Numbered from the stretch's first letter, positions 1-38,348 are shown. The stretch: 38,348 bases of DNA from Eubacteriales bacterium (GCA_028680875.1 JAQUJQ010000002.1:1-38348), one strand, 5' to 3'. Made by a program: numbers and translations. The notes: generated by a model not told the origin, from the letters alone.

Positions 1-556
1 TTTCTATGCGCAGCATTTTATCCTCATGGCGAGTCGTAACGGCTTTGAGTCCTCTTTCTCCGTTATAGGCAAGTATCTCTCCTTCATATATCGAAGGGAT
101 CAATAAAGGATGCCCTTTTTTTCCGTGATAGCAGGGCACTATAAATGATTCCGGGTGCTTTTTATGCTCTTGAACAATCCGGTTTATAATCTTTGCAGGG
201 ACAAGGGGGCAATCAACCGGAAGCAGCAGATATGCGGACAAGGGTACTGATGGTTTGGCCATGGCAGCCCTTATACCGGTTTTTACCGATTCGTACATCC
301 CTTCGCAAAAATCTTTATTATAGGCTTCCTCTATCCCTTTTTCTTTCAGGATAGGTTTCAACAATTCTCTTTTATATCCCGTTACAGCTAAAATTTGATT
401 TACTCCCGCCTCTCTGAAAGCATCAGCAATCCTACCTATTGCGGGCACATCTCCCACCTTAAGCAGGGGCTTAAAATCTCCCATTCGAGAAGAATATCCG
501 GCGGAAAGGATCAAAGCACATACAGTAATATCCTGCCTCAGCTTATCGTTCACCAT
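1..556 (-). CDS. MobA-like NTP transferase (partial, 3' end outside window)
   Basis: The reading frame is open from an ATG at 556 to the window edge, giving about 185 residues. The N-terminal signature LSAGYSSRMGDFKPL (residues 17-31) is the nucleotide-binding loop of MobA/MocA-type nucleotidyltransferases, and LLPVDCPLVP (111-120) is the metal-binding acidic strand. Family members join CTP or GTP to molybdopterin, so a role in making the dinucleotide form of the molybdenum cofactor fits the aldehyde oxidoreductase at the head of this operon; the nucleotide used cannot be told from sequence. The start overlaps the xdhC stop by 14 bp, so the two are probably translationally coupled. From memory it corresponds to the DVU_1551 family. 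The family call is firm; the substrate is inferred. Confidence 0.85.
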   Translation of the reverse strand, partial: MVNDKLRQDITVCALILSAGYSSRMGDFKPLLKVGDVPAIGRIADAFREAGVNQILAVTGYKRELLKPILKEKGIEEAYNKDFCEGMYESVKTGIRAAMAKPSVPLSAYLLLPVDCPLVPAKIINRIVQEHKKHPESFIVPCYHGKKGHPLLIPSIYEGEILAYNGERGLKAVTTRHEDKMLRIE

Positions 557-1370
557 GACCTGCCCTTACTTTTATCATCTCAGCCGCAACACTTACGGCG
601 ATTTCTTCAGGAGTCTCGGCGAAAATAGGCAATCCGATAGGAGAATACACTTTGTCTAATTCCTCCTGCGAAAAACCGTCCTCTATTAACCGTTTCTTAG
701 TGTCGGCAACCTTGTTTCTGCTGCCGATCATCCCTATATACGCCACCTTCCTCCTAAGAGACTGCTTCAGCACGGTATAATCGTAGCTGTGGCCTCTTGT
801 CATAATAACTATATAACTATTTTCATCGGTTTTTATGTCCTCATAGGCGTCTTCAAAGCTTTCGATCACTCTAACCCGGTCTGCCTCCGGAAACCGCTCG
901 CTGCTGGCATATTCCGCCCTGTCATCGATCACAGTCGTTGAAAAGCCGATAAACCGTAAAACCGGTTCAAGAGCCTGTCCCACATGACCTGCACCGAAGA
1001 TAAGTACAGTGCTTTTTACACCAAATTCTTCGATAAATGTTTCCGTCTTTGCTGCGTCCACATATTCAACAAAGACATCTGCGTCTCCGCCGCATCGCAT
1101 ATCTAATCCTTGCTGGTCCTCCGGCTTCAGTCTGAACCGATACAGTTTCGATTGTCTGGTTTTAAATGTCTCCAGAGCAATCCGTTCCACTTCGGCTTCA
1201 AGCTTCCCTCCGCCTACGGTACCGTATCTTGTTCCGTTTCCCCGCATAAGAAGACAGGCACCTTTTTTTCTGGGAGTTGAACCATTTGTATCTACCACCT
1301 TTGCTATAACAAAGCTTTCCCCTGTGTCAATCAGGTCCTTTCCGATCTTCAGAATATTATTCTTACTCAT
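543..1370 (-). CDS. XdhC/CoxI-family molybdoenzyme maturation factor
   Basis: 275 residues from the ATG at 1370, which I prefer because AAGGAGG lies upstream and the start then follows the stop of the previous gene (1388) without overlap; an upstream non-ATG start would add 26 unlikely residues. The N-terminal XdhC/CoxI domain shows GTVGGGKLE (residues 50-58) and MRCGGDADV (91-99). The C-terminal Rossmann domain begins with LIFGAGHVGQ (123-132). Known XdhC proteins bind molybdenum cofactor, assist its sulfuration and insert it into xanthine dehydrogenase-family enzymes in the cytoplasm. Here the obvious client is the Mop-type aldehyde oxidoreductase of the same operon. Family assignment is secure; the client is inferred from position. 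Confidence 0.9.
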   Translation of the reverse strand: MSKNNILKIGKDLIDTGESFVIAKVVDTNGSTPRKKGACLLMRGNGTRYGTVGGGKLEAEVERIALETFKTRQSKLYRFRLKPEDQQGLDMRCGGDADVFVEYVDAAKTETFIEEFGVKSTVLIFGAGHVGQALEPVLRFIGFSTTVIDDRAEYASSERFPEADRVRVIESFEDAYEDIKTDENSYIVIMTRGHSYDYTVLKQSLRRKVAYIGMIGSRNKVADTKKRLIEDGFSQEELDKVYSPIGLPIFAETPEEIAVSVAAEMIKVRAGHGER

Positions 1371-1387
1371 AGCTATTTTCTTCCTCC

Positions 1388-2425
1388 TTATTTCACCCAT
1401 CTGGGGAATACCTTGTTTAATCTTTTTAACACACTGCCGCAAGGACATTGTTCAATTATCCACTTAGAAAGATCACCGGTCCGGTATCGAATAAGGGGCA
1501 TTCCTTTCCTAGTCAAGGTAGTAAACACGATCTCACCGCATTCACCCTCCGGTACGACTATCCCGGTCCCGGGATCGATTATTTCAAAGTACAGATCGTT
1601 TTCTCTCGGGTGGTAGCCGACCAGTGTTTCACAGCTTACTGCACCTCCAAGCCCCATTTCAGTCATTCCATAATGTTCGAATACTTTACATCCCCATATT
1701 TCCTCCAGCTCTCTTGCTGTTTCATCGGAAATATAATCGGTACTGAGTAATACGGTCTTAATGCCGGGAAAGCCCGGAGCGTTGCCATGTAACTCCTTCC
1801 AGAATTTTGCGAGACAGACAGCTTCCTGTGGGCTCCCCACAAACGAAGTGATGCTTTCTGTTTCTATGATCTTACAGAGTCTGTTTAAAACTTCTGTGTC
1901 GGTAATATCGGGTAATCCAAAGGGAACCGATCTACAGCCCAGCCGTTTTAAACCGGTATTCAGTAAATCTCCCACCGACCCGGGCCGTTGACAGGGCAGC
2001 AAAATCAGGACTGTATCATTCTCATCGACTAGATTTTTCATACCATGGTGAAAATAATCTATGGTCAATTCCTGGTCTTCTCTTGTGAAGTAAACTCTTT
2101 TACTTTCTCCGGTAGAGCCTGAAGTGTTCAGGGTTACAATACGGCTTATATGATTCGCCGGAACACAAAGCATTGACTTACCGTGTTCCGATAATTCTTT
2201 TGCTGTAGTAAAAGGTAAATTTTCTATTTCATTTATATTTTTTAATTGCTGACCTTTAAAATTCTTTAGCTTATTATTATAAAATCTACTATTTTTGATC
2301 GCATGGGATATTGTTTCATTTAGTTTCTTAAGCTGGAACTGTTCAAGTCTTTCTCTGGTTAAATCCATACAGTCTATAGCATCGATCTTCTCTTTTATCC
2401 AATTGTCCAAAAATAGTCCGCTCAT
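1388..2425 (-). CDS. Short AMP-dependent (PaaK-like) ligase, DVU_1553-like
   Basis: 345 residues from the ATG at 2425, whose ATGA overlaps the stop of the radical SAM gene; GGGAG precedes it. Adenylate-forming motifs are clear: TSGSTGESK (residues 101-109), HYGMTEMG (251-258) and YRTGD (314-318). It is most like phenylacetate-CoA ligases but much shorter than their usual 430 or so residues, and it stops soon after a CPCGS motif (327-331), so most of the mobile C-terminal lid domain is missing. Such a protein could adenylate a carboxylate without completing normal thioester formation, or hand the acyl-adenylate to a partner. The acid it activates is unknown. Its place between xdhC and a radical SAM enzyme suggests a biosynthetic step tied to the molybdoenzyme rather than catabolism. 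Confidence 0.85.
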   Translation of the reverse strand: MSGLFLDNWIKEKIDAIDCMDLTRERLEQFQLKKLNETISHAIKNSRFYNNKLKNFKGQQLKNINEIENLPFTTAKELSEHGKSMLCVPANHISRIVTLNTSGSTGESKRVYFTREDQELTIDYFHHGMKNLVDENDTVLILLPCQRPGSVGDLLNTGLKRLGCRSVPFGLPDITDTEVLNRLCKIIETESITSFVGSPQEAVCLAKFWKELHGNAPGFPGIKTVLLSTDYISDETARELEEIWGCKVFEHYGMTEMGLGGAVSCETLVGYHPRENDLYFEIIDPGTGIVVPEGECGEIVFTTLTRKGMPLIRYRTGDLSKWIIEQCPCGSVLKRLNKVFPRWVK

Positions 2426-3771
2426 TGATTTTTCTCCCGATGAATGATGTTGTAAGCACAAAACGGAATCAACCTTTTGTCTCTTGTCGCTACATGTACT
2501 CTGCATCTTTCCAATCGCTTCAGATCAAGGTTCCAGGCATCCTGGAATGCCATTGCAGTAATGCTGAAACTGTTGGATTTCAGATTCTGAATATAATCAT
2601 CCCATTCAGAGAAATTATATTCCGTGCTTTCTGCAAGCGGTTTTTTATAGGCCTGCCAGGACCACTTCCGTGCTATATAGTTCCTGGCCCGGATGATGGA
2701 GGTGTCCTTTGAACAAAGACAGGATCTCTTTGATTGATCTGACAGAGAGGTTAAACTTTTATCCGGCCCAACTATAAAATTGCCGTGAAAGGAACACAGA
2801 GGATGGCCCGTCATCAATGGCACAAAGGCTTCCTTTTTGACTTTCCCACCGGTTTGCAGTTCAATGTTCCGAATCAGTTTAGGGATCGTAATCCTGTCAT
2901 CATCCCCCGGCATCTCGGGCATACCGGGAAATCTGCCGAAATAACTTACCGGCTGAAAGTGAATCCCCCGTAGATAAGGTGTTTTTTTTATTGCAAACTC
3001 GATAATCTCCCCTATATGATCTTCGTTTACTTTAGGCACTACAGTAACAACCAAAACTGTTCCAAGCTGTTCGCAGATGCAATGTTCTATTGCCTTTATC
3101 TTTTTATCAAGGAGCCTTTCCCCTCTTGTCTTTAGATAAATATCATCCTTAAGACCGTCAAATTGAAGGAACACAGAGGAAAGCCCGGCCTGCTTCAGAG
3201 TTCTTACATACTCTCTGCTATCTGCCAGCTTCCTGCCGTTTGTATTCAATTGTATGTAGGGGAAGCCCATCTCCCTTCCCATCGCAATGATTTCCGGCAA
3301 ATCTTTTCGTATCGTAGGTTCCCCGCCGGACAATTGGATATTGAATGGGCGATCCGGGCTTTGTTCCAACAGGAATTCATAAATCTCTTTGATCTCTTCT
3401 ATGGTTAATTCTTGACTTTCACAATAGGTTCTGTCAGATATATTCTGATGGGAACTCTGTGCATTTGCAAAGCAAAAAGAGCAATGCTGATTGCACCGAT
3501 TTGTCAATTCGATAAGCACACAACAAGCCTCTTGTTTATGATTTTCACACAAACCGCAGTCATAGGGACAGCCCTCTACAGTTTCTGTCTTTACTCCTTG
3601 AGGCTTGACATTATCAGGTGTAAGGTTCCAATCTTTATAGGATGGTTCTCCTTCCCAAACTAATGTCTTAAATATACCATGCTCTGGGCAGATCTTTCGA
3701 TCATATATTTTATCGCCTTCCTGATATCGTTCTACAGGTACCCTTTTTTTACAAATGGGACATATACTCAT
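2422..3771 (-). CDS. Radical SAM protein with extra cysteine motifs (TrsS/DVU_1554-like)
   Basis: 449 residues. In order: a zinc-ribbon-like start with C4, C7 and C28; a CPYDCGLC motif (68-75) followed by a Cys pair at 83-84; the radical SAM cluster motif CX3CX2C (C93, C97, C100); and SGGEP (148-152) for SAM binding. The CPxDCGLC block just before the radical SAM motif is shared with the MJ0619 pterin methylase and archaeal tetraether lipid synthase group, enzymes that need several Fe-S clusters. That makes it a candidate for C-methylation or C-C bond formation on a cofactor or lipid. Some relatives are, as I recall, selenoproteins named TrsS; this copy uses cysteine and its frame has no internal TGA. 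The start is 1 bp after the upstream stop. The substrate is unknown. Confidence 0.87.
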   Translation of the reverse strand: MSICPICKKRVPVERYQEGDKIYDRKICPEHGIFKTLVWEGEPSYKDWNLTPDNVKPQGVKTETVEGCPYDCGLCENHKQEACCVLIELTNRCNQHCSFCFANAQSSHQNISDRTYCESQELTIEEIKEIYEFLLEQSPDRPFNIQLSGGEPTIRKDLPEIIAMGREMGFPYIQLNTNGRKLADSREYVRTLKQAGLSSVFLQFDGLKDDIYLKTRGERLLDKKIKAIEHCICEQLGTVLVVTVVPKVNEDHIGEIIEFAIKKTPYLRGIHFQPVSYFGRFPGMPEMPGDDDRITIPKLIRNIELQTGGKVKKEAFVPLMTGHPLCSFHGNFIVGPDKSLTSLSDQSKRSCLCSKDTSIIRARNYIARKWSWQAYKKPLAESTEYNFSEWDDYIQNLKSNSFSITAMAFQDAWNLDLKRLERCRVHVATRDKRLIPFCAYNIIHREKNQ

Positions 3772-3772
3772 T

Positions 3773-4168
3773 TTATTTCTCCCGGCGAAACTCTATATCG
3801 TAAGATTCAAACATATCCACCAGCTTTAAATATGTTCCTTCCACGATTTCTTTGCAAAGTACAGCCTTATTCAAAGGATTTCCTTCAAGCAGAATATCGC
3901 ATTCCGTATTTCCAAAAAGCTCCTCAAACCAATCATGCAATTCGTCACACATAGTATCTGCCTGTCTCTTGTCAGCCAAATACAACAAACAGAAGGAGGC
4001 TGACAATGTTCCGCAAGTCTTGCCCCGATGCATACCGTCGCATAAACCTGCCATAGCATCAACTAAATCGATATTCTCTTTACCCAATCCCTCAAGGCCC
4101 ATCTGCATGATCATTTGGCTGCAGCAATAGCCCTTAAACTTTAATTCCATAATCCGAAAGATATCCAT
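3773..4168 (-). CDS. C-GCAxxG-C-C-type cysteine-rich protein (DVU_1555-like)
   Basis: 131 residues with eight cysteines (15, 16, 43, 52, 60, 74, 90, 105). The pattern CCSQ near the start, then GLCDGMHRGKTCGTL (41-55) and a following FC, is a divergent version of the C-GCAxxG-C-C family, small redox-active proteins thought to bind an Fe-S cluster or form disulfides. There is no signal peptide or membrane segment, so it should be cytoplasmic. It ends 1 bp before the radical SAM start and begins 11 bp after the methyltransferase stop, so it is likely made in step with both. A role as electron donor or cluster partner for the radical SAM protein is inference only. Confidence 0.78.
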   Translation of the reverse strand: MDIFRIMELKFKGYCCSQMIMQMGLEGLGKENIDLVDAMAGLCDGMHRGKTCGTLSASFCLLYLADKRQADTMCDELHDWFEELFGNTECDILLEGNPLNKAVLCKEIVEGTYLKLVDMFESYDIEFRREK

Positions 4169-4179
4169 AAATATCCTCC

Positions 4180-4896
4180 TTAAGGTTTTTCCGCTATAAG
4201 GAGAAAATAGCCCGGTTTTTTCTGTTTAATCATCTCTGCAAAATGCAAGGCATCTTTCTCTTCTTTTAATACCGACTGATAAAAATTCTCCATCGATCCA
4301 TAATGCATGATCATTGAAGCCATAAAGCTTTTAAGTTCAGCTGTCTTGTCCTCCCATAATATGATACGAAAGCCAAGCTCCGAAAGTAAATCATTGAGCT
4401 CACTTAAAACGAAAGCTCCGCTAATACAAGTTTTTACCTGCCCGTTATCACCTTCAACATTCTTATTTGCATCCCGCAGATAAAAATCACTTATGATAAG
4501 CTTTCCGCCTTTTTTTAAGACACAATAGGCTTCATGCAAAGCCTCTGTTTTGTTTTCAAATAATGATAAAGAGCATTCCATAAAGACTCCGTCAAATGAA
4601 AAAGAAGGAAATTCAAGCAGCTCTCCATCACCGTATACGATATTCAATTTTGGATTTCTGTCTTTTCCCCTTTTCAACAAAACCTTTGATGAATCAATTC
4701 CTACGGCACTTATATCGAAATTTGTTTCCAAAAATTCCACGGTAGCACCGCAGCCGCAACCTACATCTAAAAGCCTTGCCTTTTTCCCAAACTGACAAAT
4801 CTCCATAGCATGTGCGGTAACAGCAAAGCCTCCGGGTCTTATAGCATTTTCAAACACTTCACTAAAAACAGGGGCTTCAAATACTTTACAGGTCAT
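4180..4896 (-). CDS. Class I SAM-dependent methyltransferase (DVU_1556-like)
   Basis: 238 residues with a standard class I fold signature: LLDVGCGCG (residues 42-50) is the glycine-rich SAM-binding loop, followed by AVGIDSS and the acidic GDGELLEF region. It resembles UbiE/ArsM-type small-molecule methyltransferases, but nothing in the sequence fixes the acceptor. The N-terminus contains several residues conserved in this operon context (VFSEVF, RPGG), which may form the acceptor site. It is sandwiched between two cysteine-rich genes, 4 bp after the double-CxxC protein and 11 bp before the C-GCAxxG-C-C protein. The cassette thus holds two SAM-using enzymes, one radical and one polar, which suggests building of a decorated small molecule. 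Confidence 0.85.
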   Translation of the reverse strand: MTCKVFEAPVFSEVFENAIRPGGFAVTAHAMEICQFGKKARLLDVGCGCGATVEFLETNFDISAVGIDSSKVLLKRGKDRNPKLNIVYGDGELLEFPSFSFDGVFMECSLSLFENKTEALHEAYCVLKKGGKLIISDFYLRDANKNVEGDNGQVKTCISGAFVLSELNDLLSELGFRIILWEDKTAELKSFMASMIMHYGSMENFYQSVLKEEKDALHFAEMIKQKKPGYFLLIAEKP

Positions 4897-4900
4897 ATAA

Positions 4901-5107
4901 CTACTTATCCTCCAAATTTTTTTCTACTTCCTGCATCTTTCCTAGAGCCAGGTCCTCGGGAACATAAACTTCTCCACACTTTGGGCATGTCAGCAATTCA
5001 ACGGGAAATGTACTTTTTAAATAGGTGATATGAGCTTTCCCGGGTTCAAGCAATAATCTGCATTTTGAACACATTAATCCCTCTTTGTTTTCAAATTCCA
5101 ATTTCAT
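4901..5107 (-). CDS. Small double-CxxC protein (DVU_1557-like)
   Basis: 68 residues with two CxxC pairs, MCSKC (C13, C16) and TCPKCGEVYVP (C41, C44), the layout of a rubredoxin-like or zinc-ribbon knuckle. It could bind iron (one-electron carrier) or zinc (structural); sequence alone cannot decide. It is followed by an acidic tail (ALGKMQEVEKNLEDK). The gene lies 16 bp after the dicluster oxidoreductase and 4 bp before the methyltransferase, with AACCT-complementary AGGTT upstream of its ATG. The position beside a flavin/Fe-S oxidoreductase favours an electron-transfer role. Short genes like this are easily lost in annotation, but the motif and tight spacing make it real. Confidence 0.8.
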   Translation of the reverse strand: MKLEFENKEGLMCSKCRLLLEPGKAHITYLKSTFPVELLTCPKCGEVYVPEDLALGKMQEVEKNLEDK

Positions 5108-5123
5108 AGATTAACCTCCGGTC

Positions 5124-7403
5124 TTAAAGCCTATATTTACGATGAGCGTTTTCTTCAATTTTCTTATTTATTTCAAGCCTGTGACTATATGCTTTATAGA
5201 TTGTATACACATCCCCTTCGATACTGTATTCAACCCAATAAGTAATCACTCCGGGCTGAAACTTGGCGGTATAATGGTTGTTATTGGGGTTCCATATCTT
5301 GCTGCCTGTATCTTCAGCATGGTAAATCACCTTTTTAATGTCCGAAACCAATATCAGTCTGTCATCCATTATGCGCTCGATCTCATCTGTAAGCTTTATA
5401 TTAATATCTTCATAGGGCTCTTTTTCCCGTTCCATTTCCTCACCCCATATCTCCTTCAATAGTTTCCTTTTAAGCATAATCCTGTTTTCATGCCTTTTGC
5501 TATATGAAATTATATATTTATGATCCCGCTCTCCGCTTTTATAGGGCTCATCATAGATTAAATCGAGGATATGCCTGCTCGATTTTGCCTCTTTAGTAAA
5601 CCTTTCTTTACACATCGCACAATATACCACAAAATCCTTGTCGCTTTCCATCGCCCTTGTATCGGTCATTTCCTTGGCCAAAGAGGTATTTGTAAACGAA
5701 ACCAAACCACCGAAGCTGCAACATTTTGTCATATCTCTGCTGTATTTCATTTCCTCGATCCGGTATCCCTTCTTTTTCAAAAGACTACGGACCGCTTTAT
5801 GAACATTGGGATCATGTCTCGCTGTACACGCATCGTGTACAGTAATGACAGGATGAGTATTTGCGATGGGCCCCTGAATTTCGGCCCCACACGAATCGTA
5901 TATTTCCCAAAGAGACTCAATTTGAATTCCCTCGATCTGCTCTGAAAACATCTTGGTACATGTGGCACAAGCAGTTATAACAATTGGTTTGCCTGCTTTT
6001 TCCCAATTATCTTTCACCTCTTCGGATGTCTGGTTAAATAAATCAACCCTTCCCGACCAAGCCGCCGGCGCACCACAGCACCCCAGATATAAACCTACAC
6101 CACCCCTTAAATTCTCAGTTAAAAACTGATAGGCTTTCAGCACATGGGTAGGTGCCAAGGCGCCCAGTTGGCATCCGGGGAAAAAGATATACTTGCTTTC
6201 TTCCATACCTACCTGATGACGTAACAGTTTAAAATAGTTACTGTTAGCGAATAACATATCATTGACGGGAAAATCATGGATTGCTTCCGGCATATGATTT
6301 TTTTCAGCTAAACCGACCTTGCCCGACATGCATACATCAGCCATATTTAGTCCATTAGGACAGATTTCTCCGCAAAGGCCACATAAGGTACAGGAGTTTA
6401 CCATATTTTTGCTTTTACGGATTCCCATCATAATATTTACATTGTTGGCAATCTCTCTGACATATTTTTTGGGATAGCTGCCTTCAGTTTCTAAGAACTT
6501 GCATTGCTTGACACATTCCATACACTCACATTGAATGCATCTTTCAGCTTCCTTTATTGCTTCTGCTTCGGTGAGACCATCCAACAACCTGGGAGTGACG
6601 GTAGTGGCACGAGGCTCAATTTGACCAATATTTACATACAATTCTGTCTTGTATGCAACTTCATTTTCTCTTCCTTCTGTCAGCGATACACCCTTTATCT
6701 GTCTGTCCAAGGAGATGGCCGAAGAACGGCCGTCACAAATTTTCTGTATAATACTGTCTTCACCGTAACCTGATTCAATAAGTAAATCTTTTGATCTGGA
6801 ATCATAAATACCGTCAAATATTTCTCCCAACTGTTCTTCTATGTCAGTAATCTGACAGTTGCATCTTAGTTGAATATCTGTGTCATCCAGTAATTTGAAA
6901 TCAGCATCCATCAGCTCCTCTGATAATAATCCGTCCTTTACCCTGCTTCGGATTCTGCCTCCCAATTTACCTTCTTTTTCAAATACTGTAACCTGATACC
7001 CTTTTTCATATAAAAACAATGCAGCAGTCAGTCCGGAAAGACCGCCCCCTACAATAGCTATTTTCTTATTTGTTTTTTTAATCGGTTTAATCTTTTTCTT
7101 CTTTAGTTCCCCAAATTCAATACATGCTCTTTCTAACTTAGAAATCAGGATAGAACCGCCTATTTCCTCTCTTTTACATACCAATTGACAGGGATGATCA
7201 CAAATCCTGCTTACGATTCTCGGGAAAGGGATATTTTTTTGAAAACAATTTACTGCACCTGTAAAATCATCTTTTTCTATATATCGGATCATGGTCTTTA
7301 CATCAACATGCATCGGACATGATGTAATACAAGCCGGGGCATAATTCTGTGTACATTTATCCTCATACTCCCTGATTTCAGGCCTCTTCATTTTTACCAC
7401 CAT
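5124..7403 (-). CDS. Multidomain FAD/two-[4Fe-4S]/CCG-domain oxidoreductase (DVU_1558-like)
   Basis: 759 residues. Domains: a GltD-type N-terminal Fe-S domain with ACITSCPMHVD (C25, C29) and CDHPCQLVC (68-76); an FAD-binding Rossmann start IAIVGGGLSGL (115-125) with EKEGKLGGR; two ferredoxin-like motifs CIQCECMECVKQC (289-301) and CTLCGLCGEICP (338-349); two CCG (HdrB/GlpC-like) half-domains with PGCQLGA, LGCCGAP, CATC, CCSFGG and CAMC (409-598); then a tail of about 135 residues without recognised motifs. The flavin region is short for a complete NAD(P)H oxidoreductase, because the stretch before the ferredoxins lacks a clear second Rossmann fold. It most likely passes electrons to or from the aldehyde oxidoreductase upstream. 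An ATG at 7391 with GGTGG upstream is an alternative start. Confidence 0.88.
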   Translation of the reverse strand: MVVKMKRPEIREYEDKCTQNYAPACITSCPMHVDVKTMIRYIEKDDFTGAVNCFQKNIPFPRIVSRICDHPCQLVCKREEIGGSILISKLERACIEFGELKKKKIKPIKKTNKKIAIVGGGLSGLTAALFLYEKGYQVTVFEKEGKLGGRIRSRVKDGLLSEELMDADFKLLDDTDIQLRCNCQITDIEEQLGEIFDGIYDSRSKDLLIESGYGEDSIIQKICDGRSSAISLDRQIKGVSLTEGRENEVAYKTELYVNIGQIEPRATTVTPRLLDGLTEAEAIKEAERCIQCECMECVKQCKFLETEGSYPKKYVREIANNVNIMMGIRKSKNMVNSCTLCGLCGEICPNGLNMADVCMSGKVGLAEKNHMPEAIHDFPVNDMLFANSNYFKLLRHQVGMEESKYIFFPGCQLGALAPTHVLKAYQFLTENLRGGVGLYLGCCGAPAAWSGRVDLFNQTSEEVKDNWEKAGKPIVITACATCTKMFSEQIEGIQIESLWEIYDSCGAEIQGPIANTHPVITVHDACTARHDPNVHKAVRSLLKKKGYRIEEMKYSRDMTKCCSFGGLVSFTNTSLAKEMTDTRAMESDKDFVVYCAMCKERFTKEAKSSRHILDLIYDEPYKSGERDHKYIISYSKRHENRIMLKRKLLKEIWGEEMEREKEPYEDINIKLTDEIERIMDDRLILVSDIKKVIYHAEDTGSKIWNPNNNHYTAKFQPGVITYWVEYSIEGDVYTIYKAYSHRLEINKKIEENAHRKYRL

Positions 7404-7430
7404 TTCTCTAATAAAATTTCGTGTTAAGAC

Positions 7431-7465
7431 GAGTATTCTCCTTATATTGATATAGGAGAATACTC
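7431..7465 (-). other. Intra-operon inverted repeat
   Basis: A nearly perfect inverted repeat (arms GAGTATTCTCC and GGAGAATACTC plus a TATA extension with one bulged base, loop TTGA) sits in the 100-bp gap between the mop stop and the next start. It is not followed directly by a run of T on the minus strand, so it is a poor intrinsic terminator. It is more likely an mRNA processing or 3'-stabilising hairpin that lets mop be expressed above the downstream genes. An operator is possible. Confidence 0.55.
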
Positions 7466-7503
7466 TATCTTTAACCGGCTCTGTTTTTTCTTTAGTTAAG
7501 GAC

Positions 7504-10251
7504 TTACTTTTTCAATTCCGCCAATATTTTTTCCGGAAGAGCCGGCAACTCCCTGATTCTGACATTGCAGGCATCATAAATTGCATTGATGATCGAGGCA
7601 TGAGGTGAACTCAATGGCAGTTCACCAACACCGGAAGCACCAAAAGGCCCATGCTCTCTGGGATTTTCAAAATAAATAACCTCCATTTCATCAGGAGCAT
7701 CCTTTATAGTAGGAATCCCGCATCCGGCTAAGCTGGTATGCTTTTTCAAATCCTCATACTGTTCAGTCAAGGCAAAACCCACACCCTGAACCAGGCCGCC
7801 GTACATCTGTCCATCTACAGTTGATTTGTTTATTATCTTTCCACAGTCTGTAACCAATGTCATTTTATTGACAGTTACCTTACCCGTATTTATATTGACG
7901 CAAAGTTCAGTCATAATAAACCCGTACATGTACATCAACATGGGAATGCCCTGTGCAGTTTCCTGATCGATCATTTGACAGAATTGCCCGGATGCAAAGC
8001 TACCCACATATCTCAAATCAATATTTTCTACAACCATTTCCTCATAAGTACGGTAACTGCCGTCTTCCTTTTTCATTGCACTTATCAGCTTTTCACAAGC
8101 ATCCTTCATCGCATTCCCAAAGAATACCTGCCCTCTGCTTCCTGCGGAAACTCCGCCGTCAGGACAAATTTTAGTGTCGTTCATAATCATCTTTATCTTA
8201 TTAATGGGAACATTTAAGGGTTTTAAAGCCTCATGGGCAATAGTAAGGGTGCCCAGATCGGAACCCTGGCCATGATCCTGCCAGCAATTGTATATAGCGA
8301 CTCCGCCGTCGGGCAACAGTTCTGCCCAAGCTTCCGAGAAATCCGCAAAATCTCCGCCCACACAATAATTAGCTAAAGATAAACCAACACCATATTTTTT
8401 ATCAGCAGTCTCTTTCTTTTTTGCCTCTTTTTTTGCCTGCTCATAATGAGGTTTAAGATAATCCATCATTTCTTCCAGCGAGAATACCTCAGGAGTGTCT
8501 CCCACAGGACTTGTGGCTCCGGGTCTGTAAATATTTTTGTATCGCAGGTCAAATGGATCCATTCCCATTTTAACAGCCAGCTCATCTATCAGACATTCAC
8601 TTGGAAACAAAGCCTGAGGAGATCCGTAAGAACGAAATGCTGTCCCATATGTATGGTTTGTGCAAACTGCATGGGTTTCGCCTCTGATATTTTTAATATC
8701 ATAACCTGCTCCTACAAACATATTTCCTTTAAAAGCAAGGCAATCGCCCCATTCGGAATAGGCGCCGTGGTCAAAGATCAAATCATATTCCATACCGAGA
8801 ATCTTTCCGTCTTTATCTGCTGCCATTTTGATATCAGAATAAGATGACGCCCTTTTCCCGGTATATGTAATAGTCTGATGCATATCAAATTCCAAATAAC
8901 ACGGCTTTCCGGTAGCCATTACAGCTACTCCGATCAACGCTTCGTTGGTAGGGCTTAGTTTATATCCGAAAGTTGCACCTGTGTTATTTTGTATGATCCT
9001 GAATTTTTCTTCCGGAATCCCCAGCGCTTCCTGAAGCATGGCAATATGCACATACAGACAAATACTCTTTGACTGAATAGTTAGCATATCATTTTCATCA
9101 AAGTATCCGAAACCTACATCCGGTTCTAAAATCAAATGAGGTTGTCTTGTAGTGTAGTAGCTGGCTTCCGTAGTATAAGCCGCTTCTTTGAAAATCGCAG
9201 CAGTATCTTCACCTTTTATTGTCTTTTGGTCGAAGTAAACATTTGGCGTTCCCGGATGAATCTCGATTGCATCATCTGCCATAGCCTCCAAAGCATTCAT
9301 GTATGCAGGAAGCTCTTCGATATCTACGATAACCGCATCCGCTGCAGCTTCAGCGTGCTCTTTTGTATCCGCACAAACGATTGCAATTGCATCACCGTAC
9401 ATAAAGATTTTTTCATCACAGAGGATAGGTCTGTCAAAACCATCTCCCTTATTCCATGGGAATAGAGCCATTCCATTGATTCGATTCGTTCCCTTAATAT
9501 CTTTATGAGTCAGCACCGCTTCAACACCCGGCATCTTTTCTGCAACAGATGTGTCAATGCTCTTGATATTTGCATGAGAGACTTTGGCCTGAACCAGAGC
9601 CATCTGTAAAGTATCTTTAGGCATTTTCAGCCCCACATCCGCTCCGAAATCATGGGTCCCCACCACTTTATCAACAGCATTGGGGCGAGGGGCATAGCTT
9701 CCTAAAATTCCTTTCTTTTCGTCATAGTCAAACTCCAAATCTTTTATAGTCCATTCTTTGCGTATTACTTTGGCAGCATCCATAACTGCGTCCACGATAG
9801 GTTTATATCCGGTACATCTACAAACATTTCTATGTTTTTGGAACCAATCCCTGATTTCCTCTCTTGTAGGATTCTGATTTTCATCTAATAAAGCTTTCCC
9901 CGATACGATAAATCCCGGTGAGCAGAACCCGCATTGTGCTGCGCCATGTTTTATCATAGCAGCCTGAAGGGGATGCAGGTTATCTCTTGTACCAATCCCT
10001 TCTATAGTTGTTATTTGAGCATTATCAGGCACACGACTCATCTTTGTAATACAAGAACGTACTACTTTACCGTTGACTATAACAGAGCAAATACCACACT
10101 GACCCGTTTTACATCCTACTTTGGTACCCAAGAGTCCTAGTTGCTCACGGATTACTGTAGAGAGCATTTGATTTGGTTCAACTATAACCCTGGTCTTGAC
10201 ACCATTAACTATAAGATCTTTTTTTCTTAACTTTCTCACGTTATCAGACAT
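7504..10251 (-). CDS. mop: Molybdopterin-dependent aldehyde oxidoreductase, Mop type
   Basis: 915 residues, about the length of Desulfovibrio gigas Mop (907), and very similar to it as I recall that sequence. The N-terminal plant-type [2Fe-2S] domain has C47, C52, C55 and C67; the helical [2Fe-2S] domain has C107, C110, C144 and C146 (QCGFC, CRCTGYK). The rest is the molybdenum cofactor domain, with the active-site glutamate at 877 in FGASGVGELPL. There is no FAD domain, so electrons must leave to a separate carrier. It oxidises aldehydes to carboxylic acids at a Mo-hydroxylase centre in the cytoplasm. AAGGAGGG precedes the ATG. It is the first gene after a Moco-type riboswitch. Substrate range is unknown, and W instead of Mo cannot be excluded. 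Confidence 0.95.
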   Translation of the reverse strand: MSDNVRKLRKKDLIVNGVKTRVIVEPNQMLSTVIREQLGLLGTKVGCKTGQCGICSVIVNGKVVRSCITKMSRVPDNAQITTIEGIGTRDNLHPLQAAMIKHGAAQCGFCSPGFIVSGKALLDENQNPTREEIRDWFQKHRNVCRCTGYKPIVDAVMDAAKVIRKEWTIKDLEFDYDEKKGILGSYAPRPNAVDKVVGTHDFGADVGLKMPKDTLQMALVQAKVSHANIKSIDTSVAEKMPGVEAVLTHKDIKGTNRINGMALFPWNKGDGFDRPILCDEKIFMYGDAIAIVCADTKEHAEAAADAVIVDIEELPAYMNALEAMADDAIEIHPGTPNVYFDQKTIKGEDTAAIFKEAAYTTEASYYTTRQPHLILEPDVGFGYFDENDMLTIQSKSICLYVHIAMLQEALGIPEEKFRIIQNNTGATFGYKLSPTNEALIGVAVMATGKPCYLEFDMHQTITYTGKRASSYSDIKMAADKDGKILGMEYDLIFDHGAYSEWGDCLAFKGNMFVGAGYDIKNIRGETHAVCTNHTYGTAFRSYGSPQALFPSECLIDELAVKMGMDPFDLRYKNIYRPGATSPVGDTPEVFSLEEMMDYLKPHYEQAKKEAKKKETADKKYGVGLSLANYCVGGDFADFSEAWAELLPDGGVAIYNCWQDHGQGSDLGTLTIAHEALKPLNVPINKIKMIMNDTKICPDGGVSAGSRGQVFFGNAMKDACEKLISAMKKEDGSYRTYEEMVVENIDLRYVGSFASGQFCQMIDQETAQGIPMLMYMYGFIMTELCVNINTGKVTVNKMTLVTDCGKIINKSTVDGQMYGGLVQGVGFALTEQYEDLKKHTSLAGCGIPTIKDAPDEMEVIYFENPREHGPFGASGVGELPLSSPHASIINAIYDACNVRIRELPALPEKILAELKK

Positions 10252-10382
10252 TGAGACCCTCCTTAAAAATCAATTATGACTTAGGGATATCTACTTAATA
10301 TTGTGATTTCACTTTTTTAGATGTACTATAGAATAATCCTATCAGCCTCCTTTTTTATCAATAGCTGTAAAGTAAATTAAAA
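10252..10382 (-). other. Leader region between terminator-like hairpin and mop start
   Basis: This stretch completes the 365-bp intergenic gap upstream of mop. It has the mop Shine-Dalgarno (AAGGAGGG, about 10260), a second AAAAAGGAGG about 90 bp upstream of the start with no ATG near it, and no ORF worth calling. The remaining gap, 10383-10616, holds the hairpin, riboswitch and promoter listed separately. Confidence 0.5.
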
Positions 10383-10405
10383 TCCCTGTCCGTAAACGGG
10401 CAGGG
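10371..10405 (-). terminator. Terminator-like hairpin in the mop leader
   Basis: On the minus strand CCCTG-C-CCG, loop TTTA, CGG-A-CAGGG forms an 8-bp stem with one mismatch, followed by ATTTTAATTT. It lies 35 nt after the end of the riboswitch aptamer and before mop, the usual position for an expression platform working by premature termination. The T tract is broken, so strength is uncertain. Confidence 0.6.
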
Positions 10406-10434
10406 AAAACAGTACACGAAAAATGCATTTTGTA

Positions 10435-10542
10435 TAATGTCTCCTTTCCAAATACGGGAGGCTCAGATGTTTCCATCTAAACCCATCGTCTCTGACTTCA
10501 TAGCGTAAAACTGCCACAGAAGATCAGAGATCGGAGATAATT
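10435..10542 (-). promoter_or_regulatory. Moco (molybdenum/tungsten cofactor) riboswitch candidate
   Basis: The minus-strand RNA folds as follows: a closing stem UCUCC (10533-10537) with GGAGA (10440-10444); a long hairpin with arms UCUCUGA and UCAGAGA extended by CUUC/GAAG and GUGGC/GCUAU; then GACGAUGGGUUUAGAUG, a GAAA tetraloop, CAUCUGAGCCUCCC; and finally GGAAAGGAGA. The GAUGGG, GNRA-capped stem, GAGCCUCCC and GGAAAGGAG elements match my memory of the Moco RNA motif. The position, between a good promoter and a Mop-type molybdoenzyme gene, agrees. Whether it senses Moco or the tungsten cofactor depends on presence of one helix (P3), which I cannot settle by eye. Confidence 0.82.
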
Positions 10543-10562
10543 ATTTAATTTTTACTGATTTC

Positions 10563-10591
10563 AGTTTAGCAGGGATTAGTAATGGTGTCAA
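10563..10591 (-). promoter_or_regulatory. Sigma-A promoter of the mop operon
   Basis: Minus-strand TTGACA (10586-10591), a 17-bp spacer and TAAACT (10563-10568). The predicted transcript starts near 10556, about 20 nt before the closing stem of the riboswitch aptamer, which supports both calls. Confidence 0.8.
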
Positions 10592-10616
10592 TAATTGAAA
10601 GCATATTCAAGTTTTT

Positions 10617-11315
10617 TTATAGTGTCCAGGCAAGATAGAACATAAAAAATGCTAAGAGTAAAATTGCCGATCCTATCAATAGCTTTATTCCTTTTATTAT
10701 CCTCATATAACGTAAATCCTCAGTAAGTTTTTGAATCAGTCCGGCCGAAGTACCTGCAATAATAACTAGGATACTATGGCCCAGAGCATATAACAACAGG
10801 AGCATAATCCCCCAAAGAGGACTTCCGCTTTCTGCAACAATTGCCAGCAAAACTACAAGAACCGGCAATGCACAATGAGATGCAAAGAGCCCCCCGAGCA
10901 TACCTGCAAGGAAGGCACCCACATATCCTTTTTTTGAATTCTTTGAATGGTTGAAAGCCGGTGGAATGAAATTATGGATCTCAAAAGCTTGAATCGCCAT
11001 AAGTACCATCAAAATACCGAGCATAACATACCACCATGGCCCCAGGTGGTGTAAAAGCTTTCCGACAAGAGAAGCAAATACTCCAAGTATAGTATAAGTA
11101 ATTGCCATCCCTAAAGCAAAAACTAAAGATAAACGAAAAGCCCTTTTCCCATCTTTGTTTCCGGTGCCACCAACATAACCTATGATAATGGGAACACTCG
11201 AAAGTGAACAAGGGGTAACAGAGGTTAAAGCCCCTGCCAGGATTGCAAGCATAGGAGCAAACCAAATATTGTGCTCCAATAAGGCCGAGAGGGCTTCAAT
11301 CCCGTGATCAATCAT
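10617..11315 (-). CDS. CcdA/DsbD-family membrane thiol-redox transporter
   Basis: 232 residues from ATG 11315, chosen over a TTG at 11336 because GAGG lies 8 bp upstream. About six hydrophobic segments; the paired-cysteine signatures are TPCSLSSVP (C36) in the first repeat and SHCALPVLV (C148) in the second, the positions of the redox cysteines in CcdA and DsbD-beta. CcdA proteins carry reducing equivalents from cytoplasmic thioredoxin to the outside face for cytochrome c maturation, spore-coat or other thiol pathways. No thioredoxin-like partner or cytochrome gene is next to it. It starts 28 bp after the racemase stop and ends before the mop promoter, so it belongs to the racemase transcript, not the mop operon. 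The partner is unknown. Confidence 0.87.
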   Translation of the reverse strand: MIDHGIEALSALLEHNIWFAPMLAILAGALTSVTPCSLSSVPIIIGYVGGTGNKDGKRAFRLSLVFALGMAITYTILGVFASLVGKLLHHLGPWWYVMLGILMVLMAIQAFEIHNFIPPAFNHSKNSKKGYVGAFLAGMLGGLFASHCALPVLVVLLAIVAESGSPLWGIMLLLLYALGHSILVIIAGTSAGLIQKLTEDLRYMRIIKGIKLLIGSAILLLAFFMFYLAWTL

Positions 11316-11343
11316 ATTTATCGCCTCGATTTCCAAAATGGAT

Positions 11344-12177
11344 TTAATCTATATAAATGGTGCCGGCAGCTGTAATATCAATGTCGCCGGCCAGTTTAGC
11401 AGCAATGATACCGCCATTCCAATCAATACTTGCAAATAACTCTCCTCCCGGTTGATGAATTTGCATATTTTTGATGGTTCTTCCCTCCCTTTGAGCAAGG
11501 GCAGATACCAGAGCTACCGTTCCGGATCCGCAGCTCTTCTCCCAGGTCAAAGAACCTACCGCTCTTACATAAACCACCGGTGTCATTTGTGATGTAGCAC
11601 TGTTATAAAATAGTATGCCAAAACAATCCGTATCCAGTTGTTCCTTTTTTAAAAAATCCTTTACAATATGAACATAGGCATCTGCCGCAGTTTTGTTCCA
11701 GAGAATCACATGAAGGATACCCTCATAGACTACAATGCTATAATCACCCAATTGATCATTTCTGCCATGATAGATATCTGAAGGAAGCGGCATTTCGATT
11801 GCAACGTTGCATCTATAGCCGGGCTGTTGATTTTGCACTACGGCGGTTAAGATTCCCCTGTAACCGGACATTTCTATAATTACTTCCTTTTTGTCCCCCT
11901 CAAAATTATGAATTTTTCCACTCTCCATTCCGCCCATGGCAATCCAGGCGGCAAGGCTTCTGGATGCATTGCCACAAAATTCTCCGCCCATCATCTGGAG
12001 ACGGGCTAAAGCTTTGGGGTGTTCCGCCTTTTCCAGAAAACCTACCTGCTCGGCGCAAAGATAAGTATCAGTCATAATTTTAGCGGCGATATCCGAGTAT
12101 CTTTTTCTGGGTAAAGGGTCTATAATCAGTATGGTTGTATTCCCACTGGGATTATACTTTACAAATTTGAGTTCCAT
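11344..12177 (-). CDS. CntK-like histidine racemase family protein (DapF fold)
   Basis: 277 residues with the two-cysteine active site of the DapF fold: GGEFCGNA (C68) and WEKSCGSGT (C216). It differs from true diaminopimelate epimerase at the N-terminus: KYNPSGNTTILI replaces the GNDF motif. It agrees closely with my recollection of staphylococcal CntK (KYNPSGN, EQVGF, EFCGNA, WENSCGSGT, HQPGG), which makes D-histidine for the metallophore staphylopine. The other staphylopine enzymes (CntL aminobutanoyl transferase, CntM dehydrogenase) and the Cnt importer are not visible here. So the substrate may be histidine or another amino acid. The neighbouring divergent gene is a metal cation exporter. 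AAGGAA precedes the ATG. Confidence 0.8.
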   Translation of the reverse strand: MELKFVKYNPSGNTTILIIDPLPRKRYSDIAAKIMTDTYLCAEQVGFLEKAEHPKALARLQMMGGEFCGNASRSLAAWIAMGGMESGKIHNFEGDKKEVIIEMSGYRGILTAVVQNQQPGYRCNVAIEMPLPSDIYHGRNDQLGDYSIVVYEGILHVILWNKTAADAYVHIVKDFLKKEQLDTDCFGILFYNSATSQMTPVVYVRAVGSLTWEKSCGSGTVALVSALAQREGRTIKNMQIHQPGGELFASIDWNGGIIAAKLAGDIDITAAGTIYID

Positions 12178-12215
12178 GTTCGTTGAGTTCCTTTAACAAT
12201 AAATTTAAGTGGAAA

Positions 12216-12243
12216 TTGCACAGTTTTTATTATAACATATTAA
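12216..12243. promoter_or_regulatory. Divergent promoter region, racemase and CDF genes
   Basis: The 106-bp gap between divergent genes holds a perfect -10 TATAAT on the minus strand (12229-12234) without a convincing -35, and on the plus strand TTGCAC (12216-12221), 16 bp, TATTAA (12238-12243). The two overlap, so the genes may share control. Weak evidence by eye. Confidence 0.4.
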
Positions 12244-12283
12244 ATACGACTCATTACCAAAAATTGATACACCGGAGAAAGCC

Positions 12284-13456
12284 ATGATAAAATTACTGAT
12301 CCGAATCTTTATCAAGGATTACGGAAATACAAAAGATTCCAAAGTTCGTGACAGCTACGGCAGGTTGGCCAGTGTTGTCGGTATTATATCCAATTTACTG
12401 CTAAGCGGCCTTAAAATTACTTTGGGCTTGATTTTTCATAGTATCGCTATTTTAGCAGACGGTATAAATAATATTGCTGACACCTCATCTTCTATCATAC
12501 TGTTAATCGGTTTAAAACTTGCTGCCAAGCCTGCAGATGAAGACCATCCTTACGGCCATGCCCGTATCGAATATATAACCGGCTTGCTTATTTCCTTTCT
12601 AATTATCATATTAGGTCTTCAGCTTTTAATAACCTCAATTAAAAAAATTATTGATCCTAATCCTATAGAGTTCAGCTATATCACAGTTGTAGCATTACTA
12701 ATAGCCATCGCTATCAAAATCTGGCAATCTTTATTCTATCTTAAAATCGGAAAAATCATCAATTCCGTACCCATAAAAGCGAATTGTACCGACAGCCGTA
12801 ATGATGCGATTGCCACCACTGCAGTACTTTCAAGTATCCTCATCAGTAAGATAAGCGGCTTACAACTTGATGGCTACATGGGTGGACTGGTGGCACTTTT
12901 CATCATTTATTCCGGTATACAGTTGATCGGAGAAACCTCCACTCCTCTTTTAGGCGGTATCCCCGACCCTGAATTGGTGGCAGATATTCAGAAACGGATT
13001 CTTTCCTATAAAGGTGTAGTCGGCATTCATGATTTGGTGGTTCACAGCTATGGTGCCAGGCGGACTTTTGCCACCGTTCATATAGAAGTAGATGCCTATG
13101 GAGATCTGATTGCCAGTCATGATATGGTGGACATCATTGAACGTACCATATCACGGGATTTAAAAATCGAACTTGTAGCTCATATGGATCCTTTAGAAAC
13201 TAGTGATCCTCTTACTGCGGAAATTAATCGGAAGGTGGAGAAACTAATCGCTCCAATAGAAGGAGTCATCGGACACCATGATCTCAGGATCGTTGCCGGT
13301 TACACCAACCAAAAAATCGTATTCGACTTGGTTGTCGATCAGGTATGCACTATGAAAGAATCCGAACTGAAAAAACGGTTGGACCAAGGGATCAAAGAGC
13401 TTTCTCCCAATTACTTTACAGTCATCACCATCGACCGGTGTTATAAAAAGAGCTAG
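12284..13456 (+). CDS. Cation diffusion facilitator (CDF) metal exporter with two C-terminal domains
   Basis: 390 residues. The membrane domain has HSIAILADGINNIAD (52-66) and CTDSRNDA (168-175), giving the aspartate/asparagine metal site of transmembrane helices 2 and 5; DHPYGHARIE (87-96) is the family signature of the Mn/Fe-type CDF branch. About six membrane segments span 30-215. The cytoplasmic part is unusually long: two tandem dimerisation-type domains, about 225-300 (GIHDLVVHSYG) and 305-388 (GHHDLRIVAGY), each beginning with a similar G(I/H)HDL block. These proteins export divalent cations by proton antiport. GGAGAAAGCC precedes the ATG. Its last 4 bp overlap the end of the convergent aminotransferase gene. 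The metal is not certain. Confidence 0.9.
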   Translation: MIKLLIRIFIKDYGNTKDSKVRDSYGRLASVVGIISNLLLSGLKITLGLIFHSIAILADGINNIADTSSSIILLIGLKLAAKPADEDHPYGHARIEYITGLLISFLIIILGLQLLITSIKKIIDPNPIEFSYITVVALLIAIAIKIWQSLFYLKIGKIINSVPIKANCTDSRNDAIATTAVLSSILISKISGLQLDGYMGGLVALFIIYSGIQLIGETSTPLLGGIPDPELVADIQKRILSYKGVVGIHDLVVHSYGARRTFATVHIEVDAYGDLIASHDMVDIIERTISRDLKIELVAHMDPLETSDPLTAEINRKVEKLIAPIEGVIGHHDLRIVAGYTNQKIVFDLVVDQVCTMKESELKKRLDQGIKELSPNYFTVITIDRCYKKS

Positions 13457-14553
13457 CCTTTACACAAAATCACTTCCAATTCATCAATGAATTTCTGAGT
13501 TTGAGCTTCTGTTCCTGTACTGACTCGAAGCCATGTATCCCAACCCCAGAAATATCCGGGACGAATAATGATTCCCTTTTTCATTAATTCCTCAAAAATT
13601 ATTTTTGAATGCTGCTTCGCATTAACAAAGATGAAATTAGCATTAGACGGAAAGAAATCGAATTCCTTTTTATTGAAATAAGCTTCCATCATACTAAGGG
13701 ATTTATAATTTAACTCCACGGTCTTTTGTATATGTTCCTGATCCCTTAATGCACCTCTTGCTGCTTCCTGCGCCAATCGATTTACATTGAAGGTCAACTT
13801 TATCTTATTCATCTCAGCTGCATTTTCCTCTGATGTAACCAAATATCCTATCCTAACTCCTGCAATACCGGAAACCTTGGAAAAAGTTCTGAGTATGATA
13901 GTATTTGGTCTTTCTTCCAAATATCCTAAACTCTTTGGATAATCCGGGTTTACCGATGCAAATTCATAGTAGGCCTCATCCAAAACAACCACAACATTTT
14001 TTGGAATCTTTTTAAGGAGCTCATCAAGTTCCGTTTTCGTGATAATATTCCCTGTAGGATTGTTGGGATTGCATAGATAAATCAGCTTGGTCTTGTCTGT
14101 AACCGCCATACAATAACCGGAGATGTCAAAGTTCTTTTTCTGCAAAGGGACAGTAATGATCCTGGCCCCCATCAGGCAGGTACTGGTATTATAAATTCCA
14201 AAGGATGGGGCTGTCACGACTACCTCATCTCCCTCATTGATAAAGGTTTGAGCAATAAGCATAAGCAGTTCTTCACCACCGTTACCAATGACTAAATTTT
14301 CAACCTTGACACCTAAGTAAACGGCCAAATCCCGTTTTAGTTCAACGGCCGTAGATTCGGGATATAAGTTGATATCTTTGACGGCCCTGATGACAGCTTC
14401 CATAGCCAAAGGTGATGGTCCCAACGGGTTTTCATTAGATGCCAGTTTTACAATATCCGTTAATCCGTACTCACGTTTTACTTCTTCAATCGGTTTTCCG
14501 GGTACATAGGGTTTAAATCCGGCCAATTCTTTGCGATATAAATTTTTTTTCAT
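13453..14553 (-). CDS. hisC: HisC-like PLP-dependent aminotransferase
   Basis: 366 residues, the usual length of histidinol-phosphate aminotransferase. LASNENPLGPSP (38-49), CNPNNPTG (161-168), the LDEAYYEF aspartate (191-198) and the PLP lysine K226 in RTFSKVSGIAGVRIGYL are all present; the C-terminal RVSTGTEAQT carries the phosphate-binding arginine. HisC converts imidazole-acetol phosphate to histidinol phosphate with glutamate. No other his gene is nearby, and lone hisC paralogues often act on aromatic amino acids, so the symbol is provisional. It is the last gene of the long minus-strand unit, 17 bp after the LTA synthase-like gene. Confidence 0.82.
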   Translation of the reverse strand: MKKNLYRKELAGFKPYVPGKPIEEVKREYGLTDIVKLASNENPLGPSPLAMEAVIRAVKDINLYPESTAVELKRDLAVYLGVKVENLVIGNGGEELLMLIAQTFINEGDEVVVTAPSFGIYNTSTCLMGARIITVPLQKKNFDISGYCMAVTDKTKLIYLCNPNNPTGNIITKTELDELLKKIPKNVVVVLDEAYYEFASVNPDYPKSLGYLEERPNTIILRTFSKVSGIAGVRIGYLVTSEENAAEMNKIKLTFNVNRLAQEAARGALRDQEHIQKTVELNYKSLSMMEAYFNKKEFDFFPSNANFIFVNAKQHSKIIFEELMKKGIIIRPGYFWGWDTWLRVSTGTEAQTQKFIDELEVILCKG

Positions 14554-14570
14554 TGATATTCCTTTCCGGG

Positions 14571-16577
14571 CTATTCCACGTCCTTTAATGTAGATAGAAT
14601 TGTATTATACTTTCCTACTTGGCTGATACTGAAATCCTTTGGGTTCAGACTTTTTACCCCTTTCGGGACTCTGAGGATTCTGGAATTTACAAAAACAGTA
14701 TCCATAAAATCACCCTTAACTGCCACCTTACTATAAGGAGTAAAGTTCTCTCCAACAACGTAAGTACTCTCCCCAAAGTTAAAAATCTTTTCCACCCAAA
14801 TAGGACGAACACCCATCTTAAGCTCTTTAGGTTTAAAAGGGTTGCTTCCACCATAAACATAATTTGACCCATAAAGCATATCATATTGCAGTATTTCAAG
14901 GTTATCCAGGTAATTTCCATGGTTTTTCCTTGTTTGATGATACCAGGTTAAAATACCATTATGAATGCCTAAACGTTCCATTACCTCTGAATATAATTGA
15001 TAAGATGTAAGATCCCCATCGATTTTTTTTAAGTCATAATTTGCGTAGATTATATATTGTGTTTCATAAATAGAACGGTTCACCAAATCTTCCTCTGTTA
15101 AGCTTAATACGGGCAAATGATCCCCGTAAAACACCAGGACCGTCTTTTCATCATATTTTTTAAAGGTTGAAATTAAGTCCCCAACAAACTGATCCATCTC
15201 ATAAACCTGTTGGATATAATATTCCATAGCATTTCGTTCTTTCTCATCCTCGATGCCGCCAACTACCCGTACCGCTAATTTTTCATCATCAATCAATTTG
15301 TTTTCCGGATATCTCCCATGGCCTTGGACTGATACGGTAAAGATAAAATCCTGTCCCTCCGTGGATTCTAAAGCAGCCAAAATCTCCCCTGTTAATATCC
15401 TATCCTTTGCCCAATTTCTCGGAGTCTTTTTTACTTTATTCATATATTCAACAGAAGTAAAGGTATCAAAACCCAGATTGGCATAGACTAGATTTCTTCC
15501 ATAAAATGCTCCTCTGTGATTATGGATCGCATGAGTGGTATAACCCCATTTCTTTAATACATAGTTTACACTTTCACATGTGGTATCCTTCATGATGGTT
15601 TTATATGGATATTCACCAGGGCCAAAGGACATTATCCGCATTCCGGATAATACTTCAAATTCTGTATTGGCCGTACCGGCACCCACTGCAGGAACCTTAA
15701 GATAACCGTTACTGTATTTCTTCTTTAGTTTATGAAAATTGGGGATTGGATCACCGGACAATTCCAAGCCTTCAATCAACGTAGGATCGATAAAGGATTC
15801 CAATTGAACAAATATAATATTAGGCTGATTTTTCGTCTCTTCTCCTGCTGTATGAATAACAGGGATGCTTGTATTTGCCTCATCTACCCCCATAGGAATT
15901 CCATCTTTAAACACACTGAGTACCAATTCTTCTGAATAATCGACAGGTATAGGTACCCCTCGGTTTAACCAGGTATTGATGAAACAATACGGAACGCCAT
16001 AATCCTCATAGGCATAACCCAGGTTGCTGAAATAAGTTGACAGCCATCTATTATTAACACCTAAATTTGTAAACCCATATAAGGCCAACATAAAAACAAT
16101 AATTAAAACAAAATTAAGCTTATAACGAATAGGATTCTTCTTTTTGGGTGCAAACAGAAAGGCAACCACAAAAAGGGCAATGGCAATGATAATGGCCAGC
16201 ACAGTTAAGACAATTTCAAAAGTGCTCATATAATTGGGCAGGATTGATAGGCCATTTTCTAAAAGTGCTAAGTCGGACACCGTAAATGGCGTCATACGAA
16301 AGCTTAAGATTACTCCATTTATAATACCCAAAGCCAACCAAAGAGAAGAAATCAACACATAGACAAAAATACGCCGTTTCACAAGTAGGGAAACAGATAA
16401 GCTAACAAAAATAATAAAGGTATTGTAAAAAAACACCTTAGGGTTTCCGGCCAAAAAACCCAGACCCCCAAGAAGAGAACGCCTGCTTATAATTTCAATA
16501 AGTAAATTTAAAAGAAAAGCGAGTAATGCGGATTGTACTCCGCCATAAATCAAATATTTTCTATAAAACACTTTCAT
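14571..16577 (-). CDS. LTA synthase-family sulfatase-fold phosphotransferase
   Basis: 668 residues. Five hydrophobic segments occupy about 1-175, then an extracellular alkaline phosphatase/sulfatase domain: QLESFIDP with the metal-binding glutamate, GAGTANTEFEVLSG with the likely catalytic threonine, and VFYGDHLP with the metal-binding Asp-His. Such enzymes move glycerol-phosphate from phosphatidylglycerol to lipoteichoic acid or other envelope glycopolymers at the outer membrane face. A C-terminal region (about 590-668) forms a small beta-rich domain, not in minimal LtaS. It starts 6 bp after rsmA. The branch cannot be pinned from sequence, so the polymer is uncertain; it could be a phosphoglycerol transferase of another glycan. 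Confidence 0.88.
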   Translation of the reverse strand: MKVFYRKYLIYGGVQSALLAFLLNLLIEIISRRSLLGGLGFLAGNPKVFFYNTFIIFVSLSVSLLVKRRIFVYVLISSLWLALGIINGVILSFRMTPFTVSDLALLENGLSILPNYMSTFEIVLTVLAIIIAIALFVVAFLFAPKKKNPIRYKLNFVLIIVFMLALYGFTNLGVNNRWLSTYFSNLGYAYEDYGVPYCFINTWLNRGVPIPVDYSEELVLSVFKDGIPMGVDEANTSIPVIHTAGEETKNQPNIIFVQLESFIDPTLIEGLELSGDPIPNFHKLKKKYSNGYLKVPAVGAGTANTEFEVLSGMRIMSFGPGEYPYKTIMKDTTCESVNYVLKKWGYTTHAIHNHRGAFYGRNLVYANLGFDTFTSVEYMNKVKKTPRNWAKDRILTGEILAALESTEGQDFIFTVSVQGHGRYPENKLIDDEKLAVRVVGGIEDEKERNAMEYYIQQVYEMDQFVGDLISTFKKYDEKTVLVFYGDHLPVLSLTEEDLVNRSIYETQYIIYANYDLKKIDGDLTSYQLYSEVMERLGIHNGILTWYHQTRKNHGNYLDNLEILQYDMLYGSNYVYGGSNPFKPKELKMGVRPIWVEKIFNFGESTYVVGENFTPYSKVAVKGDFMDTVFVNSRILRVPKGVKSLNPKDFSISQVGKYNTILSTLKDVE

Positions 16578-16583
16578 CGTTTT

Positions 16584-17471
16584 TTAATCCCTTATCCCTT
16601 TATAAATGACATTTGACAAGACTGCAAACTCCTTCATATCTAAGGTTTCTGCTCTTCGATATGGGTTAATCCCTGCTTCGCTAATAACTTCTTTCACCTC
16701 TTCTTTGCTGAAGCCGTAAATACCATTTAAACTATTCAATAGTGTCTTTCTTCTTTGTCCAAACCCCGCCTTTACTACAGCAAAAAAAGTACCTTCGTTA
16801 TCCAGTTCGACCGGCGATTCTTTGCGGATTGTTAGTCGAATGACAGAAGAGTCCACCTTTGGTTTTGGAACAAAGACTTCCTTAGAAACAGAAGCGATCT
16901 TATCTACAATGCAATAATATTGAACCGTTACCGATAGAGCTCCATAGATCTTTGATCCCGGTATGGCTCTTATGCGATCGGCTACTTCTTTTTGCATCAT
17001 GATAGTGATGTTGCCGATCAGGCCTCGTCCATCCTCTTCCAGGATTTTCATAATAATAGGCGTGGTTATATAGTAAGGCAAGTTCCCTATTATTTTGACG
17101 CTATTAAACGGCCTCTTGTTCCCTTTTTCAGCATTTTTAATAATTTCTCTAAAATCTGTTTTCATAATATCGCGGTTGATTATTTCAATATTGTCATATC
17201 CGGCCAAGGTCTCCTGTAATATGGGAATAAGATTCCTGTCGATTTCTACAGCTATCACCTTGCGGGCTTTCTTGGCCGCCGCCGCCGTCAGCACACCTAT
17301 TCCCGGCCCTATTTCAATAACCAGATCTTCCTTACCTATTAGTGAATTCTCAATAATACGATCCACCAAATTTCCATCAATTAAAAAGTTTTGCCCCAAA
17401 CTTTTAGACAGTTGAAATTCATATTTATTCTTTATCTTCTGTATCGTTGCCGGTGAATAAAGCTTGTCCAT
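16584..17471 (-). CDS. rsmA: 16S rRNA dimethyladenosine transferase RsmA
   Basis: 295 residues from ATG 17471 (MDKLYSP), preceded by AGAGAGG; a TTG 30 bp upstream would add residues not typical of the family. SAM motif VIEIGPGIGVLT, the family N-terminus KSLGQNFLID and the catalytic IIGNLPYYITTP are intact. It makes N6,N6-dimethyladenines in the 3' terminal helix of 16S rRNA, a late step of 30S assembly. It overlaps the 3' end of rnmV by 47 bp; the rnmV-rsmA pair is a standard Firmicutes arrangement in which both act on ribosomal RNA maturation. Confidence 0.95.
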   Translation of the reverse strand: MDKLYSPATIQKIKNKYEFQLSKSLGQNFLIDGNLVDRIIENSLIGKEDLVIEIGPGIGVLTAAAAKKARKVIAVEIDRNLIPILQETLAGYDNIEIINRDIMKTDFREIIKNAEKGNKRPFNSVKIIGNLPYYITTPIIMKILEEDGRGLIGNITIMMQKEVADRIRAIPGSKIYGALSVTVQYYCIVDKIASVSKEVFVPKPKVDSSVIRLTIRKESPVELDNEGTFFAVVKAGFGQRRKTLLNSLNGIYGFSKEEVKEVISEAGINPYRRAETLDMKEFAVLSNVIYKGIRD

Positions 17472-17994
17472 ACCGGTAAAATTCCTCTCTTGTAATACCA
17501 AAATAATTCAAACGTTTTAAAAAGGTCTTTGCATTTCCATAACCGATTCCAAGTGCACTGCCAAGCTTGTTTCTTTTTTTCCCTGCCTCCACTGAACCGA
17601 TAAGACCAAAAAAAAGCAAGTCCTCCACAGTAAATTCGTTGTCGGACGACTCATGTATGCATCTGGCTTTCTCCAATGCCTTTCGTATACTGGCATCTGT
17701 AGCATTTTCAATTCCGATATCTCCCTCTTTAACCGCATCCTCTCTTACAAGATAGGCATGCTTCGCCTCCGGGAACCGTTTCTGAATACGATTTCGAATC
17801 TGTTCTCCGGCGTAATCGGGATCGGTTAATACAATAATTCCCGGTCCTCTATATGCTCTTTCTATCAGTTTCCAAGTTTCTTCACTGATTCCATGCCCAT
17901 GGGTGATAATGGTCTCAGCATTCAATGCGGATTTAACGGCATTTTCGTCATTTCGTCCTTCCACTACTATGATTTCCCTAATCTTCTTTTGCAT
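17425..17994 (-). CDS. rnmV: Ribonuclease M5 (5S rRNA maturation)
   Basis: 189 residues with an N-terminal Toprim domain: VVEGRNDENAV (catalytic E12) and LTDPDYAGEQIR (D58, D60). The C-terminal half, with EDLLFFGLIG and GYGNAKTFLKRLNYFGI, is the RNase M5 5S-binding part. It cleaves the 5S rRNA precursor together with ribosomal protein L18. Its start overlaps the end of the divIC-like gene by 17 bp and its end overlaps rsmA. All catalytic acids are present. Confidence 0.93.
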   Translation of the reverse strand: MQKKIREIIVVEGRNDENAVKSALNAETIITHGHGISEETWKLIERAYRGPGIIVLTDPDYAGEQIRNRIQKRFPEAKHAYLVREDAVKEGDIGIENATDASIRKALEKARCIHESSDNEFTVEDLLFFGLIGSVEAGKKRNKLGSALGIGYGNAKTFLKRLNYFGITREEFYRYGQALFTGNDTEDKE

Positions 17995-18391
17995 CCTCTT
18001 CCTCTTCCATAAGCACGTAAAGAGTTTCCCCCGGAAGGATCATTTTAAGTTCCTGTCTGGCCTTTTGCTCGATATATTCCTTACTATCAATGTGAGTAAG
18101 CTGTTCCTCTAATTTCTCTTTTTCCTGTAATAATGCTTCTAATTCAGCCTCCGCTTTAGCCTCTTCCAGCTTTAAACTAATTAAATTATAAACGGACAGG
18201 CCGATAACTATAGCTAAAATCAGAAAAATAGAACAATACACAACTCTCCTGCGAAAAATTTTGCTTGCTCTTCGACGGGATATGGAATCCTTTGTCTGTT
18301 TTTCTTTTTGATATTTATTTGCATTAGAAAGGGCCCGCTTTTGTCTGCGCTCATTTCTGGCTGCCTCCATGTCTATAACTTTCTTTGCCAT
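17978..18391 (-). CDS. divIC: DivIC/FtsB-family septum formation initiator
   Basis: 137 residues. A highly basic cytoplasmic N-terminus (1-48), one membrane segment (about 50-71, VVYCSIFLILAIVIGLSVYN), then a coiled coil rich in Leu and Glu (73-105) and an IDSKEYIEQKARQELKMILPGE block, which is the characteristic DivIC C-terminal motif. In family members this bitopic protein joins DivIB and FtsL in the division complex. It ends in an acidic tail. AGGAGAG precedes the ATG. It follows yabQ by 29 bp, matching the classical yabP-yabQ-divIC order of Bacillus. Confidence 0.9.
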   Translation of the reverse strand: MAKKVIDMEAARNERRQKRALSNANKYQKEKQTKDSISRRRASKIFRRRVVYCSIFLILAIVIGLSVYNLISLKLEEAKAEAELEALLQEKEKLEEQLTHIDSKEYIEQKARQELKMILPGETLYVLMEEEEDAKED

Positions 18392-18420
18392 GGCTTTCTC
18401 TCCTCATTAGTAGCCCCTGT

Positions 18421-18702
18421 TTACCGATAAACGTGCCTAATATTATACCATAAAATTGCACCTAGCGTAAAGCCTGCTATAGAAGGTACTGTTAATACTC
18501 CAAAATTGGAATAATAGAGACAAGCAGAAACTAATAAGGCGGTTAAAATCCAAAAAAGTATTTCTTGAATAATGGATATTGTTCTCTTTGGCTTGTACCG
18601 ATTATGATAGGCTATGAAGAGCTGCCTAAAGATGACTGTAGCAGCGCCGCAGAAAAATAAAGCAAGAAACTCAAACAGCTGTTCCCTTATCAACTGACTC
18701 AT
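18421..18702 (-). CDS. yabQ: Spore cortex biosynthesis protein YabQ
   Basis: 93 residues, mostly hydrophobic, with three likely membrane segments (about 8-28, 43-63 and 68-86) and a short basic loop (NRYKPKR). The length and position, directly after yabP with an ATGA overlap and before divIC, identify it as YabQ, a sporulation membrane protein needed for cortex formation in Bacillus subtilis. It is shorter than the Bacillus protein (about 210 residues), lacking its C-terminal tail; this is common in Clostridia. Confidence 0.82.
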   Translation of the reverse strand: MSQLIREQLFEFLALFFCGAATVIFRQLFIAYHNRYKPKRTISIIQEILFWILTALLVSACLYYSNFGVLTVPSIAGFTLGAILWYNIRHVYR

Positions 18703-18953
18703 TTTAACATTTTTTTAAGGAATCCGCCTTCAGACTTTTCTCTTTTTTCTGTATAAGTTGCGGATGTAACAGATCCGGTAATAATAACTTTACCTTCTTC
18801 CAGGTCAAGCTTCTGAATATGCATCTCCTGACCCTTTAAAAGAAGCCCTCCTTCATGAATGGTCAACAGAATGGTTTCTTCGTTGAAGTTATCTACATCT
18901 TTTACATCAGTAACTGTGATCTGCTTCCGATCCTCAATAAATAAATTATGCAT
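18699..18953 (-). CDS. yabP: Sporulation protein YabP
   Basis: 84 residues. The IHEGGLLLKGQEMHIQKLDLEEG block and GSVTSATYTE are the YabP/YqfC signature, a beta-rich protein required for spore cortex or coat assembly in the mother cell. It overlaps yabQ (ATGA). The 61-bp gap after walK may hold its own promoter: on the minus strand GCATAGTAAT about 25 bp before the start resembles a sigma-E -10, which would separate sporulation control from the walRK message; this is a weak match. The hup and S4-domain genes that usually precede yabP are absent here. Confidence 0.87.
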   Translation of the reverse strand: MHNLFIEDRKQITVTDVKDVDNFNEETILLTIHEGGLLLKGQEMHIQKLDLEEGKVIITGSVTSATYTEKREKSEGGFLKKMLK

Positions 18954-19014
18954 CCCAATCCCCCCTCACCTATTACTATGCACATTCTTTCAATAAAATG
19001 TCAGGGACGCACCC

Positions 19015-20829
19015 TTATTCAATATTGCTTATTCCTCTGGTAGGTGCTAAAGGCAAGGTAATTGTGATTTTTGTTCCTTTCCCTATCCGGCTCTCTATGC
19101 AAATATTTCCTCCATGCTCCTCAACAATTTGTTTGGCGATGGAAAGCCCTAAACCGGTCCCCCCCATTTCTCTGGATCGAGCTTTATCTACCCTATAAAA
19201 CCGTTCAAATATACGAGGAATTTCTTTTTCTGCAATACCTATTCCATCATCCTTAACTGTGATATAGGCTTTATTTTCCTCCTTAAAGACAACAATATCG
19301 ATATGTCCCCGTTCCGGCGAATATTTTATGGCATTGCTTAACACATTTAACAAAACCTGTTCCATTCTGTCACGATCAATCACGGTCATAATCTTCTGCT
19401 CTCCGTCTATTTGAAGATTCAACTGTTGATCCTTTGCATCAGCAGTAATTTCCATCTTTGTAACCGCTGTTTTAACAACATTGAGCAAATTAACCTCTTT
19501 TTTATACCATCTCTCTTGTTTATAATCCAGCCGGGAAAGTTGAAGCAATTCCCGGACCAATCGGCTCATTCGATCTGCCTCTGCATCGACGATGGTTAAG
19601 AATCCTCGTATTGTTTCGCAATCCGTAATCTCTCTCTCCACCAAGGTTTCCGTATAACTCTTAATTGTGGTCAGAGGCGTCTTCAATTCATGGGAAACAT
19701 TTGCCACAAAATCTCTCTGCATATGCTCTAGCTTTTGTTGCTCTGTAATATCCTGCAGCAGCATGATGATCCCGACATCTTCATCGCTTTCATCCCTAAA
19801 CCGATCATAGCGGACAGAAAAAGCCCTTCCGCTGTAGTCAAAAGTATCATGGGCCCCTCCATTTTTGCAATTCTCCAGAATACAATCAAAGCGCAGTTTT
19901 TTACTATATTTGCCGATGATTTCATCGTATCCTTTCTTTTCAATGTCCTTTTGTTTAATAGAAAGCATAATCGTAGCAGCCGGATTTGCAAGAATAATGC
20001 GGCGGTTCATATCAATAGCCAGTAACCCATCCGCCATATATTTTAAAATAGTTTCCAGTTTACTTTTTTCATTGGATATTTCCGATAGCGTAAAATCCAG
20101 CTTCTCCCTTAATAAATTAAACATCACAGCTAAACGTCCAATTTCATCATCGGACTTGACGCTTACTTCCTGGCTGAAATCTCCCCGGGACATTTTTTCT
20201 GCTTTTTCCGTTAACTCATTAATGGGAATGGTGATACTTCTGGAAATAATAAAACCAAGCGCTACCGTAACCAGTAACGCAACAAACATAGATTTCAAAA
20301 AAATCATCTTTGACTGTCTTTGGGTTTCATAGACGCTTGAAATATCTGCCCGTAGGCAAACAACTCCTGTAATTTTCCCCCCATTTTCTAAAGGAAATAC
20401 CATATTTTTAACCGGGATGCCGGAGGCGAGAAACCCGTCGGATTCAGCGATTTGACCGGAAAGTCCACGTACCAGGATATACTGATCCAGCAAATTCAAG
20501 CCACTCTTACCTATATAGTTCAGGTTGCTGGAAGCAATGATGATAAAATCGTCATTGACAACAAACATTTCTTCACGAAGGCTTTCGGACCAAGCTAAAA
20601 TATCTGCCTGGATTTCATTTTGATAACTTTTTAAGTCATCGTATTCTTGTAAAGAGAGGATATTTTCCTGTACTATCTTAGTAAAATTATCTCGTATGGA
20701 TTCCATCTGATACGCTTCCAACTCGCGCATGATGAAAACGCCGGTAATCGTCATAGCTATAAATACCAACAGGAAGTAAATCGATACGATTCGCCAACGG
20801 ATGCTTTTCCATCTCTTCTTGATTGTCAT
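19015..20829 (-). CDS. walK: Cell-wall sensor histidine kinase WalK
   Basis: 604 residues from the ATG at 20829 (AGGAGG 10 bp upstream; a TTG start earlier would overlap walR). In order: a membrane segment (about 13-33), an extracellular Cache-like loop, a second membrane segment (about 165-187), HAMP (SRSITIPINELTEKAEKM), PAS (ADGLLAIDMNRRIILANPAA), HisKA with the phosphorylated His in NVSHELKTPLTTIKSY, and HATPase with DDGIGIAEKEIPRIFERFYRVD and GGTGLGLSIAKQIV. WalK controls peptidoglycan hydrolase genes in Firmicutes. It starts 4 bp after walR. The usual walHI genes do not follow; yabP does. Confidence 0.92.
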   Translation of the reverse strand: MTIKKRWKSIRWRIVSIYFLLVFIAMTITGVFIMRELEAYQMESIRDNFTKIVQENILSLQEYDDLKSYQNEIQADILAWSESLREEMFVVNDDFIIIASSNLNYIGKSGLNLLDQYILVRGLSGQIAESDGFLASGIPVKNMVFPLENGGKITGVVCLRADISSVYETQRQSKMIFLKSMFVALLVTVALGFIISRSITIPINELTEKAEKMSRGDFSQEVSVKSDDEIGRLAVMFNLLREKLDFTLSEISNEKSKLETILKYMADGLLAIDMNRRIILANPAATIMLSIKQKDIEKKGYDEIIGKYSKKLRFDCILENCKNGGAHDTFDYSGRAFSVRYDRFRDESDEDVGIIMLLQDITEQQKLEHMQRDFVANVSHELKTPLTTIKSYTETLVEREITDCETIRGFLTIVDAEADRMSRLVRELLQLSRLDYKQERWYKKEVNLLNVVKTAVTKMEITADAKDQQLNLQIDGEQKIMTVIDRDRMEQVLLNVLSNAIKYSPERGHIDIVVFKEENKAYITVKDDGIGIAEKEIPRIFERFYRVDKARSREMGGTGLGLSIAKQIVEEHGGNICIESRIGKGTKITITLPLAPTRGISNIE

Positions 20830-20833
20830 TAGA

Positions 20834-21532
20834 TTATGGCCTCCTGAAGTAATAGCCAATCCCTCTTTTGGTCATTATGTATTTTGGATCACTGGAGTTA
20901 TCTTCCAGTTTTTCCCGTAGTCTTCTTACCGTTACGTCTACCGTACGAATATCTCCATAATATTCATAACCCCAAACCTCTTCCAAAAGTTGTTCTCTGG
21001 AAAAAACATGGTTTTCCCGTCCTGCCAAATATTTCAACAATTCAAACTCTCTCAGGGTTAACTCTAACGGAACACCCTCTTTTCGTACCTCATATCGATT
21101 CATATCAATGGCCAGGTTTCCAAATTCCTGCACATCAGCAGGAGCATCTTGTAAACTGGCAATCAAATCTGTTCTTCTTATATTGGCTTTGATCCGTGCC
21201 ACCAGCTCACGCATACTAAAAGGCTTGGTTATGTAATCGTCCGCCCCTAATTCCAGACCTAAAACTTTATCAACCTCTTCTTCTTTAGCAGTCAATATCA
21301 AAATCGGCACTGTACTGATTTCTCGAACCCTCTTGCAAACCTGAAAACCGTCCATTTCAGGAAGCATAACATCTAATAAAATCAAATCCGGCTTCAAAGA
21401 CAAGGCCTTATCCAAGCCGGTTTTTCCATCATAAGCCATATCGATTTCAAATCCCTCTTTTACAAGATTAAATTTGATAATATCAGCAATAGATTTTTCA
21501 TCTTCTATAATTAATATTTTTTTTATATTCAT
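20834..21532 (-). CDS. walR: OmpR-family response regulator WalR
   Basis: 232 residues. The receiver domain has IIEDEKS, the phosphorylated aspartate in LILLDVMLPEMDG, and conserved Thr and Lys in ILTAKEE and YITKPFSMREL. The C-terminal winged helix ends with EVWGYEYYGDIRTVDVTVRRLREKLE, a near-perfect WalR recognition region. It activates autolysin genes and adjusts wall metabolism with WalK. The gene follows the M23 peptidase gene by 15 bp, so the regulator is co-transcribed with a probable wall-acting hydrolase. Confidence 0.95.
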   Translation of the reverse strand: MNIKKILIIEDEKSIADIIKFNLVKEGFEIDMAYDGKTGLDKALSLKPDLILLDVMLPEMDGFQVCKRVREISTVPILILTAKEEEVDKVLGLELGADDYITKPFSMRELVARIKANIRRTDLIASLQDAPADVQEFGNLAIDMNRYEVRKEGVPLELTLREFELLKYLAGRENHVFSREQLLEEVWGYEYYGDIRTVDVTVRRLREKLEDNSSDPKYIMTKRGIGYYFRRP

Positions 21533-21547
21533 GAATTAATAATCTCC

Positions 21548-23305
21548 TTATTTTAAATACTTTAAGGGATTTTTTGCAACTCCGTTAATACGGACCTCAA
21601 AATGAAGGTGGGGGCCTGTACTTCTCCCTGTATTCCCCACATTGGCAATGTGTTGCCCCTGATAAACCTTACTTCCTTTTGACACCAGCAATTTACTGCA
21701 ATGGGCATAAACTGTTACCCGATTTCCACCATGATCAATTTTGATCACATTACCATAAGAACTCTGCCTACCTGCAAAAATGACAGTTCCTCCATCAGAT
21801 GCACGGATTTTGGTACCTACCGGCGCTGCCAAATCGATACCATAGTGCATTCTCCCCCACCTTGTCCCGAATCGAGAGCTTAGGGAACCTCTTGTCGGAT
21901 AGTTAAAACTGCCTGTACCTACCAGGGCCGGCACATTTTTGGTTCCTTTTATAACTACTTGCGTTTTAGGTTCTTTGATAACCTCCGAGCTGATTTCGTT
22001 CCGGCTTACTTCAATACCGTTACAGCGTACCACTTCTGCTTTTACCTGGCGCTCTCCGGGTGCCCCTGCAATTTTTACGGTTTGTTCTCCTTTAAAAAGG
22101 GTGGAGGTTTCCTCGTAGGTTATTTCATAGTCCATTTTCGCTTTATAGGTAACCAACTCTTTAGTTTGCACCGTTAAGACCGGACAGACCCGGGTCAAAG
22201 ACAACTCTTGTCCGATATGGAGGTCTTCTGTTTTTACATCCTGATTTGATACCTGTAGTTCATTTGGTTTCAATCCATAATCCTTGGCGATTTGATTAAA
22301 GGTGTCACCGTCCTGTACTATATGAACCTTCTTTTCAACTGCTCCGGTTAACATATAATCCAGTACTTCATCACCCTGCCGAATATTTTTAATCTTTGTA
22401 TTGATCTCTTTTACCTCAACATTTTCCAGAAAATCAACAGACTTATATTCGACAGAATCATCTTTTACAGTATATTTATCTTTTATTGTTTCTAATATTT
22501 CTTCTGCTCTTTTTTTACTGTCTAAAACCGCTACTTGCTTTCCGTCTGCCATAATGGCATAGGCATTGGCATTCATATCTCTTAAATAAGTCAGTGTATT
22601 CAACACGTCGTCCTTATCATCGATTTTTAAATTCCAACCGATTATTTTATTAAAAGAGATATTCTCATCCTTATCAATTTTCACTTCTGCCCCGTAGGCA
22701 TAAGTCAATTTATCTCCTATGACGTCAATGGTCATAAAAACATCTTGCCGGTCTTTCACCGTGCCTAGAACCTTACCATTATACATGTACTCATAGGCTG
22801 TCAGATTTCCAATAATTATAGCTGCCACCGCTGTTGTAAACGCACAGGCACATAATATACTGATAAGCTGCCTTTTATGCCCCTTTGCCCATCTTTGGAA
22901 AGTGACCCGTTTTTCATGACAAATCTCCGGAATTTGTAATATTCTGTTACTAAGCCTGTCTATATTGACATCCACTTTGTTGATCAATCCTGCGGCTTTA
23001 TCAGACATATGTGATTCCCATTTGAAAAAGGCTGCAAATAAACCATCTATAAAGTCATCCAGCCTTTGGTCAACATTTTCCTTTTTTACCTCTTTTGATT
23101 TTAATAATTCTCGTTGTTTTTGTTTCATTTGTGATATTCGTTCCAATTCTTCCTCGATGCTTTCAAAATCTAGAATATTTTTTTCTACAACCAAAGAAGA
23201 GGTACAGAATTTCTCCGTATCTCTCATATCTTCATTATTTTGTTGTTTTATATTATCGACAGTACCGTCTCCGGTGCCACATTCTTTATCCGGCTTACCC
23301 GCCAT
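21548..23305 (-). CDS. Membrane-anchored LysM-G5-M23 peptidoglycan endopeptidase
   Basis: 585 residues. A long hydrophilic N-terminus of about 145 residues with coiled-coil-like stretches precedes a membrane segment (about 147-172, ISILCACAFTTAVAAIIIGN), so the catalytic part is outside. Then come a region with possible YPEB/PepSY-like features, a LysM domain (VQDGDTFNQIAKDYGLK), a G5-type region (YEITYEETSTLFKGEQTVKIAGAPGER) and an M23 domain with zinc ligands in HYGIDLAAP, the catalytic YAHCSKL and HLHFEVRING. It should cut peptide cross-links in peptidoglycan. It lies just upstream of walRK, which normally controls such enzymes. AAGGAGG precedes the ATG. Confidence 0.9.
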   Translation of the reverse strand: MAGKPDKECGTGDGTVDNIKQQNNEDMRDTEKFCTSSLVVEKNILDFESIEEELERISQMKQKQRELLKSKEVKKENVDQRLDDFIDGLFAAFFKWESHMSDKAAGLINKVDVNIDRLSNRILQIPEICHEKRVTFQRWAKGHKRQLISILCACAFTTAVAAIIIGNLTAYEYMYNGKVLGTVKDRQDVFMTIDVIGDKLTYAYGAEVKIDKDENISFNKIIGWNLKIDDKDDVLNTLTYLRDMNANAYAIMADGKQVAVLDSKKRAEEILETIKDKYTVKDDSVEYKSVDFLENVEVKEINTKIKNIRQGDEVLDYMLTGAVEKKVHIVQDGDTFNQIAKDYGLKPNELQVSNQDVKTEDLHIGQELSLTRVCPVLTVQTKELVTYKAKMDYEITYEETSTLFKGEQTVKIAGAPGERQVKAEVVRCNGIEVSRNEISSEVIKEPKTQVVIKGTKNVPALVGTGSFNYPTRGSLSSRFGTRWGRMHYGIDLAAPVGTKIRASDGGTVIFAGRQSSYGNVIKIDHGGNRVTVYAHCSKLLVSKGSKVYQGQHIANVGNTGRSTGPHLHFEVRINGVAKNPLKYLK

Positions 23306-23352
23306 ATGTTCCTCCTTATCGTTTAAGCGATTGGGTTCTTCATATGTACTAT

Positions 23353-24642
23353 TTAACCATTATACCGTCTCTCTTCCGGATTTTCAAATCTTTTTTGTAA
23401 CTGTTCCAGTTTATCACTGAAGCAGGGGCACCTCTCCCCGGTATCTAACATACCGGTATCCTTGCAAATAGAACAGGTATAAATAGTGTCCATATAATTC
23501 AGTGGGAAATTATTGTCAGTGAGTAAGTAGGCTTTTTCATGACTTAACCTTTCTGATTTTTTCTTTAGCTCTTTAATCCTGCTTTTAGCCCCGAATCCAC
23601 TGGCCAGCATAATCTTTGATATCTCCATACCAATTTCCCTCATTTCATTTTCGATTTCCTGCACCCTGGGCACTGTTTTATAAACCTGAATGCGACGGGC
23701 TTCAGCCTCTGCCACGTTTTTATTCCTCTCCTCTTCATAGGATCTCATAACCATGCCTATGGGATGTCCCGACGGAGCTTTATCTGAGGTTGTCCCCTTT
23801 CCCTCGTTACTCCATGACTTTAATATGGTATTGATGTAGTTGATGTTGGGGTTGGAAATCCCGCTGGTTTTTTTACAAGCCTGAAGGACTCTTCCAATAT
23901 CAAAATTCATGTCGTCAAACCAGGTATCCATGATTCGTTTTTCTTCTTCTGTCGGGTTTCTTGAAAAGCCCAATGCCTTTAGAACCCGTTTATATAGATA
24001 GTAACGATTGTCCGTTTGCTGAAGATGCTCTTCGATTTGGTCTATAGTCCGAAGTCCTCTCCCTGCCCATTCTTTCACGACGGCAGCTACGTAATTGTGT
24101 CTGCTGTTGTTGCGTTTGTTAACACAGTAATCATAGGCATAAATTACGATTTCAGCAGGAATATCATAGTCCTGAATCCAATCCAATATCGCTGCGGGTT
24201 CATTTCCCTCAAATAACCTCCCTGTTATTTGTTCGATTCTGCTGTATATCTTCTTTAGTTCCTGGTCATTCATAAGGCCTTCTAAAGCAGAAGGGATTTT
24301 TTCTTTTTTACCCTTATCATTTTTACCGTAGATTTGTTCCTTTAGGTTGATGAATTTTACATTATAATTGAAACGATTTTCCGGATCCGGATACTCCTTT
24401 TCAATAACCCCTTTACTTTCCCAATAGGTCCAGGCCTTAAGTACATCCTCATCAGCCAAAGAAAGTTGTTTGGCAATAGATTCATGATCCATAGGCATAG
24501 ATATTTCCCCATACATTAAAGCAATCAAATATACCTTAACATAATCACCCGGGGCATCAATCATATACTCATTGATAAATACATTTTCCACTGATGTATC
24601 AAACAGATAATAATTTTGTACCTTTTCTCGTATAAATTTCAT
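23353..24642 (-). CDS. DnaD-like replication protein with DnaC-type N-terminal region, no AAA+ domain
   Basis: 429 residues. An N-terminal winged-helix-like part (1-100), then two DnaD/DnaB_2-type repeats (about 135-205 and 210-285, the second with NYINTILKSWSNEG), then a region (about 298-429) that reads like the start of a DnaC helicase loader: a coiled coil (EIENEMREIGMEISKIML), NFPLNYMDTIYTCSICKDTG and a four-cysteine zinc site (C390, C393, C405, C407). The Walker ATPase domain that normally follows is missing, since the M23 gene starts within 50 bp. It probably helps load DnaB at the origin or restart sites; dnaB lies two genes upstream. It overlaps the DUF1858 stop (TAATG). Confidence 0.85.
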   Translation of the reverse strand: MKFIREKVQNYYLFDTSVENVFINEYMIDAPGDYVKVYLIALMYGEISMPMDHESIAKQLSLADEDVLKAWTYWESKGVIEKEYPDPENRFNYNVKFINLKEQIYGKNDKGKKEKIPSALEGLMNDQELKKIYSRIEQITGRLFEGNEPAAILDWIQDYDIPAEIVIYAYDYCVNKRNNSRHNYVAAVVKEWAGRGLRTIDQIEEHLQQTDNRYYLYKRVLKALGFSRNPTEEEKRIMDTWFDDMNFDIGRVLQACKKTSGISNPNINYINTILKSWSNEGKGTTSDKAPSGHPIGMVMRSYEEERNKNVAEAEARRIQVYKTVPRVQEIENEMREIGMEISKIMLASGFGAKSRIKELKKKSERLSHEKAYLLTDNNFPLNYMDTIYTCSICKDTGMLDTGERCPCFSDKLEQLQKRFENPEERRYNG

Positions 24643-24842
24643 TATTTACCTTCTTTTAAAGAAGAATTTAAATCCTCAATAAGTGCGAATAAGTTAGTAT
24701 TGTGTCCTTTAGCCGCTTCCTCAAGAGTTTCTTTTTCGGCTCCCGGACAACCATGGCAGTTCAAACCATGATTAATAAGAATCCGACTCAAACTATCATC
24801 CATATCCAGGACTTCACTGATTCGCATTTCCTTGGTAATCAT
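24642..24842 (-). CDS. DUF1858 domain protein
   Basis: 66 residues. ITKEMRISEVLDMDDSLSRILINHGLNCHGCPGA is the DUF1858 pattern, with the CHGCPGA cysteine pair (C29 and C32). These small proteins are common in anaerobes and may bind an Fe-S cluster or be redox-sensitive; no activity is known to me. It sits between dnaB and the dnaD-like gene with a strong GGAGGGA site, so it is firmly expressed with replication genes. A redox link to replication is speculative. Confidence 0.85.
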   Translation of the reverse strand: MITKEMRISEVLDMDDSLSRILINHGLNCHGCPGAEKETLEEAAKGHNTNLFALIEDLNSSLKEGK

Positions 24843-24866
24843 AATATCCCTCCATTTAATAAACCT

Positions 24867-26207
24867 TTAATAACCCTTATCTGAAAGACGGCTGATATCA
24901 ACGAATCGGGTGTATTTCCCTAACCAGGTCAATTCAATCATTCCGGTAGGACCGTTCCGCTGTTTTGATATATTGACCTCACAAATATTGGGTTTATCAG
25001 TATCCATATTATAATATTCATCACGATACAGAAACATAACCATATCTGCATCCTGTTCAATGGCCCCGGATTCCCGTAAATCTGAAAGAATTGGCCTATG
25101 ATCGGATCTTTGCTCCGGAGCACGGGATAACTGAGATAAAACCAGAACAGGGCAATCAATTTCTCTGGCCAGTTGTTTTAAAAACCGAGAAATTGCAGTG
25201 ATCTCCTGCTGCCTGCTTTCTGCCCTTCCCTCATAGGACATCAGTTGAAGATAGTCTATCACAATGAGATCCAATCCTTTTTCTGCCTTAAGCCGGCGGC
25301 TTTTATTTTTTATTTCTAAAACCGTGATACCCGGTGTATCGTCTATGTAGATTTCTGCTTTTGAAAGCTTATCAATTGCTTCATATAATTGGTCCCAATC
25401 GTTCTGATCCAATTTTCCGGTTTTCAACTTCTGCATATCCACCCGGGACTCCATAGAAAGTAGTCGTTGCCCTAATTGCTCTCTTGACATTTCCAGGCTG
25501 AAAATCAATACCTTCGCATTTACTCGAAGAGAAGCCTGCTGGGCTATGTTAAGAGCGAAAGCAGTCTTTCCCATGCTGGGTCTTGCGGCTAATACGATTA
25601 AATCAGATCTTTGAAGGCCGGAAGTTTTCGCATCCAGATCCAAAAACCCGGAAGTAATCCCGGTGAGTCCATCAGGAAGTTTGGATACTTCGTCAATTCT
25701 CTTTAAATTACTATACAATACATCTTTGATCGGTTCAAAATCTTTTTTCTGTCTTGTTTGAGCGATTTCAAAAATAGATTGTTCTGCATAATCCAAAACC
25801 GTTTCCGGCTCGGTCTTTTCCTGATATGCTTTTTCCATAATTTCAGAGGATGAACGGATCAATTGCCTGAGTACCGCTTTTTCACCGATAATTTTTGCAT
25901 ATTGAGCCGCATTTAAGGTGGAAGGAACCATGGTGGACAAAAGAGCGATATAGGCTCGCCCACCCACCATTTCCAAGGTATTACGCTTCTTTAACTCTTC
26001 AGAAAGTGTCAGGATATCCACGGCCTCATTTCTTTGATACAATTCTAATACCGCACTGTATATTTCCTTATGCATTTCACTATAAAAATCGTCTGCTCTT
26101 AAAATCTCCAGAACTTCTAAGAGGGCATCCTTGTCCAGGATAATGGATCCTAATACAGATTTTTCTGCATCTTCGCTATGGGGAGGGATTCGTTCTGACT
26201 GGTTCAT
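24867..26207 (-). CDS. dnaB: Replicative DNA helicase DnaB
   Basis: 446 residues, normal for the family. The N-terminal helical domain begins RIPPHSEDAEKSVLGSI, and the RecA-type motor has Walker A ARPSMGKT (208-215), LIVIDYLQLMSYEGR (Walker B), QQEITAISRFLKQLA and the arginine-finger region LRESGAIEQDADMVMFLYRDEYY. No intein is present. It unwinds DNA at the fork as a hexamer. It is followed 24 bp later by the DUF1858 gene and preceded by rplI, the conserved Firmicutes rplI-dnaB order. Confidence 0.97.
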   Translation of the reverse strand: MNQSERIPPHSEDAEKSVLGSIILDKDALLEVLEILRADDFYSEMHKEIYSAVLELYQRNEAVDILTLSEELKKRNTLEMVGGRAYIALLSTMVPSTLNAAQYAKIIGEKAVLRQLIRSSSEIMEKAYQEKTEPETVLDYAEQSIFEIAQTRQKKDFEPIKDVLYSNLKRIDEVSKLPDGLTGITSGFLDLDAKTSGLQRSDLIVLAARPSMGKTAFALNIAQQASLRVNAKVLIFSLEMSREQLGQRLLSMESRVDMQKLKTGKLDQNDWDQLYEAIDKLSKAEIYIDDTPGITVLEIKNKSRRLKAEKGLDLIVIDYLQLMSYEGRAESRQQEITAISRFLKQLAREIDCPVLVLSQLSRAPEQRSDHRPILSDLRESGAIEQDADMVMFLYRDEYYNMDTDKPNICEVNISKQRNGPTGMIELTWLGKYTRFVDISRLSDKGY

Positions 26208-26232
26208 ATCTATTCCTCAATGACTGTTTCTA

Positions 26233-26676
26233 TTATACCTCGACAATAACTCTGAGCTTTGCTGTGACATCTGTAAACAGTTTAACCTCTACAACATGTT
26301 CTCCTGTCTGTTTAATAGGATTCTCCAATAGGATTTTTCGCCGGTCAACCTCAATTTTATGTTGTTCCATCAATGCCTCGCTAATATCCTTGGCTGTTAT
26401 CGATCCAAATAGCCTTCCGCCTTCTCCGCCTTTTGCTATCAGTTTAACCCGTAACATAGCAATACGCTTTGCAAGAGCACTGGCAGATTCCAAACTCTCT
26501 GCTTCCTTAGCCTCATAGGCTTCTTTCTTCCGCTTCAACTCACGCAGATTGCTGTCTGTCGCCTCTTTAACCATGCCCTTGGGAATCAATAGGTTCCTTG
26601 CATAGCCGTCGCTTACATTTGCAACATGGCCTGCCTTTCCCAATCCTTTAATATCCTGTAATAAGATAACCTTCAT
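26233..26676 (-). CDS. rplI: 50S ribosomal protein L9
   Basis: 147 residues. The N-terminal signature MKVILLQDIKGLGKAGHVANVSDGYARNLLIPKG is the L9 rRNA-binding domain, joined by a long charged helix (about 45-75) to the C-terminal domain with GGRLFGSITAKDI. It binds 23S rRNA. GAGGTTCGAGT precedes the ATG; the gene lies between gdpP and dnaB. Confidence 0.97.
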   Translation of the reverse strand: MKVILLQDIKGLGKAGHVANVSDGYARNLLIPKGMVKEATDSNLRELKRKKEAYEAKEAESLESASALAKRIAMLRVKLIAKGGEGGRLFGSITAKDISEALMEQHKIEVDRRKILLENPIKQTGEHVVEVKLFTDVTAKLRVIVEV

Positions 26677-26691
26677 ACTCGAACCTCCTGT

Positions 26692-28659
26692 TTATTCTAT
26701 TTCTCGAATTAATTCCCGTATTTCCTCTAGTGTTTCCTCTACCGATTTATCCGATTGAGCCCCGGCTGTAGCCAAATGTCCGCCCCCTCCCAGCTTTTCC
26801 ATGATGGTCTGGACGTTAACCTCTCCAAGTGATCGGGCACTGATTACAGTAATACCGTCTTCATTGCTTCCCACAACGAAACTGGCTCGTATATCCTGAA
26901 TATTCAATAGTTCGTCTGCTGCCTGGGAAGTGATAATATGAACATTGGGATGATGTCCTTCACAGGAAGAAAGTGCAAATCCTCCGGAAAGAATTTCTGC
27001 ATCCGCTATGATTTCCGCTTTCAACTTAAAAGAATCCATATCTGTTTGGAAGTATTGCCGAACACTGGCGGTATCTGCTCCGTTCCTTCTTAGCCAGGAT
27101 GCAGCTTCAAAGGTACGTACCCCGGTCTTAATGGAAAAGCTCTTGGTATCTACTGTAATCCCGGCTAAAAGTGCTTCTGCCTCCAGTTTCTCCACCATTT
27201 TTTTCCCATCCCCAATATATTGAAGGATCTCTGTAATTAATTCAGATGCCGAGGATGCATAAGCCTCCATATAAGTTAATGTTGCATTCTCTATGCTATC
27301 CTCCGATTTTCTATGATGATCAATTACAACAATTTTATCAGTCATAGATAAAAGTTCCGGACACTCCAACAGGTTAGGCCGGTGGGTATCCACAACCACT
27401 AAAAGAGTATCTTTATCTACCAGATTCTTGGCTTCCTCGCCGGAAACAAAATGATACTGTCCTGTCTCTTTAGCCTTTTTGTATATCTTCATTAAAGAGC
27501 TGCCATAGGTATTGATGAGAATTGCTCCTTCTTTGTTTCGATTCTTTACAATACGACTGATGCCTAAAGATGATCCGAAGGAGTCCATATCCGGATTCCT
27601 GTGCCCCATAATAAGCACCTTGCCGGACTGATCAATCAACTGCCGCAGGGCATGGGCCATAATCCTGGATTTACCTTTATTTCTTTTTTCTACAGTTTGC
27701 AGCTTGCCACCATAATATTCAATTTTATTTTTACGCTTAACAACAGCTTGATCCCCTCCCCTGCCCAGGGCAAGATCTAATGCCGCACCTGCAAATTCCT
27801 CCAGCTCCACAAGATTCTTGCCTCCTACGCCAATACCGATGGAAAGAGAAGGAGGAAAATCTCCATCCGTCTCAATCCCGCGAACATCATCAAGAATACT
27901 GAATTTACCTACCTCCAGCTTTTCAAAATACTTATGTTCAAAAGCTATAAAATAACGGCCGCTCTTATATCTGATTACTGTTGCAGACATTCTGGCTGCC
28001 CATTGACGGATTTCAGTTTCTATCTGAGAAGCTATGACAGATTTGCGTTCGTCTGGCGTGGCAGCGATGAGTTCGTCGTAATTGTCAACGTCTACATAAG
28101 CGTAACATAATTTTTCATCTTTATATAAATCTTTTAAAGTCTCCAGATTGGTCACATCCATCCAATATAGCATTAGAGCCCCTTCTTTTCCCTCATTGGC
28201 AAAGGAACTCATAACCCGATATGTTTTATCCTTTCGATTGACCAGTATATGCTTTTCTCCTGAAACCCCCTGGATCAGGTCTACGTATTTCAATCCTGAC
28301 AGTTGATATATATTGGAGTCCAGCATTTCAACTTCTTCGTACAACTCTGGGAATTTTTGGTTAAACCAGGTTACAATCCCCTGAGAATTAATAACACAAA
28401 GGGGTAAAGAATTATAATAGACAAAGCGACATAGAATATCTTCCATTTCGCTGGTCATCGTCTTGGCATACTCCTCCCAAAGGTTGATTCGTTTTCGTGA
28501 CATTTGATAGAAGTATAGGAGTAGTCCTCCTGTAATTAAAATTGCGGTCATACCTGCATAAACATTGTAATATAAAAGCCCCAAAGCAAATACAAGCAAA
28601 GCAATAATCCCTATTCTTAGATAAGGAACAACAAAGCTCTTTAATATTTTATTTCCCAT
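26692..28659 (-). CDS. gdpP: Cyclic-di-AMP phosphodiesterase GdpP
   Basis: 655 residues. Two N-terminal membrane segments (about 10-50), a PAS-like domain, a degenerate GGDEF domain (YAYVDVDNYDE replaces an active site), then DHH (GHRNPDMDSFGSSLGI, VVVDTHRP, VVIDHHRKSEDS) and DHHA1 (GGGGHLATAGAQ) domains. It hydrolyses c-di-AMP to pApA and so controls potassium, turgor and wall stress responses. The gdpP-rplI-dnaB order is typical of Firmicutes. It has its own extended -10 promoter after the rpsR terminator. Confidence 0.95.
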   Translation of the reverse strand: MGNKILKSFVVPYLRIGIIALLVFALGLLYYNVYAGMTAILITGGLLLYFYQMSRKRINLWEEYAKTMTSEMEDILCRFVYYNSLPLCVINSQGIVTWFNQKFPELYEEVEMLDSNIYQLSGLKYVDLIQGVSGEKHILVNRKDKTYRVMSSFANEGKEGALMLYWMDVTNLETLKDLYKDEKLCYAYVDVDNYDELIAATPDERKSVIASQIETEIRQWAARMSATVIRYKSGRYFIAFEHKYFEKLEVGKFSILDDVRGIETDGDFPPSLSIGIGVGGKNLVELEEFAGAALDLALGRGGDQAVVKRKNKIEYYGGKLQTVEKRNKGKSRIMAHALRQLIDQSGKVLIMGHRNPDMDSFGSSLGISRIVKNRNKEGAILINTYGSSLMKIYKKAKETGQYHFVSGEEAKNLVDKDTLLVVVDTHRPNLLECPELLSMTDKIVVIDHHRKSEDSIENATLTYMEAYASSASELITEILQYIGDGKKMVEKLEAEALLAGITVDTKSFSIKTGVRTFEAASWLRRNGADTASVRQYFQTDMDSFKLKAEIIADAEILSGGFALSSCEGHHPNVHIITSQAADELLNIQDIRASFVVGSNEDGITVISARSLGEVNVQTIMEKLGGGGHLATAGAQSDKSVEETLEEIRELIREIE

Positions 28660-28728
28660 ATTAAACTCCTCACAGCCTCTTGTGCAGATCTGTCAGATTA
28701 CTTTTTTTTCATACCGGTTGGAATTTTA

Positions 28729-28737
28729 ATTATACCA
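28729..28737 (-). promoter_or_regulatory. Extended -10 promoter of the gdpP operon
   Basis: Minus-strand TGG followed by TATAAT (28729-28734). The -35 region at 17 bp (CTTCTT) is poor, but the TGn extension compensates. It lies between the rpsR terminator and gdpP, about 70 bp before the start. Confidence 0.6.
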
Positions 28738-28785
28738 TAAATGGATTTATAAAGAAGGCGTTTTTTACAATTTACAGAAAATATG

Positions 28786-28821
28786 AAAAGGGGACGTCGT
28801 CTCTAACCGTCGTCCCCTTGG
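28786..28821 (-). terminator. Intrinsic terminator after rpsR
   Basis: Minus strand: AAGGGGACG, a 14-nt loop, CGTCCCC, then TTTTCATATTTT. A 7-bp G+C stem extended by A-T pairs, 10 bp after the rpsR stop. It ends the rpsF-ssb-rpsR message. Confidence 0.85.
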
Positions 28822-28830
28822 TTTTATTTG

Positions 28831-29061
28831 TTAATCTGCTGTATAAGGCAGAAGTGCAACGATTCTCGCCCGTTTAACGGCTTTTGTCACTTCTCTTTGA
28901 TGAATGGCACAGTTCCCTGTGATTCGTTTAGGCAGAATTTTACCTCTATCCGTTATATACTTTCTTAGTTTGTCAACATCTTTATAGTCGATGGTTTCTG
29001 TCTTATCCGCACAAAACTGGCATACTTTTTTTCTTCTCATGCCACGCCTTTTTTCCATCAT
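28831..29061 (-). CDS. rpsR: 30S ribosomal protein S18
   Basis: 76 residues. [34 protein letters not shown] and the [24 protein letters not shown] block are the S18 signature, including the cysteine-bearing N-terminus of the zinc-type version. S18 pairs with S6 on 16S rRNA. Two adjacent ATGs can serve as start. The gene follows ssb by 17 bp. Confidence 0.97.
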
Positions 29062-29078
29062 GGTTATATTCTCCTTTT

Positions 29079-29489
29079 CTAGAATGGGATATCATCGTCG
29101 TCATCCAATGCTTGGAATCCTTCCGGTATCCCTATAGGTTCCTTAGAAGATTGATTCTCTGATTGGGTGTCGCGTTTGTCGCCCCAATCTAAGAACTTAA
29201 CTCTATCCGCATAGACTTCCGTTGTATAGCGGGTTTCTCCACTCTGTGTTTTATAACTCCCGGTCTGTATCCTTCCCTGTATACCGACTAAACGACCTTT
29301 AGCCAAATATTTATTGCAAAGCTCCGCCGTTTTACCAAAGGTGACAATACGAATAAAATCTGCTGTCTTTTCCTTTGCCATAGGCCGGTCTACAGCAAGT
29401 GTGAAATTGGCTACGGCAGTCTCACTTTGAGGAATGTATCTTAATTCCGGATCCTTTGTCAATCTGCCGATAAGTACTACAATATTCAT
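29079..29489 (-). CDS. ssb: Single-stranded DNA-binding protein
   Basis: 136 residues. The OB-fold begins [18 protein letters not shown], and the protein ends with the acidic partner-binding tip DDDDIPF, which recruits replication and repair proteins. It is placed between rpsF and rpsR, the standard order in Firmicutes. A serine- and glutamine-containing linker joins the OB-fold to the tip. Confidence 0.97.
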
Positions 29490-29538
29490 AATTACAACTC
29501 CTCACTTGAATGGTTACCGTACTTGTATGTTTACCGCT

Positions 29539-29826
29539 TTACTTTTCATCTTTATTGATAATGATATGTCTGATAATGCTATCAGAAATTTTAAGTTTTC
29601 GATCCAACTCCTTCGGTAGTTGAGGTTTCCCAACAAACTGAATGACTACATAATAGCCTTCTTTTTTCTTCAGAATAGGATACGCCAGTTTCCTCATTCC
29701 CCAAACATCTACTTTACCGACTTCTCCGTCAATTGCGATGATCTCTTTAACCATCTCTATGGCAGCTTCTTTTTTATCGTCTTCTAAAGCAGCTTCAATG
29801 ATGAACATGACTTCATAATTGTTCAT
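29539..29826 (-). CDS. rpsF: 30S ribosomal protein S6
   Basis: 95 residues from ATG 29826, preceded by a strong GGAGGTG; the longer frame upstream is leader sequence. NNYEVMFIIEAALEDD and GKVDVWGMRKLAYPILKKKEGYYVVIQF are S6 signatures. It heads an rpsF-ssb-rpsR operon with its own promoter and a leader that looks like the S6:S18 autoregulatory element. Confidence 0.97.
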   Translation of the reverse strand: MNNYEVMFIIEAALEDDKKEAAIEMVKEIIAIDGEVGKVDVWGMRKLAYPILKKKEGYYVVIQFVGKPQLPKELDRKLKISDSIIRHIIINKDEK

Positions 29827-29853
29827 TTTTTTCACCTCCTCATGGACTAAATG

Positions 29854-29889
29854 GCCTTGTTGTTCGGGCTTATGCCTCTCAAGCAAGGC
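29854..29889 (-). promoter_or_regulatory. Candidate S6:S18 leader element
   Basis: In the rpsF leader, 27 nt before the start, GCCUUG (29884-29889) pairs with CAAGGC (29854-29859). Inside it are a UUG/CAA pair and a GGC-AUAA-GCC hairpin, separated by an internal loop with the CCGAAC segment. A stem with a CCG-bearing bulge is what I recall for the S6:S18-binding leader that lets these proteins repress their own operon. Confidence 0.6.
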
Positions 29890-29933
29890 AAGGAGCATAG
29901 TTCGCTTTTATTAGCAAATTTCAATGCTTATCT

Positions 29934-29961
29934 AGTATATCACAGGTTTATTGTTTTGCAA
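29934..29961 (-). promoter_or_regulatory. Sigma-A promoter of rpsF-ssb-rpsR
   Basis: Minus-strand TTGCAA (29956-29961), 16-bp spacer containing TGTGA next to the -10, and TATACT (29934-29939). It gives a leader of about 100 nt that contains the S6:S18-like element. Confidence 0.75.
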
Positions 29962-29976
29962 GAAATATTTTTGCCA

Positions 29977-30720
29977 TCAATTATTTTGAACCGGAATGAA
30001 TTCGGTAAGCCCTTCCCTAATAATTGCTTCCACATGTTCCGCCAATTCTCCGCTTTCTTTTTTAGAAAGATTTTTTGTTGAAATAGAAGGATGGATTTTA
30101 AAATCTACCTCTGTAGGGCAAACATAGCCCTTTTCTTCAAATGCTTTATAGGTACCGTTTAAAGTTATGGGAATCACCGGTACCCCGGCTTTTGTAGCTA
30201 ATCGAAGACTTCCTTTTTTGAACTCGCCCATTTGTGAACCTTTACTTCTTGTTCCTTCAGGAAAGATGGTGAAGGAAAAGCCACGTTTAAGCAATTCCGT
30301 TCCCTCTTCAAAAGCTCGAAGGGAAGCCCTGGCATCATCCCTTTCAATAAAAATACTACGTACATCGTAAATCCATGAGCCAAAGGCAGGGAGTTTTTCT
30401 AAATCATTTTTAGCAATAAAACCAAATTGCTTATGTGGAATAGCAGCAAAAAATACAGGAATATCCCAATAGCTCTGATGATTGGATACGAAGACGACCG
30501 GTCCATCCGGAATATTTTCTAAGCCACTGACCGAAAGGCGAATTCCCGCTTTTTCACAAAGAGATTTCCCCCAGATATCTTCAGCAATTCTGATCTCAGT
30601 CTGCTCTGCTTGGTCATTTTCTAACGATCGAAACTGATGAATTCGTTTTTTATTTTCTCGAATATGGAAAAGGAATCTATAAAACCAGAGGAAAAAGGTT
30701 ATGTTTTTGATCAATATCAT
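29977..30720 (-). CDS. PlsC-family 1-acylglycerol-3-phosphate acyltransferase
   Basis: 247 residues. A hydrophobic N-terminus (about 1-18) precedes the acyltransferase blocks: NHQSYWD (the catalytic H-x4-D), a FIERDD region, IFPEGTRS and VPVIPITLNG. It should acylate lysophosphatidic acid to phosphatidic acid at the membrane, or a related lysolipid. It has no clear operon partners: the rpsF promoter begins right after it and the sugar operon is divergent. The plsC symbol would be reasonable but paralogues are common. Confidence 0.88.
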   Translation of the reverse strand: MILIKNITFFLWFYRFLFHIRENKKRIHQFRSLENDQAEQTEIRIAEDIWGKSLCEKAGIRLSVSGLENIPDGPVVFVSNHQSYWDIPVFFAAIPHKQFGFIAKNDLEKLPAFGSWIYDVRSIFIERDDARASLRAFEEGTELLKRGFSFTIFPEGTRSKGSQMGEFKKGSLRLATKAGVPVIPITLNGTYKAFEEKGYVCPTEVDFKIHPSISTKNLSKKESGELAEHVEAIIREGLTEFIPVQNN

Positions 30721-30767
30721 TGCTGCCTCCCGGGTAAAATATATATGAAATTATAGCATAATGACAC

Positions 30768-30799
30768 TTGCGATTCAACTTCTACTATTATAGTATAGT
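30768..30799 (+). promoter_or_regulatory. Candidate promoter/operator of the sugar operon
   Basis: TTGCGA (30768-30773) and TATAGT (30789-30794, 15-bp spacer) overlap a small ACTA-TTA-TAGT palindrome near 30783-30794. It is the only promoter-like sequence in the 141-bp gap between plsC-like and the nucleotidyltransferase gene; spacing is not ideal. Confidence 0.3.
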
Positions 30800-30861
30800 T
30801 TGTAGAGGCAACTCTCATTTAAATAAAGAAAGTATCAACAAGAAAAGGATAGGAGAAAAAA

Positions 30862-31773
30862 ATGCAAAAACCAATTCTTGTAATTATGGCTGCCGGTATC
30901 GGAAGCCGATTCGGTGGATTAAAGCAACTGGCACCCGTGGGTATAAACGGTGAACCTATTATTGAATTTTCTCTGTACGATGCCATAGATGCCGGTTTTG
31001 AAAAAGTTATTTTTATAATAAAAGAAGAAATCGATCTGGATTTTAAAGAATTAATCGGAAATAAAATTAAGGATTCAATCTCTGTAGAATATGTTTATCA
31101 ATCCTTGGAACAACTGCCGTCGGGTTATTCGGTCCCTGATGGCAGGATTAAACCTTGGGGGACCGGCCATGCAGTACTCCAGGCAAAGAATGTGATCGAC
31201 GCTCCCTTTGCAGTCATCAATGCAGACGATTACTATGGGAAAGATGCTTTTTCTGTAATTTTTAACTATTTAGAAAATCAAAAGACTGATCGAACACCTT
31301 ATCCTTTTGCGATGGTGGGCTATCAAATTGAAAACACTCTGACAGATTATGGGCATGTAGCCAGGGGAGTTTGTAAAATTAAGAATAATCGTTTAGAAGG
31401 TGTAGATGAAAGGCTCCGAATTGAAAAACGCGGAGATTTAATCGAGTACACAGAGGATGAAGGTATTTCCTGGCATTCCATCGAAAGGGGAACTACTGTT
31501 TCAATGAATCTTTGGGGCTTCACTCAAGAATTTCTGACCGAATTGGAAATTCGATTCCCTGGTTTCCTGGATCAGGCTTTAAAGGAAGATCCCATTAAAA
31601 AAGAATTTTTGTTGCCTGCCATTGTCAACGATCTTCTGAAAGAAGAAAAAGCAACTGTTACGGTCCTTCGTTCCAAGGATCAATGGCATGGTGTAACCTA
31701 CAGAGAAGACCTTGCTTGCGTGGCTAAGGCAATACAAAACATGCAAAAACAGGGTTTATACCCTAAGCGGTGA
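30862..31773 (+). CDS. Sugar-phosphate nucleotidyltransferase-like protein
   Basis: 303 residues. VIMAAGIGSRFGGLKQLAPVG (6-26) is the nucleotide-binding loop of sugar nucleotidyltransferases, and VINADDYYG carries the metal-binding aspartates. The rest, with ERGTTVSMNLWGFT and TVTVLRSKDQWHGVTYREDL, matches a family often found as an uncharacterised GlmU/RmlA relative. No acetyltransferase domain follows, so it is not a GlmU. It should join NTP and a sugar 1-phosphate, or a phosphorylated polyol. GGAGAAAAAA precedes the ATG. It heads an operon with galE, a PIG-L deacetylase and nagB, so its sugar may be an amino sugar. Confidence 0.82.
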   Translation: MQKPILVIMAAGIGSRFGGLKQLAPVGINGEPIIEFSLYDAIDAGFEKVIFIIKEEIDLDFKELIGNKIKDSISVEYVYQSLEQLPSGYSVPDGRIKPWGTGHAVLQAKNVIDAPFAVINADDYYGKDAFSVIFNYLENQKTDRTPYPFAMVGYQIENTLTDYGHVARGVCKIKNNRLEGVDERLRIEKRGDLIEYTEDEGISWHSIERGTTVSMNLWGFTQEFLTELEIRFPGFLDQALKEDPIKKEFLLPAIVNDLLKEEKATVTVLRSKDQWHGVTYREDLACVAKAIQNMQKQGLYPKR

Positions 31774-31789
31774 TCTTGGGAGGTATGCT

Positions 31790-32800
31790 ATGGCAATTCT
31801 TGTAACCGGTGGCGCCGGATATATCGGAAGTCACACCTGCGTCGAACTCCTGACCTCCGGCAAGGAAATTGTGGTTATTGATAATTTATCAAACAGCAAA
31901 GAACAATCTCTAAGTCGTGTCAAGCAAATTACCGAGAAAAATTTTCCCTTTTATCCATACGATCTTTGTAAAGAGGAAGATTTAAAAAAGGTTTTTACAC
32001 AACACGAAATCGAAAGCACGATCCATTTCGCCGGATTTAAGGCTGTAGGTGAGTCTGTCGATTTTCCATTACGTTATTATGACAATAACCTTCGTTCCAC
32101 CTTAAACCTTTTAAAGGTCATGGATTCCTTTGGAGTTAAAAACCTTGTATTTAGTTCTTCAGCTACTGTTTACGGCAACCCTCACACAGTACCAATAACA
32201 GAAGATTTTCCATTGGCGGCTACAAACCCCTATGGGGCAACAAAACTGATGATTGAACAGATTCTGAAAGACTTATTCCATGCTGACCCTGCATGGAATA
32301 TATCCATTCTGCGCTACTTTAATCCGATAGGGGCTCACGAAAGTGGTCTGATTGGAGAGAATCCAAACGGCATCCCTAACAACTTGGTCCCTTTTATCAC
32401 CCAAGTAGCTATCGGTAAGATAGATAGTTTAAAGGTTTTTGGTAATAATTACCCAACAAAAGACGGAACCGGCGTCCGAGATTACATTCATGTTGTGGAC
32501 TTGGCCAAAGGACATTTAGCCGCACTGACAACCCTGGGGAAAAAAGGTGGATTGATGGTTCACAACTTGGGTACAGGTACCGGCTATAGTGTATTAGAAA
32601 TAGTCGATGCTTTTCGTAAGGTTACCGGGAATAAAATCCCATATACTATTGTATCCCGTCGTCCCGGGGATATTGCAACTTGTTATGCAAATCCAAAGAA
32701 GGCAGAAAAAGATTTAGGCTGGCGGGCGGAAAAAGGTTTGGAAGCCATGTGCTGCGATTCCTGGCGGTGGCAGACTAAAAATCCGAATGGATATGAATAA
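31790..32800 (+). CDS. galE: UDP-glucose/UDP-GlcNAc 4-epimerase
   Basis: 336 residues from ATG 31790 with GGGAGG upstream; the longer frame overlaps the previous gene and is not needed. LVTGGAGYIGSHTC (NAD+ binding), SSSATVYGNP, NPYGATK (catalytic Tyr-x3-Lys) and RYFNPIGAHESGLIGE are GalE motifs. It interconverts UDP-glucose/galactose, and perhaps UDP-GlcNAc/GalNAc, supplying wall or capsule glycans. It starts 16 bp after the nucleotidyltransferase. Confidence 0.93.
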   Translation: MAILVTGGAGYIGSHTCVELLTSGKEIVVIDNLSNSKEQSLSRVKQITEKNFPFYPYDLCKEEDLKKVFTQHEIESTIHFAGFKAVGESVDFPLRYYDNNLRSTLNLLKVMDSFGVKNLVFSSSATVYGNPHTVPITEDFPLAATNPYGATKLMIEQILKDLFHADPAWNISILRYFNPIGAHESGLIGENPNGIPNNLVPFITQVAIGKIDSLKVFGNNYPTKDGTGVRDYIHVVDLAKGHLAALTTLGKKGGLMVHNLGTGTGYSVLEIVDAFRKVTGNKIPYTIVSRRPGDIATCYANPKKAEKDLGWRAEKGLEAMCCDSWRWQTKNPNGYE

Positions 32801-32811
32801 GGAGTGATTCC

Positions 32812-33651
32812 ATGAAACTCAATGATCAATCCGAACTTTATCTACCATTTAACCAAGAATTGGAACAGTCTTTTAAAACTATTACCCATATGGTTTTTGC
32901 CGCCCACCAGGATGATATTGAAATAATGGCTCAACACGGCATCTTGTCCTGTTTTGATGACCCTAAAAACAGATTTGCCGCTGTGGTTTGTTCCGATGGA
33001 GGAGGCAGCCCCAGAACAGGTCTCTATGGAAACTATACAAATGAAGAGATGAAAAGAGTCCGTATCTTAGAACAAAAGAAGGCCGCTATGGTGGGAAATT
33101 ACTCCCTTCTGGTTCTATTGAATTATAGCAGTGCTCAGATTAAAGATCCCTGCTTTTTACCATTATTGGAGGACTTGAAAATCCTTTTACAAAAAATTCG
33201 CCCCAAAGTGATTTACACCCATAATCCGGCAGACAAGCATGATACTCACGTAGCTGTATCCCTGCGGGTTATAACTGCTTTACAAGAATTGTCTTCCACA
33301 TACCGTCCGGACATCGTATACGGCTGTGAGGTTTGGAGAGGATTAGACTGGATAAATGATAATGAGAAGGTTATCCTTGATGTTTCGGGGCATCCTGCTT
33401 TAAGAGCCTCTTTGTTGGGCGTATTTGATTCCCAAATTGAAGGAGGCAAGCGGTATGACTTGGCTGCCTTAGGCCGTCAAGCTGCAAACGCTACTTTTTA
33501 TACCTCCCATGAAACTGATGAAATCGATGCCGCAATCTATGCCATCGATTTGACTCCGCTACTGGCCGGCGGGGATGTTTGTGACTACATGAATGGCTAT
33601 ATACAACATTTTTCCTCAGATATTAATGAGAGGATCAAAAGACTAAAATAA
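32812..33651 (+). CDS. PIG-L/LmbE-family deacetylase
   Basis: 279 residues. AAHQDDIEIMAQ is the zinc-binding (A)HxDD motif of the PIG-L/LmbE fold, and HNPADKHDTHVAVSLR supplies the HxxH ligand. These enzymes remove acetyl groups from GlcNAc-containing small molecules, such as GlcNAc-PI, bacillithiol or mycothiol intermediates, and chitobiose. There is no signal peptide, so the substrate is cytoplasmic. It is followed 19 bp later by nagB, which suggests a deacetylation and deamination route for a GlcNAc derivative. Substrate unknown. Confidence 0.87.
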   Translation: MKLNDQSELYLPFNQELEQSFKTITHMVFAAHQDDIEIMAQHGILSCFDDPKNRFAAVVCSDGGGSPRTGLYGNYTNEEMKRVRILEQKKAAMVGNYSLLVLLNYSSAQIKDPCFLPLLEDLKILLQKIRPKVIYTHNPADKHDTHVAVSLRVITALQELSSTYRPDIVYGCEVWRGLDWINDNEKVILDVSGHPALRASLLGVFDSQIEGGKRYDLAALGRQAANATFYTSHETDEIDAAIYAIDLTPLLAGGDVCDYMNGYIQHFSSDINERIKRLK

Positions 33652-33670
33652 AACAAGAAGGTGAAAAGAT

Positions 33671-34396
33671 ATGAAACAAATTGAAACCAAAGATTATCAA
33701 GATATGAGCCGTAAAGCAGCAAATATCGTTTTTGCACAGATAATTCGAAAGGGCAACAGCATTTTAGGTTTGGCTACCGGTTCCACTATGTTGGGGTTAT
33801 ATGAAGAACTGGTAAAGATGAATCAAAAAGGAGATCTGGATTTTTCCCGTGTATCTTCTGTAAACCTCGATGAATACCTGGGATTACCGGCAATCAATCC
33901 TCAAAGCTACCGTTACTATATGAATCATAATCTATTTAATCATATCAATATTCCTTTAGAAAACACCTATCTGCCCGACGGAACCGCAGTAAATCCTGAT
34001 GAGGAATGCAGGAAATATGATGAAAGAATCCATAATATGGGCGGAATCGACCTGCAGCTCCTGGGCTTAGGCTTGGATGGGCATATCGGCTTCAATGAAC
34101 CGGGTGAAGTATTTACACGAGAAACCCACTGCGTTACATTGGATGATAGCACCATAAAGGCCAACGCACGGTTCTTTGAGAATGAAGACGAAGTACCCAA
34201 GCAGGCCATTACTATGGGAATAGGCTGTATCATGCAAGCCAGGCAGGTTCTGCTTTGTGTTAACGGGAAAGCTAAGGCTTCTATCCTAAAAGAAGTCCTA
34301 TACGGCCCGATCACTCCAAAAGTACCGGGCTCGATTCTCCAATTGCACCCCAATCTTGTAGTGGTAGCAGATAAAGAAGCCTTATTCGGTCTTTAA
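33671..34396 (+). CDS. nagB: Glucosamine-6-phosphate deaminase
   Basis: 241 residues. LATGSTMLGLYEEL, SVNLDEYLGL (catalytic Asp), LGLDGHIGFNEPG with the ring-opening histidine, and TMGIGCIMQARQVLL are all intact. It converts glucosamine 6-phosphate to fructose 6-phosphate and ammonia. AGAAGGTG precedes the ATG. It is last in the operon and is followed by a strong hairpin. nagA is absent here; the PIG-L deacetylase immediately upstream could replace it. Confidence 0.94.
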   Translation: MKQIETKDYQDMSRKAANIVFAQIIRKGNSILGLATGSTMLGLYEELVKMNQKGDLDFSRVSSVNLDEYLGLPAINPQSYRYYMNHNLFNHINIPLENTYLPDGTAVNPDEECRKYDERIHNMGGIDLQLLGLGLDGHIGFNEPGEVFTRETHCVTLDDSTIKANARFFENEDEVPKQAITMGIGCIMQARQVLLCVNGKAKASILKEVLYGPITPKVPGSILQLHPNLVVVADKEALFGL

Positions 34397-34405
34397 TAAT
34401 GTGAA

Positions 34406-34442
34406 ATGCCGCTGGTATGCATGCTTTGCATACCAGCGGCAT
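34406..34442. terminator. Perfect hairpin between convergent units
   Basis: ATGCCGCTGGTATGCA (34406-34421), 5-nt loop, TGCATACCAGCGGCAT (34427-34442): 16 bp without mismatch, 10 bp after the nagB stop and 26 bp before the end of the regulator gene. No good T run follows on either strand, so it may protect mRNA ends or act as a bidirectional terminator. Confidence 0.6.
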
Positions 34443-34467
34443 CACTGGGTAATACTATACTCGACTC

Positions 34468-35853
34468 TTAATCGCTGTCGTTATTCAAGTTTATATTAAT
34501 ACCATAATTGTTGATTTTCCTATACAAATTTTTTTTAGCTATATCCAATACTGCAGACGCTTTTGCAACACTATTATTATTTTGCTTAAGTGTTCTGATT
34601 ATATACTGTTTTTCAAATTCAGCTCTTGCCTCACGTAAGGAAATAATCTCATTGTTTTGCTCCTCCGTTCCTCCGCAACGAATCTCGAGAGGTATATCTT
34701 CAACTGTTATCTGGCTCTTATAGGCCATAACTACTAATCTTTCGAGAATATTTCTCAGCTCTCTCACATTCCCGGGCCAATTATATTCTTCAAATATTTT
34801 TAGTACTTCAGGAGACAATGGTTCAAGTGTTTTTCTCATCTCGCGGGATAACTGTTCTAAAAAATAATTTGCTAAAAGAGGTATATCTTCAACCCGTTTT
34901 CTCAAAGGTGGCAGATTAATAGGCAACACGTTAATCCTATAGAATAAATCCTCTCTAAATCGACCTTTCTTTACTTCCTCCAATAGGTTTTTATTCGTAC
35001 ATGCTAATAAACGAAAATTTGTTTCAATTATTGTGGTTCCTCCGACTCGCTCAAATTCTTTTTCTTGTAATACCCTTAATAATTTGGCCTGCGTGTTAAG
35101 AGATAATTCTCCTATCTCATCCAGAAGTATGGTTCCATTATTTGCAATTTCAAATTTTCCTTTATGTGTCTTTTCAGCACCCGTAAAAGAGCCTTTTTCA
35201 TGACCAAACAACTCACTTTCCAGCAAACTTTCCGTTAGAGCCGCACAATTTACCTTTATAAAAGGTTTTTCAGCCCTTTCGCTTTGGTAGTGGATTGTAT
35301 TTGCAACAATTTCCTTACCCGTACCACTCTCCCCTGTAATTAGAACAGTAGTAGATGTTGGAGCTAACGTAAGTATTTTTTTTCTTATTTCTTCTATTTC
35401 TTTATTTCTCCCAATAAGCGGAGTAAATCCAACAATTTCTGCCACCTGTTGCCGCAGCAGATTATTTTCATTACGAATAGTATAGAACTCCATGGCACGC
35501 TCAACCATAATCAATAATGCTTCAATATCTACAGGTTTAGCCATATAGGTGAACGCACCTTCATTTACGGATTCCAAAGCTCCTTCAATACTTCCCTCTG
35601 CGGTAAGCATAATCACTTGAATACTATTATTATACATCTTAATCATTTGCAACAATTCCATGCCATTGAGTTTTGGCATTATGATATCAGAGATTACGAC
35701 TCCGGCATTATTGCTTTTTATTAATTCAATTGCTTTTGTACTGTCACTCGTAGCAATTACATTATAGTTCTTATGCTTTAAAATATTTTCATACATTTTT
35801 AAAACTTGTACGTCGTCATCAATTAGAACTATATTGATATTATCATGCTTCAT
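34468..35853 (-). CDS. NtrC-family sigma-54-dependent response regulator
   Basis: 461 residues. The receiver domain carries IDDD near the start and the phospho-acceptor D56 in VVISDIIMPKLNG. The AAA+ domain has Walker A GESGTGKE (174-181) and the sigma-54 contact loop GSFTGA (221-226), in which serine replaces the usual alanine of GAFTGA. The C-terminal Fis-type helix-turn-helix is ASAVLDIAKKNLYRKINNYGI. It should activate sigma-54 promoters when phosphorylated by the kinase encoded just upstream; the two genes overlap by 11 bp. No -24/-12 promoter is seen in the neighbouring gaps, so its targets lie elsewhere. Confidence 0.93.
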   Translation of the reverse strand: MKHDNINIVLIDDDVQVLKMYENILKHKNYNVIATSDSTKAIELIKSNNAGVVISDIIMPKLNGMELLQMIKMYNNSIQVIMLTAEGSIEGALESVNEGAFTYMAKPVDIEALLIMVERAMEFYTIRNENNLLRQQVAEIVGFTPLIGRNKEIEEIRKKILTLAPTSTTVLITGESGTGKEIVANTIHYQSERAEKPFIKVNCAALTESLLESELFGHEKGSFTGAEKTHKGKFEIANNGTILLDEIGELSLNTQAKLLRVLQEKEFERVGGTTIIETNFRLLACTNKNLLEEVKKGRFREDLFYRINVLPINLPPLRKRVEDIPLLANYFLEQLSREMRKTLEPLSPEVLKIFEEYNWPGNVRELRNILERLVVMAYKSQITVEDIPLEIRCGGTEEQNNEIISLREARAEFEKQYIIRTLKQNNNSVAKASAVLDIAKKNLYRKINNYGININLNNDSD

Positions 35854-38239
35854 CTATGCTTCCTCCTTTGCTGCTAGTGGGCAAAACTATGATAAACTCA
35901 GTCCCAATACCCTTCTGGCTTTTTAATATAATTTTACCGGATAATCTTTCAACCATTTTTTTTGTTATCCAAAGCCCTAAGCCAGTCCCTGTTCCGGTAG
36001 AATCCGTTGTAAAAAAGGGTTTAAATACCTTGTCCAATATATCTTCATCAATCCCTGCTCCATTATCTTTAATTGAAACTTCTAATTGATTACAACCTTC
36101 CTCAATATATCGTCCCATAATTGTTATTTGTCCATTAAGGCCTATCGCTATGGCTGAATTAGAAAGAAGGTTGAAGAATATATTTTTAAGGAGCTCGGCC
36201 TCTCCATAATAATAAAGTTGCGATGGTTGAAAATCAACTTTTATCTCGATATTCCGACGAATAAATTCACTTCTACTTAATAGTAAAATTTGATCAATTA
36301 ATTTTGTTACATTTATCTTCATATAGTTATCCCTTTTTGTAGAAGCAAAATCAAGAAAATTACAAACGGTTTTTTCTGCAACCCCGATAGCTTGATCAAT
36401 AACCACTACATTTTCTTTTAATACCATATCTTCCTTACATCTTGTTTGTTCACGAATAAAATATGCAGCACCTTTAATTATTGCTAACGGATTCTTTAAT
36501 TCATGTGCGATTGCCGATGATAAGAGCCCTATCCCGGCCATTTTTTCAGATTGAAGTATCTCTTTTTCCATCATAACCTTTTCGGTAATATTTTGACTAT
36601 AAACGACAACTCCATCAACTTTATTATTGTTTATAATCGGAGAATAGGAATTGTTATAAATATCATTATCTAAAACCACCTGCGAATACGTTGGCTTTTT
36701 TTGGAGAAATGCATCTTTTATTTTACAACCTTTACAGACAGTGGATGAATGCCCGATTAGTTCGTAACATTTTTTCCCTGTGGGTAATGGAGTATTATTT
36801 AAAAACTGTTTAAGCCCCTGATTGTTAATCATTATAATTTCGTAATTAGGCGAAATAATCATGAGCAAACCCATGATACTATCAAAGATGCTTTTTATCT
36901 CATTATTCTTTTTTATCAAGCTGCTTGTAAAGTTATTAATCTTTGTACTCATGGAATTTAATGCTTTTGATAGTTCTTCCATTTCAGCATAATTACAAAT
37001 TGGTTGATTAATACTAAAGTCTCCCTGTTCAATTTTTTTGGCATGGTTTATTAGATTTGAAAAAGGTTTCGAATATTGGTAGTATAAGAATAACGTAATT
37101 AAGATTAGTAAAACCAATAATACCACTAAAAAATATATCAGATTTAAAGTTTTAAAATTACTTTGCCCTATGTAATCATTTTCATTTATCTCTATGCCCA
37201 ATACCCATGGCTGTCCTTTAATAGGTGCATAAGCCATTGTATTGTTATCAATCCCGCCATATGTTGTCAAACCCATTTTCTCTGAAAGCATATGCCTTAT
37301 CGCTTTTTCATACTCTGACCCGGGTCTGGTATCAGTGAAAATATTTGTCATAAGCAGATCCCATTTATGATCATCCTCAGGCATGTATTTCGGATGATAG
37401 ATTATGTCTCCGGAATCTCCCAAAATAAATGCAAAACCTGTATTGCCCAACCTAAAATCTCCAAGAAATTCTTCCTGCAAAGTTTTAATACTAACGTCCA
37501 ATACGACAACACCAACCATCTTACCGTCAATATCAATCGGACTTGTACACGACATCACCCACCCGGCCCCAAAATAGTCGACATATGGCATTGTCCATAC
37601 AGTATTTCTATTGGGATTGTTTTCCATATTTGCAATTACATAAAATGGCCCCTGATCCTGCTTCTCAGGGCCAAGAATATTTTCGGACATATAGGGCATC
37701 GTTCTGAGAAGGCCACTCCCATTTGCTATTGATACCCACTGAAGGTGGGGAATTTCATTTAAAAGTTGACTCATCTTCCGATCTAGCATTTCCGTACCGA
37801 TAATTTCCTTTTTCACGCTTTCATTAATCTTAGTTTTGGCAGGAAAATAAATGTTAGAAGTATTGTTAATAAATGTTTGACGGTCTGCATAACGATCCAT
37901 TTCTCGGTATAAAATGTCCATTTCATTAAAAACATAATGCTCGGAGAGTTCTGCAGTACCATCAGCTTGCGTAATATATTCAGCAGCCCATTCCGCCAAA
38001 TTTTTTGTTTCATTTTCAACTTGATTCATCATATAGGATATTAACTGTGCCTTTTCCTGAGCAATTATCAACAAGCCTTCCTCTGCGTTCTCTTTTAAAA
38101 CAATCTCTTCATTTTTAACTACATAAAATGTAAATAAAACAATAGATATAATATTAAATAGAATAAAAACAATTAATATTTGTAGTACCAAGGACTTACG
38201 CCAATGAAAGTTAAAACTTTTTATCTTACCGCATATCAT
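35843..38239 (-). CDS. Cache-HAMP-PAS sensor histidine kinase
   Basis: 798 residues. A membrane segment (about 16-41) is followed by a large extracellular double-Cache-like domain (about 45-355; GNTGFAFILGDSGDIIYHP, MAYAPIKGQPWVLGIEI), a second membrane segment (about 367-388), HAMP (YSKPFSNLINHAKKIEQGDF), a PAS domain, HisKA (IAHELKNPLAIIKGA) and HATPase (DNGAGIDEDILDKVFKPFFTT, TGTGLGLWITKKM). The PAS has a Cys-rich loop KCYELIGHSSTVCKGCKIKD (C-x10-C-x2-C), found in many anaerobe PAS domains and possibly metal- or redox-related. It senses a small ligand outside, probably an organic acid or amino acid as for other Cache proteins, and pairs with the adjacent NtrC-type regulator. Confidence 0.92.
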   Translation of the reverse strand: MICGKIKSFNFHWRKSLVLQILIVFILFNIISIVLFTFYVVKNEEIVLKENAEEGLLIIAQEKAQLISYMMNQVENETKNLAEWAAEYITQADGTAELSEHYVFNEMDILYREMDRYADRQTFINNTSNIYFPAKTKINESVKKEIIGTEMLDRKMSQLLNEIPHLQWVSIANGSGLLRTMPYMSENILGPEKQDQGPFYVIANMENNPNRNTVWTMPYVDYFGAGWVMSCTSPIDIDGKMVGVVVLDVSIKTLQEEFLGDFRLGNTGFAFILGDSGDIIYHPKYMPEDDHKWDLLMTNIFTDTRPGSEYEKAIRHMLSEKMGLTTYGGIDNNTMAYAPIKGQPWVLGIEINENDYIGQSNFKTLNLIYFLVVLLVLLILITLFLYYQYSKPFSNLINHAKKIEQGDFSINQPICNYAEMEELSKALNSMSTKINNFTSSLIKKNNEIKSIFDSIMGLLMIISPNYEIIMINNQGLKQFLNNTPLPTGKKCYELIGHSSTVCKGCKIKDAFLQKKPTYSQVVLDNDIYNNSYSPIINNNKVDGVVVYSQNITEKVMMEKEILQSEKMAGIGLLSSAIAHELKNPLAIIKGAAYFIREQTRCKEDMVLKENVVVIDQAIGVAEKTVCNFLDFASTKRDNYMKINVTKLIDQILLLSRSEFIRRNIEIKVDFQPSQLYYYGEAELLKNIFFNLLSNSAIAIGLNGQITIMGRYIEEGCNQLEVSIKDNGAGIDEDILDKVFKPFFTTDSTGTGTGLGLWITKKMVERLSGKIILKSQKGIGTEFIIVLPTSSKGGSIDEA

Positions 38240-38348
38240 TTTAATATTTTCTCCCTCCTGATATAAAATGGGGGTATAAACAATTTAAGCTGTATTTTCA
38301 AATCATGCGATTACATTTTTTTACTTTATATTAACAAACAGACCTCCT

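Follow-up and report, generated by a model that had tools for sequence, protein, structure and literature searches.

A gene in the 38,348-nucleotide stretch of DNA analysed here (the window) encodes TrsS, a radical SAM protein that, as judged from alignments and a predicted fold, is kin to the tetraether synthase Tes and retains its metal ligands, including the labile methionine. By the same comparisons it belongs to a separate clade devoid of the Tes tyrosine and is encoded in a conserved cassette with the molybdopterin-dependent aldehyde oxidoreductase Mop. We propose, with a probability of roughly 45%, that the radical chemistry of TrsS is directed at an unactivated carbon in a small organic molecule that serves the Mop system in most hosts, and that this molecule is something other than a mature cofactor with a C-methylated pterin.

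trsS and its gene cassette

The coordinates of the trsS open reading frame given in the earlier note proved right; the gene lies on the minus strand, which had been left unstated, and the plus strand is interrupted by stops (Table 1). The protein matched the NCBIfam model NF045646 (TrsS) over residues 2-446 with 559.1 bits (E 5e-168), passing the curated equivalog cut-off of 490, and Pfam PF04055 with an E value of 1.5e-24. The second-best NCBIfam model was NF045702 (Tes), at 367 bits under its cut-off of 450. By these profile matches the gene is trsS, a member of a named family and not of a new one. TrsS is listed as a radical SAM (seleno)protein in a 2026 selenoprotein review (PMC13188914), in which the family group is credited to Haft and Tolstoy (2025, mSystems); we found no account of its function in the accessible literature. 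While some members of the family contain selenocysteine, the window protein has only cysteine, which does not speak against its membership, as selenocysteine is optional in the family. No in-frame selenocysteine TGA was present in TrsS at the 80 loci surveyed below, and a selenoprotein reading was rejected, as the TGA flagged in one genome (G606) is a normal stop. A plasmid origin was not indicated either: 77 plasmid records matched, every one at less than 60% identity.

The genes run on one strand in the order Mop, dicluster protein, DVU_1557, methyltransferase, C-GCAxxG-C-C protein, TrsS, ligase, XdhC and MocA-like transferase. Their overlap or close spacing and common strand suggest that they probably form one operon. 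The link to molybdopterin drawn earlier is borne out, with the molybdopterin enzyme Mop encoded in the trsS cassette. Just upstream of the cassette (10617-12177), a distant histidine racemase-like protein (159 bits, cut-off 400) is encoded beside a DsbD-like membrane protein. In the window's genome (86.6% complete) a MoaA-type protein was found and a MoeA N-terminal domain was not. At another locus (L083, 5618-7390) the DVU_1551-type NTP transferase is fused to an alpha-ribazole-phosphatase-like domain, and separate phosphatase-like genes are found in many cassettes.

Table 1. Features of the trsS cassette and of TrsS; positions refer to the window, except in the last row, where they refer to the loci named.
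Feature	Position	Strand	Basis
TrsS, radical SAM protein, 449 aa (stop included)	2422..3771	-	NCBIfam NF045646, 559 bits, cut-off 490
Rubredoxin-type site C4, C7, C28, H31 (Tes C9, C12, C33, H36), predicted	3679..3762	-	81/81 TrsS; PF23545; ligands from PMC9433317
N-terminal auxiliary [4Fe-4S] site C68, C72, C75, H78 (Tes C73, C77, C80, H83), predicted	3538..3570	-	81/81 TrsS; Tes structure
Cys83, invariant in TrsS, Ile in M. jannaschii Tes	3523..3525	-	Alignments
Radical SAM cluster motif C93-x3-C97-x2-C100	3472..3495	-	Motif, PF04055, alignment
FQPVSYFGR loop (Tes Gln268/Ser271/Arg275)	2932..2958	-	Q and R in 81/81, S in 77/81 TrsS
Predicted C-terminal auxiliary cluster ligands C326, M407, C423, C438 (Tes C338, M439, C455, C470) and TrsS-only Cys region 351-353	2458..2796	-	79/79 and 78/78 where aligned
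Mop, molybdopterin-dependent aldehyde oxidoreductase	7504..10251	-	NF045668, 1510 bits, cut-off 1100; 1DGJ 1181 bits, 1SIJ 1161 bits
Pyridine nucleotide-disulfide oxidoreductase / dicluster / CCG protein	5124..7403	-	NF045663, 897 bits
DVU_1557 family small redox protein, 68 aa	4901..5107	-	NF045645, 91 bits, cut-off 60
DVU_1556 family class I methyltransferase	4180..4896	-	NF045667, 222 bits, cut-off 155
DVU_1555 family C-GCAxxG-C-C protein	3773..4168	-	NF045669, 107 bits, cut-off 103
DVU_1553 family PaaK/F390-synthetase-like adenylate-forming ligase	1388..2506	-	NF045666, 441 bits; best PDB match 4R1L (PaaK)
XdhC family maturation factor of aldehyde oxidoreductase	543..1448	-	NF045664, 326 bits, just under cut-off 350; TIGR02964 over cut-off
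DVU_1551 family NTP (MocA-like) transferase, cut by contig edge	2..556	-	NF045665, 175 bits, partial protein
TrsS subclade loci beside CobW-type GTPase	L025 8213-20375; L024 9914-12139; L085 593-3088		

Distribution of TrsS and its link with Mop

A scan of one genome per species gave at least 551 stretches with a relative, and the best 80 loci were surveyed. These best 80 span Bacillota, Chloroflexota, Thermodesulfobacteriota, Campylobacterota, Pseudomonadota and other phyla. Of the loci, 47 had adequate flanking sequence; 44 of these carry the ligase, 44 the dicluster protein, 40 the C-GCAxxG protein, 39 Mop, 38 the methyltransferase and 33 XdhC. Among 150 genomes drawn from the window's phylum, TrsS scored above the cut-off in ten, counting the window's own genome, and Mop is present in every one of them. 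The association is also visible in 297 genomes of Desulfovibrionales, where TrsS was detected in 178 of the 192 with Mop vs. 5 of the 105 without it (Fisher P about 1e-56, uncorrected for relatedness); six weak matches were excluded from this count as probably Tes-like, and five of them were later placed with Tes in the tree. Fourteen genomes of this order appeared to be Mop-positive and TrsS-negative, which is partly a detection artefact: the three examined with full flanks do carry a cassette TrsS, and in two more the sequence stops at a contig edge.

The cassette is also present in Desulfovibrio gigas. One genome (G247) encodes the crystallised D. gigas Mop with 100% identity; its TrsS gene follows Mop in the same orientation at a distance of about 4.3 kb, and the DNA between them holds the cassette in its usual order.

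Kinship with tetraether synthase and predicted metal sites

The earlier note had assigned the protein to the group of MJ0619 and Tes, and this assignment holds by sequence, fold and retained metal ligands. The top PDB sequence match was 7TOL/7TOM, MJ0619 itself (E 6e-89), and identity with M. jannaschii Tes was 37% over the whole length. Structure prediction against MJ0619, which had been proposed as a check, was performed with AlphaFold on a 62-sequence alignment (pLDDT 87.3, pTM 0.90). Comparison of the model by Foldseek again gave 7TOM/7TOL as the top match (E 7.6e-42, TM 0.80/0.79), followed after Tes by MoaA at a TM of only 0.44. Thus, a placement far from MJ0619 and Tes was not observed; Tes is the top PDB match by both sequence and fold.

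Besides a rubredoxin iron, the solved structure of MJ0619 contains three [4Fe-4S] clusters; the metal sites comprise the ligands C9/C12/C33/H36, C73/C77/C80 plus a histidine, the CX3CX2C motif, and a C-cluster with a labile Met439 (PMC9433317). In TrsS, the CPYDCGLC block (C68-P-Y-D-C72-G-L-C75) was confirmed 25-18 residues ahead of the CxxxCxxC motif C93/C97/C100, and its cysteines align with the Tes N-cluster ligands C73/C77/C80 and H83, as expected of a cluster site. The Cys83-84 pair and a cysteine-bearing C-terminal part (C326, C351, C353, C423, C438) are also present in the translated protein, as had been described. Residues C68, C72, C75, H78, C83, C93, C97, C100, C326, C423 and C438 were invariant in the 62-sequence alignment, while C84 showed no conservation in the aligned homologues. 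An N-terminal rubredoxin-type site (C4/C7/C28/H31), missed by the earlier note, was invariant in the same alignment.

By alignment, all ligands of the four Tes metal sites are therefore present in TrsS, and in the set of 81 TrsS proteins they are retained in 78-81 of the aligned sequences. This ligand conservation predicts one rubredoxin-type iron and three [4Fe-4S] clusters. We infer the three cysteine ligands of the Tes C-cluster from conservation, whereas Met439 itself is taken from the published structure (PMC9433317). The loop residues Gln268/Ser271/Arg275, which in Tes bind 5'-dA and close the active site (PMC9433317), are conserved as well (Table 1). The comparison of the 81 TrsS included bacterial Tes as a positive control and, as a negative control, a clostridial clade that has lost ligands. 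This Tes-like clade (L240-L243) has the radical SAM and N-terminal sites without the C-cluster ligands, which indicates that the pattern of ligand retention is not automatic. A further cysteine pair at positions 351-352 is found in most TrsS and is absent from Tes and the other clades tabulated; the window protein has C351 and C353.

Proposed reaction of TrsS

Given the conserved SAM loop and methionine ligand, a Tes-like capture mechanism is plausible by analogy. Reductive cleavage of SAM would yield a 5'-dA radical, which would abstract hydrogen from a small organic substrate at a carbon that is not activated. As in Tes, the C-terminal auxiliary cluster with its methionine ligand would capture the resulting carbon radical, and a C-C or C-S bond would then form, possibly with the TrsS-specific Cys83 and Cys351 region. 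The PaaK-like ligase (by adenylation) and the DVU_1556 methyltransferase would then process the same molecule, and in most hosts the product would be used by the Mop aldehyde oxidoreductase system, be it as an organic cofactor, a carrier or a dedicated substrate. The recurrence of the methyltransferase and the ligase in the gene neighbourhood suggests such a small molecule common to all three enzymes. On the other hand, 9 of the 47 well-flanked loci are without a local DVU_1556 methyltransferase, which counts against this reading. An analogy with arsenic chemistry was also considered, prompted by the ArsM-like character of the methyltransferase and its invariant cysteine.

TrsS and its relatives outside the Mop cassette

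Mop is not an obligatory client of TrsS, given a subclade that adjoins CobW and Mop-less genomes that keep trsS; the latter are mostly metagenome assemblies, in which absence is weak evidence. Two Chloroflexota genomes encode TrsS, the methyltransferase, the ligase and a dicluster-type protein, with MoaA and MoeA present, and no xanthine-oxidase-family protein was found in these two assemblies (MAGs, so that the absence is weak). A further genome (G341) has two tandem TrsS-type genes, a ligase and DUF5714, with none of the three molybdenum markers found. At locus L233 (5641-11349), tandem TrsS-type genes, the second without CPxDCGLC, are followed by a ligase and a DUF5714 protein and preceded by a gene resembling 2-hydroxyacyl-CoA dehydratase; near a Mop-less TrsS cassette (L082) there is a similar dehydratase pair.

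On plasmids of Haloarcula, Salinirubellus and Mycolicibacterium (L229 6887-9165, L232 6968-9171 and L230 6950-9318), a distant TrsS-like gene precedes one for a methyltransferase that fits DVU_1556 best among the families, with a score under the cut-off. The haloarchaeal plasmid proteins are without the CPxDCGLC cysteines, and no molybdoenzyme was seen near these aerobic pairs. Such pairs suggest that the radical enzyme and the methyltransferase can act as a unit where Mop is missing. A second bacterial clade of Tes/TrsS-like proteins was found in three genomes of the window's phylum (L016/L218, L020/L219, L017/L220), each time encoded immediately upstream of a PhsA/FdhA-like molybdoenzyme of the DMSO reductase family; one of these clusters also contains MoeA and MobA-type genes of Moco biosynthesis.

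These observations bear on whether TrsS and its partners act in Mop maturation, by modifying the Mop polypeptide or by helping to install the sulfido ligand or a transient form of the cofactor. The near-complete co-occurrence with Mop in Desulfovibrionales, the co-localisation with XdhC and the MocA-like transferase, and the position of the second clade beside a molybdoenzyme in 3/3 genomes all favour such a role. Yet the description of the D. gigas enzyme holds no modification (PMC10223205), TrsS persists together with the methyltransferase and the ligase in two Chloroflexota MAGs in which no xanthine-oxidase-family protein was found, and the aerobic pairs have no molybdoenzyme nearby, and we consider a maturation role rather doubtful.

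The subclade that adjoins CobW (L024/L025/L085, support 99/99; Table 1) raises the idea of metal handling, with TrsS making or handling an organic ligand for uptake or trafficking of Mo, W or another metal. Its C. ragsdalei copy neighbours genes for a CobW-type GTPase, for molybdate uptake (ModA) and for an ABC transporter, along with a ModD-like QRPTase, FmdE, a methyltransferase and a FecCD permease. The TrsS of Desulfosporosinus carries a C-terminal DUF5714 fusion related to the metal-binding selenoprotein MbdU, in line with the DUF5714 gene close to TrsS at L233. As such arrangements are confined to few genomes, and most TrsS loci are without uptake genes, a general role of this kind seems unlikely.

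Distinction of TrsS from Tes

Both phylogenetic trees placed TrsS as a monophyletic group apart from Tes, with clade support of 96/94 in one and 100/99 in the second, in which M. jannaschii Tes grouped with Desulfovibrionales Tes at 100/99; the window protein clusters with those of loci L038 and L021. Tyr459, strictly conserved in archaeal GDGT-MAS (PMC9433317), is replaced by V, I, T or E in 77 of the 78 aligned TrsS (Val427 in the window), whereas all six Tes have tyrosine. The segment from the first C-cluster cysteine (C326) to the methionine ligand (M407) has a median length of 83 residues in TrsS vs. 101-113 in Tes. On NF045702 the bacterial Tes controls reached 483 and 538 bits. A tetraether synthase identity was accordingly rejected for TrsS, which fails the cut-off (367 vs. 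450 bits), the Tyr459 test and the clade test. Tes proteins were seen in five Desulfovibrionales genomes (L235-L239), of which the two scanned pass the Tes cut-off; all five proteins keep the Tes metal ligands, and there was no Mop match in these genomes. A scan of viral contigs for additional Tes sequences found none.

A broader lipid- or fatty-acyl-coupling activity, like that of Tes or bacterial Mss, would agree with the 37% identity and common fold and with the presence nearby of a ligase of the acyl-adenylating type and of an aldehyde oxidoreductase. Set against the score below the Tes cut-off, the replaced tyrosine, the shorter segment before the methionine and a clade separate from Tes of the same bacterial order, this activity appears quite improbable. 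The kinship may still affect lipid-biomarker surveys, in which Tes/Mss homologues were accepted at E 1e-30 with >30% identity (PMC13274423) or E 1e-50 with >20% (PMC8941075). With TrsS 37% identical to M. jannaschii Tes, loose BLAST cut-offs could count it as a tetraether-type lipid enzyme, bearing in mind that the surveys used other query sequences.

Pterin methylation and the D. gigas enzyme

The earlier note had raised C-methylation of molybdopterin, with MJ0619 as a methanopterin methylase for precedent. Membership of the MJ0619/Tes group and the connection to a molybdopterin enzyme stand; the precedent and the proposed reaction do not. The precedent is outdated: MJ0619 is a tetraether synthase (Tes / GDGT-MAS; PDB 7TOL, 7TOM), and the authors of its structure could not corroborate the pterin-methylase role (PMC9433317). 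Two crystallised enzymes (1DGJ, 1SIJ) are very similar to the window Mop, so that the pterin idea can be tested directly. The native D. gigas enzyme at 1.28 A is described with MCD and well-defined pterin rings in a review by the leader of that work (PMC10223205), and, going by this description, a mature cofactor with a C-methyl group should not have escaped notice. Since the D. gigas Mop combines a full cassette, trsS included, with a cofactor described as ordinary, methylation of its pterin by TrsS is unlikely, and with a class I methyltransferase of the cassette's own, methylation need not be the task of TrsS. Despite the Moco-linked cassette with its MocA-like transferase and XdhC, and the former proposal for MJ0619 (quoted in PMC9433317), we regard C-methylation by TrsS of the pterin of the molybdenum cofactor or of a precursor as extremely unlikely.

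Implications and comparison with known systems

Our preferred reading remains radical chemistry on a small molecule that serves Mop in most hosts. Taken further, the bacterial branches of the Tes superfamily might constitute a molybdoenzyme-linked group, in which C-C or C-S bonds are made by radical chemistry on a Met-ligated auxiliary cluster to build a small molecule (an organic cofactor or metal ligand). A dedicated methyltransferase and an adenylating ligase would then process it, and Mop-type enzymes, the subject of 40 years of research, would depend on it. We put this wider proposal forward tentatively, as a possible if doubtful extension. TrsS occurs together with a molybdenum enzyme whose structure was among the first to be solved, in D. 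gigas itself among others. The Mop clusters thus include a radical SAM reaction for which the crystal structures offer no explanation and whose target is probably an unactivated carbon. The link with D. gigas makes the question of the TrsS substrate testable.

The D. gigas locus (PDB 1SIJ, 1VLB) has the same gene order as the window from Mop to XdhC; it differs in a MoeA-like gene directly upstream of Mop, where none was seen in the window. Within the TrsS family the window protein is a full-length match, and the models for DVU_1551, 1553, 1555, 1556, 1557 and Mop all match in the window. With MoaA (PDB 1TV7, 2FB2), TrsS has the radical SAM core in common, while the Tes-type N- and C-terminal cluster domains are absent from MoaA. 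With Tes it shares the fold, the Gln, Ser and Arg of the SAM loop, the rubredoxin site, the N-cluster with three cysteines and one histidine, the radical SAM cluster, and the C-cluster cysteines with the labile methionine. In contrast to Tes, TrsS has no equivalent of Tyr459 and no lipid-gene context, and it is marked by a private cysteine region at 351-353 and a shorter segment ahead of the methionine ligand.
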